64,000 bases of DNA, from NCBI RefSeq assembly GCF_001430825.1, contig NZ_CP010535.1, positions 3,390,501 through 3,454,500 of the forward strand. Reading direction: 5' to 3'. A program made the translations under genes and the position numbers. Shown piece after piece: positions 1-64,000 of the stretch (positions within the stretch are counted from its first letter, which is position 1; each line of letters opens with the position of its first letter). This DNA is from Sediminicola sp. YIK13 (GTDB taxonomy: Bacteria; Bacteroidota; Bacteroidia; Flavobacteriales; Flavobacteriaceae). The notes beneath the pieces were generated by a model. It did not search any database, was not told the DNA's origin, and saw nothing but the letters and a program-made list of their open reading frames with translations.

Positions 1-173
1 GCGTTTAGGAAGTCTTCCCCCTCAAAGCCCCATGAGGGGGTCTGGTAAACAGAAGAAAGCCCGGTGATGAAACCTGCTTTTTTTTGAATAGCGAACACAG
101 CCTCCTGTAAGTTGTTCAACTTATTGCCTAGGTTGCTTCCTATAGATAGATATGTGGTCTTGGAATTATTCAT
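1..173 (-). CDS. folK: 2-amino-4-hydroxy-6-hydroxymethyldihydropteridine pyrophosphokinase, N-terminal part
   Basis: The first 57 codons of a gene that runs off the left edge of the window. Read on the minus strand from the ATG at 173, the product begins MNNSKTTYLSIGSNLGNK and continues to a YQTPSWGF segment. This is the N-terminal pattern of HPPK, which transfers pyrophosphate from ATP to the pterin alcohol in folate synthesis. The 'SIGSNLG' turn and the 'VYQTPSWG' strand are family hallmarks; the catalytic aspartates would lie outside the window. It is divergent from sppA, with about 175 bp between the two starts. Identity is firm for such a short piece, but completeness cannot be judged. 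Confidence 0.85.
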   Translation of the reverse strand, partial: MNNSKTTYLSIGSNLGNKLNNLQEAVFAIQKKAGFITGLSSVYQTPSWGFEGEDFLN

Positions 174-349
174 AATTGGGAAAGCAAAATAAATAAAAGT
201 AAGCGACTTAAATTACTATTATCCATAAAACAATTGAAATAAATATTTGTAACAAATCATATGAGTTTGCGACTATATAAGTAGCGCATTGTGAATACGG
301 AACTATTACAATGACTATCTTTGAAACCGCAAATTTAATTTCGACTTTA

Positions 350-2110
350 ATGAATTTTCTAAGAAACCTTTTAGCCTCAATTTTGGGAACATTGTTCGCA
401 ATTGGGATACTATTTGTAATGTTTGTAATTCTTGGCAGCCTTATAGGTGGGGCCGAGGATAGTGTGAGTGTAAAGAAAAATTCCATCTTGGAATTGCATA
501 TGGAAGATCCTGTGAGCGATTTTGTGGGCAACGCCGATGCAGATCCTTTTGGAGGGTTCTTTGATAAATCACAGGGATTGGATGAGATTTTACATGCCAT
601 AAAAGTCGCAAAGGATGATGACAATATTAAAGGTATCAGCATAAACAACAATTATATCCTAGCGGGAATGTCCCAAACACAGGCCATTCGCAATGCCCTT
701 AAAGAGTTTAAGGAAGGCGGAAAATTTGTGTACGCCTATGGGGATTTTTACATGCAAAAGGATTACTATTTGTCCAGTGTGGCCGATGGGGTTTATTTGA
801 ATCCAGTTGGGGCCATGGACTTTAAAGGATTATCTTCGGAAGTATTGTTCTTTAAGGAGTTGCAGGAAAAGACAGGGATTAAGATGGAAGTGATCCGTCA
901 TGGGAAATACAAAAGTGCGGTAGAACCTTTCCTTGCCAATGAAATGAGTGATGCCAACAGAACGCAGATCAAAGAATTGATAGGTTCCCTGTGGACATCT
1001 ATGGTAGAGGATATTGCCGAAGGAAGAAATATAAGTCCTGAAAATCTAAATGTAATTGCCGATACCTTGGGGGGAAGAACCCCGGAATATGCCAAGGCAT
1101 CCGGTTTAATTGATGATATCCTTTTCTATGACCAGTATGAAGCTAAGTTGAGGGAAGTTGCTGAACTGGATGCCGATAAGGATGTAAACTATGTGGGTCT
1201 TAAGGATTACGTAAAATATGCCAAGAAGAAGAAGCTGAAGACCAGGGCCGATAAAATTGCCGTGATCTATGCCCAGGGCGAGATCATTTACGGCGAAGGG
1301 GGCCCGAATGTCATAGGGGCAGACATCATTAATGATGCCCTGATAAAAGCGAGGGAAGATAAGTCGGTCAAAGCTATTGTGCTCAGGGTAAATTCCCCGG
1401 GAGGTAGCGCCCTAACTTCGGATATTATCTGGAGGGAAGTGGAACTGACCAAAGAAATAAAGCCTGTAGTAGTTTCCATGGGTGATGTTGCCGCTTCTGG
1501 CGGATACTACATTGCTGTGGGTGCCGATAAGATTTTTGCAGAGCCTACCACCATTACCGGATCCATAGGCGTATTTGGGGTAGTTCCCAATATGACCGAA
1601 TTGGCAGATAATATAGGCATCAATGCGGAACAGGTAGGGACCAATAAAAACTCTGTGGATTATTCGCTTTTTGAGCCCATGAGCGATTCTTTTAGAAATA
1701 GGGTTCAAGAAGGGGTAGAATCTACCTATAATACGTTCTTATCCAGGGTTGCCCAAGGAAGAAATATATCCGTAGCCAATGCCGATAGTTTGGCACAAGG
1801 TCGCGTTTGGAGTGGTGTGGATGCCAAAAGACTAGGTTTGGTCGATGAACTTGGTGGTTTGGAAGAGGCCATAGATGAAGCGGCCTCAATGGTGGGACTA
1901 TCCTCTTACAGTATCAAGAATTTCCCAAAATATAAGTCGGGCTTCGAAAAGTTGATGGAAGATTTGGGTGGCAGTAGTGCCAAGGCCAAACAAGCATTTA
2001 TCCAAGAAGAAGTGGGTACAGAGATCTACTCCATTTTACAACAGATGAAATCGGCCATGGATCAAAAAGGAGTTCAGGCCAGAATGCCCTTTGTGCTTAA
2101 CATCAAGTAA
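350..2110 (+). CDS. sppA: Signal peptide peptidase SppA, 67 kDa type
   Basis: Membrane-bound serine/lysine protease that degrades signal peptides left in the membrane after secretion. It is about 586 residues, the long tandem-domain form in which two ClpP-like halves make one active site. A single N-terminal membrane segment covers roughly residues 5-30. The nucleophile is Ser383 in DVAASGGYYIA, and the general-base lysine is probably Lys188 in GKYKSAVEP, at the position of the E. coli lysine. An in-frame ATG at 311 would add 13 polar residues; I chose 350 because the product then begins MNFLRNLLASILG, directly at the membrane anchor. The yhhQ-type gene follows after only 2 nt, so the two are likely co-transcribed. 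Confidence 0.93.
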   Translation: MNFLRNLLASILGTLFAIGILFVMFVILGSLIGGAEDSVSVKKNSILELHMEDPVSDFVGNADADPFGGFFDKSQGLDEILHAIKVAKDDDNIKGISINNNYILAGMSQTQAIRNALKEFKEGGKFVYAYGDFYMQKDYYLSSVADGVYLNPVGAMDFKGLSSEVLFFKELQEKTGIKMEVIRHGKYKSAVEPFLANEMSDANRTQIKELIGSLWTSMVEDIAEGRNISPENLNVIADTLGGRTPEYAKASGLIDDILFYDQYEAKLREVAELDADKDVNYVGLKDYVKYAKKKKLKTRADKIAVIYAQGEIIYGEGGPNVIGADIINDALIKAREDKSVKAIVLRVNSPGGSALTSDIIWREVELTKEIKPVVVSMGDVAASGGYYIAVGADKIFAEPTTITGSIGVFGVVPNMTELADNIGINAEQVGTNKNSVDYSLFEPMSDSFRNRVQEGVESTYNTFLSRVAQGRNISVANADSLAQGRVWSGVDAKRLGLVDELGGLEEAIDEAASMVGLSSYSIKNFPKYKSGFEKLMEDLGGSSAKAKQAFIQEEVGTEIYSILQQMKSAMDQKGVQARMPFVLNIK

Positions 2111-2112
2111 GT

Positions 2113-2826
2113 ATGACCTATAGGGACAAGAAATTTGCGCATACCATATACTTGTATTTGGGTGCGCTTTTTATCACCTCCTTGGTGGTCTCTAACCTCA
2201 TTTTTCAAAAATTCTTTTACTGGACGCCTTTTGGTGAGGATGCCACAATTTTTGGCGCTCCGTTATTTGTGGTTTCCGTTGGTATCTTGCCCTATCCCTT
2301 AACATTCTTGATCACCGATCTTATTTCGGAGATCTACGGGGCCAAAAAAGCCAATCAGATCGTGACGGCAGGTATTTTTGCCTCCTTCTTTTCCATGGGG
2401 ATTGTGTATTTGGCCAATGTGGCGCCCGCCGTGGATACGTCCCCCGTAAATGATTCAACCTTCAAACAGGTATTTGCCCTGTCCCCGGTGGCTGTACTGG
2501 CCTCTATGATCGCCTATTTGTTTGCCCAATATGTGGATATTGGTATTTACCATTTTTGGAAACGGTTGACCAAGGGAAAAATGCTTTGGCTGCGCAATAA
2601 CTTTTCTACCTTTGCCTCTCAGTTTATTGATACTTTTACAGTAGTGAGTCTACTGTGTATTTTTGAGGTCATTCCTTGGAGCATGTTTTACGGGCTGGTG
2701 GTGAGCGGATTCATTTTTAAGATTTTAATAGCATTTATAGACACTCCTTTTCTCTATTTTTTCGTATATATCTTTAGAAAACGATTTAATCTTCAAATGG
2801 GGCAAGAAATAGATTTGGAAGTATAA
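2113..2826 (+). CDS. Queuosine precursor transporter (YhhQ/QPTR family)
   Basis: Integral membrane protein of 237 residues with about six hydrophobic segments, belonging to the YhhQ/DUF165 family that imports queuosine precursors (preQ0/preQ1) used for tRNA wobble modification. The family signature is the segment with FLITDLISEIYGAKKANQ near residues 72-90, followed by a conserved 'FASQFIDTFTVV' stretch around residue 170. It starts 2 nt after the sppA stop. No queuosine synthesis gene lies nearby, so the substrate assignment rests on the family. Gene symbol left blank because YhhQ and QueT naming is inconsistent. Confidence 0.88.
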   Translation: MTYRDKKFAHTIYLYLGALFITSLVVSNLIFQKFFYWTPFGEDATIFGAPLFVVSVGILPYPLTFLITDLISEIYGAKKANQIVTAGIFASFFSMGIVYLANVAPAVDTSPVNDSTFKQVFALSPVAVLASMIAYLFAQYVDIGIYHFWKRLTKGKMLWLRNNFSTFASQFIDTFTVVSLLCIFEVIPWSMFYGLVVSGFIFKILIAFIDTPFLYFFVYIFRKRFNLQMGQEIDLEV

Positions 2827-2922
2827 TAAATTTCAATACTTTTTGTTACCATTGAAAGTAGAAAAAAAAATTACGGTTAATTTTGTTTCCCGTAGTCTTA
2901 AATGCACAACACGTACATATTT

Positions 2923-5652
2923 ATGAAAAGAAAAATAGCAAAAATTACAGGATTGGTTTTAGTGGTTTTAATAGGGGTCCTAGTTGCAGCACCCTTTTTT
3001 CTGAAGGGAAAAATAACAAAACTGATCAAGCAAAAGGTAAACACAAGTATCAATGCAACATTTGATTTTGCGGATGCCGATCTCAGCCTTTTTAGCAGTT
3101 TCCCCAACGCTACGGTTACTTTGGAAGATATTTCCTTGGTAAACAAGGCGCCGTTTGAAGGGGATACGCTATTTGCTTCCAATGAGGTGCAATTGAAAAT
3201 GTCCGTCATGGAATTGTTCAAGGATGCCACTGAGCCTATAGAATTGACCTACCTTAAGATAGATGGGGCCCAATTGAATATTAAATATGATATGGCAGAA
3301 AATGCCAATTATGATATTGCGGTGGATAAGGGGGCAGACACAAAAGAGACCGAAGATAATTTTTTGCTTACCCTTCAGAAATATGAAATATTGAACTCCA
3401 ATGTGGTGTACCATGACCTGGCATCCAACATGCGTTTGGAAATTTCAGAAATGAACCATAGTGGTACTGGAGATCTTTCTTTGGAGAAATCAGAATTGGA
3501 TACGCAGACCACGGCCTTGGTGTCTTTTGAAATGGATAGTACCAATTACCTGAACAAAAACCCTGTTCAGTTAAAGGCCCTGATCGGGGTAGATTTAAAA
3601 GAGTTCAAGTATACCTTCCTAAAAAATGAAGCCATGGTCAATCAATTGGCGTTGGTATTTGACGGTTATGTAAAAATGAACGAGGACAATCAGGAGGTGA
3701 ACATCAGTTTTAAAACCCCTTCTTCGGATTTTAAAAACTTCTTGGCGGTCATTCCTGAAACCTATTCCAAAAACATTGAAAATGTAAAAACAACTGGGAA
3801 TTTTACCGTGGAAGGAGCTTTTACGGGGATTGTGGATGATCTTCATATCCCTCAGTTCAAGATAGATATCAAATCTGATAATGCGTCTTTCAAATACCCA
3901 GACCTGCCAAAATCGGTGAACAATGTCCATATTGATACCGAAATTACCAATATCACCGGAATAACGGAAGATACCTTTGTGGATATCCGTAAGCTGAGCT
4001 TCATGATAGATCAGGATAAGTTTAATATGGTGGCTAATATTAAGGACCTGATGGGGAATACCAAGGTCAATGCCCATATTGATGGAAAAATGAACCTCGC
4101 CAATATCTCCAAGGCCTACCCAGTTCCTTCAGACTTAGATTTAAAAGGAATTCTTACTGCGGATATTTCCACGGCTTTTGATATGGCCACGGTGGAGAAA
4201 AAGCAATATGAAAATACCAAGACAAGTGGGAAATTGACCCTTCAGGGGTTTGAATATAAATCAGCTGAAATTCCCAATCCTGTAAAATTGGAGAATACGG
4301 CAGTAACTTTTAATCCTAAAACGGTTACCCTAAATGAATTGAAGGGGACTACCGGGAAAACAGATTTTGATGTTACCGGAACCATCAACAACCTCCTGGG
4401 CTTTATGTTCAATGACGAAAAGGTAGAGGGTAATTTCAACCTCACATCCAACACCTTTGCCCTCAACGATTTTATGGTGGCCGAGACAACAGGGGAAGGG
4501 ACAGATGCAACATCTAAAACCCCGCCCGCTGCAGAGGAGAAAATTAAAATCCCTTCTTTTTTGGACTGTACCATTAATGCCACGGCGACCAATGTGCTTT
4601 ATGATAACCTCACGCTGAAAAATGTTTCCGGGACCCTAAAGATCAAGGACGAAAAGGCGGAGCTCCTCAATATGACCTCTTCTATTTTTGATGGGAAATT
4701 GGCATTTAACGGAGAAGTGTCCACCAAGAACGACACCCCTACCTTTGCCATGAAGTTGGGGATGGAAAGTTTTAAAATTGGAGAAACGTTCAAGTCTTTG
4801 GAGCTATTCAAAGTCCTGGCGCCTATAGCCAACATTTTGCAGGGTACCCTTAATTCGGACATCGCGCTTTCAGGAAACCTAAAGGATGATTTCACCCCTA
4901 ATCTGGTGAGCCTATCAGGGAATATCCTAGCCTCCTTGTTCACAGAAAAAATAGACGCCGATAAATCTAAACTCTTGTCCAGTTTGGATGGGGCATTAAG
5001 CTTTGTCGATTTTAATAAATTGGATTTAAAGGAATTGAAAACGGCACTTACTTTTGAGGACGGACTTGTAAAGGTGAAACCTTTTACCATCAAATATCAG
5101 GATATAGCGATCAATGTTGCTGGAAGCCATACGTTCGATCAAAAATTAAACTATACAGCCACTTTTGAAGTGCCAGCCAAATATCTGGGCAAGGACATCT
5201 CCAATCTGATCGCTAAAATAGACGACAAGTCGTTGGAGGGACTTACGATCCCCGTAAGTGCGAACATAGGCGGACTCTATTCCAGTCCGACAGTGAGTAC
5301 CGACCTTACAAGTGGTGTAAAAAACCTAACAGCAAAGCTTGTTGAGATTGAAAAGCAAAAGCTGCTCAATCAAGGAAAAGATAAGGCGAAAAATTTGATC
5401 GGAGGTCTGTTGGGAGGCGATGCCAAAACCAAGGATTCTACTGCCCAGAGCACTACAGCTCAAGAGGGAGTGAAGGAAGTTTTGGGAGGGCTATTGGGCA
5501 CAAAGCCTAAAACCCAGGATACCACAGCGGCAAATACCAATACCACGCCACCTAAGAAGGATGCCATAAAAGAGGCTGCCTCAGGGGTATTGGGCGGATT
5601 TTTGAACAAGAAAAAGAAGGATGCCGAAGTAAAAAAGGACAGCGTCAATTAA
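2923..5652 (+). CDS. AsmA-like envelope protein with repetitive C-terminal tail
   Basis: Large envelope protein of about 909 residues of the AsmA family, whose members are anchored in the inner membrane and form long beta-groove proteins thought to move phospholipids towards the outer membrane. The start MKRKIAKITGLVLVV gives one membrane anchor (residues about 7-27) and the rest is periplasmic. I preferred the ATG at 2923 to an in-frame ATG at 2902 because it begins at the basic residues before the anchor. The C-terminal 130 residues are unusual: three loose repeats of a GGLLGG-like helix followed by Lys/Thr/Pro-rich linkers. The last 8 bp overlap the convergent DUF2797 gene. Confidence 0.85.
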   Translation: MKRKIAKITGLVLVVLIGVLVAAPFFLKGKITKLIKQKVNTSINATFDFADADLSLFSSFPNATVTLEDISLVNKAPFEGDTLFASNEVQLKMSVMELFKDATEPIELTYLKIDGAQLNIKYDMAENANYDIAVDKGADTKETEDNFLLTLQKYEILNSNVVYHDLASNMRLEISEMNHSGTGDLSLEKSELDTQTTALVSFEMDSTNYLNKNPVQLKALIGVDLKEFKYTFLKNEAMVNQLALVFDGYVKMNEDNQEVNISFKTPSSDFKNFLAVIPETYSKNIENVKTTGNFTVEGAFTGIVDDLHIPQFKIDIKSDNASFKYPDLPKSVNNVHIDTEITNITGITEDTFVDIRKLSFMIDQDKFNMVANIKDLMGNTKVNAHIDGKMNLANISKAYPVPSDLDLKGILTADISTAFDMATVEKKQYENTKTSGKLTLQGFEYKSAEIPNPVKLENTAVTFNPKTVTLNELKGTTGKTDFDVTGTINNLLGFMFNDEKVEGNFNLTSNTFALNDFMVAETTGEGTDATSKTPPAAEEKIKIPSFLDCTINATATNVLYDNLTLKNVSGTLKIKDEKAELLNMTSSIFDGKLAFNGEVSTKNDTPTFAMKLGMESFKIGETFKSLELFKVLAPIANILQGTLNSDIALSGNLKDDFTPNLVSLSGNILASLFTEKIDADKSKLLSSLDGALSFVDFNKLDLKELKTALTFEDGLVKVKPFTIKYQDIAINVAGSHTFDQKLNYTATFEVPAKYLGKDISNLIAKIDDKSLEGLTIPVSANIGGLYSSPTVSTDLTSGVKNLTAKLVEIEKQKLLNQGKDKAKNLIGGLLGGDAKTKDSTAQSTTAQEGVKEVLGGLLGTKPKTQDTTAANTNTTPPKKDAIKEAASGVLGGFLNKKKKDAEVKKDSVN

Positions 5653-6439
5653 TACTTAGAGAGATATAGTAGCCTTCGCTACCCCTAACATTAAAAACGG
5701 TATTGTCCTCAAAGATGAGGTATTGTCCTTTTATACCTTTGAGAATACCCTTGAAATGGGGTGTTTTTTCAAGATTGAGGCTTTTTACCTTTTCCGGGTA
5801 TCGCAATACAGGAAATTCCATATGGCTTTCCTGGTTGTTTTCGATAAAATATGGGGCAGCCTCCTCCGGGATGTACTGCCTCAATTTATTTCTATATTCA
5901 ACCAAATCCTCATCATCCACATTGTTGGTGAGCATTTTGCGCCAATTGGTTTTGTCGCCGATATGATCTTTAAGGGCAACCTCGGTGATTCCCGCCAAAT
6001 AACGATTGGGAACTTCAACTATTTCAATGGCCTCATGGGCTCCCTGGTCTATCCATCTTGTAGGGACCTGTGATTTTCGGGTCACGCCCACCTTAATATT
6101 ACTGGAATTGGCCAAGTATACAACATGGGGCTGAAGTTGTACCTTCTTTTCATACTCCAAATCCCTGTCCTCCTGATCTAAATGGGCCGTGCTCAATTCA
6201 GGTCTCATGATCCAATCTCCTGCTGAGGGGATTTCAAAAAAGCAATTGCGACAAAACCCCTGTCTGTAGATAGGCTTGTCCAAATTGCAATTTAGACACT
6301 GGTATTTAATGAATTCAATTTCCAATTCCTTGTCCAGCACTTGGTTGACATTTAAAAAGTCGTTTTCAAAAACCAGATAATATTGAATGGGGTTTCCTAT
6401 TTCTGTTTGCATTTTTTTTAAGACTCCCTTGAACTGCAT
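5645..6439 (-). CDS. DUF2797 domain-containing protein
   Basis: Protein of 264 residues matching the DUF2797 family, of unknown function. A cysteine cluster near the N-terminus (CLNCNLDKPIYRQGFCRNC, about residues 48-66) has two CxxC pairs suited to zinc. The middle section VVYLANSSNIKVGVTR followed by RWIDQGA resembles GIY-YIG nuclease architecture, with a tyrosine in 'VYLA' and an arginine further on, but I cannot confirm catalysis. It is convergent with the AsmA-like gene (8-bp overlap) and divergent from the GH3 gene. No signal peptide. Confidence 0.8.
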   Translation of the reverse strand: MQFKGVLKKMQTEIGNPIQYYLVFENDFLNVNQVLDKELEIEFIKYQCLNCNLDKPIYRQGFCRNCFFEIPSAGDWIMRPELSTAHLDQEDRDLEYEKKVQLQPHVVYLANSSNIKVGVTRKSQVPTRWIDQGAHEAIEIVEVPNRYLAGITEVALKDHIGDKTNWRKMLTNNVDDEDLVEYRNKLRQYIPEEAAPYFIENNQESHMEFPVLRYPEKVKSLNLEKTPHFKGILKGIKGQYLIFEDNTVFNVRGSEGYYISLSIN

Positions 6440-6552
6440 AAAAGCGTATTTATTTAATTAGAATTCAATTTGAAATGATAACTTTAAAAACTATTTTTAA
6501 GACATAAACCAAAAATCAAAGCCTATCATTTATAGGATAAAGATACCGAAAA

Positions 6553-8067
6553 ATGCCAATACCGTTATTTAATTCCATCGCATCTTGGTTGCTAAAAAAG
6601 CGCGATCACCAGATAGAACTTTTCTTGAAATATCCAGGAGAAGTGCAGGAAGAGGTGTTGCGCCAATTATTGTCCATTGCCGAGGATACGGAACTGGGAA
6701 GAAAATACGGATTTAAGTCCATCCCCAATTATAAAACTTTTGCAGAACGGGTGCCCATAGTTTCCTATGAGGAATTTGAGCCCATGATAGAACGCGCCAG
6801 AAGGGGAGAGCAAAATATATTTTGGCCCACGGCAATCAAGTGGTTTGCAAAAAGTAGTGGAACCACCAATGCGAAAAGTAAATTTATTCCGGTAAGCAGT
6901 GAGGCCCTGGAAGACTGCCATTATAAATCGGGCAAGGACCTGTTGTGCCTTTATCTTAACAATAACGAAAATTCCCAGTTGTTTACAGGAAAGAGTCTTC
7001 GGCTTGGAGGAAGTAAGGAGCTGTATCAGGACAATGGCACCTTCTTTGGGGACCTATCTGCCATCCTGATAGACAATATGCCGTTTTGGGCAGAATTGAG
7101 CAGTACCCCAAGCAATAAGGTCTCCTTAATGAGCGAGTGGGAATCCAAAATGCAGGCCATCATTAAGGAAAGCGTACAGGAAAATGTCACCAGTTTGGCC
7201 GGTGTACCGTCTTGGATGTTGGTGCTCTTGAACAATGTGCTGGAGGAGACGGGCAAGGACCATCTGTTCCAGGTGTGGGAAAATTTGGAGGTCTATTTCC
7301 ACGGTGGTGTCAACTTTGGACCTTATAAGGACCAATACAAATCGTTACTGCCAAGAAAAAACTTTAATTATTACGAGATTTATAATGCCTCCGAAGGCTT
7401 TTTTGCCATACAGGATAGAAACCATGCCGATGATCTATTGTTGATGTTGGACTATGGAATATTCTATGAGTTCATCCCCATGGATAATTACGGCACCCTG
7501 GAGCAAAGGGTGGTCCCCTTGTGGGAAGTAAGGCCCAAAGTAAATTATGCCATCCTTATCACGACCAATGCAGGGCTATGGCGCTACAAGATAGGGGATA
7601 CGGTTCGCTTTACTTCTACAGATCCGTACCGTATAAAAGTAACGGGTAGGACCAAGCACCATATCAATGTTTTTGGGGAGGAATTGATCATAGAAAATGC
7701 GGAGGAGGCCCTAAAAAGTATCTGTAAAAAAACAGGTGCCGAAATCAAAGATTATACCGCTGCCCCAATCTTTATGAGCGATAAGGAAAAGGGAGGTCAT
7801 GAGTGGATCATTGAATTCAGAACACCGCCCGAAGAGATCGAGTACTTCACGGAAATATTGGATAATGCCCTTAAATCCTTGAATTCAGATTACGAGGCAA
7901 AACGCTATCACAATATGACTTTGAATATGCCAAAAGTGCATATTGCGCGTCATAATCTTTTCTACGATTGGCTAAAATCCAAAGGTAAACTTGGAGGTCA
8001 ACATAAAATACCACGGTTGTCCAATGAGAGGACTTATGTCGAAGAATTGCTACAAATGAACAAGTAA
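6553..8067 (+). CDS. GH3 auxin-responsive promoter family protein (acyl-adenylating enzyme)
   Basis: Protein of 504 residues of the GH3 family, members of the ANL adenylating superfamily. Plant GH3 enzymes activate auxin or jasmonate with ATP and couple it to an amino acid; the bacterial members have no settled substrate. The ATP-binding motif SSGTTNAKSKFIPVS lies near residues 99-113, and the conserved 'YNASEGFFAIQ' region and 'LWRYKIGDTVRF' motif follow at about 278 and 342. All are intact, so it is probably active. It stands alone between divergent DUF2797 and a small hydrolase gene, so the context does not reveal the acid substrate. Confidence 0.88.
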   Translation: MPIPLFNSIASWLLKKRDHQIELFLKYPGEVQEEVLRQLLSIAEDTELGRKYGFKSIPNYKTFAERVPIVSYEEFEPMIERARRGEQNIFWPTAIKWFAKSSGTTNAKSKFIPVSSEALEDCHYKSGKDLLCLYLNNNENSQLFTGKSLRLGGSKELYQDNGTFFGDLSAILIDNMPFWAELSSTPSNKVSLMSEWESKMQAIIKESVQENVTSLAGVPSWMLVLLNNVLEETGKDHLFQVWENLEVYFHGGVNFGPYKDQYKSLLPRKNFNYYEIYNASEGFFAIQDRNHADDLLLMLDYGIFYEFIPMDNYGTLEQRVVPLWEVRPKVNYAILITTNAGLWRYKIGDTVRFTSTDPYRIKVTGRTKHHINVFGEELIIENAEEALKSICKKTGAEIKDYTAAPIFMSDKEKGGHEWIIEFRTPPEEIEYFTEILDNALKSLNSDYEAKRYHNMTLNMPKVHIARHNLFYDWLKSKGKLGGQHKIPRLSNERTYVEELLQMNK

Positions 8068-8140
8068 ATAGTGTTTTTGGCGGAAATTGACGCAAATTGT
8101 CTTCAATAATTGTCCCCTATTAACCTTAAAGCTTTTTATT

Positions 8141-8686
8141 ATGGCAGAACGACTAGTAGTATTATCAGACATGTGGGGTGCAAAAAAAGGACTCTGGATC
8201 ACTTCTTATCTAGGATATTTACAGCAACATTTTGACATCGTATTTTATGATTGCCAGCAATTGGCCAACATTGATTTGGCGGTAGATACCAATAAAAATG
8301 TACATCAGGCCTTTGTAAATGGGGGTATAGATACCGCTGTTAAGCATCTATTGAAGAAAGAGACCGTACCTAGCCATTATTTGGCCTTCAGTACTGGAGG
8401 AACCATAGCATGGAAAGCAGCACTAGCTGGCTTGAAAATGAAATCGCTCTACACTGTTTCGGCAACACGGATCAGAAATGAATCTGAGAAGCCCGAGTGC
8501 AGGACGACTTTAATTTATGGAGGTAAAGATGAATTTAGACCTTCCGATGAATGGGCCAAAAACTTGGATTTGGAATTAGAGATCATTCCCAACTTTGGAC
8601 ATGATCTGTATTCGGATGAAAAAATTATACAAAAGGTATGTAAGGACCTATTGGGTAGGGCTATAAAAAAGCAGCTTCAGTCTTAA
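8141..8686 (+). CDS. Small alpha/beta hydrolase-like protein
   Basis: About 181 residues with the outline of a compact alpha/beta hydrolase: [14 protein letters not shown] around residues 81-95 as a nucleophile elbow, and NFGHDLYS near the C-terminus for the histidine. The residue two before the serine is Ala rather than the usual Gly, so activity is uncertain. The upstream in-frame ATG at 8087 would add 18 residues without homologous character, and I prefer [13 protein letters not shown] at 8141. Its stop codon overlaps that of convergent clpX inside a TTAA, and the last codons of both genes build a shared terminator hairpin. Confidence 0.72.
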
Positions 8687-8698
8687 GAAGCTGCTTTT
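8667..8698. terminator. Bidirectional terminator inside the 3' ends of two convergent genes
   Basis: Arms AAAAGCAGCTTC (8667-8678) and GAAGCTGCTTTT (8687-8698) are perfectly complementary over 12 bp around an 8-nt loop that contains both stop codons. The A and T runs at the two ends give a U-run for transcripts in either direction, so one hairpin can end both the small hydrolase mRNA and the clpX mRNA. Confidence 0.8.
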
Positions 8699-9918
8699 AG
8701 TTTTTTCAATGTCACAAAGGAAAGCTTTTCCTCGGCATAGGTTTTGGTCACCTTGAATTCACTTTCATCGCTGCTTGGTAATTCGAACATGGCATCGGTG
8801 AAAATGGCTTCACAAAGGGATCTCAATCCCCTGGCACCCAATTTGTATTCAATAGCTTTCTTTACGATGTAGTTCAATGCCTCATCCGTAATTTTAAAGC
8901 TAATGTTATCCATGGCAAACAATTTCTCATATTGTTTGATAATGGCATTCTTAGGTTCGGTAAGGATTGCTCTAAGTGTTTCCTCATCTAACGGATTCAT
9001 ATGTGTAAGAACCGGTAATCGTCCAATAATCTCAGGAATTAAACCAAATTCTTTTAAATCCCTAGGGATAATATATTGTAGGATATTGGTGTTGTCCAGG
9101 TTGTCCTCAGCTTTGGAGGCACTGTAACCAACAGCTTGCATATTCAAGCGTTTGGTGATGATACGTTCAATACCATCAAAGGCACCACCCGCGATAAACA
9201 GGATATTTTCCGTATTGACCTCAATAAATTTTTGATCTGGATGTTTACGTCCTCCCTTTGGTGGGACATTTACAACCGTACCTTCAAGAAGCTTCAACAA
9301 ACCTTGTTGCACGCCTTCGCCAGACACATCCCTTGTTATGGAAGGATTATCGCTTTTGCGGGCTATCTTGTCTATCTCATCAATAAATACGATTCCACGC
9401 TCCGCTTTTTCCAAATTGTAATCGGCAGCCTGAAGCAACCTGGTAAGGATACTTTCAACATCTTCACCTACATAACCAGCTTCAGTCAATACGGTGGCAT
9501 CAACAATTGCCAAGGGCACATTCAACATTTTAGCGATGGTTTTGGCCATCAATGTTTTCCCTGTTCCCGTTTGCCCGGCCATGATGATATTACTCTTTTG
9601 AATTTCTATATCGTCTTCCTTGCTCTTGGGCTGTAATAAACGTTTGTAGTGGTTGTATACTGCAACGGACATCACCTTTTTGGTGCGATCCTGTCCTATG
9701 ATAAACGTGTCTAAAAACTCCTTGATATCCAAAGGCTTTCTAAGGGTCAACTCAGAAGAAAGATCGTTCTTGTCCGATTGTTTTGATTCTTCGGCAACTA
9801 TTCCGTGCGCCTGCTCAATACATCTGTCACATATGTGTGCATCCAAACCAGCAATCAATAGATTGGTTTCCGGTTTCTTCCTTCCGCAAAAAGAGCATTC
9901 TAAATTTTCTTTTGCCAT
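8683..9918 (-). CDS. clpX: ATP-dependent Clp protease ATP-binding subunit ClpX
   Basis: AAA+ unfoldase of about 411 residues that feeds substrates to ClpP. It has the N-terminal zinc-binding domain ([10 protein letters not shown] and CDRC, residues 6-34), the Walker A motif GQTGTGKT near residue 118, Walker B 'VFIDEID' and the GGRKHP pore loop. The start at 9918 ([12 protein letters not shown]) fits homologues better than an upstream in-frame ATG at 9942. It is third in a minus-strand run tig-clpP-clpX; the 96-bp gap after clpP contains no clear terminator, so co-transcription is likely. Confidence 0.97.
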
Positions 9919-10014
9919 AATATTGGGGGTAACATAAAACACAATAACGCTTGTATCGTGCTTTTGGTTTAATTGGACGGACTTTTAATTCCGTACCTCA
10001 TTCCTTTATCGGGA

Positions 10015-10695
10015 TTATTTGTCGTCCCTTACTAATATTTCATCGATCATGCCATATTTCAAGGCCTCATTGGCTTTCATCCAATAGTCCCTGTCACTAT
10101 CCTCGTTCACCTTTTCAAAAGTCTGTCCGGAATGCTTGGAAATGATCTGGTACAACTCATCTTTAAGCTTAAGAATTTCCCTAGCAGTAATCTCTATATC
10201 GCTTGCCTGTCCCTGTGCACCACCTAAAGGTTGGTGAATCATAACACGGGAATGTGTTAACCCACTGCGCTTACCTTTTTCGCCTGCGCACAATAATACA
10301 GCTCCCATGGAAGCGGCAATACCAGTACAGATAGTTGCCACATCTGGTTTTATAAATTGCATGGTGTCATAAATTCCTAGACCAGCATATACACTTCCTC
10401 CCGGAGAGTTGATGTAGATCTGAATGTCCTTGGAGGCATCCGCACTTTCCAAAAACAACAATTGTGCCTGTACAATATTGGCGACCTGGTCATTGATGCC
10501 GGTTCCTAAAAAAATGATCCTATCCATCATCAATCTGGAAAAAACATCCATTGCAATAGCATTTAGTTGTCTTTCCTCAATAATGTTGGGGGTCATTGCC
10601 GACGGATACATGGTACTCATGATTTTGTCATAGTACATGCTGCTGATCCCTTGGTCTTTTATAGCGTAGTTTTTGAACTCTTTTCCGTAATCCAT
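10015..10695 (-). CDS. clpP: ATP-dependent Clp protease proteolytic subunit ClpP
   Basis: Serine protease subunit of 226 residues forming the tetradecameric Clp chamber. The catalytic serine lies in GIAASMGAVLL and the histidine in RVMIHQPLGG, followed by an Asp further on. I chose the start at 10695 (MDYGKEFKNYAIKD) rather than the longer frame at 10755, whose extra 20 residues overlap the tig terminator and look non-coding. The N-terminal stretch before the family core is longer than in E. coli, which is usual for Bacteroidota ClpP. Lies between tig and clpX. Confidence 0.96.
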   Translation of the reverse strand: MDYGKEFKNYAIKDQGISSMYYDKIMSTMYPSAMTPNIIEERQLNAIAMDVFSRLMMDRIIFLGTGINDQVANIVQAQLLFLESADASKDIQIYINSPGGSVYAGLGIYDTMQFIKPDVATICTGIAASMGAVLLCAGEKGKRSGLTHSRVMIHQPLGGAQGQASDIEITAREILKLKDELYQIISKHSGQTFEKVNEDSDRDYWMKANEALKYGMIDEILVRDDK

Positions 10696-10723
10696 GTGTT
10701 TTCTTCGATATTTTTTTTGAAAC

Positions 10724-10756
10724 AAAAAAAGGTGCCGAAAAATAATTTCCGGCACC
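10724..10756 (-). terminator. Terminator after trigger factor
   Basis: On the minus strand GGTGCCGGAAA pairs with TTTCGGCACC (one mismatch or bulge) followed directly by a run of seven T, between the tig stop and the clpP start. Some read-through into clpP is likely given the conserved tig-clpP-clpX order, or clpP may have its own promoter here. Confidence 0.65.
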
Positions 10757-10784
10757 GTAAAGATACTTAAATTATTTTTGAAAA

Positions 10785-12107
10785 CTACCCATAAACTTCT
10801 TTCACAAAGTTCTCGTAGGTCACTTCTTTAGTTTTCAAATTTGCTTTCTCCTTGTATAGTTTTAATAGTTTCTGGCTCATCAATTGTTCAGACAATCTGC
10901 GAACCTCGTCTTGGTTGGATAAAACCCTTGCAGCAATATTGTCCAATTCTTCCTCTTTAGGATCCATTTGTCCAAATTGTGCCATTTGAGTTTTGATAAA
11001 ACCTTTGGCGAAATCTTTTAACTCGTCAAATTGTACTTGAATATCGTTTTCTTTAATGATCTTGCCCTCGATCAATTGATAACGCAAACCTTTTTCAGAT
11101 TTTTCATATTCTGCCTTGGCCTCTTCTTCTGTCAACGGTTTTTCACCGGTAGACTGTATCCATTTTGTTAAGAAGTCTGCCGGAAGGTCAAATTTTGTAT
11201 TTTCAATAAAATACTCGGTAACATCATTCAGTAATTTCTGATCTGCTTGTTGCTCAAATTGCTTTTCAGAATCTTCTTTTATTCTTGCTTCTAGCTCTTT
11301 CTTAGACGTAACCACATCTTTTCCGAAAAGCTTATCGAACAACTCTTGGTCCAATTTAGCTGGTTCCCTTTCGTTGATCTCTTCAACCGTAAAAGTAACC
11401 TCGATGTCTAAATTTTCTGCTTTATCTGCCTGTATTCCCAAGATATTGGCAAGAAGGTGATCTTCTTTGAATAAACCTTTGGTTTTTAAGGTGACTACAT
11501 CTCCCGCTTTTTTGCCCAAAAGACTGTCGATTGCCTTTTTGTTTGAGATTTGATCTAGCTCAAGAGTTGATTTCTTGTCTATTCCTTCCTCTTCATTTTT
11601 GAAAACTCCAGTGATTTCATCTTTTTTGCCAGCCTCGGTTTTATTTACCAATTTCCCGTATTGTTTTTGAATACGTTCAACTTGCTCGTCAATCATTTTC
11701 TTGTCGGCAACAATTTGGTAATGGGTAATGGCTTTTTTGGATTTAAGATTTATCTCAAAGCTCGGAGCCAATCCCAATTCGAATTCAAAATCCAAATCTT
11801 CGGCATCCCAGTTAAAATTGTCCTGTTGTTTTGGAAGTGGGTTACCAAGAACATCCAATTTTTCTTCGGTAAGGTATTTGTTCAGGTTATCCTGAAGAAG
11901 TTTGTTGACTTCATCAACCAAAACGGCTTTCCCGTATTGTTTTTTTATCAAGCCCATTGGAACCTGGCCTTTTCTAAAACCTGGGATATTGGCTGACTTT
12001 CTATAGTCCTTTAATATATTTTCTACTTTGTCCTTGTAATCGTCCTTTGTAATGGCAACTTTTACAACAGCATTTAACTCGTCAATCTGCTCTTTTGTGA
12101 TGTTCAT
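10785..12107 (-). CDS. tig: Trigger factor (ribosome-associated chaperone)
   Basis: Chaperone and peptidyl-prolyl isomerase of 440 residues that meets nascent chains at the ribosome exit. The ribosome-binding domain contains the signature-like NIPGFRKGQVPMGLIKKQYG around residues 37-56 (the FRKG loop docks on the ribosome), then a divergent FKBP-type middle part and a helical C-terminal region. The start at 12107 (MNITKEQIDELN) matches the family; the frame could extend to 12173 but the added residues are not family-like. First gene of the tig-clpP-clpX run, consistent with joint handling of protein folding and degradation. Confidence 0.95.
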   Translation of the reverse strand: MNITKEQIDELNAVVKVAITKDDYKDKVENILKDYRKSANIPGFRKGQVPMGLIKKQYGKAVLVDEVNKLLQDNLNKYLTEEKLDVLGNPLPKQQDNFNWDAEDLDFEFELGLAPSFEINLKSKKAITHYQIVADKKMIDEQVERIQKQYGKLVNKTEAGKKDEITGVFKNEEEGIDKKSTLELDQISNKKAIDSLLGKKAGDVVTLKTKGLFKEDHLLANILGIQADKAENLDIEVTFTVEEINEREPAKLDQELFDKLFGKDVVTSKKELEARIKEDSEKQFEQQADQKLLNDVTEYFIENTKFDLPADFLTKWIQSTGEKPLTEEEAKAEYEKSEKGLRYQLIEGKIIKENDIQVQFDELKDFAKGFIKTQMAQFGQMDPKEEELDNIAARVLSNQDEVRRLSEQLMSQKLLKLYKEKANLKTKEVTYENFVKEVYG

Positions 12108-12213
12108 CTCTGTATCGAATTTTACATAAATAAAATGGGATGCAAAAGTAGTACATTTTAATAAGTTCGCCAAGTTTTTAAATTACTGAATGTCAAACCG
12201 TAACTCAAATATT

Positions 12214-12555
12214 TTAATCGTCTTTTAGGAGAGAATATAATACGGATTGTAGAAAGGACAGTAAAAGACTAAAAAGCAGGGCCCACCATATATTGGTAAC
12301 CTCAAAACCAGATATCAGATTATCGGCCAAAAGGATAATAATGGCATTGATGATCAATAGGAAAAGGCCTAGGGTCAGAATGGTGATAGGCAGGGTCAAT
12401 ATGACCAATATCGGTTTCACTATAAAGTTCAAGAGGCTCAGGACAATAGCGACGATTATGGCTGTGGTATAGGAATCTACCCCAATCCCCGGTAAAATTT
12501 TTGCCAATATAACAACTGCAAGGGCACTCAATAAAATTCTTAGAATTAGTTTCAT
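12214..12555 (-). CDS. Small membrane protein, 'phage holin family' (Phage_holin_4_2 type)
   Basis: Very hydrophobic protein of 113 residues with about four membrane segments (KLILRILLSALAVVILAKIL, then segments near 30-50, 55-78 and 88-108). This matches the widespread bacterial family named after a phage holin; despite the name most members are chromosomal and of unknown function. There are no phage genes nearby, so a lysis role is unlikely. It stands upstream of tig on the same strand, 106 bp away. Confidence 0.8.
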   Translation of the reverse strand: MKLILRILLSALAVVILAKILPGIGVDSYTTAIIVAIVLSLLNFIVKPILVILTLPITILTLGLFLLIINAIIILLADNLISGFEVTNIWWALLFSLLLSFLQSVLYSLLKDD

Positions 12556-12714
12556 CTCTTAATTTTTAAGGTTTGGTCTTGTTAGTTATGATAAATGTAA
12601 ACAATAAATTGAAAAGCCAATGCCTACATCCAAGGTGTTTTGATTGCATTTTCTACAGCTGATCACAGGGCGTTTTTTAAATATAAACCGAATTTGGTGT
12701 TTGGCCCATCAGCC

Positions 12715-13485
12715 CTAATTTTTCATAAAGGCCATGGATTTTTCAAAAAATGCTTCTGGGTTTTCGGCATGAAGCCAATGTCCTGCCTTTGCTATTGTAT
12801 CCAATTCGGCTAATGGAAAATGTCTTTTTATTTCTGGGAGATCCTGCATGGTCACATATTCTGACTTGTCGCCTCTTAGGAATAAGGTAGGGCCTTGAAA
12901 ATTGGCGGTAGACCCAATATTTTCACCTACTTCCTCCATTTTTGTGCTCAATACGGGCAGGTTGAAACGGAAATTGAGCTTCTCCTTACTTTCCCAATAG
13001 AGGTTTTTAAGCAAGAATTGGCGTACCCCAAAATTGGTAATGTGCTTCGCCAATTGTTTGTCGGCCTCGGTTCTAGAACTGATAGTGCTAAGGTCTAAGG
13101 CATTTAGTCCGTTTAAAATTTCATCGTGATGGGGTGGGTAGTATTTGGGCGCAATATCGGCTACCAATAATTTGGAGACAGCATTGGGGTAGGTACAGGC
13201 CAACTGCATGGCTGTTTTTCCGCCCATGGAATGTCCGATCACGATCACATCCTTTAATTGATGATGTTCTATATAGTCATAGACGTCCTTGGCCAGCAGA
13301 TCGTAATTGAATTCGCTCGAGTGAAAGCTTTTTCCGTGGTTTCTCTGGTCCAGTAAATGAACTTCAAATTCCTCTTCTGCATATTGGGTACCCAAGGTCT
13401 TCCAGTTGTCAGACATGCCCAAAAAGCCGTGAAGTATCAACAAAGGGGTTCCTTTTCCTAAAATATTCGAATATAACAACGGCAT
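12715..13485 (-). CDS. Alpha/beta fold hydrolase (YbfF-like esterase)
   Basis: Serine hydrolase of 256 residues similar to the YbfF group of esterases. The oxyanion strand is HGFLGMSDNW (about residue 19), the nucleophile elbow VIGHSMGGKTA (Ser near residue 88) and the catalytic histidine AGHWLHAENPE near residue 237. No signal peptide, so cytoplasmic. Its ATG overlaps the stop of pdxJ by one base (TAATG arrangement), which indicates translational coupling. The natural substrate is unknown. A 159-bp gap without recognisable features follows before the small membrane protein gene. Confidence 0.87.
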   Translation of the reverse strand: MPLLYSNILGKGTPLLILHGFLGMSDNWKTLGTQYAEEEFEVHLLDQRNHGKSFHSSEFNYDLLAKDVYDYIEHHQLKDVIVIGHSMGGKTAMQLACTYPNAVSKLLVADIAPKYYPPHHDEILNGLNALDLSTISSRTEADKQLAKHITNFGVRQFLLKNLYWESKEKLNFRFNLPVLSTKMEEVGENIGSTANFQGPTLFLRGDKSEYVTMQDLPEIKRHFPLAELDTIAKAGHWLHAENPEAFFEKSMAFMKN

Positions 13486-14210
13486 TACTTCAGTTTGTTT
13501 AAATACATGTTCACTACATTCTCCAAACCTAGATAAAGCGATTCACAAATAAGGGCATGCCCAATGGAGACTTCTAAAAGATGGGGGATGTTTTCTTTGA
13601 AATATTTTATATTGTCCAAGCTAAGGTCGTGACCCGCGTTGATACCAAGACCTAAGCTATTGGCCATTTTTGCAGCTTCTATAAAAGGAAGGATTGCGGC
13701 CCTGCAGCGTTCTGCATCCCCTTCCAAATAGGATTTCGCATAGCTTTCTGTGTACAGTTCTATCCTGTCCGTTCCAGTTTCTGCGGCACCTTTAACCATT
13801 TTGGTATTGGCATCTACGAAAATTGAGGTACGTATACCGTTCTGTTTAAAAGTGGAGATTACCTCTTTCAGAAAATCTTTGTGTTTGATGGTGTCCCAAC
13901 CGGCATTGGAAGTAATGGCATCCACACTATCCGGAACCAAGGTAACTTGGGTTGGTTTTACTTCCAGCACCAGGTCCATGAATTTTTGCACAGGATTGCC
14001 CTCTATATTGAATTCGGTAGTGGCCACCTTTTTAAGGTCACGGGCGTCCTGATACCTTATGTGTCTTTCGTCTGGACGGGGATGTATGGTGATTCCTTCC
14101 GCTCCAAAAGCCTCTATATCCATAGCAACTTTGATAAGATCGGGAACATTTCCGCCCCTCGCATTTCTTAAAGTTGCTATTTTATTTACGTTTACACTGA
14201 GTTTTGTCAT
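13485..14210 (-). CDS. pdxJ: Pyridoxine 5'-phosphate synthase
   Basis: TIM-barrel enzyme of 241 residues that condenses 1-deoxyxylulose 5-phosphate with 3-amino-2-oxopropyl phosphate to pyridoxine 5'-phosphate (vitamin B6, DXP-dependent route). Visible hallmarks are [17 protein letters not shown] at the N-terminus, the glutamate-histidine region [13 protein letters not shown], and [12 protein letters not shown] near residue 195. Start [10 protein letters not shown] at 14210. The downstream esterase overlaps the stop by one base. Divergent from the CBS-NadK operon across an 89-bp gap. PLP from this route serves, among others, the three PLP-dependent enzymes of the methionine unit to the right. 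Confidence 0.96.
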
Positions 14211-14299
14211 GTTCTAATGCTGAATAATTCCACGCAAAAATACAAATAAGGCATGCTTTTTGCCATTATTAATTAGTAATTTGCATTATATTTAATATT

Positions 14300-14956
14300 A
14301 TGGAGATCCAATCCCGCATTATAAGAAATATCCCCGTATTTGAAATTGGGGATTCATTAAAGGAAGTTATCAAATTCTTTAAGGACACCACCTATTCCCA
14401 TGTGGCAGTGGCCGATGAAGATAAATTTGTGGGGCTATTAAGTGAAAATGACCTGGAGACCTTCGAAGGAAATAAAAAGATAGAAGATTATAGATTCAAC
14501 TTAGAGTCGTTTTTTGTAACCTTGGAAACTTCCTGGTTGGACGTTCTGGAGGTTTTTGCCCGAAATGAGGCCAATCTGATTCCAGTGATGGATATGGAAG
14601 AAAAAATGATAGGTTACTATAATCTAACAGATGTTGTTGCTTTGTTTATTGCCACTCCCTTTTTTACGGAACCTGGCGGCATACTCGTGATTGCTAAGGG
14701 AATCAAGGACTATTCTTTCAGTGAGATCGCACAGATTGTCGAAAGTAACAATTCCAAGTTGTTGGGAGGTTTTGTCTCCGATATGAAAAATGACGTGGTG
14801 CAGGTAACTATCAAAATTAGGGCTACAGAGATCAACGATATTATACAGACCTTTAGAAGGTACAACTACACTATACTTTTTGGCAATACGGACGATCAGT
14901 TTTTAGAGAACCTTAAACAACGTTCAAATTATTTGGATAAATATCTTAACGTTTAG
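14300..14956 (+). CDS. CBS-ACT domain protein (AcuB-like)
   Basis: Protein of 218 residues with a pair of CBS motifs in the first 130 residues (FKDTTYSHVAVADEDKFVG and ANLIPVMDMEEKMIGYYNL) and an ACT-like C-terminal part beginning at EPGGILVIAK. This order is that of AcuB-type regulatory proteins; CBS pairs normally bind adenine nucleotides. It ends 5 nt before nadK, so the two are an operon in which a nucleotide-sensing protein and NAD kinase are made together. A direct regulatory link is only an inference from position. Confidence 0.85.
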   Translation: MEIQSRIIRNIPVFEIGDSLKEVIKFFKDTTYSHVAVADEDKFVGLLSENDLETFEGNKKIEDYRFNLESFFVTLETSWLDVLEVFARNEANLIPVMDMEEKMIGYYNLTDVVALFIATPFFTEPGGILVIAKGIKDYSFSEIAQIVESNNSKLLGGFVSDMKNDVVQVTIKIRATEINDIIQTFRRYNYTILFGNTDDQFLENLKQRSNYLDKYLNV

Positions 14957-14961
14957 TATTT

Positions 14962-15843
14962 ATGAAGGTTGCCATATACGGTCAAACGTACCAAAATAAT
15001 GCCCTTGATTATGTTGTTGCTTTTTTGGACGAACTTCAAAAGACCGAATCTGAGGCTTATTTTGAAGAAGAATTCTATAAACTTTTATTTTCATCGGGGA
15101 AGCTGACGTCACATAAGACCTTTAATATGGTAAGCGGTTTGGACGATTCTTTCGACATGTTCGTCAGTTTTGGAGGGGATGGAACCATTCTGCGTGCCAT
15201 TACCTATGTCAGGGAATTGGATATCCCAGTAGTGGGAGTAAATACAGGAAGGTTGGGATTTTTATCGACCTTTAAAAAAGAGGATGTGCGTAAAGTGGTG
15301 CAGGAGTTCGTTTCCGGAGCCTATACCATTGTGGAGCGAAGTTTATTGGAGGTACATGCAGATGAGGCCATCCCAGAATTTGGCGACCTCAATTTTGCGC
15401 TTAACGAAATTACGGTAAGCCGCAAGGATACCACGTCTATGATTACCGTGGAGACCTATTTGAACAATGAGTATTTAACTTCCTATTGGGCAGACGGACT
15501 CATCGTTTCCACGCCAACGGGATCTACAGGATATTCCTTGAGTTGTGGTGGGCCTGTAATTGCCCCTACAGCAAAGTCTTTGGTGTTAACCCCAATTGCT
15601 CCGCACAACCTTAATGCCAGGCCCCTTGTGGTTTCTGATAATACCGAAGTACGACTGCGCGTATCTGGGCGCGAAGAATACCACCTGCTGTCTTTGGATT
15701 CACGTATCGCCACCCTAAAAAGCGGCAAAGAGATTTTGCTTAAAAAGGCGGGTTTTTCCATCAAGATGATCGAATATACTTCTGAGAGTTTTTTTAAAAC
15801 ACTTCGCAACAAATTGTTATGGGGGGAAGATCGCCGAAATTGA
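14962..15843 (+). CDS. nadK: NAD kinase
   Basis: Protein of 293 residues that phosphorylates NAD to NADP. It shows the family signature SFGGDGTILRAI (about residues 72-83), the NTGRLGFLSTF segment, and the STPTGSTGYSLSCGGP stretch that binds NAD. Start ATG at 14962, 5 nt after the CBS-ACT gene. NADP supply is relevant for outer neighbours such as dihydrofolate reductase and the ferredoxin/NADP reductase further right, though these are not linked by operon structure. Confidence 0.97.
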   Translation: MKVAIYGQTYQNNALDYVVAFLDELQKTESEAYFEEEFYKLLFSSGKLTSHKTFNMVSGLDDSFDMFVSFGGDGTILRAITYVRELDIPVVGVNTGRLGFLSTFKKEDVRKVVQEFVSGAYTIVERSLLEVHADEAIPEFGDLNFALNEITVSRKDTTSMITVETYLNNEYLTSYWADGLIVSTPTGSTGYSLSCGGPVIAPTAKSLVLTPIAPHNLNARPLVVSDNTEVRLRVSGREEYHLLSLDSRIATLKSGKEILLKKAGFSIKMIEYTSESFFKTLRNKLLWGEDRRN

Positions 15844-15906
15844 CCCCGTTATCGAACAATAAACGAAGCTAAATATTGTTTATCAAAAAGGAGACTACAA
15901 GTATGG

Positions 15907-15945
15907 CCATTTCACTAGGCTAAAAAGCTGAAATGGTTATATTTG
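15907..15945 (+). promoter_or_regulatory. Inverted repeat and -7 element ahead of porG
   Basis: An inverted repeat CCATTTCA (15907-15914) / TGAAATGG (15929-15936) is followed at once by TATATTTG (15938-15945), which fits the Bacteroidota -7 consensus TAnnTTTG. The leader to the porG ATG at 15962 would then be about ten bases. The hairpin has no U-run, so an operator is as likely as a nadK terminator. No clear -33 TTTG is seen. Confidence 0.4.
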
Positions 15946-15961
15946 CAAACTTTTGGGATTT

Positions 15962-16654
15962 ATGAGGACATTTTTTGTTGTTATTCTAGTAATGCTATTT
16001 GGTCAACTGAGCGCTCAAACCTACGAAGTGGGTATTTTTGCGGGAGGGGCCAATAACATTGGTGATGTTGGGAGAACCAACTACATTTTGCCTTCTGGTC
16101 CTGCGTTCGGAGGATTGTTCAAATGGAATAAGAGCAAGAGGTATGCATGGCGTGCAAGTGCCATATATGGAAAATTTACGGCAGATGATTTTAAATCGGA
16201 TATGCCTTCAAGACAAAATAGGGGGTATGTGATGGATAATTCCCTTTTGGAAGTGTCCGCCGGATTGGAATTTAATTTTGTGGAATATAATTTACATCGG
16301 TTAGGGCCTGCATTTACGCCTTATCTGTACACTGGGCTTACCTATTTCAGATATGATTATGCCTATTTTGATGCTGGACAGTTGCAGGAGATTGAAGGTG
16401 GACAAAGAGATGGGTCTTTTGCCATTCCCATGACGGTCGGGGCTAAACTCAGAATTAGCCAATTTTTAATTCTGGGGGCAGAAATAGGAGGTAGATATAC
16501 TTTTACGGATAATTTGGATGGCAGTAATCCAATGGGATCCAATTTTGAGCAGTTTAAATTTGGGAATGTTTTTAGTGATGATTGGTACGTTTTTTCAGGA
16601 ATGACCCTGACCTATACCTTTGGTAGGAAACCGTGTCGTGATTGCTTTGAGTAA
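15962..16654 (+). CDS. porG: Type IX secretion system protein PorG (DUF6089 family)
   Basis: Outer-membrane beta-barrel protein of 230 residues with a signal peptide (MRTFFVVILVMLFGQLSAQ). The mature start TYEVGIFAGGANNIGDVG and the overall barrel pattern match DUF6089/PorG, a component of the Bacteroidota type IX secretion system. In Porphyromonas gingivalis porG sits next to uppS, an Omp85 gene and two skp/ompH genes, exactly the order seen here, which supports the call. The frame could begin at a TTG at 15953, but ATG 15962 sets the signal peptide correctly. The protein ends TFGRKPCRDCFE, with two cysteines that could pair. Confidence 0.85.
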   Translation: MRTFFVVILVMLFGQLSAQTYEVGIFAGGANNIGDVGRTNYILPSGPAFGGLFKWNKSKRYAWRASAIYGKFTADDFKSDMPSRQNRGYVMDNSLLEVSAGLEFNFVEYNLHRLGPAFTPYLYTGLTYFRYDYAYFDAGQLQEIEGGQRDGSFAIPMTVGAKLRISQFLILGAEIGGRYTFTDNLDGSNPMGSNFEQFKFGNVFSDDWYVFSGMTLTYTFGRKPCRDCFE

Positions 16655-16663
16655 AATGGGATA

Positions 16664-17404
16664 ATGAACACTATAGAAGATATCAACAATCAGAATTTGC
16701 CGGTGCATTTGGCCATTATCATGGACGGTAATGGGAGGTGGGCCAAAAAACAGGGGAAATTGCGTGTTTTTGGTCATGAGAATGGCGTGAAGACAGTAAG
16801 GGAGACTGTGGAAAATTGTGCGAAGATCGGTATTGGATATCTTACCCTATATACTTTTTCTACCGAAAACTGGAACAGGCCAAAGCTGGAAGTGGATACC
16901 TTGATGAAAATTTTGGTCTCATCTCTTAAGAAAGAATTGAAAACCCTCCATAAAAACAACATCCGTTTAAATGCGATCGGCAATATAGACTCCTTGCCCA
17001 AGAAGGCCAATAAGGAGTTGAAGGAAGTGATGGAAAAAACATCGGAAAACTCTGGAATGACCCTGACTTTGGCACTGAGTTATGGTGCTAGGGAAGAAAT
17101 CAGAAATGCCGTGGAACAAATAAGTATCAAAGTTAAAAATAATATAATTTCTCCCGAAAAGATTGATGAAACGATTATAAATAACCATCTTTACACGCAT
17201 AATTTGCCAGATGTAGATCTCCTAATAAGGACTAGCGGAGAGCGTAGAATAAGCAATTTTTTACTTTGGCAGATTGCATATGCCGAATTATATTTTATTG
17301 ATGTATTTTGGCCCGATTTTAAAGAGCATCATTTGGTAGAGGCCATTATAAATTACCAAAACAGAGAACGAAGATTTGGAAAAACTAGCGAACAACTTAA
17401 CTAG
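16664..17404 (+). CDS. uppS: Isoprenyl transferase (undecaprenyl diphosphate synthase)
   Basis: Cis-prenyltransferase of 246 residues that extends farnesyl diphosphate to the C55 carrier lipid for cell wall and O-antigen synthesis. Signature motifs are all present: IIMDGNGRWAKKQGKLRVFG near residue 18 with the catalytic Asp, YTLYTFSTENW-type segment (LTLYTFSTENWNRP), and RTSGERRISNFLLWQIAYAE near residue 192. Starts 9 nt after porG and ends 4 nt before bamA, so the three are one transcript devoted to envelope building. Confidence 0.97.
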   Translation: MNTIEDINNQNLPVHLAIIMDGNGRWAKKQGKLRVFGHENGVKTVRETVENCAKIGIGYLTLYTFSTENWNRPKLEVDTLMKILVSSLKKELKTLHKNNIRLNAIGNIDSLPKKANKELKEVMEKTSENSGMTLTLALSYGAREEIRNAVEQISIKVKNNIISPEKIDETIINNHLYTHNLPDVDLLIRTSGERRISNFLLWQIAYAELYFIDVFWPDFKEHHLVEAIINYQNRERRFGKTSEQLN

Positions 17405-17408
17405 CGAT

Positions 17409-19985
17409 ATGAAAAAGTTCATATCCTTTGAACTTTTAACAACAATCCTACTACTTTTTTTTACCACTCTAACCACCGCGCAGGACACTTCCTATGAGGA
17501 TGGTAAGAGGTATATTTTAGGGGGTCTGGAAGTAACAGGCCTACAAAGTTACAACGAGCAAACGGTAAAAACCTACACCGGACTTAGGGAGGGGCAGCCC
17601 ATCACTATCCCAGGAGAGGAAATTAGCGCCATAATCAATAAGCTGTGGGGCTTGGAACTTTTTAGTGATATCTCCTTTTATATCACCAATATCGAAGATG
17701 ATAAGATATTCCTTGAACTGAATATTTTGGAGCGCCCAACATTATCTGAAGTTACGGTCTATGGTGTTAAGAAAAGAAAGGTAGAAGATATCATTAAGGA
17801 TACTGACCTTAAAAAGGGTAAAAAGATAACCGAAAGTTTAATCGCCAATACCAAAAACTATCTTCAGAACAAGTATAAGAAGCAGGGATACCTGAATACC
17901 AAAGTGACCATTGCAACCGCCACCGATACCGTAGGAAGCAATACCCAGAAAATGGTGATCAACATCAAAAAAGGGGATAAGGTAAAGATCAAGGATATAG
18001 AGTTTGAAGGGAACGAACAGCTTTCCGATAAAAAACTGGCCAAATCCTTAAAGAATACCAAGCAAAAGAAATTTTATCGCTTCTGGAAAAAATCAAAATA
18101 TATTGAGGCCGATTATAAAGAAGATCTAACTACCTTAATTGAGAAGTATGCCGAAAACGGATTTAGGGATGCCAGGGTAATTTCAGATACCCTTGTTAAG
18201 GTAGATGAAAACAACGTCAACCTAAAGATCAAGGTAGAAGAAGGTAATAAGTACTACTTTGGGGAAATAGATTTTGTTGGAAATACCGTATACTCGGATC
18301 GTGTACTAAGTCAGGTAATCGGAATTAAAAAAGGGGATACCTATAATGGGGTATTGCTAAAAAAACGTATTGCCGATGACAGTAAGCCAGACGGTCAAGA
18401 TATTACCAACCTATACCAAAATAATGGGTACCTGTTCTCCAGTGTGAATCCAGTGGAAATTTCTGCACAGAACGACACCATTAATTTTGAGATTCGAATT
18501 ATTGAAGGAAAGGAAACTTTCTTGAACCATGTTACGGTAGAGGGAAATGACAAAACCAATGACCACGTAATCTTTAGAGAGCTAAGAACACGTCCAGGAC
18601 AGAAATACAGTAAGGACAATATCATCCGAAGTATTCGTGAATTGGGGCAATTGGGCTTCTTTGATGCTGAGAATATTAAGCCAGACATTATCAATCCAAA
18701 CCCTAACGATGGTACAGTGGATATCAACTACAGTTTGGTTGAGTCTGGATCTAGCCAGATAGAACTACAAGGTGGTTACGGTGGAGGTGGCTTCATCGGT
18801 ACTTTAGGACTTTCCTTTAGCAACTTTTCATTAAGGAATATTTTTAATGGGGAAGCCTATAAGCCCGTACCCATGGGAGACGGACAGACCATGGCCTTGC
18901 GTTTACAGGCCAGTAGGACTTTTAGAGTATATAGCCTTAACTTTTCCGAGCCCTGGTTGGGAGGTAAAAAACCGGTGCGTTTCAACATGTCCCTTTCCAG
19001 GACACAGCAGTTTCAGTTCGATTTTGTGAATAGGGACATAGATAAGGACAGGCAGTTTTCCATAACAGGTGTTTCTTTGGGGTTGGCAAAACGTCTGCAG
19101 TGGCCAGACGATTTTTTTACCGTCTCCCACTCCATAGGGTATCAATTGTATAATTTCCAGAATTACAACATTGGCTTGTTTAATTTTGGTAACGGGAAAT
19201 CTAACTCCTTGGCATATACCTTTGGACTATCACGTAAATCTTCAGGTCCCAATCCAATCTTCCCAATGGGAGGTTCCAATTTTGAGATTACCGCCAAGTT
19301 AACGCCACCTTATTCCTTGTTTAACGGGAAGGATTACAGCCAATTGAACCAGGATGAGCAAACGGCAATCGAAAATAGGGATTTGGAAGCTTTAGAAGAT
19401 GTAGACCGGGAACGGTTTAAATGGCAAGAATATTACAAGGTTAAATTTAAGGGAGATTGGTACACTAATCTCGTAGATAAACTGGTGTTGCGATCCAATG
19501 CTGAATTTGGTTTTCTAGGTAATTACAACAGTGACATAGGTAACGTTCCTTTTGAGCGTTTCTTTGTTGGAGGTGATGGTCTGGGCAACTTTACTTTGGA
19601 CGGTAGGGATGTGGTACAGTTGAGGGGTTATGAGAACCAATCCTTAACGCCTTTCAGTGTTAATCCGGCGACAGGAAGGCAGGAACAAGAAGGTGGTGTG
19701 GTGTATAATAAGTTCTCTTTGGAGCTTAGGTATCCGTTGACATTGAAACCTTCGGCATCAATTTACGGACTGGCCTTTTTGGAAGGTGGTAACTCCTTTA
19801 ACGGGTTTAGCGAGTTCGATCCGTTTCAAATTAAAAGATCGGCGGGGGTAGGATTGCGTATCTTTATGCCAGCCTTTGGTCTTTTGGGAATAGATTTTGG
19901 CTACGGGTTTGACAGTGATAATACCCCAGGATCTGTGGGTCCTAGCGGATGGCAGACACACTTTATTATCGGGCAGCAATTCTAA
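17409..19985 (+). CDS. bamA: Outer membrane protein assembly factor BamA (Omp85)
   Basis: Outer-membrane insertase of about 858 residues: signal peptide (MKKFISFELLTTILLLFFT to AQD), a periplasmic series of about five POTRA repeats up to residue 420 or so (for example VTGLQSYNEQTVKTYTGLREG, then IEFEGNEQLSDKKL, IDFVGNTVYSDRVL, VEGNDKTNDHVIFRELRTRPG), and a C-terminal 16-strand barrel ending in phenylalanine. An in-frame ATG at 17376 overlaps uppS by 29 bp; I prefer 17409 because the signal peptide starts there. Co-transcribed with uppS upstream and the two chaperone genes downstream, which deliver unfolded barrels to it. Confidence 0.96.
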   Translation: MKKFISFELLTTILLLFFTTLTTAQDTSYEDGKRYILGGLEVTGLQSYNEQTVKTYTGLREGQPITIPGEEISAIINKLWGLELFSDISFYITNIEDDKIFLELNILERPTLSEVTVYGVKKRKVEDIIKDTDLKKGKKITESLIANTKNYLQNKYKKQGYLNTKVTIATATDTVGSNTQKMVINIKKGDKVKIKDIEFEGNEQLSDKKLAKSLKNTKQKKFYRFWKKSKYIEADYKEDLTTLIEKYAENGFRDARVISDTLVKVDENNVNLKIKVEEGNKYYFGEIDFVGNTVYSDRVLSQVIGIKKGDTYNGVLLKKRIADDSKPDGQDITNLYQNNGYLFSSVNPVEISAQNDTINFEIRIIEGKETFLNHVTVEGNDKTNDHVIFRELRTRPGQKYSKDNIIRSIRELGQLGFFDAENIKPDIINPNPNDGTVDINYSLVESGSSQIELQGGYGGGGFIGTLGLSFSNFSLRNIFNGEAYKPVPMGDGQTMALRLQASRTFRVYSLNFSEPWLGGKKPVRFNMSLSRTQQFQFDFVNRDIDKDRQFSITGVSLGLAKRLQWPDDFFTVSHSIGYQLYNFQNYNIGLFNFGNGKSNSLAYTFGLSRKSSGPNPIFPMGGSNFEITAKLTPPYSLFNGKDYSQLNQDEQTAIENRDLEALEDVDRERFKWQEYYKVKFKGDWYTNLVDKLVLRSNAEFGFLGNYNSDIGNVPFERFFVGGDGLGNFTLDGRDVVQLRGYENQSLTPFSVNPATGRQEQEGGVVYNKFSLELRYPLTLKPSASIYGLAFLEGGNSFNGFSEFDPFQIKRSAGVGLRIFMPAFGLLGIDFGYGFDSDNTPGSVGPSGWQTHFIIGQQF

Positions 19986-20090
19986 GAATCCAAAGGACTT
20001 TCCAATGCGTGTTAAAACAAGAAATATATTCATTTTAAATTATTTACTTATTTTGGCACGATATTTTCTATATACTAAAAAGTAAACAGG

Positions 20091-20921
20091 ATGAAAACGA
20101 AAGTTCTTTTAATTATAACAGCTGTATTCTTTTCAACAGCCATTTTTGCCCAACGCGGGGTAAGGATCGGATATGTGGATATGGAGTATATCCTGGAAAA
20201 TGTAGAGGAGTACCGCGATGCAAATGAGCAGTTGGAAATCAAGGTCCAGAAATGGAAGGTAGAGATAGAACAGAAGCAGAGTGTGGTGGAACAGATGAAG
20301 AAGGACTTGATGGCAGAAAAAGTGCTGTTGACCAATGAACTGATAGCTGAGCGAGAGGAAGAAATACAGGTGCTGGAAAATGAAATGTTTCAATACCAAC
20401 AAGATCGCTTTGGGCCACAGGGGGATTTGGTCCTTCAAAAGCGAAGATTGATACAGCCCATCCAGGATCAAGTATTTAATGAAGTACAGAAGATTGGAGC
20501 CAATAAAAGATATGATTTTATTTTTGATAGTTCTGCAGATGTTGTAATGTTGTATTCCGAAAAAAGGCACGATATCAGTGACTTGGTGCTTAGGGGTATA
20601 GCTAGGACTAGAAAAATAAGCAAGCCTTTAAAAGGCAATAATATCGATAGTCGTTTGGATGCTTTTGATGGTGACAATGAGCCAGATGAAGAAGTGATAT
20701 CAGAGGAGCTCCAAGAACGAATAGATAAAGCTGGGGCTGCCCAAGAAGCGAGAGAAAAAAGCGCTGAAGAAAAAAGGGCAGAACAGTTAAAGTTGAGGGA
20801 AGAGCGTAAAAAGGCATACGAGGCAAGGCGTAAAAAACTGCTTGAAGAACGCGAGGCCCAGCGAAAAGCTAAACTAGAAGAAAGAAAGGAAGGCGAAGTA
20901 AAAAAAGATACGGTCAACTAA
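20091..20921 (+). CDS. OmpH/Skp family periplasmic chaperone, long form
   Basis: Protein of 276 residues with a signal peptide (MKTKVLLIITAVFFSTAIFAQ) and the Skp core: RIGYVDMEYILENVEEYRDA, then a long coiled-coil arm, then the small beta core. After residue 190 comes an extra, strongly charged helix rich in Arg, Lys, Glu and Ala, absent from the second copy, which about doubles the arm region. Skp trimers hold unfolded outer-membrane proteins for BamA. The gene lies 105 bp after bamA and 61 bp before the shorter paralogue. Confidence 0.9.
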   Translation: MKTKVLLIITAVFFSTAIFAQRGVRIGYVDMEYILENVEEYRDANEQLEIKVQKWKVEIEQKQSVVEQMKKDLMAEKVLLTNELIAEREEEIQVLENEMFQYQQDRFGPQGDLVLQKRRLIQPIQDQVFNEVQKIGANKRYDFIFDSSADVVMLYSEKRHDISDLVLRGIARTRKISKPLKGNNIDSRLDAFDGDNEPDEEVISEELQERIDKAGAAQEAREKSAEEKRAEQLKLREERKKAYEARRKKLLEEREAQRKAKLEERKEGEVKKDTVN

Positions 20922-20937
20922 AAATTGGAACTTCGCA

Positions 20938-20945
20938 TAAATTTG
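20938..20945 (+). promoter_or_regulatory. Candidate -7 element before the second ompH
   Basis: TAAATTTG fits the Bacteroidota -7 consensus TAnnTTTG and lies 37 bp before the ATG of the short OmpH gene; no convincing -33 element is present. It would allow separate, stronger expression of the smaller chaperone. Confidence 0.3.
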
Positions 20946-20982
20946 AAACCATTAATTTAACACGTAAATAGTAATTAAAATC

Positions 20983-21492
20983 ATGAAACACTTAAAGAAA
21001 ATAGCGGTAGCGATTGTATTGTTTGTAGGAGCTACTAGTTTTGTCAATGCTCAGAGCAAGGTAGCACATATTAATGTGGAACAACTGTTGTCTCAGATGC
21101 CAGAAATGAAAAAGGCGCAAGCAGAATTAAAAAAATTACAGGAGACCTATAGAGCGGATATTGAAAGTTCTATGACTGAATTGAAAAATAAATACACACA
21201 ATATTCTAATGAATCTGCTTCTAAGACTCCAGAAGAGAACGAAAAGAGAGCTTTGGAATTACAAGGATTCGATAAGAATATTAAGGAGGCCGAACAAGCA
21301 GCTTACCAAGAATTGCAAAAGAAGCAAGGAGAGCTAATGGGTCCTATCACTGAGAAAGCTAAAGTAGCCATTGAAAAGGTTGCCGCTACTCTTGGATATG
21401 ACTATGTGATCGATGCAACCCAAGGTGGTGGCTTGATCGTAGCTAAAGGTAAAGATCTATTGCCTGATGTAAAGAAGCAATTGGGCTTCTAA
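20983..21492 (+). CDS. OmpH/Skp family periplasmic chaperone, short form
   Basis: Protein of 169 residues with signal peptide (MKHLKKIAVAIVLFVGATSFVNAQ) and the complete Skp layout: VAHINVEQLLSQMPEMKKA beta strand and start of the arm, a coiled coil of about 90 residues, and the closing TLGYDYVIDATQGGGLIVAKG strands. It has the usual family length, unlike its longer neighbour upstream. Probably works with it in carrying outer-membrane proteins to BamA, whose gene lies two upstream. A strong terminator follows at 21516. Confidence 0.93.
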   Translation: MKHLKKIAVAIVLFVGATSFVNAQSKVAHINVEQLLSQMPEMKKAQAELKKLQETYRADIESSMTELKNKYTQYSNESASKTPEENEKRALELQGFDKNIKEAEQAAYQELQKKQGELMGPITEKAKVAIEKVAATLGYDYVIDATQGGGLIVAKGKDLLPDVKKQLGF

Positions 21493-21515
21493 GAGATTAG
21501 AATTTAGTTTACAGG

Positions 21516-21545
21516 AAAACCACACAAGCAATTGTGTGGTTTTTT
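21516..21545 (+). terminator. Terminator after the bamA-ompH operon
   Basis: Arms AAAACCACACAA (21516-21527) and TTGTGTGGTTTT (21532-21543), 12 bp perfect around a 4-nt loop, with T continuing on the 3' side. It closes the porG-uppS-bamA-ompH-ompH transcript ahead of murI. Confidence 0.88.
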
Positions 21546-21639
21546 GTTTTTGGATGTTAAGGGAATTGGTATTTCAAGTTGATAATTTATAAAAATTCCT
21601 ATGGGTATTAGCGTGTAACTTCATACTTTTAAAAGCAGA

Positions 21640-22437
21640 ATGAGCAATATGGACAACAGGCCGATCGGCATTTTTGATTCGGGTATTGGTGGTACTTCGG
21701 TTTGGAGGGAAATTGAAAAATTGCTTCCCTATGAGAACACCATTTACTTGGCTGATAGTAAAAATGCCCCTTATGGGGAGCGGTCAAAAGAAGAAATTCT
21801 TCAGTTGAGCATAAAGAATATTGAGTATCTGCTGGCCAAAGACTGTAAGCTTATCGTTGTGGCCTGTAACACGGCAACCACCAACGCCATCTCCTATGTT
21901 CGGGAACATTATTCTGTCCCGTTTATCGGTACCGAACCAGCCATAAAACCGGCAGCATTACGATCCAAATCAAAAACGGTGGGGGTATTGGCCACCAAAG
22001 GCACTTTGTCCAGTGAACTTTTTTTTACCACTTCCCAAAACCATGCAGGAGGTATCAATAAAATAGTGCAGGTAGGAACCGGCCTGGTACCTTTGATAGA
22101 AGCAGGAAAGGTACACGCCCCCGAAACAAAAGAGTTGCTACAAAAGTACTTGGAACCCATGTTGGCTGAAGGGATGGATTATCTGGTGCTTGGTTGTACC
22201 CACTACCCTTATTTGATTCCAGTGTTAAAAGAAATGATCCCAGCTCACGTTGAGATTTTAGATTCCGGTGCGGCCATCGCGAAGCAGACCATGGCCATAT
22301 TGAAGGAGAATAACCTTTTGGCTAGCCCAGATAAAAAAGGAAGCCATCTGTTTTACACCAATTCAAATCCGGATATTCTGGCCAGTTTTTTGACCGATGT
22401 GAAGGCCCAATACAACACGGCTTATCTCGATTTTTAG
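21640..22437 (+). CDS. murI: Glutamate racemase
   Basis: Cofactor-independent racemase of 265 residues that makes D-glutamate for peptidoglycan. The two catalytic cysteines are seen in VVACNTATTN (about residue 76) and LGCTHYPYL (about residue 187), with the N-terminal GIFDSGIGGTSVW motif. The start at 21640 (MSNMDNRPIGIFDSG) could alternatively be the ATG three codons later. Follows a strong terminator, so it has its own promoter although it completes the envelope block. Its 3' end overlaps convergent folA by 4 bp. Confidence 0.96.
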   Translation: MSNMDNRPIGIFDSGIGGTSVWREIEKLLPYENTIYLADSKNAPYGERSKEEILQLSIKNIEYLLAKDCKLIVVACNTATTNAISYVREHYSVPFIGTEPAIKPAALRSKSKTVGVLATKGTLSSELFFTTSQNHAGGINKIVQVGTGLVPLIEAGKVHAPETKELLQKYLEPMLAEGMDYLVLGCTHYPYLIPVLKEMIPAHVEILDSGAAIAKQTMAILKENNLLASPDKKGSHLFYTNSNPDILASFLTDVKAQYNTAYLDF

Positions 22438-22934
22438 GTTTTCTTTTTGATAAAGGTCCTATAAGTAAAATCTACAGCGTGTTTATCATCCTTCCCGTGA
22501 TATTCTTCTCTGACCAATTTCCAATTGGAAGAATCAATCTCAGGAAAAAAGGCATCGGCCTCATAGTCCCCATGTACCCTAGTGATCTCTAGGGTATCGC
22601 AATAGGGCATGGCCAAGTTATAAATTTCCCCTCCCCCAATAACAAAAGACAACGCTTCATTTGCTACAAGTGCCAAGGCGTCAGACAAAGAGTGTACAAT
22701 GGTGCAGTTGGGATGATCAACACGGTAGCTTTTATCTCTGGTGATGATGATATGGTGCCTATTGGGCAAAGGTTTGGGAAAGCTTTCAAAAGTCTTTCTT
22801 CCCATGATGATCTTGTGCCCGGTGGTCAGCTGTTTAAAGCGTTTAAAATCGTCCGGGAGGTGCCAAAGGAGATCATTGTCTTTGCCTAGGGCATTGTTTT
22901 CCGCTACAGCGGCTATTATGGTAACTTTTCCCAC
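22434..22934 (-). CDS. folA: Dihydrofolate reductase
   Basis: Enzyme of 166 residues that regenerates tetrahydrofolate from dihydrofolate with NADPH. The core is typical: IIAAVAENNALGKDNDLLWH, then LPDDFKRFKQLT with the active-site Asp, MGRKTFESFPKPLPNR and the second half FVIGGGEIYNLA. The start codon is GTG at 22934, the only one available before the first strand; it lies inside the 2TM gene, overlapping by 19 bp, so translation is coupled. The usual partner thyA is about 4.5 kb away, beyond the ergothioneine genes. Confidence 0.95.
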   Translation of the reverse strand: MGKVTIIAAVAENNALGKDNDLLWHLPDDFKRFKQLTTGHKIIMGRKTFESFPKPLPNRHHIIITRDKSYRVDHPNCTIVHSLSDALALVANEALSFVIGGGEIYNLAMPYCDTLEITRVHGDYEADAFFPEIDSSNWKLVREEYHGKDDKHAVDFTYRTFIKKKT

Positions 22935-23320
22935 GAATCTTTTTTTTGGTTGATATTGGATATAGGAAAATCGGTCTCTATTTCCTTTTGGATTTCAGCG
23001 ATACGTCTTTTTTGTTTCTCAACTAATTTTTCACGTTGCTTACGTTCCCATTCGAGACCCATAAATTTTCTGGAAAATAATACGTTTACGGCATGGATCA
23101 CAAAAAGAAAAGCCCAAAGAGTAATCGCCCAGATAAACCAATCGTAAGCTTCACCATACTTCAAGATTTTATTGATCAAAACTAAAAACACACTTCCTAC
23201 AAGAAAGATGATAAAATGGTTGTAAAGCCTTTTTTTTACCTTTATCCTTTCCTGGGCATGCTCCATTAGCTCATGCTGATCTGTGTCTATTTTTGATGTA
23301 GTTTTATTTCTGGAAAACAT
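22916..23320 (-). CDS. 2TM domain-containing membrane protein
   Basis: Protein of 134 residues with the 2TM domain common in Bacteroidota: a basic amphipathic entry (RIKVKKRLYNHF), two membrane segments (IIFLVGSVFLVLINKI and WFIWAITLWAFLFVIHAV) and a basic C-terminal helix (WERKQREKLVEKQKRR). Function unknown; related domains are found attached to LytTR and histidine kinase proteins. The start at 23320 (MFSRNKTTSK) is preferred to 23368. It overlaps folA by 19 bp, so the two form an operon. Confidence 0.82.
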   Translation of the reverse strand: MFSRNKTTSKIDTDQHELMEHAQERIKVKKRLYNHFIIFLVGSVFLVLINKILKYGEAYDWFIWAITLWAFLFVIHAVNVLFSRKFMGLEWERKQREKLVEKQKRRIAEIQKEIETDFPISNINQKKDSWEKLP

Positions 23321-23379
23321 GGAATAAGTATCTTTACCTACAAAGATAAGCCAATTACTAATTATCATTTCGGTTCCAT

Positions 23380-24465
23380 ATGCAAAAGATTATAAAGCAG
23401 TTTCCTGTACTTAGCCAATATGTTTATGCCAATACCGCTGCCTCAGGGTTATTGTATGACGATTTACTGGACTGGCGTCAAGAGCACGATCTGGATTTTT
23501 TGATAGAAGGGAGTATCATGAAGGCGAAGTCGCACAAATTGCTGGGCCATACCCGAAAAACTGTCGGACAATTTTTTGGATGTGATCCTTCCAATGTGGC
23601 CTTGATTCCAAATTTTTCTATCGGAATAAACTTGTTGCTCGAGGGCTTGCCCAAAGAACATAAGGTCTTACTGGTAGATGGGGATTACCCGTCTCTTAAT
23701 TGGCCTTTTGAAAATAGGGGGTATGCTATTTCCACAATTGCTTTGGATCAACATTTGGAACAGAATATTTTAGAGGAGGTAAAAATCAAAGGGATAACTG
23801 TGCTGGCCTTAAGTTTGGTGCAGTGGCTGAACGGCATCAAAATTGATTTAGAGTTTTTAAAGACCTTGAAGAAGGACTTTCCAGAACTGATCATTATTGC
23901 CGATGGGACCCAATATTGCGGTACGGAGAGTTTTAACTTTGCGGAATCTGGGATAGACATCCTTGGTGCGAGTGGTTATAAATGGCTGTTGGCCGGGTAT
24001 GGCAATGGGTTTATGTTGTTCAAGGATGGTGTAAAAAATGTCTTCTCGCCCAAGGCAGTGGGATTCAATTCCACCAATTTAGATCTATCGGCAAAGGATA
24101 CAGTTTCTTTTAACAAGCATTTTGAGCCGGGTCATTTGGACACCTTGAATTTTGGCAGCCTTAAATTTTCGCTCGACTTTCTTTCCAAAATAGGGATGGA
24201 CGCAATTACGGCCCACCTTAAGACCTTATCGGAATTCGCAAAAGGGGAATTGACCGCTTTGGGGCTTTTGGAAGAGGCTGTCGTAAACCGAACAGACCAC
24301 AGTACAATATTTAATATTAAAGGGGGGGACGAGCTTTTCCAAAAATTGGTTGAGAATGATGTTCTCTGTGCACAAAGAGGAGGCGGCATCCGTTTAAGTT
24401 TTCATATCTATAATACAGAGAAGGATATTCAAAAAATAGTAAAGCTTCTAAAATCAAGGAAATGA
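23380..24465 (+). CDS. Aminotransferase class V-fold PLP-dependent enzyme
   Basis: PLP enzyme of 361 residues with class V (cysteine desulfurase-like) fold. The N-terminal YVYANTAASGLLYDDLLDW and the PLP lysine in ILGASGYKWLLAGYGNGF are typical; ADGTQYCG holds the conserved Asp that contacts the pyridine nitrogen, and RGGGIRLSFHIYN the C-terminal arginine. Members of this subgroup include isopenicillin epimerase-like and EgtE-like C-S lyases, and I cannot tell which. Because egtB and egtD lie 1-4 kb away, a lyase role in ergothioneine synthesis is possible, but the gene is on the other strand and not in their operon. Confidence 0.83.
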   Translation: MQKIIKQFPVLSQYVYANTAASGLLYDDLLDWRQEHDLDFLIEGSIMKAKSHKLLGHTRKTVGQFFGCDPSNVALIPNFSIGINLLLEGLPKEHKVLLVDGDYPSLNWPFENRGYAISTIALDQHLEQNILEEVKIKGITVLALSLVQWLNGIKIDLEFLKTLKKDFPELIIIADGTQYCGTESFNFAESGIDILGASGYKWLLAGYGNGFMLFKDGVKNVFSPKAVGFNSTNLDLSAKDTVSFNKHFEPGHLDTLNFGSLKFSLDFLSKIGMDAITAHLKTLSEFAKGELTALGLLEEAVVNRTDHSTIFNIKGGDELFQKLVENDVLCAQRGGGIRLSFHIYNTEKDIQKIVKLLKSRK

Positions 24466-24485
24466 CCATTAAGTACATCAGAATT

Positions 24486-24560
24486 TAATCGACACTTTTT
24501 TGTCGATGTTAATCAAAAGCCCCCATAATATTATCAAATTGATAAATATGATGTAAATCA
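24486..24560 (+). promoter_or_regulatory. Cluster of inverted repeats before the carbohydrate-binding gene
   Basis: Three dyads fall in the 149-bp gap: ATCGACA/TGTCGAT around a 6-nt loop (24488-24507), the near-palindrome TTATCAAATTGATAA (24531-24545), and TGATGTAAATCA (24549-24560), which fits the FNR-type core TGAT-N4-ATCA. They lie 55-130 bp before the ATG of the next gene and may be regulator sites; the first could also be part of a terminator but lacks a U-run. Confidence 0.35.
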
Positions 24561-24614
24561 TTGTGCGCGAGCTTTTTAATCCGTTTTTTTGCGCTATAAT
24601 TTAATAACAGAATT

Positions 24615-24911
24615 ATGGCAATAGCTAAACAATACCTTAAGACTAAACCAGTTTGTAAAGTAACTTTCACTGTTCCTGCTGAGGGCGCCAAAAAAGTTGC
24701 TGTGGTAGGTGATTTCAATGATTGGGATCCAAAGAAAAATGTACTGAAAAAATTAAAGAACGGAACTTTCAAAGGTACGTTTGATTTACCTGTGGAAAAT
24801 ACATATGAGTTCAAGTATTTGATAGATGGTAACTACGCTACCGAAGCTGAAGCCGATGGTTTCAAGTGGAACGAGTTTGCTGGGACAGAGAATCCTATTC
24901 TAGCACTATAA
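24615..24911 (+). CDS. Small isoamylase early-set / glycogen-binding domain protein
   Basis: A protein of 98 residues made up almost wholly of a CBM48-like (isoamylase N-terminal, AMPK glycogen-binding) domain: CKVTFTVPAEGAKKVAVVGD, FNDWDP, then GTFKGTFDLPVENTYEFKYLIDG and a closing NPILAL. No signal peptide, catalytic domain or membrane segment. Proteins like this are common in Bacteroidota; they may bind glycogen or be stress-related, but no function is established to my knowledge. Isolated gene with its own intergenic regulatory region. Confidence 0.85.
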   Translation: MAIAKQYLKTKPVCKVTFTVPAEGAKKVAVVGDFNDWDPKKNVLKKLKNGTFKGTFDLPVENTYEFKYLIDGNYATEAEADGFKWNEFAGTENPILAL

Positions 24912-24928
24912 AAAATTAAACTTGGAAG

Positions 24929-24958
24929 GTCACCATTGATTTATTTTTCAATGGTGAC
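24929..24958. terminator. Hairpin between convergent genes
   Basis: GTCACCATTGA (24929-24939) and TCAATGGTGAC (24948-24958) form a perfect 11-bp stem around an 8-nt loop, spanning the stop of the DUF427 gene and the 3' side of the carbohydrate-binding gene. U-runs are poor on both strands, so efficiency is uncertain. Confidence 0.4.
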
Positions 24959-25222
24959 TCCTTTCCAAAATGCTACGTGGCCTTTAATTGTTTTGGCCAA
25001 TTCGCTCACCTCTGGATAGTACCAGGCCGCATCCTTGTTTTCTTTCCCGTCTACTTCTAGGGAATAGTAAGATGCCTTACCTTTCCACGCACATGTGGTA
25101 TGCGTGGGACTAGGTCTAAAGTATTGTTTCTTAATACTGTCCGCAGGGAAATAATGGTTGTTTTCCACCACCACAGTATGGTCACTTTCAGCTATTACGG
25201 TATTGTTCCAAATTGCTTTCAT
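24941..25222 (-). CDS. DUF427 domain-containing protein
   Basis: A protein of 93 residues, complete for the DUF427 family: MKAIWNNTVIAESDHTVVVENNHYFP, then the conserved PSPTHTTCAWKGKASYYSLEV centre and DAAWYYPEVSELAKTIKGHVAFW end. The conserved Cys-Ala-Trp-Lys-Gly segment looks like a functional site, but no activity is known to me. It starts 3 nt after egtD and is therefore translationally coupled to it, the last gene of thyA-egtB-egtD-DUF427. Confidence 0.87.
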   Translation of the reverse strand: MKAIWNNTVIAESDHTVVVENNHYFPADSIKKQYFRPSPTHTTCAWKGKASYYSLEVDGKENKDAAWYYPEVSELAKTIKGHVAFWKGVTIEK

Positions 25223-25225
25223 TTT

Positions 25226-26197
25226 CTATATTTTTTTAAACGCATAGTTCTTATAGTACTTTTTTTCATCCGAAAATTGTGCTACAACCTTCAGTCCTGC
25301 TTCTTTGGCCAGCCATGAGACCACCTCGTCATCATATTTTTGTGATATTTCCGTATGTATGGTCTCCCATGGTTTCAAGGTAATGGTCAGGTCCAGTTCT
25401 TTGATCGTAACGGTCTGTTCTTTGTTAGAAACCAAATAGCTTTTTGCTGTTCCAGTTTCGGGATCATATGTTTCCCAATGGAGGAAGTTATCCGTAATAA
25501 AGTCGCCCTTTAATTCGGTATTTATACGCACTAATACATTCTTATTAAATGCCTCTGTTATTCCCGCTTTGTCATTGTAGGCATCCAATATAGTCTGTGG
25601 ATTTTTTTTCTGATCGAATCCAACAAAAAATAGGTCCTCTTCTTTCATAGATCCCTGCACCTGTTTTAAAAAAGTCACAGCCTGTGGGTGCAACAGATTT
25701 CCTACATTGGAGCCTAGAAAGAGTATGACTTTCTTTTTATCCCTAATGGAGTTGATGGTTTCCAAAGTTTCAAGATAAGTGCCTTGTAATGGTTCTGTTT
25801 TTAATGTGGGGATTTCAATTTGGAGAGATTTTTCCAATTGATCCAAAGCATTCTGACTAATATCAATGGGGAGGTATTTAAAATCCAACTTCCGTTCTAC
25901 CAGATATTTTAGCAGTATTTTGGTTTTTTTTCCATCTCCTGCCCCCAATTCAATGAGGTTGAAGCTATTTGAACCTTCTGAAAATAGAGCAGAAATATCT
26001 TCTTTATGACTTTTCAGGATATTGTATTCACATCCTGTCAGGTAATATTCTGGCATTGCCATAATATCTTGGAATATCTTGTCGCCTTTGGCGTCATAAA
26101 AATATTTGGAGGATAAATATTTTGGGTTCGCCGTTAATCCAGCATACACTTCTTCTTCAAATCGGGACATCGTTATGGTGCGTGTATTCTTGTGCAT
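25226..26197 (-). CDS. egtD: L-histidine N(alpha)-methyltransferase EgtD
   Basis: SAM-dependent methyltransferase of 323 residues that converts histidine to hercynine, the first step of ergothioneine synthesis. The N-terminal PKYLSSKYFYDAKGDKIFQD and MPEYYLTGCEY segments are diagnostic for the EgtD family, followed by the SAM-binding motif LIELGAGDGKKTKILL and the FLGSNVGNL region. The start at 26197 is used; MSRFEEEV nine codons later is also possible. It lies 16 bp after egtB and 3 bp before DUF427. Identity as EgtD is strong; the end product is inferred from egtB beside it. Confidence 0.92.
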   Translation of the reverse strand: MHKNTRTITMSRFEEEVYAGLTANPKYLSSKYFYDAKGDKIFQDIMAMPEYYLTGCEYNILKSHKEDISALFSEGSNSFNLIELGAGDGKKTKILLKYLVERKLDFKYLPIDISQNALDQLEKSLQIEIPTLKTEPLQGTYLETLETINSIRDKKKVILFLGSNVGNLLHPQAVTFLKQVQGSMKEEDLFFVGFDQKKNPQTILDAYNDKAGITEAFNKNVLVRINTELKGDFITDNFLHWETYDPETGTAKSYLVSNKEQTVTIKELDLTITLKPWETIHTEISQKYDDEVVSWLAKEAGLKVVAQFSDEKKYYKNYAFKKI

Positions 26198-26213
26198 ATT
26201 AATTTTGTCGTAA

Positions 26214-27374
26214 TTATTTTGCCAACCTTAATCCTGTGTACTGCCACCTAGCCGAGGGTGGGAAAAAATTACGGTATGTTGGTCTTGTGTGTTTGTTGGG
26301 GGTAGCAATGGAACCTCCCCTGAGAACTTTTTGGTTAACCATAAACTTGCCATTGTATTCTCCTAAGGCTCCTTCGGCTTTTTGGTAATTGGGATAGGGT
26401 AAATAAGCGCTTTCGGTCCATTCCCAACGCTTGCCCCATGAGAATTGCGCTTGTGCCGCTTCCCACTCAAATTCGGTTGGAAGACGAGACCCTTTCCATT
26501 GTGCAAAAGCAAAGGCTTCATAATAGGAGAGGTGGGTGACTGGCGCTTTTGGGTCTATTTTTTGCAATCCTTTCAATGAATAGTACTGCCAAGAGCCATC
26601 TACTTGGTGCCAGTACAGAGGTGCTTTGATTAGATTGGTATTCACCCAATCCCATCCCTCGGCATGCCAGTATTCAAAATGTTCATATCCCCCAGCATTC
26701 ATAAATTTCAGGTATTCCTTATTCGTGACCAATGTGCTGGAGATTTGAAAGGGATGGAGGTATACTTTATGGCGCCCCAATTCATTGTCATAGCAAAATT
26801 GGTTAGAATTATGTCCAATTTCGTAGATACCCTCGTCCAATTCTATCCATTCCCGGGATTCACTTTCTTGCCGGTGTTCGCTGTATGTGTTGGCGTATGG
26901 TGGAAGTAACGGATTGTTGCCCAAAATATATTTGATATCCGTGAGCAATAATTCTTGGTGTTGCTTTTCATGGTGAATCCCAATTTCCATTACTGCTTCC
27001 AACTCGAGATCTACGGGCTCTTCAAACAAGCTCACAACGGCTGCGGTTACATGGTTGCGGTATTCATAGACTTTCTCAACAGAGGGTCTGGAAAGGTTTC
27101 CGCGATCGGAGCGAACAACCCTTTCGCCCAAAGATTCGTAATAACTATTGAAAACAAAAGAAAAGTCGGTATCAAAAACCCGATAGCCTTTTTTATATTT
27201 TTTTAGGATGAACTCCTCAAAAAACCAGGTGCTGTGGCCTAAATGCCACTTAGGAGGAGAAACATCCGCCATTGGCTGCACCACATAGTCTTCTATCTCC
27301 AAGGGAGCGCATATGCTTTCGGTATGTTTTCTGGTTTCTATAAAGAAATCCAAGAGCGTTTGGGTAAGTATCAT
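26214..27374 (-). CDS. egtB: Ergothioneine biosynthesis protein EgtB (iron-dependent sulfoxide synthase)
   Basis: Enzyme of 386 residues that uses non-haem iron and oxygen to join hercynine with a cysteine thiol as a sulfoxide. The N-terminal DinB-like domain carries the three probable iron histidines: His47 in WHLGHSTWFFEE, and His134 and His138 in HHEKQHQE; the formylglycine-generating-enzyme-like (C-type lectin) domain follows (for example TLVTNKEYLKFMNAGGY and RGGSIATPNKHTRPTYRNFF). The start at 27374 (MILTQTLLDFF) is chosen over 27407. No egtC or egtA is in the window, so whether cysteine or gamma-glutamylcysteine is the sulfur donor is open. Confidence 0.92.
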   Translation of the reverse strand: MILTQTLLDFFIETRKHTESICAPLEIEDYVVQPMADVSPPKWHLGHSTWFFEEFILKKYKKGYRVFDTDFSFVFNSYYESLGERVVRSDRGNLSRPSVEKVYEYRNHVTAAVVSLFEEPVDLELEAVMEIGIHHEKQHQELLLTDIKYILGNNPLLPPYANTYSEHRQESESREWIELDEGIYEIGHNSNQFCYDNELGRHKVYLHPFQISSTLVTNKEYLKFMNAGGYEHFEYWHAEGWDWVNTNLIKAPLYWHQVDGSWQYYSLKGLQKIDPKAPVTHLSYYEAFAFAQWKGSRLPTEFEWEAAQAQFSWGKRWEWTESAYLPYPNYQKAEGALGEYNGKFMVNQKVLRGGSIATPNKHTRPTYRNFFPPSARWQYTGLRLAK

Positions 27375-27449
27375 AGATCTTGGGTTAATACTTATAAAGA
27401 TACTCAATTTATCTTTTTTCGTTTTAACCCAAAAGGGACAAGGATTAAC

Positions 27450-28274
27450 CTAAACCGCTACTGCTCCTTTGATATGTGGATGTGGATTGTAATCTTCCAA
27501 AGTAAAATCTTCAAACTTAAAATCGAAAATATCTTTCACCTCAGGATTGAGGACCATTTTAGGTAATGGTCTTGGTTCTCTGCTCAATTGCAGTTCTACC
27601 TGCTCCAAATGGTTGTTGTAGATATGGGCATCGCCAAAAGTATGGATGAATTCCCCTGGTTGTAGATCGCAAACCTGGGCCATCATTAATGTGAACAAGG
27701 CATAGGAGGCTATATTGAAAGGCACTCCTAGAAAAATATCTGCACTGCGTTGGTACAATTGACAGGAAAGCTTGCCGTCCGCCACATAGAATTGAAAAAA
27801 TGCATGACATGGAGGCAATGCGGCTTTTCCGTTGGCGACATTCTCGGCAAAGGAAACTGAGGTGTCCGGTAATACACTAGGATTCCAAGCAGAAACTAGC
27901 ATTCGGCGGCTGTTGGGATTGTTTTTCAAGGAGGTGATTACTTCCTTGATCTGATCTATCTCTTCCCCGTTCCAATTACGCCATTGATACCCATAAACCG
28001 GACCTAGGTTGCCATTCTCATCGGCCCATTCGTTCCAAATGCGTACCCCATTTTCTTGTAGGTAGGTAACATTGGTATCCCCTTTTAAAAACCAAAGCAA
28101 TTCGTGAACAATGGATTTTAAATGTAGTTTTTTGGTAGTGACCATGGGAAACCCTTCACTGAGATCAAATCGCATCTGATGGCCAAAAACACTGATGGTT
28201 CCTGTTCCTGTGCGGTCTCCTTTTTGGTTTCCTGATGCTAATACGTGTCGGAGTAAATCGTGGTATTGTTTCAT
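27450..28274 (-). CDS. thyA: Thymidylate synthase
   Basis: Enzyme of 274 residues that methylates dUMP to dTMP with methylenetetrahydrofolate, producing dihydrofolate for folA. The N-terminal [13 protein letters not shown] loop, the nucleophile cysteine in [13 protein letters not shown] and the [18 protein letters not shown] segment are all intact. First gene of the minus-strand run; egtB follows after 75 bp. Full family length, no anomalies. The following intergenic side (28275-28417, 143 bp) shows no clear feature. Confidence 0.97.
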
Positions 28275-28417
28275 GGTTCGCTAAACTTTTTTCCACAAGC
28301 AAAGCCGTGGGGATATATGCTACGAAAATAAACAAAGGGGTAAAAAGTTGCCGTAATTCTCGATTCCTATTTATAAAAACTTATCAACTAGGATTGGGTT
28401 TAAAAAAATGGTTGCCG

Positions 28418-29884
28418 TTATCCCAAGATCATTCCCGCAATGGTTGCAGATAGCAAAGAAGCCAAAGATCCCCCTAAAACTGCTTTTAAGCCAAATTCAG
28501 ATAAGGTCTTCCTTTGGTTTGGTGCCAGGGAGCCTATCCCTCCAATTTGAATTCCTATAGAGGCGAAATTTGCAAACCCACAGAGCATATAAGTGGCCAT
28601 AATTACGGATTTGTTATAGGCCAGATGGGTACCGTTGACCACATCTTTTAGTTCTGCCAGCTGGATATAGCCGATAAATTCACTGGCGGCCAATTTTATT
28701 CCCAATAACTGTCCCATCAGTGAAATGTCCTCATTCGCAACCCCAATCAACCACATTAATGGGGAGAATACAGTTCCTAAGATAGCTTCCAGCGATAGTT
28801 GATCGTAGGATGAATTAGCGGCAATCCAGCTATTGATGGTTGTTACATCTCCGATCCAGCCAAAGATACCGTTCAGCATGGCTATAAAAGCAACAAAGAC
28901 AAGGAGCATTGCCCCCACGTTAACAGCTAATTTTAGCCCTTCCGTGGTTCCGTTCGCGATGGCGTCCAGAATATTGGATCCTATTTTTTCCGTAGAAACA
29001 ACTACGTCGGTAGACACCTTTTCTGTCTGGGGATAAAGTATCTTGGAAATGACAATAGCTCCTGGCGCGGCCATTACGGATGCCGCTAATAAATGTTTGG
29101 CAAACTGAAGTCTTAAAAGTTCATCGCTTCCGCCCAAAAATCCAATATATGCGGCCAACACAGCTCCAGCCACAGTGGCCATTCCACCAATCATGACCAG
29201 CAACATTTCGGATTTGGTCATTTTTTCCAGATAGGCTTTGATAAGCAAGGGGGCTTCTGTTTGTCCCAAGAATATGTTGCCGGCCACGGATAGGCTTTCG
29301 GCACCAGAGATCCCAAGTGATTTTGACAATAGCCATGCCAATGCTTTCACGATTTTTTGAATGATTCCAAGGTAAAACAATACAGAGGTAAGTGCGGAAA
29401 AGAAGATGATAGTAGGTAAAACCTGAAAGGCAAAAATAAACCCAAAAGTGTCCATATCCACTACCAGCCCCTCAAATAAAAACTTACTTCCTGCATTGGT
29501 AAATTGCAAGATACTTACGAAAACTTGTCCTATTTTTTCGAATATCATTTGGATAAAGGGTACCTGTAAGACACCAACGGCGATCAAAAGCTGAATGGAA
29601 AGCCCTATTCCAACTGTTTTCCAATTGATTGCCTTTCTATTTGAACTAAAAAGTACGGCTATTAGAATAAGGACGATCATCCCTAATAACCCCCTTAATA
29701 AACCTTGGGTCGTAAACCCTTCGTTAGGAGCAATATCGGTAGAAGTTACCAATAGTGATGAAGTGTTATCCTCGGCTATTGGAGTTACTACTTGCTGCAT
29801 GGTGTCGGTAAGTGCTGGTTCTTGTGCAAAGGAGGAGAAAATGGTCAGGCATATTGATAGGGTAATCAAAAAGCTATATTTCAT
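28418..29884 (-). CDS. NupC/CNT family nucleoside transporter with an N-terminal secreted-type leader
   Basis: Concentrative nucleoside transporter of 488 residues. The transport core begins near residue 60 with about ten to twelve membrane segments and contains the CNT motifs VAGNIFLGQTEAPLLIKAYL and MLCGFANFASIGIQIGGIGS. Unlike E. coli NupC (about 400 residues), it begins with a signal-peptide-like segment MKYSFLITLSICLTIFSSFAQ followed by about 40 polar residues outside the membrane. It is between thyA and the bifunctional nuclease on the same strand, consistent with nucleoside salvage feeding deoxynucleotide metabolism. Confidence 0.92.
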   Translation of the reverse strand: MKYSFLITLSICLTIFSSFAQEPALTDTMQQVVTPIAEDNTSSLLVTSTDIAPNEGFTTQGLLRGLLGMIVLILIAVLFSSNRKAINWKTVGIGLSIQLLIAVGVLQVPFIQMIFEKIGQVFVSILQFTNAGSKFLFEGLVVDMDTFGFIFAFQVLPTIIFFSALTSVLFYLGIIQKIVKALAWLLSKSLGISGAESLSVAGNIFLGQTEAPLLIKAYLEKMTKSEMLLVMIGGMATVAGAVLAAYIGFLGGSDELLRLQFAKHLLAASVMAAPGAIVISKILYPQTEKVSTDVVVSTEKIGSNILDAIANGTTEGLKLAVNVGAMLLVFVAFIAMLNGIFGWIGDVTTINSWIAANSSYDQLSLEAILGTVFSPLMWLIGVANEDISLMGQLLGIKLAASEFIGYIQLAELKDVVNGTHLAYNKSVIMATYMLCGFANFASIGIQIGGIGSLAPNQRKTLSEFGLKAVLGGSLASLLSATIAGMILG

Positions 29885-29898
29885 AAAATCGTATTTGT

Positions 29899-30531
29899 TT
29901 AGCGCTGACGTTTAGAAATCTCGTCCCTTAGTTTTGCAGCTTTTTCGTAGTCCTCATTAGCAACTGCCTTGTCCAGTTCTTGATGTAGTTCCTCTAACGA
30001 TAACTCTTTGTACGCATCAGATGCGCCGCTGTCTATTTCTACGGTTTCGCCTTCCTGTAATATTTCATCTACCATGATACTATCCGTGCTCTCTTCTTTG
30101 TCCTTGTCCTTGGAGGAGAATTTTAAGAAAATTCCAGCTTTGTCCAAAATGGTCTTATAGGTAAATATAGGGGCATTAAAACGCAGTGCCAGGGCAATGG
30201 CATCACTGGTTCTGGCGTCAATAATTTCTTCGATTTTATCTCGTTCGCAGATGATACTGGAATAGAAAACACCATCTACCAATTTGTGAATGATCACTTG
30301 TTTGACGACGATTTCGAACCTATCCGCAAAATTCTTGAATAGATCGTGGGTGAGGGGTCTTGGAGGTTTTATTTCCTTTTCCAAGGCTATGGCTATGGAT
30401 TGTGCCTCAAAGGCACCAATGACTATAGGTAGTTTGCGATCCCCGTCAACTTCATTCAATATAAGGGCATACGCGCCATTTTGTGTTTGGCTGTACGAAA
30501 TTCCTTTTATTTTTAATCTAACTAAACTCAT
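29899..30531 (-). CDS. Bifunctional nuclease (BFN/DUF151) with C-terminal UVR motif
   Basis: A protein of 210 residues. The first 140 residues are the DUF151 domain (RLKIKGISYSQTQNGAYALIL, LPIVIGAFEAQSIAIALE, DARTSDAIALALRF), related to plant bifunctional nucleases with reported RNase and DNase activity. The C-terminal LHQELDKAVANEDYEKAAKLRDEI is a UvrB/UvrC-type helical motif for protein contact. The start at 30531 (MSLVRLKIKG) is chosen because the upstream extension to 30579 overlaps the etfA terminator. It ends 14 bp before the nucleoside transporter. Confidence 0.9.
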   Translation of the reverse strand: MSLVRLKIKGISYSQTQNGAYALILNEVDGDRKLPIVIGAFEAQSIAIALEKEIKPPRPLTHDLFKNFADRFEIVVKQVIIHKLVDGVFYSSIICERDKIEEIIDARTSDAIALALRFNAPIFTYKTILDKAGIFLKFSSKDKDKEESTDSIMVDEILQEGETVEIDSGASDAYKELSLEELHQELDKAVANEDYEKAAKLRDEISKRQR

Positions 30532-30546
30532 ATCCTTAAATAAACG

Positions 30547-30595
30547 AAAAAAGGCTGTTAAAATAAAAGGTTTGTCCAATTATTTAACAGCCCTT
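30547..30595 (-). terminator. Terminator after etfBA
   Basis: On the minus strand GGCTGTTAAA (complement of 30583-30592) pairs with TTTAACAGCC (complement of 30553-30562), 10 bp perfect with a 20-nt loop, followed by a run of T. It separates etfA from the bifunctional nuclease gene. Confidence 0.78.
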
Positions 30596-30618
30596 TAAGG
30601 GGCACAATTTAACAAAAA

Positions 30619-31587
30619 TTAAGCGTTTTGGGCCTTAAATTCTTTTAATTTTTCGATGAGTTTAGGTACCACTTCAAAAGCGTCTCCAACAATTCCATAG
30701 TCAGCAGCTTTAAAAAATGGGGCTTCGGGGTCCGTGTTGATGACCACTTTAACCTTGGAAGAGCTTACCCCGGCAAGATGTTGAATGGCCCCAGAGATAC
30801 CAATAGCAATGTAAAGATTACTGGCTACCGGCTTTCCTGTTTGTCCCACATGTTCTCCATGTGGTCTCCATCCTAAATCGGAAACGGGCTTGGAGCAGGC
30901 GGTGGCTGCGCCGAGAACATCGGCTAATTCCTCTATCATTCCCCAGTTTTCAGGTCCCTTTAAACCTCGGCCCCCAGAAACTACAACTTCCGCATCCGCT
31001 ATGGTGGCCTTCCCGACCACTTTGTCCACTTCGACTGATTTTGTAGTAAAATCGGCATCGGTAATAGTCGGACTAAAAGTTTCTACAGCAGCGGTTGTCT
31101 TGTGCTCATGAATACCAAAGGCGTTGTTTGATACTCCAACGATCTTGATGTCGGTGCTTATTTCGGTATGGGCGAAACCCTTGTTACTGAATGCAGTTCT
31201 TTTCACGGTAAATGGACTAGCACTTTCTGGAGCAGTAACCACATTGGGAACATACCCCGCCTTTAATTTGGCAGATACAATAGGAGCCAAATATTTGGTG
31301 TCCGTGCTGGAGCTTACAATAACTACTTTGGCACCTTCTTTTTCAGCAGCCTCTGTAATTGCATGGGCATAAGCCTTGGCATTAAATGTTTTTAGGGTGT
31401 CGTTGGAAACGTTCAAAACCTTTGCAACCCCATAGTCTCCCAAAATCTCATTGTTGGAGGCGTTAAAAGAAATAGCGGTGACCGTGGTGCCCAATAATTG
31501 AGCCACTTCATAGGCATAGGAGGCAACTTCAAAAGCATTTTTTTTGAATTTTCCGTTTTCTGATTCTGTATATACTAAAACTGACAT
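30619..31587 (-). CDS. etfA: Electron transfer flavoprotein subunit alpha
   Basis: FAD-binding subunit of 322 residues of the electron transfer flavoprotein, which takes electrons from acyl-CoA dehydrogenases. The C-terminal FAD domain has the family signature from GRGLKGPENWGMIEELAD through KPVASNLYIAIGISGAIQHL and ends with the VINTDPEAPFFKAADYGIVGD loop. It lies 68 bp behind etfB on the same strand, the usual pair. A terminator follows. No acyl-CoA dehydrogenase gene is in the window. Confidence 0.96.
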   Translation of the reverse strand: MSVLVYTESENGKFKKNAFEVASYAYEVAQLLGTTVTAISFNASNNEILGDYGVAKVLNVSNDTLKTFNAKAYAHAITEAAEKEGAKVVIVSSSTDTKYLAPIVSAKLKAGYVPNVVTAPESASPFTVKRTAFSNKGFAHTEISTDIKIVGVSNNAFGIHEHKTTAAVETFSPTITDADFTTKSVEVDKVVGKATIADAEVVVSGGRGLKGPENWGMIEELADVLGAATACSKPVSDLGWRPHGEHVGQTGKPVASNLYIAIGISGAIQHLAGVSSSKVKVVINTDPEAPFFKAADYGIVGDAFEVVPKLIEKLKEFKAQNA

Positions 31588-31655
31588 GTATTTATTTTTT
31601 TGTTGATAAAACTAGCGTGTTGGAATTTGGAGTTCCGTGATGAAACGGAATTCGC

Positions 31656-32402
31656 CTAGATGACTTTGGCTTCGTTATGCAATAAATTGATCAATTCATC
31701 AATGTTGTCTGCACTAACCAATTTAACAGCTCCTTTTGGGGCAGGTTTTTCGAATTTTTCATCAATCGTCTTGGCATTGGCATCAATAGGCTCCACCACG
31801 TTCAATTTTTTCTGACGTGCCATCATGATCCCCCTCATATTTGGGATTCGAAGGTCGCTTTCTTCCACCAATCCTTTTTGTCCGCCAATAACTAAGGGAA
31901 GGGAAGTGGATAATGTTTCTTTTCCACCATCAATCTCTCTAATTGCCGTTACCTTATCGCCATCGATTTCGAGATTGACACAAGTATTGATGAAGTTCAT
32001 ATCTAAAATAGTGGCCATAATTCCAGGTACCATTCCGCCATTGTAATCAATGGATTCCCTTCCTGCAATCACAAGATCATATCCTCCATTTTTTACAACT
32101 TCTGCCAGTTGTTGGGCTACAAAAAAACCATCTGTAGGTTCTGCATTTACCCTGATGGCCTCATCTGCTCCAATGGCCAAGGCCTTTCTGATAGTAGGTT
32201 CCGTATTGGCCCCTCCAACAGTGGCAACATGTACCGTGGCACCTTGTTTTTCTTTGAACCACATGGCCCTTGTCAATCCAAATTCGTCATTCGGATTAAT
32301 AACAAATTGAACCCCATTGGTGTCAAATTTTGTGCTATTGTCGGTGAAATTTATTTTGGAAGTAGTGTCCGGAACGTTACTTATACAAACGAGTATTTTC
32401 AT
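31656..32402 (-). CDS. etfB: Electron transfer flavoprotein subunit beta
   Basis: The AMP-binding partner of EtfA, 248 residues. The signature segment is INPNDEFGLTRAMWFKE near residue 36 and the beta-subunit motif VIAGRESIDYNGGMVPGIMA near residue 110, then EIDGGKETLSTSLPLVIGGQ. Start ATG at 32402. Divergent from pdhB; the shared 185-bp gap holds a predicted promoter (-7 TATCTTTG on the minus strand) and a large palindrome likely to control it. Confidence 0.96.
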   Translation of the reverse strand: MKILVCISNVPDTTSKINFTDNSTKFDTNGVQFVINPNDEFGLTRAMWFKEKQGATVHVATVGGANTEPTIRKALAIGADEAIRVNAEPTDGFFVAQQLAEVVKNGGYDLVIAGRESIDYNGGMVPGIMATILDMNFINTCVNLEIDGDKVTAIREIDGGKETLSTSLPLVIGGQKGLVEESDLRIPNMRGIMMARQKKLNVVEPIDANAKTIDEKFEKPAPKGAVKLVSADNIDELINLLHNEAKVI

Positions 32403-32442
32403 TTTGATTTATAGTTTTTCTTTTTCTTAAAAATGAATTGCC

Positions 32443-32450
32443 CAAAGATA
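32443..32450 (-). promoter_or_regulatory. Predicted -7 element of etfBA
   Basis: On the minus strand TATCTTTG matches TAnnTTTG; the leader to etfB would be about 35 nt. The expected -33 region falls within the palindrome at 32464-32491, so a protein bound there would block the promoter. No good TTTG is seen at -33. Confidence 0.5.
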
Positions 32451-32463
32451 ACTATTAATTTTT

Positions 32464-32491
32464 AAATTTACTATGCATGCATAGTAAATTT
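32464..32491. promoter_or_regulatory. Perfect 28-bp palindrome, candidate operator of etfBA
   Basis: Every base from 32464 to 32491 is part of an uninterrupted palindrome whose left half is AAATTTACTATGCA and right half TGCATAGTAAATTT. It is in the divergent etfB/pdhB gap, 62 bp from the etfB start. Such long AT-rich dyads with a GCATGC-type centre are typical of TetR-type regulators, and several TetR proteins control fatty-acid oxidation genes including etf; the regulator is not in the window. There is no U-run, so it is not a terminator. Confidence 0.7.
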
Positions 32492-32537
32492 GTCGTTATT
32501 TTGATAATCACAAGGTATTATTTGACATATAATTTCC

Positions 32538-32545
32538 TATTTTTG
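32538..32545 (+). promoter_or_regulatory. Candidate -7 element of pdhB
   Basis: TATTTTTG fits TAnnTTTG. The nearest TTTG (32521-32524) is only 13 bp upstream, too close for the usual spacing, so the -33 element is unclear. The leader would be about 37 nt. Confidence 0.4.
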
Positions 32546-32587
32546 CTTGCGTTTTGAGAAGAACATAAAAACTTTACTCTATTATAC

Positions 32588-33565
32588 ATGAGAACAATAC
32601 AATTTAGAGAAGCCATAGCGGAGGCGATGTCCGAAGAAATGAGACGTGATGAATCCATCTATTTAATGGGCGAAGAAGTTGCGGAATATAACGGAGCATA
32701 TAAAGCTTCTAAAGGGATGTTGGACGAATTTGGTCCAGACAGGGTAATAGATACCCCCATTTCTGAATTGGGTTTTGCAGGTATTGGAGTTGGTTCAGCC
32801 ATGGGTGGTAACAGACCCATCATTGAATTTATGACCTTTAACTTTGCATTGGTCGGTATAGATCAGATCATAAGTAACGCGGCAAAAATCAGACAAATGT
32901 CGGGCGGACAGTTCAATTGTCCAATCGTATTTAGAGGGCCTACAGGATCCGCTGGTCAGTTGGGAGCTACCCACTCACAAGCTTTTGAGAGTTGGTTCGC
33001 AAACTGTCCAGGACTAAAAGTGGTTGTACCATCTAATCCTTATGATGCAAAAGGGCTTTTGAAAGCCTCGATCAGAGATGACGATCCGGTTATTTTTATG
33101 GAATCGGAACAGATGTACGGTGATAAAGGAGAAGCTCCGGATGGAGAATATACCATTCCTTTAGGAGTTGCAGAAATTAAAAGAGAAGGTAAGGATGTTA
33201 CTATTGTTTCTTTTGGTAAAATAATCAAGGAAGCTTACAAAGCTGCAGAGGAATTGGAAAAAGAAGGGATCAGTTGTGAGATTATTGATTTGCGTACTGT
33301 ACGTCCTATGGATCATGATACCATTTTAAAATCTGTAAAAAAGACGAACAGGCTTGTTATTTTGGAGGAAGCTTGGCCTTTTGGAAATGTGGCTACTGAG
33401 ATCACGTACCAAGTACAATCCCAGGCATTCGACTATTTGGATGCCCCTATTGTTAAAATAAATACTGCCGATACCCCGGCCCCTTATTCTCCAGTATTAT
33501 TGGAGGAATGGTTGCCAAATTATAAGGATGTGATCAAGGCGGTAAAAAAAGTGTTATATAAATAA
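32588..33565 (+). CDS. pdhB: Pyruvate dehydrogenase E1 component subunit beta
   Basis: Subunit of 325 residues of the thiamine-dependent E1 of pyruvate dehydrogenase. The transketolase-like pyrimidine-binding half starts TIQFREAIAEAMSEEMRRDE and contains LMGEEVAEYNGAYKASKGM and DTPISELGFAGIGVGSAMGG; the C-terminal half carries LRTVRPMDHDTILKSVKKT and EEAWPFGNVATEI. The alpha subunit and E2 are not next to it, so this subunit gene stands alone here and complex assembly needs genes elsewhere. A strong terminator follows at 33592. Confidence 0.94.
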   Translation: MRTIQFREAIAEAMSEEMRRDESIYLMGEEVAEYNGAYKASKGMLDEFGPDRVIDTPISELGFAGIGVGSAMGGNRPIIEFMTFNFALVGIDQIISNAAKIRQMSGGQFNCPIVFRGPTGSAGQLGATHSQAFESWFANCPGLKVVVPSNPYDAKGLLKASIRDDDPVIFMESEQMYGDKGEAPDGEYTIPLGVAEIKREGKDVTIVSFGKIIKEAYKAAEELEKEGISCEIIDLRTVRPMDHDTILKSVKKTNRLVILEEAWPFGNVATEITYQVQSQAFDYLDAPIVKINTADTPAPYSPVLLEEWLPNYKDVIKAVKKVLYK

Positions 33566-33591
33566 GTAAAATTATTTTGTTAAGGTATTTT

Positions 33592-33625
33592 AGCTTTGCC
33601 GACCAAGTGTCGGCAAAGCTTTTGT
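33592..33625 (+). terminator. Terminator after pdhB
   Basis: AGCTTTGCCGAC (33592-33603) and GTCGGCAAAGCT (33609-33620) form a perfect 12-bp stem around 5 nt, followed by TTTTG. Confidence 0.9.
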
Positions 33626-33726
33626 TTTATTACAAGATGATGTGTTTGGATTCCATTTAGGAACCAAACGATGGCAAAACTTTCAGGATGCAATGTTAAC
33701 CTTCCTGATAACCCTATGAACGCTTC

Positions 33727-36219
33727 ATGAAAAGAATTTTATTAGTCCTGTTTGTTCTTACCTCTTTCTGGTCCAATTCACAGACCAAGGTTAGTGGCGT
33801 TGTGGTAGATGAAACTGGAGAACCGGTTGCTTTTGCCAATGTGTTATTCAAGAACTCGTCTCAAGGAACCATTACCAATGACAACGGGGTGTTCTATATG
33901 GAGTCCGACGAAACATACAATACCTTAATTATTTCCTTTATCGGTTATGATAAATTGGAACTTGACTTGCCTTCAAAGGTCAATTATAATTTAAAGGCAG
34001 TGTTGATGGAATCCAGTGAGCAATTGGATGAGGTTGTGGTATATGTGGGCAAACAATCTAAAAAGAATAACCCTGCCATTGATATCCTCAAGAAAATCTG
34101 GGCAAAAAAACGGGAGAATGGTGTAAGCAAGTTTAAACAATACCAGTATGACAAATATGAAAAGGTAGAGTTTGATTTGAATACCATTGATAGCGCGCTG
34201 ATAAAAAGCAGACTCTTTAGGGGGATGGAATTTGTATTCGAAGACCTGGATACCTCAAGAATTACAGGAAAGACCTATTTGCCTATTTTTTTAAATGAGA
34301 CCTTTTCCAAAGTGTATGGAGACAACAAGTTGGCAGAGACCAAGGAAGATATTCTTGGAAATAAGAATTCTGGGTTCAGCAATAACCAAGCTTTAATTGC
34401 ATTTGTGAAGGATTTGTATTCGGACTATAACATTTACAATAACTATTTAAAATTCTTCGATAAAAGTTTTACCAGCCCCTTATCCAAAACAGGGGTGGAT
34501 ACCTATAATTATGTGCTGTCCGACAGTGCTTATATCGATAACAAATGGTGTTATAACATATTATACTATCCCAGGCGAAAGAACGAACTGACTTTCAAAG
34601 GGGATTTTTGGGTGAATGATACCACCTTCGCCATCAAGAAGATTAACTTGGAAGTGACCCGAAGTGCCAATATCAACTGGGTTAAGGATATCTATATAGA
34701 GCAGGAATTTGAAGTATTGAACGATTCAGTTTTTCTGTTGAAACGTGACTATATGCTCAGTGATTTCAGTTTTAGCAAAAAAGAGAAGGCCAGAGGGGTG
34801 TATGGAAAAAGGACTACGGTGTACAATAACTATATGTTCGATATACCCAAACCAAGGGAGTTCTATAAGGTAGATGCCAACCAGTTTGACCCATCGGTTT
34901 TTGAGAAGGAAGATAGTTTTTGGAGCGATAATAGGTTGGAGCCCTTGAATAAGGATGAAAAAGGGATCTATCAATTATTGGATACGCTGCGAACCGTTCC
35001 CAAGTTTAAATCGATTTACAATGTTGCCAGTATCCTAGGTTCCGGTTATATAGAAATAGATAAATGGAATGTTGATATAGGAAGTGTTTTCAATGTTTTT
35101 GGTTATAATGAAGCGGAAGGCACGCGCCTAAGAATGGGGGCAAGGACCTATTTTGGTCAAAATGACCCATGGCGTTTGGAAGGTTATATGGCCTATGGTT
35201 TCGGAGATCATAAATTTAAACACGGGTTTGCCGCCAAATGGCTGATAGACAGAAAGAATAGGATTATTGTTTCTGCTGGAAATAGAAGGGATATAGGTCA
35301 GCTCGGAATAAGCTTAACGGCAACCAGTGATGTATTGGGGCGCAATCAGGCTTCCTCCTCTGTACTTACAGTTGGCGCGAATAATAGGCTTTCCAATATT
35401 AATTTGAGTGCCTTTAATATGGAGATTGAGCCAATCACCAATTTGAAATTTGGGGTGGGCAGTACGTTGCGGACCCTGAGTTCGGCATTGCCAGATCTTT
35501 TTAGCCTAGATTATGTGGATCCGGAATCACCTACGGGCATTTCCTCCGAAATAAAGCAATTTGAAATCAGTACCCAGGTCATTTATACGCCTGGAAGAAG
35601 GACCATCGGGTATGGCGTGGAAAGGCGTAACATCAACGATGATTATAGTACCCTCTTCCTGAGTTACAGCCAAGGGCTTGAAGGGTTTCTGGAAAGCGAT
35701 TTTAATTATAGGAAAATCCAATTTTCCTATAGCCAACCTTGGCAATTGGGATGGGGGAGGTTATTGAGTTCTGTGGAATTGGGAAAAACTTTTGGGGAAG
35801 TGCCATTGGGTCTTTTGAATGTGATCCCGGGAAACCAGACCTTTTTCTCTGTGTATAACAGTTTTGCCAATCTCGATTTCTATGAATTTGTAACGGATAC
35901 GTATGCAACTTTGCATTTGGAACATAATTTTAATGGTAGGCTTTTTTCCAGGATACCTTTTATGAGAAAATGGAATTTGAGGGAAATTGTGGGAATCAGA
36001 GGGGCCTGGGGAGATCTGTCCGATGGTAATATTGCCTTGAGCAGTCCAACCAACGTTCCTTTAATGGCTCCGACCAATAAGATTTATTATGAATACTCTG
36101 TCGGGGTAGGGAACATATTTAGAATATTGCGAATCGATTTTAACTTTAGGGGCAATTATTTGGAAAATCCTGATGCTAGGGCGTTTGGGGTTACGGGATC
36201 ATTTGGCTTTAGTTTTTAG
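33727..36219 (+). CDS. DUF5686 outer-membrane protein with carboxypeptidase-regulatory-like domain
   Basis: Protein of 830 residues with signal peptide (MKRILLVLFVLTSFWSNSQ), a CarboxypepD_reg-like beta-sandwich at residues about 20-105 (VSGVVVDETGEPVAFANVLF), the DUF5686 domain, and a C-terminal beta-barrel-like half ending in phenylalanine (VTGSFGFSF). The N-terminal domain is the same as in SusC/TonB-dependent receptors but no plug domain or TonB box is seen. Widespread in Bacteroidota, function unknown. Single gene flanked by a terminator upstream and its own gap downstream. Confidence 0.88.
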   Translation: MKRILLVLFVLTSFWSNSQTKVSGVVVDETGEPVAFANVLFKNSSQGTITNDNGVFYMESDETYNTLIISFIGYDKLELDLPSKVNYNLKAVLMESSEQLDEVVVYVGKQSKKNNPAIDILKKIWAKKRENGVSKFKQYQYDKYEKVEFDLNTIDSALIKSRLFRGMEFVFEDLDTSRITGKTYLPIFLNETFSKVYGDNKLAETKEDILGNKNSGFSNNQALIAFVKDLYSDYNIYNNYLKFFDKSFTSPLSKTGVDTYNYVLSDSAYIDNKWCYNILYYPRRKNELTFKGDFWVNDTTFAIKKINLEVTRSANINWVKDIYIEQEFEVLNDSVFLLKRDYMLSDFSFSKKEKARGVYGKRTTVYNNYMFDIPKPREFYKVDANQFDPSVFEKEDSFWSDNRLEPLNKDEKGIYQLLDTLRTVPKFKSIYNVASILGSGYIEIDKWNVDIGSVFNVFGYNEAEGTRLRMGARTYFGQNDPWRLEGYMAYGFGDHKFKHGFAAKWLIDRKNRIIVSAGNRRDIGQLGISLTATSDVLGRNQASSSVLTVGANNRLSNINLSAFNMEIEPITNLKFGVGSTLRTLSSALPDLFSLDYVDPESPTGISSEIKQFEISTQVIYTPGRRTIGYGVERRNINDDYSTLFLSYSQGLEGFLESDFNYRKIQFSYSQPWQLGWGRLLSSVELGKTFGEVPLGLLNVIPGNQTFFSVYNSFANLDFYEFVTDTYATLHLEHNFNGRLFSRIPFMRKWNLREIVGIRGAWGDLSDGNIALSSPTNVPLMAPTNKIYYEYSVGVGNIFRILRIDFNFRGNYLENPDARAFGVTGSFGFSF

Positions 36220-36273
36220 AAACAAATGGAGCTATGTTGCCTTTTTTCTAAGGTTTACTGATTTTTTTTCAAT

Positions 36274-36281
36274 TATATTTG
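36274..36281 (+). promoter_or_regulatory. Candidate -7 element of ppa
   Basis: TATATTTG, 20 bp before the ppa ATG, matches TAnnTTTG; no clear -33. The leader would be about 14 nt, just enough for ribosome binding. Confidence 0.4.
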
Positions 36282-36300
36282 CACCACAATTTAATAAGCC

Positions 36301-36828
36301 ATGAGTACAGAAGAAATAACATCGTTTGATGTTCTTATTGAGATCCCAAAGGGGAGTAGAAACAAATATGAGTATGATTTTAAATTGAAGAAGGTTCGTT
36401 ACGACCGTATGATCTTTTCTTCAATGATGTATCCTGCCGATTATGGTTTTGTGCCAGAAACGTTGGCGTTGGATGGTGACCCCTTGGATGTTTTGGTTTT
36501 GGTGACAGAACCTACCTTCCCTGGATGTGTTATGGAAGTGAAGCCTATTGGTGTTTTCCATATGACAGATGAGAAAGGGCCAGATGAAAAAATAATCTGT
36601 GTTCCTGTTTCAGATCCTATTTGGAACAAAGTAACTGATTTGAATGAATTAAATCCACACCTTATTAAAGAGATAGAGCATTTCTTTCAAGTATATAAGG
36701 ATCTGGAAAAGAAAAAAGTTGATGTTGGTGGATGGGGAGATGTCAATGAAGCCAAAGAAATTGTTGTGAAGTGCATCAAGCGCTTTGCGGATAGCGATGT
36801 TCCACTAAGGGATGTAACAATTACCTAG
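36301..36828 (+). CDS. ppa: Inorganic pyrophosphatase, family I
   Basis: Soluble enzyme of 175 residues that hydrolyses pyrophosphate. The signature DGDPLDVLVL (with the metal-binding aspartates) is near residue 59, preceded by YPADYGFVPETLAL. Full-length for the family. It stands immediately before the membrane pyrophosphatase gene but a terminator (36857) separates them, so their expression can differ. Confidence 0.96.
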   Translation: MSTEEITSFDVLIEIPKGSRNKYEYDFKLKKVRYDRMIFSSMMYPADYGFVPETLALDGDPLDVLVLVTEPTFPGCVMEVKPIGVFHMTDEKGPDEKIICVPVSDPIWNKVTDLNELNPHLIKEIEHFFQVYKDLEKKKVDVGGWGDVNEAKEIVVKCIKRFADSDVPLRDVTIT

Positions 36829-36856
36829 TACTAAAGCATAACAATTTTTATCATAT

Positions 36857-36889
36857 AAGCAATATTCTTAGTTGAATATTGCTTTTTTT
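36857..36889 (+). terminator. Terminator between ppa and hppA
   Basis: AAGCAATATTC (36857-36867) and GAATATTGCTT (36874-36884), 11 bp perfect, loop 6 nt, then T5. Confidence 0.88.
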
Positions 36890-36943
36890 ATTTCTATTTG
36901 ATTTTACTACTTTAGTCCAGCTAAAAATTTAACAAATAAACGA

Positions 36944-39325
36944 ATGGATTCAATTATGATTTATGTGCCTATTATCATGGCAATCATTGGGCTTCTTTTT
37001 ATGTGGATAAAAAGATCCTGGGTTTTAAAACAAGACGCCGGAGATGGAAAAATGAAAGAGATTTCCGATCACATCTATGAAGGCGCACTGGCTTTTCTAA
37101 AAGCGGAATACAAATTATTGACAATCTTTGTCATCGGAGCCAGTATTGCTTTGGCCGTAATTTCATTTATTGTTCCTACAACACATATCTTAATTGTGGT
37201 AGCCTTTGTTTTTGGGGCATTTTTCTCTGCCTTAGCAGGAAATATGGGTATGAAGATCGCCACCAAAACAAACGTAAGGACAACCCAAGCTGCGCGTACC
37301 AGTTTGCCACAGGCTCTTAAAGTTTCCTTTGGTGGTGGTACTGTTATGGGATTGGGTGTAGCGGGATTGGCGGTATTAGGACTTACCACATTTTTCATCA
37401 TTTTGTTCCATTTCTTTATGAATGGTACATGGACCTCCACAGAGGACATGACCATTGTTCTCGAAACCCTGGCAGGATTCTCCTTGGGAGCTGAGTCCAT
37501 TGCCCTTTTTGCCCGTGTGGGTGGGGGTATTTATACCAAAGCGGCCGATGTAGGTGCGGATCTGGTAGGTAAAGTTGAAGCGGGAATTCCAGAGGATGAT
37601 CCTCGTAACCCGGCGACCATAGCCGATAATGTTGGAGACAACGTTGGTGATGTGGCAGGGATGGGTGCAGATTTGTTCGGTTCTTATGTGGCGACCGTTC
37701 TTGCTGCCATGGTACTGGGTAATTATGTCATTAAAGATATGGGTGGTAATATCCAAGATGCTTTTGGAGGTATCGGACCTATATTGTTGCCAATGACCAT
37801 TGCCGGTTTTGGAATTTTATTTTCCATTATTGGAACCATGTTGGTGAAAATTAAAAGTAACGATGCCAAAGAAGCCCAAGTTCAAGGGGCGCTGAACATA
37901 GGAAACTGGGTATCTATTGGTTTGACCTTGGTAACCTGTTTTATTTTGGTTAAATATATGCTCCCAGAAACCATGAAAATGGAATTCTTTGGGGAAGGAT
38001 TAAAAGATATTTCCTCTATGAGGGTGTTTTATGCCACTGTAGTTGGTTTGGCCGTGGGTGGAGTCATATCTTCGGTAACGGAATACTATACCGGTTTAGG
38101 AACAAAGCCTGTATTGGCCATCGTTCAAAAATCAAGTACTGGAGCAGGGACCAATGTTATTGCGGGATTGGCGACAGGGATGATCTCTACGTTTCCAACC
38201 GTTTTAATATTTGCTGCTGCTATTTGGGCGTCTTATGCTTTTGCAGGGTTTTACGGAGTTGCTTTAGCGGCTTCTGCTATGATGGCCACAACTGCCATGC
38301 AATTGGCCATTGATGCCTTTGGACCTATTTCCGATAACGCAGGGGGTATTGCGGAAATGAGTGAACTGCCTAAAGAAGTGCGTACGCGTACGGATATTTT
38401 GGATTCTGTAGGGAATACTACCGCTGCAACTGGGAAAGGTTTTGCCATTGCATCTGCTGCCTTGACTTCCTTGGCCTTGTTTGCTGCCTATGTCACCTTT
38501 ACCGGGATAGACGGGATCAACATATTTAAAGCGCCCGTTCTTGCCATGCTCTTTGTGGGTGGGATGATTCCCGTAGTGTTCTCGGCCCTTGCGATGAACT
38601 CGGTTGGGAAGGCCGCTATGGATATGGTGTACGAAGTGCGCAGACAGTTTAAGGAAATTCCTGGTATCATGGAAGGTACCGGAAAACCAGAGTACGGAAA
38701 ATGCGTGGAAATTTCTACCAAGGCTGCCTTGAGGGAAATGATGCTGCCCGGAATCTTGACTATTGGATTTCCTATCGCTATCGTCTTGCTTGGAAAATTG
38801 GTGTATTCGGATAATGACCAATTGACAGCAGAAATGCTTGGAGGCTATATGGCAGGTGTTACAGTTTCTGGTGTGTTGTGGGCTATTTTCCAGAACAATG
38901 CAGGAGGTGCTTGGGATAATGCCAAAAAATCCTTTGAAGCAGGAGTGGAAATCAACGGTGAAATGACTTATAAAGGTTCAGATGCCCATAAGGCAGCTGT
39001 AACCGGTGATACTGTTGGTGATCCATTTAAGGACACTTCTGGTCCGTCTATGAACATTTTGATCAAGCTGACCTGTTTAATAGGACTTGTGATCGCACCA
39101 ATATTGGGAGGTCATACCGTTGAAACCGAGGTTGCACAAAAAGAACAGCAGGTTCGTGTGGAAATGATGGTTGATAATGATGCTGCAGAAGCAATAGTTA
39201 GCTATACGACCATTGTTAATGGAGAAGAAGTTGTCCAAGAAAAAAAATTCGTGGGAACTACGGAAGAAGTGAAGAAACAAGTAGAGGCCTTTAGGGATGA
39301 CGTAAAGGTTCAGATAGAACATTAA
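36944..39325 (+). CDS. hppA: Membrane-bound ion-translocating pyrophosphatase (K+-dependent type) with a C-terminal extension
   Basis: Ion pump of 793 residues that couples pyrophosphate hydrolysis to Na+ and/or H+ transport, with about 16 membrane segments. The active-site loops [20 protein letters not shown] and [19 protein letters not shown] are intact. The [10 protein letters not shown] segment has Ala, not Lys, at the position that marks K+-dependent enzymes. After the last predicted membrane segment (near residue 725) there is a tail of about 65 acidic and hydrophilic residues, longer than in most relatives I know. Follows ppa. Confidence 0.93.
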
Positions 39326-39347
39326 AATAAGGAATGACCTAAAAAGG

Positions 39348-39380
39348 AAAAGCCGCCCAATTCATATTGGGCGGCTTTTT
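39348..39380. terminator. Bidirectional terminator between hppA and deoxynucleoside kinase
   Basis: AAAAGCCGCCCAAT (39348-39361) and ATTGGGCGGCTTTT (39366-39379) make a 14-bp perfect stem with a 4-nt loop, GC-rich in the middle and flanked by A and T runs, serving both convergent genes. Confidence 0.93.
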
Positions 39381-39401
39381 ATATGTTATAAGTTTAGGCT
39401 T

Positions 39402-40016
39402 CTAGAATAAGCCGTTGATTTCCGCATCAATCTTATTAAGGACCAGTCCCAAATCCTCTGGGTTGTCCACGAAATTCAATTTATCTACATCTATGATCAA
39501 AAGGGGGCCTTTTTCATAGCCTTCTACCCAAGCCTCGTAGCGTTCATTCAATCTGCTGAGGTAATCTATGGAAATAGTGTTTTCGTAATCCCTACCTCTT
39601 TTATGGATCTGGTTGACCAAATTTGGAATGGAACTCCTCAAATAGATCATAAGATCTGGCGGTTGTACCAAACTTTCCATAAGGTCAAAGAGACTGGAAT
39701 AATTTGTAAAATCACGATTCGTCATTAGCCCCATGGCGTGGAGGTTGGGAGCGAATATAAAGGCATCCTCGTAAATGGTCCTATCCTGAATAATACTCTT
39801 GCCACTTTCGCGGATTTGTAAAATTTGTCGGAAACGGCTGTTGAGGAAGTAGATCTGCAGGTTAAAACTCCATCGTTCCATTTGATTGTAAAAATCGTCC
39901 AAATAGGGATTGTCAACCACATCCTCAAAATGTGCCTCCCATTTGTAATGTTTGGCCAGTAATCTGGTCAGGGTAGTTTTTCCTGCTCCTATATTTCCAG
40001 CAACTGCTATATGCAT
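39402..40016 (-). CDS. Deoxynucleoside kinase
   Basis: Kinase of 204 residues of the dCK/dGK type that phosphorylates salvaged deoxynucleosides. The P-loop is GNIGAGKTTLTRLLA at the N-terminus; VVDNPYLDDFY holds the substrate glutamate/aspartate region and IIQDRTIYEDAFIFA the conserved DR[ST] motif. C-terminal 'LNFVDNPEDL' is family-typical. Substrate (dA/dG or dC) cannot be told from the sequence. Isolated gene; the 201-bp gap on its 5' side, before the response regulator, shows nothing clear. Confidence 0.92.
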   Translation of the reverse strand: MHIAVAGNIGAGKTTLTRLLAKHYKWEAHFEDVVDNPYLDDFYNQMERWSFNLQIYFLNSRFRQILQIRESGKSIIQDRTIYEDAFIFAPNLHAMGLMTNRDFTNYSSLFDLMESLVQPPDLMIYLRSSIPNLVNQIHKRGRDYENTISIDYLSRLNERYEAWVEGYEKGPLLIIDVDKLNFVDNPEDLGLVLNKIDAEINGLF

Positions 40017-40217
40017 AGTCTTATTTGTTTGTGATTAGTGCTCAATGTAACCTATTTACTCAAAGTGATAGGGGACCACAAGATACAAGATATCGTTATG
40101 AAGTGAAAATCTTTAATAGAATATACGATGAAAAAAACAGGAATGTTTTAAACCTATTTCTTGAGGCTTTTAAGGAATTCAATTTTAAAAATTAAAACTG
40201 GGAATGAATCAAATAAT

Positions 40218-40904
40218 CTAATCCATGCAAATTAGTTTGTATCCAAATCCACGAACATTTAATATCTTAATGTTTTCGTCTTTTTTTAATTTTTTTCTAA
40301 GCTTGCTAATAAATACATCCATACTTCGTGTATTGAAGAAATCATCATCTCCCCAGATTTTCTTGAGTATAAAGGAGCGGTCTAGTATATCATTTCTCTT
40401 TTCAACTAAATGAAATAACAATTCTGCCTCTCTATGAGTAAGTCTTGTGATCTCATTATTAAAAATTAATTCTTGTTTGATATGATTAAAACCATATTTG
40501 CCAATGCTAATAAATTGGTTGGTTTTTGATAGTTTTATTCTATCAAGTAAGGAGTTGATACGAACAATTAATTCTTCCATGCTAAATGGTTTTTTTATGT
40601 AGTCGTTACCACCATGTGAAAATCCTTCTAGAACATCTTTTGTTTGTGATTTTGATGTCAAAAATATAATAGGAGTAGATTTGTCCTCTACCCTTATTTC
40701 ACTTGCAAGACTAAACCCATCTTTTTTGGGCATCATAACATCTAGAACTAAAATGTTTGGTTTGTTTTTTCGATATAAGTCGAGAGCTTCCACACCATTC
40801 TCCGCATATAAAACCGAAAATCCTCTGCTTTCCAGACTCTCTTTTATAATTGTACCTAGAGCAATTTCATCTTCCGCAAGTAATATTGTTATTTGTTCTG
40901 TCAT
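40218..40904 (-). CDS. OmpR-family response regulator
   Basis: Regulator of 228 residues: receiver domain (acidic pair at ILLAEDEIALG, phosphorylated Asp in ILVLDVMMPKKDGFSL near residue 54, Lys in YIKKPFSMEEL) followed by a winged-helix DNA-binding domain (LTHREAELLFHLVEKRND, then DVFISKLRKKLKKD and LNVRGFGYKLI). It lies 4 bp after its kinase gene, whose product is the obvious partner. The type is that called RprY in Bacteroidota. Confidence 0.94.
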   Translation of the reverse strand: MTEQITILLAEDEIALGTIIKESLESRGFSVLYAENGVEALDLYRKNKPNILVLDVMMPKKDGFSLASEIRVEDKSTPIIFLTSKSQTKDVLEGFSHGGNDYIKKPFSMEELIVRINSLLDRIKLSKTNQFISIGKYGFNHIKQELIFNNEITRLTHREAELLFHLVEKRNDILDRSFILKKIWGDDDFFNTRSMDVFISKLRKKLKKDENIKILNVRGFGYKLICMD

Positions 40905-40908
40905 TATA

Positions 40909-42357
40909 TTATTTCAGCAAGGAAATTTTAAATGTTGTCCAGGATTCTTTTGGCAGATACTCAAGCGTGCCATTGTGTTTTAAAATAATTTTCATGGCAT
41001 AATAGAGCCCTATCCCAAAACCTTTAACGTCATGTAGATTACCACTTGGTACTCTAAAAAATTTTTCAAAAATATCGGTTTGATGGCTTTTGGGAATACC
41101 CGGGCCATTATCAGTAACGTAAATTTCGAAACTAGCGTTAGTTTCTTTTAGTTCTACCACTATCTCACCGTTACCATATTTAATGGCATTGTCTATGAGG
41201 TTGCTAATTGCAACCTCAAAATGAAAATTGTCAACCTCATGTAATAAGGAGGGAATTGTATTGTTTAAGGTAATTGTATAAGAAGGGTAGGTTGTTTTAA
41301 ATCTGGTGATTATATTATTGATTATTTGGATGATATCTAATTTTTCTTGATTCAATGTAAGACTATCATGATCCAAGCTGGCAGTATCCAATATTTTTTC
41401 TACCATTAGGTTGAGTTTCATTAACTGTTGTTTAGAGATCTCGATATATTTTTTATTCTTTTCTTCGTCCTGTTCCCTGTTAAAACTTGATATCCCTTCA
41501 AGTGCTGTGGCAACTGTTGCAATGGGTGTTTTGAGTTCATGGGTAATATTACTTACAAAATCATTTCTTATAAGAGACAATTCCTTCTGTTTTTTAATGA
41601 TGCTCAAAAGGTAATAAAGGCACCAAACAATGCTTAATGAAAGAACCAAAGAAAGTAGAATGCCTAAAAATCCTCTTTGATAGATCTCTTTGATCGGATT
41701 TGTGAAAATAAGTTCAATAGCTTCGTTATCGGGGAGGAAGTTGGATTCAGAAATTATTTTTAATGTTTTTGGGGAGGATTGGAGATCACCTTTTTTTTCA
41801 AAGACAGAATCGTTCTTTAGGTGGTTAATAGAATAGGCAATGGTAATGCTTTTGCGTTTCAGTGCCTTGTCAAGGTAATTTTTAAGAATTGGAAATTGTA
41901 TTGAATCCTGATTGAGGGTGATGGAAATTCTATTGGGATATTGTTCTAATTCTTTTTTGTCAGATATTTCAGTTATACCTCTTCTAGCGGATATGCCAGA
42001 TTTATTTATTTCCTTATCCAATACTGAATCATTATGGGTAAAATGCTCCGTACCGCCCTTTAAATCAAATTTCTTAAAATACCTTTTAATGGCAGTGTCC
42101 CCTAGAAAATTGGAAATTGAGTTATTATCTGAATAATTGGTTGAAGTGGTGTCTATAAAAGTGATAAAATTATTTTGCGAGGTTTCTGCGTAATAGTTTT
42201 CCACACTTTGATCTAAACTTAATTGAACTTCATTAAGTAGGCGTTGTTTGTTGGTTAGGTAGTTCTCATAATTCCAATACAACTGAATTCCTATTGTGAC
42301 AAGTATGGTAATCCCAACAAGAAAAATTAGGTAGGTTTGGTTTTTATCAGTCATCAT
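40909..42357 (-). CDS. Sensor histidine kinase
   Basis: Membrane sensor of 482 residues. Two membrane segments (about residues 9-27 and 233-256) enclose a periplasmic sensor part of about 200 residues with no recognised domain. No HAMP domain is apparent; the H-box follows at once (NDFVSNITHELKTPIATV). The N box NLIDNAIKYGNG and G boxes TDNGPGIPKSHQTDIFEKFF and KGFGIGLYYAMKI are intact. Two adjacent ATGs at the start give either 482 or 481 residues. Divergent from a small secreted protein gene. Confidence 0.93.
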   Translation of the reverse strand: MMTDKNQTYLIFLVGITILVTIGIQLYWNYENYLTNKQRLLNEVQLSLDQSVENYYAETSQNNFITFIDTTSTNYSDNNSISNFLGDTAIKRYFKKFDLKGGTEHFTHNDSVLDKEINKSGISARRGITEISDKKELEQYPNRISITLNQDSIQFPILKNYLDKALKRKSITIAYSINHLKNDSVFEKKGDLQSSPKTLKIISESNFLPDNEAIELIFTNPIKEIYQRGFLGILLSLVLSLSIVWCLYYLLSIIKKQKELSLIRNDFVSNITHELKTPIATVATALEGISSFNREQDEEKNKKYIEISKQQLMKLNLMVEKILDTASLDHDSLTLNQEKLDIIQIINNIITRFKTTYPSYTITLNNTIPSLLHEVDNFHFEVAISNLIDNAIKYGNGEIVVELKETNASFEIYVTDNGPGIPKSHQTDIFEKFFRVPSGNLHDVKGFGIGLYYAMKIILKHNGTLEYLPKESWTTFKISLLK

Positions 42358-42395
42358 ATAAAGTTAACCACAATTTACATGAATTCTCAGAATGC

Positions 42396-42411
42396 TTAAC
42401 ACTCGTTAACA
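42396..42411. promoter_or_regulatory. Tandem TTAACA repeats in the kinase/secreted-protein gap
   Basis: TTAACA at 42396-42401 and at 42406-42411, start points 10 bp apart, plus TTAACC at 42364-42369. OmpR-type regulators commonly bind paired direct repeats about one helical turn apart, so this may be the binding site for the neighbouring response regulator in the 124-bp divergent region. Confidence 0.4.
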
Positions 42412-42481
42412 GTAAATAACCCATGGTTTTTGTTTTAAAAACGAAGTTTGATGAAATAATAATTAAAAAAACATAAGCCTT

Positions 42482-42847
42482 ATGAAAACTATTAAGCTGC
42501 TCACAGCAACACTCTTTCTTTTTGTAATAAGTGCCGTTCAGGCACAAGATGCCCATGAAGATTCTATTGTTAAAGTAAAAGAATTAGGCATTACGGTAGA
42601 TAAAGTTGAAGAACTTGATACGTTGAATTGGACCGAAGTCTTTTCAATTTTCAAGGATAATAATCCGGAAGATTCTATCCAGGTATTTATTAAGATCAAT
42701 AAGTTAGAGTTAAAAAAGGATGATCTGTCCAAGATAAGGTATGATGATCTTACGCTTTCCGTAATAGGGATTTCCAAAAATCGAGAAGAATTAAAGAAGG
42801 AGATAAACGAAAAAACAATTGCACTTATCAAACACCTAAAAGAATAA
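42482..42847 (+). CDS. Small secreted or periplasmic protein of unknown function
   Basis: I do not recognise this 121-residue protein. It begins with a clear signal peptide (MKTIKLLTATLFLFVISAVQAQ) and continues with a charged alpha/beta pattern rich in Lys, Glu, Asp and Ile (for example IQVFIKINKLELKKDDLSKI). There is no cysteine, lipobox or membrane segment in the mature part. It is divergent from the two-component genes and followed by a terminator, so it is a plausible target or accessory sensor of that system; this is inferred from position only. Confidence 0.72.
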   Translation: MKTIKLLTATLFLFVISAVQAQDAHEDSIVKVKELGITVDKVEELDTLNWTEVFSIFKDNNPEDSIQVFIKINKLELKKDDLSKIRYDDLTLSVIGISKNREELKKEINEKTIALIKHLKE

Positions 42848-42873
42848 GCCAAAAGAGAACGTTTCTAGCTGAT

Positions 42874-42905
42874 AAACCCTTCGGATAATGAAGGGTTTTT
42901 CTTTT
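42874..42905 (+). terminator. Terminator after the small secreted protein
   Basis: AAACCCTTC (42874-42882) and GAAGGGTTT (42890-42898), 9 bp perfect, 7-nt loop, then T-rich sequence. Confidence 0.85.
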
Positions 42906-42964
42906 CGCTAAATTGGTTTCCGATCCGTTAAATATCCAACCTTGTGTAATTTGTTGTTAAAGAT

Positions 42965-42995
42965 TTTGCGGGCAATTTGAATTCTCCTACTTTTG
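42965..42995 (+). promoter_or_regulatory. Promoter of metK
   Basis: TTTG (42965-42968), 19-bp spacer, TACTTTTG (42988-42995): the best match in the window to the Bacteroidota housekeeping promoter. Transcription should start near 43000-43003, leaving a leader of about 160 nt before metK, at whose very start lies the SAM-II-like element. Confidence 0.78.
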
Positions 42996-43009
42996 CCCGA
43001 CAATTTGAA

Positions 43010-43081
43010 GAGGAAGGATTTGACTGATTGCAACCTCGAGTTCCGGAATTGTTCCGGATTCTTAAAATGCTAAAGCAGTTC
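43010..43081 (+). promoter_or_regulatory. SAM-II-like riboswitch (long-loop variant) in the metK leader
   Basis: The leader contains the SAM-II core in order: a short P1 5' strand (GAGG, 43010-43013, or AGG next to the core), GATTTGACTGATTGCAA (43017-43033), P1 3' strand CCTC (43034-43037), an inserted hairpin TCCGGAA/TTCCGGA (43042-43058), then TTAAAATGCTAAAGCAG (43062-43078). The pseudoknot pairing is supported by CTG at 43024-43026 with CAG at 43076-43078, extendable to five pairs. The conserved GAUUU..AUUGCAA and GCUAAAG pieces are those of the SAM-II class. The gene behind it makes SAM, so feedback is the expected role. Confidence 0.75.
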
Positions 43082-43082
43082 C

Positions 43083-43101
43083 TACTGAAGTTCTTTCAGT
43101 A
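43083..43101 (+). other. Hairpin downstream of the SAM-II-like core
   Basis: TACTGAA (43083-43089) and TTCAGTA (43095-43101) with a 5-nt loop lie just after the aptamer. The following sequence is not a U-run. It may be an expression platform element or may only space the aptamer from the ribosome-binding region 60 nt on. Confidence 0.4.
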
Positions 43102-43161
43102 AGTAAACTTCTTTACCACATTACGTCAAATCGGGTACTCAATTTAAAATGATTGAAAGTT

Positions 43162-44418
43162 ATGGCGTATTTATTCACCTCGGAATCGGTAAGTGAGGGA
43201 CACCCAGATAAAATTGCAGATCAAATAAGCGATGCGTTGTTGGACAATTTTTTGGCCTTCGACTCAGAAAGTAAAGTAGCTTGTGAGACTTTGGTTACCA
43301 CAGGACAAGTAATTCTTGCCGGGGAGGTTAAGAGCCATACCTATTTGGATTTACAGCAAATAGCAAGGGATGTCATCAATAAAATAGGTTACACTAAAGG
43401 GGAATACCAATTTAGTGGTGATTCCTGTGGGGTTATTTCCTTGATACATGAACAATCCAAGGATATCAATCAAGGTGTTGATAGAGGTACAAAAGAAGAG
43501 CAGGGGGCTGGTGACCAGGGAATGATGTTTGGGTATGCCACCAAAGAAACCGAGAATTATATGCCTTTGGCATTGGATATTTCCCATAAAATCCTCCAGG
43601 AACTGGCTTTGATGAGAAGGGAGAATAAAGAAATCACTTATCTAAGACCTGATGCAAAGGCGCAGGTGACCATAGAATATTCCAATGAAAATGTACCCCA
43701 ACGAATTGATACCATTGTAGTTTCTACACAACACGATCAATTTGATGCGGATGACGATAAAATGTTGGAAAAAATAAAAAAGGATATTATTTCCATTCTT
43801 ATTCCAAAGGTAAAGTCCCAATTACATGAGTCGTTACAAGTATTGTTCGATGATGATATTAACTACCACATCAACCCAACCGGTAAATTTGTTGTCGGTG
43901 GGCCACATGGGGATACCGGGTTAACCGGAAGAAAGATTATTGTGGATACCTATGGTGGAAAAGGTGCCCATGGAGGTGGCGCCTTCAGTGGTAAGGATCC
44001 AAGTAAGGTAGATAGAAGTGCGGCCTACGCTGCCCGTCATGCGGCCAAGAATTTGGTAGCGGCAGGAGTTGCCGATGAAATCTTGGTGCAGGTAAGTTAT
44101 GCCATCGGGGTGGTTAAGCCAACGTCCATTTATGTAGATACCTATGGTACCTCTAAAGTGAATTTAAGCGATGGGGAGATTGCTAAGAAAGTAGGAGAAT
44201 TGTTCGATATGAGGCCTTTTGCCATAGAAGAGCGATTGAAACTGCGCAATCCTATCTATTTTGAAACAGCGGCTTATGGCCACATGGGCAAAGAGCCACA
44301 AATGGTAAATAAAGTTTTTGAATCGCCCTATAATGGTAGGATCGAGAAGGAAGTGGAGTTGTTCACTTGGGAAAAATTGGATGCCATAGATAAGGTAAAA
44401 GCGGCCTTCCAATTGTAA
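43162..44418 (+). CDS. metK: Methionine adenosyltransferase (SAM synthetase)
   Basis: Enzyme of 418 residues that makes SAM from methionine and ATP. Signature motifs: [20 protein letters not shown] at the N-terminus, [12 protein letters not shown] near residue 115 and [20 protein letters not shown] near residue 270. The ATG at 43162 ([10 protein letters not shown]) fits the family; a TTG three codons upstream is not needed. Its leader carries a promoter and SAM-II-like riboswitch. It opens the long sulfur-methionine region, but its own transcript probably ends before the metY promoter. Confidence 0.97.
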
Positions 44419-44457
44419 TTTTATTGAAAAGATTAGGAAATTTAAATTTTCCGAACC

Positions 44458-44465
44458 TATATTTG
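44458..44465 (+). promoter_or_regulatory. Candidate -7 element ahead of the first SAM-I riboswitch
   Basis: TATATTTG matches TAnnTTTG and ends 30 bp before the riboswitch P1 stem. The -33 region (near 44435) has an AATTTAAATTT stretch but no clear TTTG. Confidence 0.45.
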
Positions 44466-44495
44466 CAGACCTAAAGTTCAAACACGTATTGAATA

Positions 44496-44602
44496 GTTAT
44501 CAAGAAAGGCGGAGGGATTAGACCCTATGAAGCCTTAGCAACCCTTTGCTCCAAAAGCAATGAAGGTGCTAAATTCTGCCCAATTTATGTGGGACAGATA
44601 AC
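44496..44602 (+). promoter_or_regulatory. SAM-I (S-box) riboswitch upstream of metY
   Basis: P1 strands GTTATC (44496-44501) and GATAAC (44597-44602) enclose the S-box core: AAGAAAGGCGGAGGGATTAG and the following CCTATGAAGCCTTAGCAACC, then the P3/P4 region ending GGTGCTAAATTCTGCC. The GGCGGAGGGA..GAAGCC..GCAACC string is the diagnostic SAM-I core with its kink-turn. It leads the metY-thrA fusion-metZ-type operon, so SAM should switch off sulfhydrylation and homoserine synthesis. Confidence 0.95.
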
Positions 44603-44610
44603 AAAAACAG

Positions 44611-44640
44611 GTTGCCCACGGCAACTGTCTTTTCTTTTTA
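44611..44640 (+). terminator. Intrinsic terminator of the metY riboswitch
   Basis: GTTGCC CAC GGCAAC (44611-44625) forms a perfect 6-bp GC-rich stem with a 3-nt loop followed by TGTCTTTTCTTTTT. It lies 8 nt after the P1 3' strand, so it is the likely OFF-state terminator of the riboswitch. Confidence 0.8.
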
Positions 44641-44731
44641 ACTTTTTTGATTTTACCTATTCGCATTGTCCGCGGATCAGGGTTTGGCTTTTTTAATTTA
44701 TTCAGTTTTAACAATTAAAAAAACAAAAATC

Positions 44732-46027
44732 ATGAGTGATCAAAAATTTTCAACAAACGCATTACATGCAGGCCACGACGTGGCGGCCAATGGAGGAACA
44801 AGAGCAGTACCTATCTATCAGAGTACGGCCTTTGTCTTTAAGGATTCGGACCATGCAGCCAATCTTTTTGCTTTGGCGGAGCCTGGGAACATCTACACCA
44901 GGATCAATAACCCTACCAATGATATTTTAGAGCAGCGCTTGGCCGTTTTGGAAGGCGGAATAGCATCCGTGGTTACGGCTTCCGGAACAGCAGCAATTTC
45001 TACGACCTTATTGGTTTTATTAAAAGCGGGCGACCATATTGTGGCTTCCAATAGTTTATATGGGGGTACTTACAATTTATTGAACGTTACACTTCCAAGA
45101 CTGGGGATCACTACCACTTTTGTAGACCCTTCTGATCCTGCAAATTTTGGCAAGGCGGTTAATGATAATACTAGGGCCATTTTTGTAGAGTCCCTCGGGA
45201 ATCCTAAATTGGATGTCCTGGATCTGGCTGCAATATCCAAAGAAGCAAAAGCAGCTAAAATTCCCTTTATTGTGGATAATACGGTCGCAACACCTGCCTT
45301 GTTAAATCCTATAGCCCATGGTGCCAATATCGTGATCCATTCGTTGACCAAATTTATCAACGGGAATGGAACAGCTCTTGGTGGGGCCATAATAGATGCT
45401 GGTACTTTTGATTGGAGCAGTGGCAAATTCCCTGAGTTCACGGAACCATCTGCGGGATACCATGGACTGGTATATCATGAAGCTTTGGGACCGGCAGCAT
45501 TTATTGCTAAGGTCAGGATTGAAGGATTACGGGATCACGGGGCGGCACTGAGTCCATTTAATGCATTTCAAATTATACAAGGTTTGGAAACTTTGGAGAT
45601 AAGAATTGCAAAACATAGTGAAAATGCACTGGCACTGGCCCAATGGCTGGAAAGTCGTGATGAGGTGGTTTGGGTGAATTATCCAGGTCTGGAAAGCAGT
45701 AAATACAACCAATTGGCCAAAAAATACCTACCTAAAGGTCAGAGTAGTATTGTTACCTTTGGAGTTAAAGGAGGATTCGAGTCTGCCAAAAAAATAGCAG
45801 ATGAAACCAAAATATTCTCTTTGCTTGCCAATATTGGCGATACAAAATCTTTGATCATACACCCGGCTAGTACCACGCATCAGCAATTGGATGCTGCGGC
45901 CCAGGAATCAACAGGCGTGACCACAGATCTAATTAGATTATCTGTAGGACTGGAAAATCTCGAGGATTTAAAGTCGGACTTGGAGCATGCCTTCAAGACC
46001 ATCGAATTGAGCAATCCCATAGCCTAG
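44732..46027 (+). CDS. metY: O-acetylhomoserine aminocarboxypropyltransferase (O-acetylhomoserine sulfhydrylase)
   Basis: PLP enzyme of 431 residues of the Cys/Met metabolism family that joins O-acetylhomoserine with sulfide to homocysteine. The start MSDQKFSTNALHAGHD, YTRINNPTNDILEQRLAVLEGG, and the PLP lysine in VIHSLTKFINGNG are typical of the MetY branch (length about 430, longer than CGS). The ATG at 44732 is chosen; the in-frame upstream start at 44666 lies in the riboswitch region. First gene behind the SAM-I riboswitch; 52 bp before the thrA fusion that supplies its substrate. Confidence 0.94.
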   Translation: MSDQKFSTNALHAGHDVAANGGTRAVPIYQSTAFVFKDSDHAANLFALAEPGNIYTRINNPTNDILEQRLAVLEGGIASVVTASGTAAISTTLLVLLKAGDHIVASNSLYGGTYNLLNVTLPRLGITTTFVDPSDPANFGKAVNDNTRAIFVESLGNPKLDVLDLAAISKEAKAAKIPFIVDNTVATPALLNPIAHGANIVIHSLTKFINGNGTALGGAIIDAGTFDWSSGKFPEFTEPSAGYHGLVYHEALGPAAFIAKVRIEGLRDHGAALSPFNAFQIIQGLETLEIRIAKHSENALALAQWLESRDEVVWVNYPGLESSKYNQLAKKYLPKGQSSIVTFGVKGGFESAKKIADETKIFSLLANIGDTKSLIIHPASTTHQQLDAAAQESTGVTTDLIRLSVGLENLEDLKSDLEHAFKTIELSNPIA

Positions 46028-46079
46028 TGCGCTATTGGTAATAAAGTAAGAATACCTGTCAACGTTAAGATGACCCATT

Positions 46080-49000
46080 ATGTTAAAGCATTTAAAGATT
46101 AAAAATTACACCACTTACAGCGGAAGCAGTTTGGATATTTCCTTGTCCTATCAGTTATTCGGACCCGAATTGCATTCTGCCCCAATAGTCTTGGTGAACC
46201 ATGCCCTGACCGGTAATTCGGACGTGGCCGGGGAACACGGTTGGTGGTCTGCCTTAATTGGTGACGATAAGTGTATAGATACCAAAAAATATACGGTGCT
46301 TTGTTTTAATGTTCCGGGCAATGGGTACGATGGTTTTGTTATTGAGAATTATAAGGATTTTGTGGCCAGGGATATTGCCAATATCTTTTTGCAGGGCCTT
46401 GACCTGTTGGATATTAATAGGATATATGCCTTGATCGGGGGATCATTAGGGGGTGGCATCGCTTGGGAAATGGCCGTATTGAACCCTAACCTAACCGAAC
46501 ACCTGATCCCTGTTGCGTCTGACTGGAAGTCCACGGATTGGTTAATTGCAAACTGTCAGATCCAGGAACAGTTTTTGGTGAATTCCAAGCAGCCCGTACA
46601 GGATGCCCGTATGCATGCCATGTTGTGCTACAGAACCCCTGAGTCTTTTAAGGAGCGTTTTAAAAGGAGCACCAATGAAGAATTAAAGGTGTTTAATGTG
46701 GAAAGTTGGTTGCTGCACCATGGGAACAAGTTGCAGGAGCGGTTTCAATTATCGGCCTACAAACTTGCCAACCAATTATTAAAGACCATAGATGTGACCA
46801 GGGACGGAGAGGACCGCTTTATGAAATTGCAGAAGAGCGATACCAATATTCATATCATAGGGGTAGATTCCGATCTGTTCTTTACCGCAAAGGAAAATAA
46901 GGAGACCTTTAAACAATGGGCCCAGGCCAATAGCAAGGTGACCTATGGTGAAATCCATTCGCTACACGGGCACGATGCTTTTTTGATAGAGTTTGATCAG
47001 GTTCAGGAATTGTTAAAAGGGATTTTTGACCAAAATGGAGATTCCAAGAGGATAAAGGTGCTCAAATTTGGGGGGAAATCTTTGGCCAATGGGGAAGGAA
47101 TTGAAAGGGTTTTGGATATCATCACCTCCAAAGTGAAGGATGGAGAAAAAATAACAGTGGTATTATCTGCCCGGGACAAGGCTACTGACCAACTGGAGGC
47201 CATTTTGGAAAAGGCTGCCAATGGGAAGAATTATGCCAAGGATTTTGAAGCTTTTGAGAAATATCAAAGGCACACCTACAAAAATGTAGATCTGTCCAAG
47301 GAGTTTACAGAATTGGTGAAATTGTTCGAAGGGGTTTCCCTTTTGGGGGATTATAGTTCCAAGATCAAGGACCAAGTCTTGTCATATGGAGAGCTTATTT
47401 CTGCCAAACTGCTGACGAAGTTATTGGTAGGGAGAGGTGTTAAAGCCAAGTTGCTGGATTCTAGAAATTTGATAAAGACCGATGCCTCTTTTGGAGATGC
47501 CCAGGTTTTGGATGGCCTGTCCAGGGATAATGTAGTCTATGAATTTGGGAAATTGGATGCTGATTGCGTCCCTGTTATAGCTGGGTTCATTGCTTCCAAT
47601 ACCGATAATGCCACCACCACCCTGGGTAGAAACGGCAGTAATTATTCTGCTTCCTTATTGGCCAATTATTTAAATGCCGAGGAGTTACAGAGTTATACCC
47701 ATGTAGATGGGATCTTTACTGCCAATCCGGATTTAGTGCCGGATGCCAAAATTATTTCAGAACTATCCTATGGGGAGGCCAATGAGCTGGCAAATTTTGG
47801 GACGACGATCCTGCACGCCAAGACCATTATTCCGCTTATTGAGAAAAATATCCCATTACGGATATTGAACACTTTTAATGATGACAATAAGGGAACCCTC
47901 ATAAGCGCGAAAACGGATGTTGAAGGCATCAAATCACTTTCCGTCTTTGAACATATGTCACTTATCAATCTGGAAGGACGTGGGCTTTTGGGGAAAGTAG
48001 GTGTGGATGCCCGAATTTTTAGAGCTTTGGGGGATAATAAAATTAGTGTGAGCATCATTTCACAAGGATCTTCTGAAAGGGGGATCGGATTGGTAGTGGC
48101 CACGGATAAGGCTGTTTTGGCAAAAATGGCCCTGGAAAAGGAATTTGAGCACGATTTCCATTCGCAGGATATCAGTATGATCACGGTGGTGGAAGACGTT
48201 TCCATCATCTCCATTGTGGGGGAGGACTTGAGCACTTTTCACAAGCCCTATAATGCGCTGATCAAAAACCAGATAGTTCCCTTATTGTTCAACAATACGG
48301 TATCGGGGAAGAATGTGAGCTTGGTCCTAAAAAAGACAGACCTGCACAAGGCCCTTAATGTGATGCACGGCCAGATTTTCGGAATTAGTAAAAAGGTAAA
48401 TATTGCTGTTTTTGGACATGGCAATGTTGGAGGAACCCTCATTGATCAAATACTGAAATCTTCCAAAAAGATTGAAAAAAGAAATGGGATAAACCTCAAT
48501 GTTTTTGCCGTGGCAAATTCCAAAAGAGTGCTTTTTAATCCCAAGGGTGTCTCTAAGAACTGGAAGACGGACATAGTTTCCAGGGGCATGGAATACCAAC
48601 TAAAGGATGTTTTTGATTTTGCGAGGAACCATCATTTGGAAAACTTGATAGCTGTGGACAATACTGCCAATCAGGATTTTGTTGCCCATTATTTCGACTT
48701 CGTTGAAAACGGATTCGACCTGGTATCTTCGAATAAAATTGCCAATACCTTGGGATATGATTTCTATCAATTGTTACGGGAAGAACTGGATAAACATCAA
48801 AAGCAATACCTTTATGAGACCAATGTGGGGGCAGGGTTGCCTTTGATAGATACCATAAAGCTATTGCATATGTCCGGGGAGAATATCACTAGGATAAAAG
48901 GCGTTTTCTCAGGTTCTTTGAGTTATATTTTTAATACCTTTTCCGAGGAGGATGCCTCTTTTTCAAGTATCTTAAAGGAAGCAATGGATAAGGGATTCAC

Positions 49001-49466
49001 CGAGCCGGACCCGAGGGAAGACCTTTCTGGTAATGACGTGGGTAGAAAATTACTTATTTTGGCCAGGGAACTGGATCTGAGCAATGAATTTTCGGATATT
49101 GAGATCCAAAATTTGATTCCCAGTGAATTGAGGGAAGGTACAGCTTCTGACTTCTTGCAGCATTTGGAAGTGTTGGATGAAAAGTTCAAGAGTATTAAGG
49201 AGCAACAAAAACCAAACCATGTGTTGCGGTATGTGGGAGAGCTATCTGGGGACTTGCAACAGGAAAAGGGAGTCTTGCAGGTAAAATTAGTCTCGGTTCC
49301 CAAGGAAAGTGCTTTGGGACAAGTAAAAGGATCTGACTCTATCATTGAGATTTACACGGAATCATACGGTGAAAAACCCTTGGTCATACAAGGAGCGGGA
49401 GCAGGTGCGGCAGTAACAGCAAGAGGGGTGTTTGGCGATATATTACGAATTACAGAGAAAAGTTGA
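46080..49466 (+). CDS. thrA: Homoserine O-acetyltransferase-like / aspartokinase / homoserine dehydrogenase fusion
   Basis: Fusion of 1128 residues with three parts. Residues 1-320 are a MetX-like alpha/beta hydrolase with complete triad: Ser122 (IGGSLGGG), Asp265 (GVDSDLFF) and His298 (HGHDAFL), and the NHALTGNSDVAG oxyanion motif near 40. Residues about 325-770 are aspartokinase (KVLKFGGKSLANGEG, GFIASNTDNATTTLGRNGSN, ACT region). Residues about 772-1128 are homoserine dehydrogenase (NIAVFGHGNVGG, YETNVGAGLPLIDTIK, TEPDPREDLSGNDVGRK). Thus it can phosphorylate aspartate, reduce the semialdehyde and acetylate homoserine. The aldehyde dehydrogenase step (asd) is elsewhere. Product feeds metY and the following gene. 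Confidence 0.94.
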   Translation: MLKHLKIKNYTTYSGSSLDISLSYQLFGPELHSAPIVLVNHALTGNSDVAGEHGWWSALIGDDKCIDTKKYTVLCFNVPGNGYDGFVIENYKDFVARDIANIFLQGLDLLDINRIYALIGGSLGGGIAWEMAVLNPNLTEHLIPVASDWKSTDWLIANCQIQEQFLVNSKQPVQDARMHAMLCYRTPESFKERFKRSTNEELKVFNVESWLLHHGNKLQERFQLSAYKLANQLLKTIDVTRDGEDRFMKLQKSDTNIHIIGVDSDLFFTAKENKETFKQWAQANSKVTYGEIHSLHGHDAFLIEFDQVQELLKGIFDQNGDSKRIKVLKFGGKSLANGEGIERVLDIITSKVKDGEKITVVLSARDKATDQLEAILEKAANGKNYAKDFEAFEKYQRHTYKNVDLSKEFTELVKLFEGVSLLGDYSSKIKDQVLSYGELISAKLLTKLLVGRGVKAKLLDSRNLIKTDASFGDAQVLDGLSRDNVVYEFGKLDADCVPVIAGFIASNTDNATTTLGRNGSNYSASLLANYLNAEELQSYTHVDGIFTANPDLVPDAKIISELSYGEANELANFGTTILHAKTIIPLIEKNIPLRILNTFNDDNKGTLISAKTDVEGIKSLSVFEHMSLINLEGRGLLGKVGVDARIFRALGDNKISVSIISQGSSERGIGLVVATDKAVLAKMALEKEFEHDFHSQDISMITVVEDVSIISIVGEDLSTFHKPYNALIKNQIVPLLFNNTVSGKNVSLVLKKTDLHKALNVMHGQIFGISKKVNIAVFGHGNVGGTLIDQILKSSKKIEKRNGINLNVFAVANSKRVLFNPKGVSKNWKTDIVSRGMEYQLKDVFDFARNHHLENLIAVDNTANQDFVAHYFDFVENGFDLVSSNKIANTLGYDFYQLLREELDKHQKQYLYETNVGAGLPLIDTIKLLHMSGENITRIKGVFSGSLSYIFNTFSEEDASFSSILKEAMDKGFTEPDPREDLSGNDVGRKLLILARELDLSNEFSDIEIQNLIPSELREGTASDFLQHLEVLDEKFKSIKEQQKPNHVLRYVGELSGDLQQEKGVLQVKLVSVPKESALGQVKGSDSIIEIYTESYGEKPLVIQGAGAGAAVTARGVFGDILRITEKS

Positions 49467-49468
49467 TT

Positions 49469-50635
49469 ATGAAAAAAAAGCAGTTTGAAACGGAAGCAAT
49501 TCGCACACAAATGGAACGAAGTCAGTATTTGGAGCATTCAACGCCCATGTACCTTACGTCCAGTTTTGTATTTGAGGATGCAGAAGACATGCGCGCTTCC
49601 TTTGCAGAGGAAAAGGAAAGAAATATATATTCAAGATATAGCAACCCCAATTCTTCGGAATTTATTGAAAAAGTATGTAAAATGGAAGGCGCAGAAGACG
49701 GCTTCGCCTTTGCGTCGGGAATGGCAGCTGTTTTTTCAACCTTTGCTGCCCTTTTGGAAAGTGGAGACCATATTATTTCTTGTAGAAGTGTTTTTGGCTC
49801 TACCCATAGTCTCTTTACCCAATTTTTTCCGAAGTGGAATATCAATACCAGTTATTTCAACATAAATGAGGTAGATACCATTGAGGGGCTAATCACCCCA
49901 AAAACCAAAATACTTTATGCAGAATCGCCTACCAATCCTGGGGTTGATATCCTCGATCTGGAGGTATTGGGAGCGATTGCCAATAAGCACAATTTGATCT
50001 TTATAGTGGACAATTGTTTTGCTTCCCCATATTTGCAGCAACCCATTAAATTTGGTGCCCATCTGGTGATACATTCCGGGACCAAACTTATGGATGGCCA
50101 AGGCCGTGTATTGGCAGGGATTACTGTGGGAGGAAAGGAGTTGATGGAAAAAGTGTATCGTTTTTCACGAATTACCGGTCCGGCATTATCCCCTTTTAAC
50201 GCCTGGGTGTTATCTAAAAGTTTGGAGACCTTGTCCGTAAGGGTAGACCGACATTGTGAGAATGCTTTAAAACTAGCCCAATTCTTGGAAGAACATCCCA
50301 AGGTAAATTGGGTAAAATATCCATTTTTAAAATCGCACCCCCAATACGAAATCGCCAAAAGGCAAATGAAAGCTGGCGGTTGTGTGGTTGCCTTTGATGT
50401 AAAGGGAGGAGTAGAGGCGGGAAGGAAATTCTTTGATGCCATAAAATTACTGTCCTTGTCTGCTAATTTGGGTGATGCAAGAAGTATTGTAACACACCCT
50501 GCATCCACGACCCATAGCAAGTTAACCACCGAAGAACGATTGGGCGCTGGGATAACAGATGGTATGGTAAGGGTTTCCGTAGGCCTGGAACACATAGATG
50601 ACATTATTGCCGATATTGATCAGGCATTGGCGTAA
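49469..50635 (+). CDS. PLP-dependent trans-sulfuration / homoserine ester sulfhydrylase (MetZ/MetB-like)
   Basis: PLP enzyme of 388 residues of the Cys/Met metabolism family, shorter than MetY. Start MKKKQFETEAIRTQMERSQY; the YSRYSNPNSSEFIEKVCKMEGAEDGFAFASGMAA segment (given in part) and the PLP lysine in VIHSGTKLMDGQGR resemble O-succinylhomoserine sulfhydrylase. It may act on O-acetylhomoserine from the fused MetX domain, or with cysteine as a cystathionine synthase; sequence alone does not say. It begins 2 nt after the thrA stop (TGATTATG), so it is coupled to it. Confidence 0.85.
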   Translation: MKKKQFETEAIRTQMERSQYLEHSTPMYLTSSFVFEDAEDMRASFAEEKERNIYSRYSNPNSSEFIEKVCKMEGAEDGFAFASGMAAVFSTFAALLESGDHIISCRSVFGSTHSLFTQFFPKWNINTSYFNINEVDTIEGLITPKTKILYAESPTNPGVDILDLEVLGAIANKHNLIFIVDNCFASPYLQQPIKFGAHLVIHSGTKLMDGQGRVLAGITVGGKELMEKVYRFSRITGPALSPFNAWVLSKSLETLSVRVDRHCENALKLAQFLEEHPKVNWVKYPFLKSHPQYEIAKRQMKAGGCVVAFDVKGGVEAGRKFFDAIKLLSLSANLGDARSIVTHPASTTHSKLTTEERLGAGITDGMVRVSVGLEHIDDIIADIDQALA

Positions 50636-50716
50636 GACTTTGGGTATTGGGATAGGCTGAAAAAAAGGGGAGTTTATGGCGCAACAAGCAATACCAAATT
50701 TTCCTATATTCGTAGT

Positions 50717-51127
50717 ATGCTTTCTAAGAAGACCAAGTACGGATTAAAGGCGCTCACCTTTTTGGCCAACCAAAAAGATAGGGAGCCCGTTCAAATTGCT
50801 GAAATTGCCAATCACGAGAATATTTCACAAAAATTTTTGGAAAGCATTCTGTTAACCTTGCGTAAAACAGGCTTTTTAGGATCAAAAAAAGGAAAGGGTG
50901 GGGGGTATTACCTCATTAAGGACCCCAAAGATATTCCAATGACCACGGTGATGAGGGTTTTGGAAGGTCCTATTGCCCTTGTTCCCTGTGTCAGCCTTAA
51001 TTTTTACGAAAAATGCAGTGACTGTCCAGATGAGGAAAGTTGTTCCGTTCACAAGCTTATGATTCAAGTGAGGGACAGTACGTTAGAGGTTTTTGGCAGC
51101 AATACCCTCGCCGATTTAATGTCCTAA
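50717..51127 (+). CDS. Rrf2-family transcriptional regulator with cysteine ligands
   Basis: Regulator of 136 residues with the Rrf2 winged-helix (MLSKKTKYGLKALTFLANQ, NISQKFLESILLTLRKTGFL, KKGKGGGYYLIKDP). In the C-terminal part there are four cysteines, Cys91, Cys100, Cys103 and Cys109, spaced as in Fe-S cluster members of the family (IscR, NsrR, RsrR). Placed between the methionine operon and the sulfate operon, it likely controls one or both, as CymR does in Bacillus. The 81-bp gap before it has no clear terminator, so it may be co-transcribed with the preceding genes. Confidence 0.9.
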   Translation: MLSKKTKYGLKALTFLANQKDREPVQIAEIANHENISQKFLESILLTLRKTGFLGSKKGKGGGYYLIKDPKDIPMTTVMRVLEGPIALVPCVSLNFYEKCSDCPDEESCSVHKLMIQVRDSTLEVFGSNTLADLMS

Positions 51128-51198
51128 GCGCATTTTTAGTACTACTCCTGCTATATTTATTAGGAAATCCTCAAAAATCATCCTTCTTTTTCATTAAT

Positions 51199-51215
51199 CT
51201 ACTAAAACTATAGGG
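51199..51215. promoter_or_regulatory. Candidate Rrf2 operator 1
   Basis: CTACTAAAACTATAGGG, 16 of 17 bases the same as the copy at 51279, exactly 80 bp upstream. It lies in the gap before the DUF2061-cysH-cysD-cysN operon and just after the rrf2 gene. A partial dyad (CTA..TAG) fits a dimeric regulator. Confidence 0.6.
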
Positions 51216-51237
51216 CAAAAGTAATATTGGTCAATCT

Positions 51238-51272
51238 TTTGCCTATAAAAGTAAAAATTAATTTTACTTTTG
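51238..51272 (+). promoter_or_regulatory. Predicted promoter of the sulfate assimilation operon
   Basis: TTTG (51238-51241), a spacer of 23 bp, then TACTTTTG (51265-51272) matching TAnnTTTG. The spacer contains an inverted repeat AAAAGTAAAA / TTTTACTTTT (51247-51256 and 51262-51271) with a 5-bp gap. The start point would be near 51279, within candidate operator 2. Confidence 0.55.
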
Positions 51273-51278
51273 CTTACT

Positions 51279-51295
51279 CTACTAAATCTATAGGG
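51279..51295. promoter_or_regulatory. Candidate Rrf2 operator 2
   Basis: CTACTAAATCTATAGGG just downstream of the predicted -7 element, overlapping the expected transcription start. A protein bound here would obstruct initiation. It lies 24 bp before the DUF2061 start codon. Confidence 0.62.
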
Positions 51296-51318
51296 ATTAG
51301 TATTTTAAATTGTTTCAC

Positions 51319-51582
51319 ATGATAGCAGATCAATTGATATTAGGTAAAAAAGCGAGTAGTACCAGCTATAAGTCCGACAAGAAAACTGAGCAGCCAAAAA
51401 GGAGTATTGTTAAATCCATTAGCTGGAGGATTATTGGTACCATTGATACCATTTTAATTTCTTGGATTGTTACAGGTACTGCAAAGGTGGCTTTTTCAAT
51501 CGGATTGGTAGAATTGTTTACTAAGATGCTATTGTACTTTTTTCATGAAAGAGCATGGAATTCCATTAACTGGGGCAAGTAA
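51319..51582 (+). CDS. DUF2061 membrane protein, first gene of the sulfate operon
   Basis: A protein of about 87 residues with the DUF2061 domain: basic entry EQPKRSIVKSISWRIIGTID, two hydrophobic segments (TILISWIVTGTAKVAFSIGL and FTKMLLYFFHERAW) and the conserved HERAWNSINWG end. Start ATG at 51319; a TTG at 51310 is a weaker choice. It lies 37 bp ahead of cysH. Function unknown; DUF2061 genes are seen near sulfur genes elsewhere in my recollection, and no sulfate permease is in this cluster, so a part in transport is possible but unproven. Confidence 0.82.
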   Translation: MIADQLILGKKASSTSYKSDKKTEQPKRSIVKSISWRIIGTIDTILISWIVTGTAKVAFSIGLVELFTKMLLYFFHERAWNSINWGK

Positions 51583-51619
51583 TTAGAGAATCAGTTTTAA
51601 GCGTATTAAATCAGGAAAA

Positions 51620-52243
51620 ATGAAGTTTACGGAACAACAGATAAAAGATCTTAATGCCCAATTCAAGGGCATACCACCAGAAGAAATTATTTCTTGGGCT
51701 TTGCAATACGCTAAAAACGCGGTGGTAACCACTAATTTTCGACCTTATGAAGTGGCAATACTTCATGCGGTGACTGATATAGAAAAAGATGTTCCGGTAA
51801 TCTGGTGCGATACGGGCTACAATACCCCCAATACATACAAACATGCCGAGGAGTTAATCGCTAAACTGGACTTGAACATTAAGTTATACGTGCCAAAGCA
51901 AACAGCAGCGCACAGGGATGCTGTTTTGGGAATTCCAGGAATTGAAGACCCAAACCATGCCATTTTCACAGAACAGGTGAAATTGGAACCTTTTAAAAGA
52001 GCAATGGCAGAGCATAAGCCAGATGTGTGGTTCACCAATTTAAGAAAAGGGCAGACCGCCCTGCGTGATACTTTGGATATTTTGAGCCAAAGCAAGGATG
52101 GTGTATTAAAGGTGAGTCCATTTTACCATTGGAATGATGCGCAATTGGATGCCTATCTCGCAAATCTTGGGTTGCCCAATGAACATAAATATTTTGACCC
52201 GACCAAAGTACTGGACAATCGGGAGTGTGGATTACACACCTAA
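51620..52243 (+). CDS. cysH: Phosphoadenylyl-sulfate reductase (PAPS-type)
   Basis: Enzyme of 207 residues that reduces activated sulfate to sulfite with thioredoxin. It has the nucleotide-binding VIWCDTGYNTPNTY region, the substrate motif TNLRKGQTALRDTL and the catalytic cysteine in the C-terminal ECGLHT. The paired cysteines (CC and CxxC) that hold the 4Fe-4S cluster of APS reductases are absent; only Cys in IWCDTG and the catalytic one are present, so it should use PAPS. An APS kinase is then required and is not in the window. Between DUF2061 and cysD; its end overlaps or abuts the cysD frame. Confidence 0.92.
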   Translation: MKFTEQQIKDLNAQFKGIPPEEIISWALQYAKNAVVTTNFRPYEVAILHAVTDIEKDVPVIWCDTGYNTPNTYKHAEELIAKLDLNIKLYVPKQTAAHRDAVLGIPGIEDPNHAIFTEQVKLEPFKRAMAEHKPDVWFTNLRKGQTALRDTLDILSQSKDGVLKVSPFYHWNDAQLDAYLANLGLPNEHKYFDPTKVLDNRECGLHT

Positions 52244-52308
52244 TTAGAGGAAAGCAGCAATCAATTTTTCCTGTCATAATTGAAAAAGGAAATCAAAAAA
52301 GATATAGT

Positions 52309-53256
52309 TTGGAAACAGCAACATTAGATTCAAAACAAACAACAAAAATTTCACAATCAAGGGTTTTGCAAACCAATGCCTTGGAGAATGAGGCCATTTA
52401 CATCTTTAGGGAAGTGGTGGCACAGTTCGAAAGACCTGTATTGTTATTTTCTGGAGGTAAGGATTCCATTACTTTGGTCCGATTGGCGCAGAAGGCATTC
52501 TTTCCTGCAAAAATCCCATTTCCTTTAATGCATATCGATACTGGACACAATTTCCCGGAAACCATAGAATTCAGGGATAAACTGGCGAAGGAACTGGGCG
52601 TGGAACTCATCATCCGTAATGTGCAGGATTCAATAGATCAAGGGAAAGTAGTTGAGGAAACTGGAAAATATGCCAGTAGGAATATGTTGCAGACCACGAC
52701 CCTTTTGGATGCAATCGAGGAATTTAAGTTCGATGCCTGTATTGGTGGTGCCAGAAGAGATGAGGAAAAGGCCAGGGCAAAAGAACGTATTTTTTCTGTC
52801 CGCGACGATTTTGGACAATGGGACGAAAAAAATCAGCGTCCAGAATTGTTCGATATGCTCAATGGACAAATAGAGATTGGTCAGAATGTAAGGGTCTTCC
52901 CTATCAGTAACTGGACAGAATTGGATGTGTGGAGCTACATACAAAAGGAGGAGATTGAAATCCCATCCATTTATTTTGCACACCAACGTAATATTTTTGA
53001 AAGGGACGGATTGATCTGGTCGGCAGAGGACGGAGTAGTGTTTCGTGCGGAAGATGAAAAGGTAGAGGAACGTACAGTAAGATTTAGAACTGTTGGGGAT
53101 ATGTCCTGTACAGCTGCCGTTCTATCACATGCAGATACCATTGATAAGGTGGTTGCTGAAATTCGTGAATCAAAAATTTCAGAAAGAGGTGCCCGTATTG
53201 ACGATAAGCGTTCCGAGGCGGCCATGGAAAAACGCAAGCAACAAGGATATTTCTAA
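52309..53256 (+). CDS. cysD: Sulfate adenylyltransferase subunit 2
   Basis: ATP-sulfurylase subunit of about 315 residues that forms APS from sulfate and ATP with CysN. The core is typical: NALENEAIYIFREVVAQFERP, the PP-loop LLFSGGKDSITLVRLA, MHIDTGHNFPETIEFRD and a C-terminal ERGARIDDKRSEAAMEKRK. No ATG is available near the proper start. The frame runs back to a GTG at 52225, overlapping cysH by 19 bp; I chose the TTG at 52309 preceded by an AAAAAGGAA stretch, as the resulting N-terminal extension of about 27 residues is nearest to relatives. The exact start is uncertain. Confidence 0.93.
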   Translation: METATLDSKQTTKISQSRVLQTNALENEAIYIFREVVAQFERPVLLFSGGKDSITLVRLAQKAFFPAKIPFPLMHIDTGHNFPETIEFRDKLAKELGVELIIRNVQDSIDQGKVVEETGKYASRNMLQTTTLLDAIEEFKFDACIGGARRDEEKARAKERIFSVRDDFGQWDEKNQRPELFDMLNGQIEIGQNVRVFPISNWTELDVWSYIQKEEIEIPSIYFAHQRNIFERDGLIWSAEDGVVFRAEDEKVEERTVRFRTVGDMSCTAAVLSHADTIDKVVAEIRESKISERGARIDDKRSEAAMEKRKQQGYF

Positions 53257-53342
53257 AGCATTGATCCGTAATCGGGAAGATGTAAATCAAAAGCAATAGA
53301 TCAAACAAAAAAATCCTTTCATAAGGAGAGGTTCATAAAGGC

Positions 53343-54590
53343 ATGGAAGTACTAAAAATAGCAACAGCAGGAAGTGTGGATGATGGGAAGAGCACCTTAA
53401 TTGGAAGGTTGCTTTACGATACAAAATCCCTCACCGATGATAAGTTGGAGGCCATAGAGAAAAGTAGCAGGCAGAGAGGTTATGATTATTTGGATTTCTC
53501 ATTGGCTACGGACGGACTTGTGGCCGAAAGGGAACAGGGGATTACCATTGATGTGGCCCATATCTATTTTTCCACACCCACCAAAAGTTATATAATTGCC
53601 GATACCCCTGGGCATGTTGAGTATACCAGGAACATGGTAACCGGAGCATCTACATCCCAAGTGGCCATTATCCTGATCGATGCAAGAAAAGGGGTGATCG
53701 AGCAGACCTATCGACATTTCTTCATCAATAACCTTTTAAAGGTAAAGGACGTGATCGTGGCGGTCAACAAAATGGATCTGGTAGATTATTCAGAAGAGGT
53801 GTTCAATGATATTAAAAGGGATTTTGAGGCCTTAAATGCGAAGAGCACCTACCAGGAACAAAACGTGAGTTATATTCCAGTAAGTGCGCTAAAAGGCGAC
53901 AATATTGTGAAACGAACGGATGCTATGACTTGGTACGATGGGGACACCATTCTTGGACATTTAGAAAATTTGGAAGCCGCTGATGTATATGATAAGGGGC
54001 AAGTACGTTTTCCAGTTCAGTCGGTCATCCGACCCAAAATGGATGAATACCATGATTTTAGAGGCTATGCCGGTAAAATATATGGTGGTAGCTTAAAAGT
54101 GGGGGACAGTGTAACCGTGTTGCCATCTTTAAGGCAATCCAAAGTAAAGGAAATTTACTTTTTTGATAAAAAATATGATGAGGCCGTTGCAGGTAGTTCC
54201 GTTAATATCACCTTGGAGGATGATATCAATATCACCAGAGGGGATATGTTGGTAAAGAGCAAGGAGCTTCCAAAAATTGAAAAACAGATTACGGCAACTG
54301 TATGTTGGATGGATAGTAAACAACTGCAACCAGGAGCTAAATATATGGTTCAGCATAACACCAATAAGGTATTGTCCAAAATTGATGCCATTAAAAATGT
54401 GGTATCTACAGAATACACGGGCGTACATGATGCCAATAATAAATTGGCCTTGAACGAAATTGGGGAAGTGAGCATCAAATTGAGCAAGCCAATTTATTTT
54501 GATGCGTACAAAGACAACAAAGCCAATGGGTCATTTATCTTGATAGATACCCAATCCAATACCACGGCAGGCGTTGGTTTTATAAACTGA
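53343..54590 (+). CDS. cysN: Sulfate adenylyltransferase subunit 1 (GTPase)
   Basis: GTPase subunit of 415 residues whose GTP hydrolysis drives APS formation by CysD. Translation-factor-like motifs: SVDDGKSTLIGRLLYDTKSL (P-loop), DTPGHVEYTRNMVTGAS (G3) and NKMDLVDY (G4), then two beta-barrel domains. The length excludes a fused CysC APS-kinase domain, which bifunctional forms carry. Starts 86 bp after cysD and completes the operon begun by DUF2061. Confidence 0.96.
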   Translation: MEVLKIATAGSVDDGKSTLIGRLLYDTKSLTDDKLEAIEKSSRQRGYDYLDFSLATDGLVAEREQGITIDVAHIYFSTPTKSYIIADTPGHVEYTRNMVTGASTSQVAIILIDARKGVIEQTYRHFFINNLLKVKDVIVAVNKMDLVDYSEEVFNDIKRDFEALNAKSTYQEQNVSYIPVSALKGDNIVKRTDAMTWYDGDTILGHLENLEAADVYDKGQVRFPVQSVIRPKMDEYHDFRGYAGKIYGGSLKVGDSVTVLPSLRQSKVKEIYFFDKKYDEAVAGSSVNITLEDDINITRGDMLVKSKELPKIEKQITATVCWMDSKQLQPGAKYMVQHNTNKVLSKIDAIKNVVSTEYTGVHDANNKLALNEIGEVSIKLSKPIYFDAYKDNKANGSFILIDTQSNTTAGVGFIN

Positions 54591-54636
54591 TCCCATTTGT
54601 AAATAAATAAAGTAAGGCGCTCTTTTTATATTTATC

Positions 54637-54651
54637 CTATTAAATACATAG
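54637..54651. promoter_or_regulatory. Candidate Rrf2 operator 3, before the sulfite reductase operon
   Basis: CTATTAAATACATAG agrees with CTACTAAATCTATAG of operator 2 at 12 of 15 positions (the mismatches being the fourth base and the two after AAAT) and has the same CTA..TAG ends. It lies 51 bp before the sulfite reductase gene, in the 112-bp gap after cysN. Weaker than the other two copies. Confidence 0.45.
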
Positions 54652-54702
54652 AATAAATAGGGATATATTAAAAACGCCAGTAATAATTAGAGAAGCGGTC
54701 CT

Positions 54703-56793
54703 ATGCAGAGTTTTAGAACAGAAATAGAAAATCCAGTAGTACAAAAGGATATTATTGACTTGGAGGCCAAAATACGCCAGTTCCATGAAGGAAAGCTAGA
54801 CGAAGAAAAGTTTAGAAGCCTTCGTTTGGCAAGGGGTGTTTATGGGCAACGTCAGGAAGGGGTGCAAATGATTCGTATCAAATTGCCTTATGGAAAAGTT
54901 TCCTCCAACCAATTACGAAGGATATGTGATGTTTCGGAAGAATATTCCACTGGGCGTTTACATATTACCACAAGACAGGATATACAGATCCATTATGTGG
55001 ATCTTAACAGAACCCCTGAACTTTGGTCCCAATTGGAAAAGGACGATATCACCTTACGGGAAGCCTGTGGTAACACCGTTAGAAACGTAACGGCAAGTGA
55101 AACGGCGGGGATAGATACAGAGGAACCTTTTGATGTATCTCCGTATGCACATGCCTTATTCCAATATTTTTTAAGGAATCCTGTCAGTCAGGAAATGGGA
55201 AGGAAGTTTAAAGTTTCTTTTTCAGCCAGTGATGCGGATACGGGACTTTCCTATATGCACGATCTTGGCTTTATTGCCAAACTCCAAAATGGGGTTCCTG
55301 GTTTTAAAGTGATGTTAGGTGGCGGCTTGGGTTCCCAGCCCCGTCATGCGGATGAATTGTTTTCCTATTTACCAAGTGATCAAATTATTCCTTTGATGGA
55401 AGGGGTTGTAAGAGTTTTCGACCGATATGGGGAACGAAAAAGCAGGGCCAAAGCTAGGATGAAATTCTTAATAAAGGACTTGGGTCTGGATGGCTTTAAA
55501 GAATTATTGGAAGCCGAACAAAAGGCTCTTCCTTTTAAAACGTACCCTATTGATGCCAATGCCTACCCACAAGCTCAAATAGCCGATGTAACGGCGCCAG
55601 AGGTAACAATTGCGGATCAAGAGGCATTTGAAAATTGGAAGGCAACCAATATTGTGCCCCAAAAACAAACAGGTTTTGTAGCGATAGGGGTGAAGGTAAA
55701 ATTAGGTGATTTTTATATAGACAAGGCTCGTGCCTTGGCAGATCTAGTAGAAAAGTACGCTGCAGGCGAAATTCGTCTTTCACTGCGTCAAAATATTCTG
55801 ATCCCTTATGTAAAAGAAGCCTTGCTTCCGTTTTTTTACACAGAATTGGAAAAACTTGGATTTGCAGAAGCTGGTTACAATAAAGCGTTGGACATCACGG
55901 CATGTCCGGGAACCGATACCTGTAACTTGGGGATTGCCAGTAGTACAGGAATTGCGGCGGAGTTGGAACGGGTGATAGCGGCAGAATATCCGCAATACAT
56001 CAAAAATCCGGACGTGGTCATTAAAATCAGTGGTTGTATGAATGCCTGTGGGCAGCACAATATGGCCAATATTGGTTTTCAGGGCATGTCGATCAGGACC
56101 AAAGAGAAATTAGTGGCCCCAGCGCTACAGGTGTTATTGGGCGGTGGAAATATTGGCAATGGAAAAGGATTATTTGCAGATAAGGTCATTAAAGTACCGA
56201 GCAAAAGGGGACCGGAAGCCTTGCGATTGATATTGAACGATTTTGAAGCCAACGGCAACGGACTATCCTTTGTGGATTACTACGTAGAGAAGGGACAAAT
56301 TTATTTTTACGACTTCTTAAAGCCTTTGGCAGATATTGAAAATCTGACTCAAGATGACTTTATCGATTGGGGCAATACAGAGGAATATGTCCAAGCTATT
56401 GGGGTTGGTGAGTGTGCTGGGGTGGTCATTGATTTGATCGCTACCCTGCTGTACGAGTCAGAGGAGAAGATCGCCAATGCACAGATTGCCTTGGAGGATA
56501 AAAAATGGGCTGCCAGTATCTACCATTCCTATGCTTCTATGGTCAATTCTGCAAAAGCATTGTTGACATCGGAAAATCACAAAACGAATACACATGCAGG
56601 CATTATCAAGGATTTTGATACTGTTTTTGTGACTTCGGATAAAATAAGCCTGGATACTTCTTTTGAAGTCCTCGCTTTGCAATTGAACAAAAATGAACCA
56701 ACTGAGGCCTTTGCCAAAGCTTATGTGAAAGATGCGAATGCATTTTTGAAGAAAGTGGCGGCCTACAGAAAATTGGAATTGGAACATGTATAA
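54703..56793 (+). CDS. Sulfite (or nitrite) reductase, ferredoxin type, fused to a HEPN-like C-terminal domain
   Basis: Protein of 696 residues. The first 560 or so are a siroheme/4Fe-4S reductase: duplicated ferrodoxin-like halves (YSTGRLHITTRQDIQIHYV; GEIRLSLRQNILIPYV) and cluster ligands Cys401, Cys407, Cys445 and Cys449 in ACPGTDTC and GCMNACGQH. Residues about 580-696 form a helical domain like HEPN (KKWAASIYHSYASMVNSAKA, LLTSE, THAGIIKDFDTVF). It reduces sulfite to sulfide for metY, given that cobA (siroheme), a ferredoxin/NADP reductase and the cys genes are its neighbours; nitrite cannot be excluded from sequence. The 8-bp overlap with cobA shows coupling. Confidence 0.9.
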   Translation: MQSFRTEIENPVVQKDIIDLEAKIRQFHEGKLDEEKFRSLRLARGVYGQRQEGVQMIRIKLPYGKVSSNQLRRICDVSEEYSTGRLHITTRQDIQIHYVDLNRTPELWSQLEKDDITLREACGNTVRNVTASETAGIDTEEPFDVSPYAHALFQYFLRNPVSQEMGRKFKVSFSASDADTGLSYMHDLGFIAKLQNGVPGFKVMLGGGLGSQPRHADELFSYLPSDQIIPLMEGVVRVFDRYGERKSRAKARMKFLIKDLGLDGFKELLEAEQKALPFKTYPIDANAYPQAQIADVTAPEVTIADQEAFENWKATNIVPQKQTGFVAIGVKVKLGDFYIDKARALADLVEKYAAGEIRLSLRQNILIPYVKEALLPFFYTELEKLGFAEAGYNKALDITACPGTDTCNLGIASSTGIAAELERVIAAEYPQYIKNPDVVIKISGCMNACGQHNMANIGFQGMSIRTKEKLVAPALQVLLGGGNIGNGKGLFADKVIKVPSKRGPEALRLILNDFEANGNGLSFVDYYVEKGQIYFYDFLKPLADIENLTQDDFIDWGNTEEYVQAIGVGECAGVVIDLIATLLYESEEKIANAQIALEDKKWAASIYHSYASMVNSAKALLTSENHKTNTHAGIIKDFDTVFVTSDKISLDTSFEVLALQLNKNEPTEAFAKAYVKDANAFLKKVAAYRKLELEHV

Positions 56794-57556
56794 AGAACCT
56801 AAATTAACGGTTGTAGGGGCAGGACCTGGCGATGTGGAGCTGATAACCTTAAAGGCGATCAAAGCACTGGCATCTGCGGATGTTGTTCTCTATGATGCCT
56901 TGGTGGATCCGGAGTTGTTGGCGTATGCCGAGCATTCGGAACATATTTTCGTAGGCAAGCGCAAAGGATGTTATGCTTATCAACAAGACCAGATCAACGA
57001 ACTGATTATTAGTAGGGCACATGCATATGGACATGTGGTACGCCTAAAAGGTGGTGACCCCTTTGTGTTTGGTAGGGGAGCTGAAGAAATGGAATATGCT
57101 GCAAAGGCAGGTTTAGCTGTAGCCATGGTTCCAGGGATTTCATCTTCAGTGGCAGTGCCGGCATCCCAAAATATACCGGTGACCAAAAGAGGAGCGGCAG
57201 AAAGTTTCTGGGTGATCACAGGAACCACAAAAGACCATCAGTTATCCACTGATGTAGCCTTGGCGGCAAAGAGCAATGCCACCGTAGTGATATTGATGGG
57301 CATGTCCAAGTTGCCAGCAATTGTAGAGCTGTTCAAGCAGGAAGGTAAATCAGAATTGCCAATTGCCATAATCCAAAATGGTACTAGGGATGATGAAAAA
57401 GTAGGCGTTGCAAAAATAGCAACCATAGAAGCTGAGGTGGCCAGACAAGAATTGGCAAATCCGGCGATAATAATAATTGGAGAAGTAGTTAAACACAGGG
57501 CCGCCATTTTAGAGGTTGCCCAAGAATATAAACAAGTAGAAAGTCAGAAGTTATGA
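56786..57556 (+). CDS. cobA: Uroporphyrinogen-III C-methyltransferase
   Basis: SAM-dependent methyltransferase of 256 residues making precorrin-2, the precursor of siroheme for the sulfite reductase encoded immediately before. It shows the family markers TVVGAGPGDVELITLKAIKA, the VRLKGGDPFVFGRGAEE loop, and MVPGISSSVAVPASQNIPVT. It begins 8 bp inside the sulfite reductase gene and ends in a 4-bp ATGA overlap with the reductase gene. No dehydrogenase/ferrochelatase (CysG-N or SirC/SirB type) is in the window, so siroheme completion needs other genes. Confidence 0.95.
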   Translation: MYKEPKLTVVGAGPGDVELITLKAIKALASADVVLYDALVDPELLAYAEHSEHIFVGKRKGCYAYQQDQINELIISRAHAYGHVVRLKGGDPFVFGRGAEEMEYAAKAGLAVAMVPGISSSVAVPASQNIPVTKRGAAESFWVITGTTKDHQLSTDVALAAKSNATVVILMGMSKLPAIVELFKQEGKSELPIAIIQNGTRDDEKVGVAKIATIEAEVARQELANPAIIIIGEVVKHRAAILEVAQEYKQVESQKL

Positions 57557-58617
57557 TAAAGACAGATATACTGATCATTGGAGCGGGACCTACGGGATTG
57601 TTCACTGTTTTTGAAGCAGGATTATTGAAATTGAAAACGCATTTAATAGACGCATTGCCACAACCAGGGGGACAATGTTCTGAGATCTATCCAAAGAAAC
57701 CCATATACGATATTCCAGCATTTCCAGAAATCTTGGCTGGAGATCTTGTAAACAACCTTATGGAGCAAATAAGGCCATTTAATGCAGGTTTCACGTTAGG
57801 AGAAAGGGCTGAAACCTTGGAAAGGTTAGATGATGATACGTTTATCGTTACTACCAATAAAGGGACAAAGCACCATGCACCAGTAGTTGTCATCGCGGGA
57901 GGGTTAGGTTCTTTTGAACCTAGAAAGCCATTGATTCCGAATATTGCAAATTACGAGGACAAAGGGGTTTCTTATATGATCAAGGACCCTGAGGTATACC
58001 GCGATAAAAAAGTGGTGATTGCCGGGGGTGGAGATTCTGCTTTGGATTGGGCCATTTTCTTGACCAATGTAGCTTCAGAAGTTTCTTTGGTTCACCGTAG
58101 GAATGAGTTTAGAGGGGCCTTGGATTCCGTTGAAAAAGCGGCAGAATTGGCAAAATTGGGCAAGATCCGATTGTTTACAGAGGCTGAGGTGGTGTCCGTT
58201 CAGGGAAAAGATACCTTGGAGGCAGTAGTGATCAAACATAACGATGCCGAAAAAGGGGAGACCTTTTTGGAAGTGGATGATTTTATTCCGCTTTTTGGGC
58301 TCTCACCAAAACTGGGACCCATTGGGAGCTGGGGCTTGGAAATTGAGAAAAATGCCATTAAAGTGGATAATGCTTATGATTACCAAACCAATATCCCTGG
58401 CGTTTACGCCATAGGTGATGTCAATACCTATCCTGGCAAGCTTAAATTGATCTTATCAGGATTCCATGAAGCTGCCGTAATGTGCCAGAGTGCCTATCAA
58501 CGCATAAATCCAGGCAAGAGATATGTTATGAAATACACAACTGTTGGTGGGGTTGAAGGATTTGATGGTTCCAAAAAAGAAGCCAAAAAGGAAGTTGTAC
58601 AGAGTATATTAGCTTAG
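57553..58617 (+). CDS. NAD(P)/FAD-dependent oxidoreductase, ferredoxin-NADP reductase type 2
   Basis: Flavoprotein of 354 residues similar to thioredoxin reductase-like ferredoxin-NADP reductases: FAD motif DILIIGAGPTGLFTVFEAG, the QPGGQCSEIYP segment, NADP motif VVIAGGGDSALDWAIFL, and YAIGDVNTYPGKLKLILSG. It lacks the CxxC redox pair of thioredoxin reductase. Its ATG overlaps the stop of cobA, and it is the last gene of sir-cobA-fnr, so it most likely provides electrons through ferredoxin to sulfite reductase. A 14-bp terminator follows. Confidence 0.9.
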   Translation: MIKTDILIIGAGPTGLFTVFEAGLLKLKTHLIDALPQPGGQCSEIYPKKPIYDIPAFPEILAGDLVNNLMEQIRPFNAGFTLGERAETLERLDDDTFIVTTNKGTKHHAPVVVIAGGLGSFEPRKPLIPNIANYEDKGVSYMIKDPEVYRDKKVVIAGGGDSALDWAIFLTNVASEVSLVHRRNEFRGALDSVEKAAELAKLGKIRLFTEAEVVSVQGKDTLEAVVIKHNDAEKGETFLEVDDFIPLFGLSPKLGPIGSWGLEIEKNAIKVDNAYDYQTNIPGVYAIGDVNTYPGKLKLILSGFHEAAVMCQSAYQRINPGKRYVMKYTTVGGVEGFDGSKKEAKKEVVQSILA

Positions 58618-58638
58618 ATTATATTTGAATTAGTCTAA

Positions 58639-58674
58639 AAAACCTTCCAGATTACAATCTATCTGGAAGGTTTT
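58639..58674 (+). terminator. Strong terminator after the sulfite reductase operon
   Basis: AAAACCTTCCAGAT (58639-58652) and ATCTGGAAGGTTTT (58661-58674), a perfect 14-bp stem with an 8-nt loop. Confidence 0.93.
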
Positions 58675-58691
58675 AAAAAAAGCATACTTTC

Positions 58692-58723
58692 CTTGTTTTT
58701 AATAATGCTGTGACGTTACTTTG
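58692..58723 (+). promoter_or_regulatory. Candidate promoter of the metH riboswitch transcript
   Basis: CTTG (58692-58695), a 20-bp spacer and TTACTTTG (58716-58723), one base off TAnnTTTG. It would start transcription about 20 bp before the P1 stem of the second riboswitch. Confidence 0.4.
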
Positions 58724-58750
58724 CAGCTAGTTCATTACCAAAACTGAAAA

Positions 58751-58901
58751 CGTTATCAAGAAAGGCGGAGGGATTAGACCCAATGAAGCCTTAGCAACCC
58801 TTTTTTCAATACCCTTTCCTAGAGGGATGAACAAAGAAGGTGCTACATTCTAATCCATGTGCTGTTCCTTTTAAGGAGCGTTTAGTGCGGGAGTAGATAA
58901 C
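58751..58901 (+). promoter_or_regulatory. SAM-I (S-box) riboswitch upstream of metH
   Basis: GTTATC (58751-58756) and GATAAC (58896-58901) form P1. The first 48 bases are identical to those of the metY riboswitch but for one base, with the core AAGGCGGAGGGATTAG, AATGAAGCC and TTAGCAACCC. The P3 and P4 parts are longer and different (ending GGTGCTACATTC). It leads metH1-metH2-metF, so SAM controls homocysteine methylation. The weak AGACA/TGTCT hairpin at 58910-58923 followed by ACACTTTTCC could be the terminator. Confidence 0.94.
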
Positions 58902-58909
58902 TCAAAGAA

Positions 58910-58923
58910 AGACAACATTGTCT
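58910..58923 (+). terminator. Possible weak terminator of the metH riboswitch
   Basis: AGACA (58910-58914) and TGTCT (58919-58923) around ACAT; only a 5-bp stem with a modest U-rich tail. The remaining 160 bp up to metH have no clear structure that I can see. Regulation at translation is an alternative. Confidence 0.35.
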
Positions 58924-59084
58924 ACACTTTTCCTTACTTGATAGTATAATTTTATTGGTCCTTGGTCATTTTGATCCTGGCCCTGATTTTGTCGTTGACT
59001 TTGTTGGAACAACAAGATAGTTAAGGCCAAAATCAGCCCATTTGGGATTGCGTTTGATATTTGGGGGAACACAAAGTGAAGATT

Positions 59085-60089
59085 ATGAAGAATATTAAGG
59101 AATTATTGACAGAACGTGTGCTGGTACTGGATGGTGCCATGGGTACCATGCTCCAACGCTATAAATTCACCGAGGAAGATTTTAGGGGCGAACGCTTTAA
59201 GGATTGGGGCCATCCCTTACAAGGGAACAATGACTTGCTTTCATTGACCCAACCAGATGCCATTGCGGAAGTACACCGCAAGTATTTTGAAGCTGGGGCC
59301 GACATTGTGGAAACCAATACCTTCTCCGGAACTACCATTGCCATGGCCGATTACAACATGGAAACGTTGGTGTACGAATTAAATTATGAATCGGCGCGTA
59401 TTGCTAAAAAGGTTGCCGATGAATTCACGGCCAAGAATCCCGATAAACCGAGATTCGTGGCGGGGAGCATAGGACCCACCAATAAAACGGCAAGTATGTC
59501 CCCAGATGTAAACGATCCCGGTTTCAGGGCCATTTCCTTTGATGATCTTAGAATTGCCTATAAGCAGCAAGTTGAGGCTTTATTGGACGGAGGATCGGAT
59601 CTTTTATTGGTAGAAACCATTTTTGATACGCTCAATGCCAAAGCGGCCCTTTTTGCCATAGAGGAAGTAAAGGAGGAAAGGGGCGTAGAGATACCTATTA
59701 TGGTCAGTGGTACCATTACTGATGCTTCAGGAAGAACCTTATCCGGGCAAACAGCGGAAGCATTTTTGATATCGATAAGTCATATCCCTATCCTATCCGT
59801 AGGTTTTAATTGTGCCTTGGGAGCCAATCAATTGGTGCCCCATTTGGAGGTATTGTCTGGAAAAACAGAATTTTTTGTCTCGGCACACCCCAATGCGGGG
59901 TTGCCAAATGCCTTTGGGGAATATGACGAAACACCCCCCCAGATGGCTGCTCAGATAAAGGAATATTTGGAAAAAGGATTGGTAAATATAGTTGGAGGTT
60001 GCTGTGGGACCACTCCGGCACATATCAGGGCCATAGCCGATCTGGCAGAAAATTTTAAGCCGAGAAAGTTGTTGGTTGATAGTATATAG
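59085..60089 (+). CDS. metH: Methionine synthase, homocysteine-binding module (split MetH, N-terminal part)
   Basis: Protein of 334 residues equal to the zinc-dependent homocysteine S-methyltransferase domain of MetH. It begins [20 protein letters not shown] and holds the zinc cysteines in [11 protein letters not shown] and [11 protein letters not shown]. The B12-handling parts are encoded separately by the next gene, 15 bp downstream. The start at 59085 ([12 protein letters not shown]) is preferred to a TTG at 59061. First gene after the SAM-I riboswitch. Confidence 0.93.
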
Positions 60090-60104
60090 TTGAAGGAAAG
60101 ATAA

Positions 60105-62828
60105 ATGAGCATTATAAAGCCAAAATATTTAAAATTATCGGGTCTTGAGCCCTTGGTCATCACTCCAGAAAGTAATTTCGTGAACGTGGGGGAGCGCACC
60201 AATGTAGCCGGATCTAAAAAGTTCCTTCGTCTAATCAAAGAAGAGAAATTTGAAGAGGCCTTGGATATTGCGCGCGACCAGGTAGAAGGGGGAGCTCAGA
60301 TCATCGATGTCAATATGGACGACGGACTCATAGATGGGAAAGAGGCCATGGTGAAATTCCTGAATCTAATAGTCGCCGAACCAGACATTTCCCGTGTGCC
60401 AATCATGATAGATAGTTCCAAATGGGAGATCATTGAAGCTGGCCTTCAGGTAGTCCAAGGGAAATGTGTGGTGAACTCCATCAGTTTAAAGGAGGGGGAA
60501 GCAGAATTTATCCACCATGCCAAATTGGTAAAAAGATATGGGGCTGCAGTTATCGTCATGGCCTTTGATGAGGTGGGACAGGCAGATAATTATGAGCGCA
60601 GGCTGGAAATCAGCAAGCGTTCCTATGATATCTTGGTGAACAAGGTGAAGTTTGCTCCTGAGAATATCATATTTGATCTCAATGTCTTTCCTGTGGCCAC
60701 GGGAATGGATGAGCACAAGCGTAATGCCCTCGATTTTATTGAAGCTACGGCTTGGGTAAAAAAGAACCTCCCGCATTGCAGTGTCAGTGGGGGTGTGAGC
60801 AACGTGTCCTTTTCCTTTAGAGGCAACAATCCGGTTAGGGAAGCCATGCATTCTGTGTTCCTTTACCACGCCATAAAAGCAGGGATGAACATAGGTATTG
60901 TAAACCCCACTATGTTGGAAGTATACGATGATATTCCCAAGGATCTCTTGGACCGTGTAGAAGACGTTATTTTGAACAGAAGGGACGATGCCACGGAACG
61001 TTTGCTGGACTTTGCCGAAACCGTAGTTGGCACAGCCAAGGAAAGCAAGGTAGACCTTACTTGGAGAACGGAATCCCTACAGAATAGGATCACCAGAGCC
61101 TTGGTCAAAGGAATAGACCAGTACATCATTGAAGATGTGGAGGAAGCCAGACAGAGTGTGGACAAGCCCATTAAGGTGATCGAAGGCCATCTGATGACAG
61201 GGATGAATGTGGTAGGTGACCTATTTGGAAGTGGGAAGATGTTTTTACCACAGGTTGTTAAGTCGGCTCGGGTTATGAAGAAGGCCGTGGCTTATTTACT
61301 GCCTTATATAGAGGAGGAAAAGTTGAAGAATCCCCTACCTGAAGGCAGCAGTTCTTCGGCAGGAAAAATATTGATGGCAACCGTAAAAGGGGATGTGCAC
61401 GATATTGGAAAGAATATTGTGAGTGTGGTTCTTGCATGCAATAACTATGAGATTATAGACCTTGGGGTTATGGTGCCCCCAGAAAAGATTATCAATGCTG
61501 CCAAAGAGCATCAGGTAGATATTATAGGGCTCAGTGGCCTGATCACCCCATCTTTGGATGAGATGGTTTATTTGGCCAAGGAAATGGAACGTCAGAATTT
61601 TTCCGTACCCTTATTGATAGGAGGAGCTACCACCAGCAAGGCCCATACAGCGGTTAAGATAGATCCACAGTATAAGAATACAGTAGTCCATGTGAACGAT
61701 GCCTCCAGGGCCGTGACCGTAGTGGGGGACCTGTTGCAAAAAGAAACATCAAGGACCTATAAGGATTCCATTAAATTGGATTACGAGGAATTCAGAACTC
61801 AATTTGCCAAACGGGGGAAGCGTAAGGAGTATTTGCCATTGTCTGAAGCGCGTACCAATAAATATAAAATTGATTGGAACGAAAAGGACATCGCTGTACC
61901 AAAAAATATGGGGGTACAGGTGATCAAGGATTTAGAGCTTCGAAAATTAAAGGATTTTATTGATTGGACCCCATTTTTTAGAAGTTGGGAGCTCCATGGA
62001 AAGTATCCTGCGATCTTAACCGATGAGGTGGTGGGAAAGGAAGCAACCGAACTTTTTAAGGATGCCCAAACCTTATTGGAAAAGATCTTCGATGAGAAAT
62101 TGCTTACTGCCAAAGCGGTTTTTGGGCTGTTTCAGGCAAATAGCATTAATGATGACGATATTGAGGTGATCGTGCCACCAGGGCATCATGCCAAAAAACA
62201 CCAAGGAGAAAAGAAATTTGTGTTTCGGACCTTGAGACAACAATTGAAAAAATATGAGGGCAAACCAAATTTTGCCCTAGCGGATTATATAGCCCCAAAG
62301 GAATCGGGGATTGAGGATTATATGGGCTTCTTTTGTGTTTCTACAGGGTTTGGCACCGCCGAGTTGGCCGCGGATTATGAAAAGGATCTGGATGATTACA
62401 ATTCCATAATGATCAAAGCATTATCGGACCGTTTGGCCGAGGCCTTTGCCGAGTATTTGCACAAGGAGGTAAGAACTGATCATTGGGGGTATGCCTCCGA
62501 TGAGCGATTGACCAATGAAGAGTTGATCTCAGAATCATATAAAGGAATAAGACCGGCCCCAGGGTATCCGGCATGTCCCGACCATTTGGAAAAATTGACC
62601 ATTTGGGAACTGTTAAGGGTAAAACAGCGTATTGGTGTTAAACTTACCGATAGCTTGGCAATGTGGCCTGCGGCCAGTGTGAGCGGCTACTATTTTGCCC
62701 ATCCTGAGGCCAGATATTTTGGGGTAGGAAAAATAAAGGAAGATCAGGTGTATGATTTTGCAAAACGCAAGGCAATCTCAGAAGAAATGGCTGAAAAATG
62801 GTTGGCGCCAAATATTGCCGATGATTGA
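60105..62828 (+). CDS. metH: Methionine synthase, folate, cobalamin and activation modules (split MetH, C-terminal part)
   Basis: Protein of 907 residues with the remaining MetH domains: pterin-binding ([20 protein letters not shown] at residues 26-45, then [13 protein letters not shown]), a cap helix region, the cobalamin domain with the lower-ligand motif DVHDIG (Asp430, His432), and the C-terminal reactivation domain with the SAM-binding [12 protein letters not shown] (from residue 816). It transfers the methyl of methyltetrahydrofolate via cobalamin to homocysteine held by the partner protein from the preceding gene. B12 is therefore needed; a metE was not seen. Followed by a structured gap and metF. 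Confidence 0.95.
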
Positions 62829-62854
62829 CGGAGTCTTTTAATGAAAACAGAATT

Positions 62855-62960
62855 GCGTTAGGGATAGGAGCGATATCATTTTTATGAAGGTCTAAAAGTA
62901 TTGGAAACAACTGAGGCCATGAGCATAAAAATATGTAGCGGATAGCCCGGTGATACGCCC
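62855..62960. other. Structured intergenic element between metH and metF
   Basis: The 205-bp gap carries a stretch with paired ends: GCGT-AGGG-AT near 62855-62865 against GATAGCCC-GG-ACGC at the right end (62940-62958), then CATTTTTATG / CATAAAAAT (62877-62886 and 62923-62932), and GGTC / GGCC inside. The outer motifs (AGCGGATAGCCCGG) resemble a sequence that I recall recurring in flavobacterial genomes next to genes, but there is one copy only in this window. Confidence 0.45.
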
Positions 62961-63033
62961 AAAGAGAATTAATAACAAAGTAAAATACCCCAAACAAGCC
63001 GAAACTTATATAAGATTAGGCTGGGGAAAGAAT

Positions 63034-63987
63034 ATGAAAGTAACAGATCACATAAAAAACGCCGAAGGTAAAACCTTGTTCTCATTTGAGATCATCCCCC
63101 CGGTGAAGGGCAAAAATATTCAGGAGTTATACGACAATATAGACCCATTGATGGAATTTAAGCCCCCCTTTATAGATGTGACCACATCAAGGGAAGAATA
63201 TGTATATATTGACAGGGACGGGCTTTTGGACAAGAAATTGACCCGTATGCGCCCAGGAACTGTTGGGATCTGTGCCTCCATAAAACATAAATACGATGTG
63301 GATACCGTACCCCACGTGCTCTGCGGAGGGTTTACCAAGGAGGAAACGGAATACCTTTTAGTGGATTGCCATTATTTGGGCATCCAAAATGTAATGGCCC
63401 TAAGGGGAGACGCTATGAAGGATGAAAAATATTTCAATCCTATACAGGGGGGGCATACCTATGCCACTGGCTTGGTAAAACAGATCCAAAACTTAAACCG
63501 AGGTAAATATTTGCACGAAGTGATCGAGACCGATGAATGTGCCGACTTTTGTATTGGGGTGGCGGGTTATCCCGAAAAGCATTTGGAGGCTCCTTCTTTG
63601 CAATCCGATCTAAAAAGGTTGAAGGAAAAGGTAGATGCAGGGGCGGATTATGTAGTGACCCAAATGTTTTTTGACAACCAGAAATACTTCCAATTTGTGG
63701 AAGCTGCCAAAGCTATGGGAATTAATGTACCCATCATCCCGGGGATAAAACCCATTGCCATAAAAAGGCATTTACAATTGTTGCCACAGGTATTTAGGAT
63801 AGATATCCCACAGGAATTGATAGAAGCCGTGGATGACTGCAAAAATAACGCTGCCGTGCGTCAAATTGGGATAGAATGGGCCATTCAACAATCCAACGAG
63901 CTAAAGGCAGCAGGCGTTCCCGTCTTGCATTATTATTCCATGGGAAAATCGGATAACATTAAGGCGATAGCGAAGGGAGTGTTTTAA
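63034..63987 (+). CDS. metF: Methylenetetrahydrofolate reductase
   Basis: Flavoprotein of 317 residues producing 5-methyltetrahydrofolate, the methyl donor for MetH. The start MKVTDHIKNAEGKTLFSFEI is followed by FEIIPPVKGKNIQELYDNID; typical motifs are FIDVTTSREEYVYIDRDG, GIQNVMALRGDAMK and DAGADYVVTQMFFDNQKYFQ. The chosen ATG at 63034 excludes 28 residues encoded by the structured element upstream (from 62950) that are not family-like. Same strand as metH; probably the same SAM-controlled transcript, or partly its own. Confidence 0.95.
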   Translation: MKVTDHIKNAEGKTLFSFEIIPPVKGKNIQELYDNIDPLMEFKPPFIDVTTSREEYVYIDRDGLLDKKLTRMRPGTVGICASIKHKYDVDTVPHVLCGGFTKEETEYLLVDCHYLGIQNVMALRGDAMKDEKYFNPIQGGHTYATGLVKQIQNLNRGKYLHEVIETDECADFCIGVAGYPEKHLEAPSLQSDLKRLKEKVDAGADYVVTQMFFDNQKYFQFVEAAKAMGINVPIIPGIKPIAIKRHLQLLPQVFRIDIPQELIEAVDDCKNNAAVRQIGIEWAIQQSNELKAAGVPVLHYYSMGKSDNIKAIAKGVF

Positions 63988-64000
63988 TGGAATCTTCGTT

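Follow-up and report, generated by a model that had tools for sequence, protein, structure and literature searches.

A SAM-II riboswitch of the long-loop family before metK in Sediminicola sp. YIK13, with a predicted anti-aptamer strand conserved among its relatives

Background

How could a SAM-II aptamer act on metK, a central gene, when no intrinsic terminator lies between the two? The metK leader of Sediminicola sp. YIK13 raises this question for a whole family of bacteria, since a SAM-II switch before metK is nearly universal in Flavobacteriaceae, and we found no paper in the literature on the mechanism of SAM-II in Bacteroidota. The answer bears on riboswitch control in bacteria that make no use of Shine-Dalgarno sequences. 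The window analysed here is the whole stretch of 64,000 nucleotides that contains this leader; the leader was set against 218 distinct metK leaders, and the spread of the aptamer within the family was surveyed in one genome per genus of Flavobacteriaceae (149 genera).

A full-length RF01726 aptamer in the metK leader

A preliminary description had read the beginning of the metK transcript as a SAM-II riboswitch into which a hairpin is inserted, a reading that is supported by the Rfam family match, the promoter and the downstream gene. In the long-loop covariance scan that it had proposed (cmscan), the aptamer segment matched RF01726, 'SAM-II long loop', with 54.3 bits against a curated gathering cut-off of 44 bits (E = 1.3e-7 in the 64-kb window), and the alignment was full-length, running over model positions 1-60 of 60 (Table 1). 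The core elements lie in the right order and at the places described, with letters, coordinates and pairings correct, and the features that mark membership of SAM-II were found: a P1 helix enclosing the core, an A-rich L3, and a gene of methionine/SAM metabolism downstream. The complementarity of CTG and CAG in the pseudoknot, proposed as extendable to five pairs, is present in the sequence, the five pairs joining 43022-43026 to 43076-43080 with one G-U. Of the covariation that had been suggested as a test, the part concerning P1 came out positive, as P1 is paired in at least 99% of the 218 loci and its second pair changes from A-U to U-A in two of them, while CTG and CAG are so nearly invariant over the 218 leaders that they neither covary nor fail to covary, and this part is uninformative.

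Table 1 Features of the metK leader (positions in the window)
Feature	Position	Strand	Basis
Bacteroidota-type promoter: TTTG 42965-42968, 19 nt, -7 element TACTTTTG 42988-42995	42965..42995	+	Sequence, 218 leaders
SAM-II aptamer	43004..43083	+	Full-length RF01726 match, 54.3 bits
P1 5' strand GAGG, pairs with CCTC 43034-43037	43010..43013	+	Rfam consensus alignment
Near-invariant ligand-binding core GATTTGACTGATTGCAA (L1 triplex strand and P2 5' strand)	43017..43033	+	Sequence, Rfam alignment, homologues
CTG of pseudoknot helix P2a, pairs with CAG 43076-43078	43024..43026	+	Sequence; near-invariant across loci
24-nt insert in L3, P3-like hairpin, stem 43042-43048 with 43052-43058	43038..43061	+	Sequence, 218-locus comparison
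A-rich L3 and 3' core TTAAAATGCTAAAGCAG (P2 and P2a 3' strands)	43062..43078	+	Sequence, Rfam alignment
Spacer hairpin TACTGAA-GTTCT-TTCAGTA	43083..43101	+	Sequence, folds
Predicted anti-aptamer element A2 AAACTTCTTTA, complementary to 3' core TAAAGCAGTT (43071-43080)	43105..43115	+	Constrained fold
Predicted anti-aptamer element A1 ATTACGTCAAATC, 12 pairs with 43017-43028 around bulged C43124	43120..43132	+	Constrained fold
TACGTCA, alternative partner TGGCGTA 43163-43169 (would capture the metK start codon once A1 is freed)	43122..43128	+	Fold of spacer plus CDS, prediction only
metK, methionine adenosyltransferase	43162..44418	+	TIGR01034, 502 bits

The preliminary description had half remembered long-loop forms from Bacteroidota, and 'SAM-II long loops' (RF01726) are indeed listed, as Bacteroidetes and marine, in Table 1 of Weinberg et al. 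2010 (PMC2864571). Because the family is already catalogued there, the metK leader riboswitch is a new instance of it and not a new variant. From its sequence, the window aptamer probably binds SAM. A look-alike of another class or ligand, such as SAM-V or a SAM/SAH-type sensor, is barely credible: SAM-V likewise has a P3 stem-loop after P1 (PMC6061858) and is found in marine Bacteroidetes, but the RF01726 score is above the cut-off, the covariance-model scan of 42700-43300 gave no match to any other SAM family even at E <= 5 (none to RF01826, SAM-V), and both the core letters and the metK context agree with SAM-II. RF01726 was also the only noteworthy Rfam match in the leader region 42700-43300.

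The 24-nt insert described earlier, with its own 7-bp hairpin, was confirmed, the stem being a perfect 7 bp closed by a UUG loop. Among the 218 loci, the length of insert plus linker is bimodal (10 nt or less, or 18-66 nt), with the long form in 121 leaders and about half of the relatives lacking the insert stem. The sequences of the long inserts differ, 91% of them fold better than shuffles (z < -1.5), and some contain two stem-loops. In the crystal structure of SAM-V, a P3 stem-loop stands between P1 and the A-rich strand (PMC6061858), and the window hairpin (43042-43058) is positioned like this P3, which is a feature in common rather than a sign of membership. We read the insert as a peripheral stem that is probably tolerated, not as a new aptamer. 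Another family of the class (f3; L246-L253, L121) has an insert in its core between GATTT and GATTGCAACCAC, often hairpin-like; it belongs to the P1 loop and not to L3. Judged by eye, the P2a of this family seems to be GG/CC.

Position of the aptamer and spread among relatives

The promoter had been said to put the RNA 5' end at the base of the structure. The arrangement TTTG-N19-TACTTTTG, which fits the Bacteroidota promoter consensus, was found as described. The motif TAnnTTTG stands upstream of P1, at a distance of 12-27 nt, in 97% of the 218 leaders, whereas about 10% of control leaders have it in a 16-nt zone of equal size. Its position just upstream of P1 in so many leaders argues that the aptamer lies very near the RNA 5' end, and in the window this end would fall at about 43000, the exact start being deduced from the promoter. 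An inverted repeat, CGGGCAA...TTGCCCG, at 42969-42998 overlies the metK promoter between the -33 and -7 elements and may be an operator or due to chance.

The metK start codon, ATG, lies 78 nt after the aptamer match, and its product carries a 16-residue stretch conserved among relatives. In the family survey, RF01726 was present in 140 of the 149 genera, nearly always directly before metK. A sample of the whole phylum gave matches in 63 of 395 genomes, and the carriers in the genome scan were Flavobacteriaceae almost throughout, apart from odd MAG labels. Among the 91 loci first read, 90 were direct metK leaders, with metK beginning 42-106 nt after the match.

A spacer strand complementary to the aptamer

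Missed in the preliminary description, and the more interesting part of the leader, is a conserved strand between the aptamer and metK that is complementary to the aptamer core, with GTCAAATC (43125-43132) facing GATTTGAC (43017-43024). In a constrained fold, this octamer forms part of the longer element A1, whose partner in the core is GATTTGACTGAT (43017-43028), and the helices of A1 and A2 are nested. The unconstrained best fold of the window (-39.8) beats the A1-paired fold (-35.9) and breaks the aptamer by other pairs.

Over the 218 loci, the duplex of core and spacer has a mean energy of -17.9 kcal/mol, against -11.7 kcal/mol in dinucleotide shuffles, and reaches P <= 0.05 in 69% of them; the duplex of the 3' core and spacer is weaker (-6.8 against -5.6 kcal/mol shuffled, P = 1e-19). 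Free ensembles show core-spacer pairing (more than 4 expected pairs) in 88% of loci. The exact octamer GTCAAATC occurs in 108 of the 218 leaders, where 0.25 would be expected. The base flanking the octamer (+2) covaries with its partner (A-T 65, G-C 37, G-T 10; a fit that none of 1000 column shuffles equalled) and spacers pair better with their own core than with the differing cores of their ten nearest relatives (P = 4e-13), both tests being corrected for shared ancestry in part. Other leaders use a different register, for example GCAATC or CTTTAG. In a sister family, f2, the core has diverged and the anti-aptamer matches it (mean z -2.2, 8 loci), no anti-aptamer was seen in the f3 loci, and a SAM-II copy before metY in one relative (L012) carries AGTCAAATC. 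That GTCAAATC is a general motif of leaders was considered and rejected, as it occurs in only 0.6% of 332 control gene leaders.

The aptamer and anti-aptamer folds are mutually exclusive, and comparison of the leaders makes the alternative fold well supported. We regard the existence of an anti-aptamer switch, taken by itself, as highly probable. In the classical model for the metX SAM-II riboswitch (PMC9373788, PMC6061858), the switch works through the pseudoknot alone; applied to metK, as in translational SAM-II with P2a over the ribosome site, this would make the complementary strand a by-product, which is very improbable. P2a cannot cover a metK start that lies 42-106 nt beyond the aptamer match, and the complement is conserved and covaries far beyond chance. 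No published account of the anti-aptamer platform was found in the literature searched, which took in the main text of PMC2864571, and SAM-II goes unmentioned in a 2025 survey of riboswitch termination by RNA-seq that includes Bacteroides data. The expression platform thus appears undescribed, and the conserved anti-aptamer makes the SAM-II mechanism in Bacteroidota simply testable.

A model for the control of metK

The leader would place metK under feedback control through two mutually exclusive folds. At low SAM, the core (43017-43028) would be held by A1 and the 3' core (43071-43080) by A2, leaving the aptamer unable to form, and metK would be made. With SAM present, the pseudoknot (P1, P2 and P2a with the P3-like insert) would form, freeing A1 and A2, and the freed strand would capture the start region of metK (43122-43128 with 43163-43169), lowering translation. 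Comparison of the sequences shows the aptamer, its location close to the RNA 5' end and the conservation of the anti-aptamer; we infer the binding of SAM, the direction of the response and the capture of the start codon, and with these steps included consider the two-fold feedback model as a whole moderately probable.

Several observations point to the start codon as the target. TACGTCA in the window makes 3.9 expected pairs with the metK start. In a clade of 14 loci, TTGCTTT can pair either with the 3' core of the aptamer or with AAAGCAA ending 4-7 nt before the ATG, and the flanking pairs change. Leaders with GTCAAA favour ATGGC starts (102 of 123, versus 28 of 95 for the others; 44:6 among nearest-relative pairs) and those with GGCAT favour ATGCC (P = 4e-5), associations that may come in part from shared ancestry. 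Over all loci, occlusion of the start region by the released strands was not above that by shuffled strands (P = 0.77), and a swap test for covariation between spacer and start region was not significant against nearest relatives (P = 0.24-0.52). Pairing of GTCA with the start exceeded 2 expected pairs in only 12% of the relevant loci and is a weak prediction in most. That the post-aptamer segment pairs with the start region in general was rejected, such pairing being weaker than in shuffles except in the 14-locus clade.

The same aptamer and anti-aptamer could instead have a transcriptional output, the freed segment 43081-43132, pyrimidine-rich and poor in G, serving as a loading site for Rho, which would stop transcription before metK or early in it. 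Rho-dependent riboswitches exist in E. coli (mgtA, ribB), and no established rule for Rho sites in this phylum, the Bacteroidota, is known to us. There is no intrinsic terminator between the aptamer and metK, as would suit Rho; the sole one, at 42874-42898, comes after the preceding gene, and the spacer hairpin has no U-run and is therefore not a terminator. The spacer is also rich in C and poor in G, even where its positions have no pairing partner in the aptamer (C/G 2.03; control leaders 0.154/0.146), the shuffle and swap tests gave no sign of general selection for occlusion of the start, and most SAM-II switches elsewhere are thought to be transcriptional (PMC6061858, PMC2258182). However, a C/G bias near a gene start may merely avoid structure, and translation is favoured both by the sequestor clade of 14 loci and by the start-codon associations. 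We consider termination by Rho rather unlikely and rank translation ahead of it, with RNA decay or other outputs taking the remainder.

Capture of the start codon is thus the favoured OFF step, clear in the 14-locus clade and predicted in the window; given the switch, our judgement leans towards it. A wider proposal, which we put forward tentatively and which falls somewhat short of probable, is that this is a Flavobacteriaceae-type platform for genes without a Shine-Dalgarno sequence, in which the same strand would compete for the core and then pair with the start codon (GUCA with UGGC, or through a sequestor that copies the 3' core), the aptamer and the start site being alternative partners.

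SAM-I and SAM-II in one gene cluster

The window also holds two SAM-I riboswitches (RF00162), one before metY (44494-44604) and one before a split metH (58750-58903), in the same cluster as the metK SAM-II. Within the family survey, SAM-I was found in 117 of the 149 genomes, and comparison of the two lists gave both classes in 113. This is contrary to the 2007 survey of Barrick and Breaker, in which no species was found with both SAM-I and SAM-II (PMC2258182). After the metY SAM-I, at 44609-44640, a GC-rich hairpin (ACAGGTTGCC/GGCAACTGT) followed by a U-run, TCTTTTCTTTTT, was seen by eye and is likely an intrinsic terminator, of which the metK SAM-II leader has none; the two classes within this cluster therefore probably differ in their output.

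A second SAM-II is present in reduced genomes that lack a SAM-I match (e.g. G004). It stands before metY (L012) or before a gene upstream of metH (L242), where SAM-II seems to have taken over the place of SAM-I. In several relatives, SAM-I and SAM-II share an intergenic region, in divergent orientation and separated by a few hundred bases (G145:C192:11324-11696, G013:C21:124438-124909). Farther along the window, 46080-49466 encodes a fusion of 1128 aa, joining a MetX-like homoserine acyltransferase (about 1-320) to a bifunctional aspartate kinase/homoserine dehydrogenase (326-1126).

Comparison with known systems

The aptamer is no different from the RF01726 long loops of PMC2864571, with which it shares sequence, P1/P2 pseudoknot, variable L3 and occurrence in Bacteroidetes; the main text of that article gave no description of an anti-aptamer platform. 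With SAM-II RF00521 (Alphaproteobacteria and the metX metagenome switch) the leader has the H-type pseudoknot in common, but the reported RF00521 switches use an intrinsic terminator or P2a over a Shine-Dalgarno sequence and the window has neither, its metK being 78 nt off. The metX SAM-II core, GAUUU...UUGCAA / UGCUAAA-like, resembles that of the window. SAM-V (RF01826) shares a P3 stem-loop that follows the P1 3' strand and precedes the A-rich L3 (PMC6061858), but it differs from the window in P1 and P2 lengths and in its core, and the window has no RF01826 match. There is a likeness in principle to the anti-aptamer platforms of SAM-I and similar switches, in which a platform strand also competes with the aptamer; in the window, this strand would act without a terminator and attack a SAM-II pseudoknot, in two parts.
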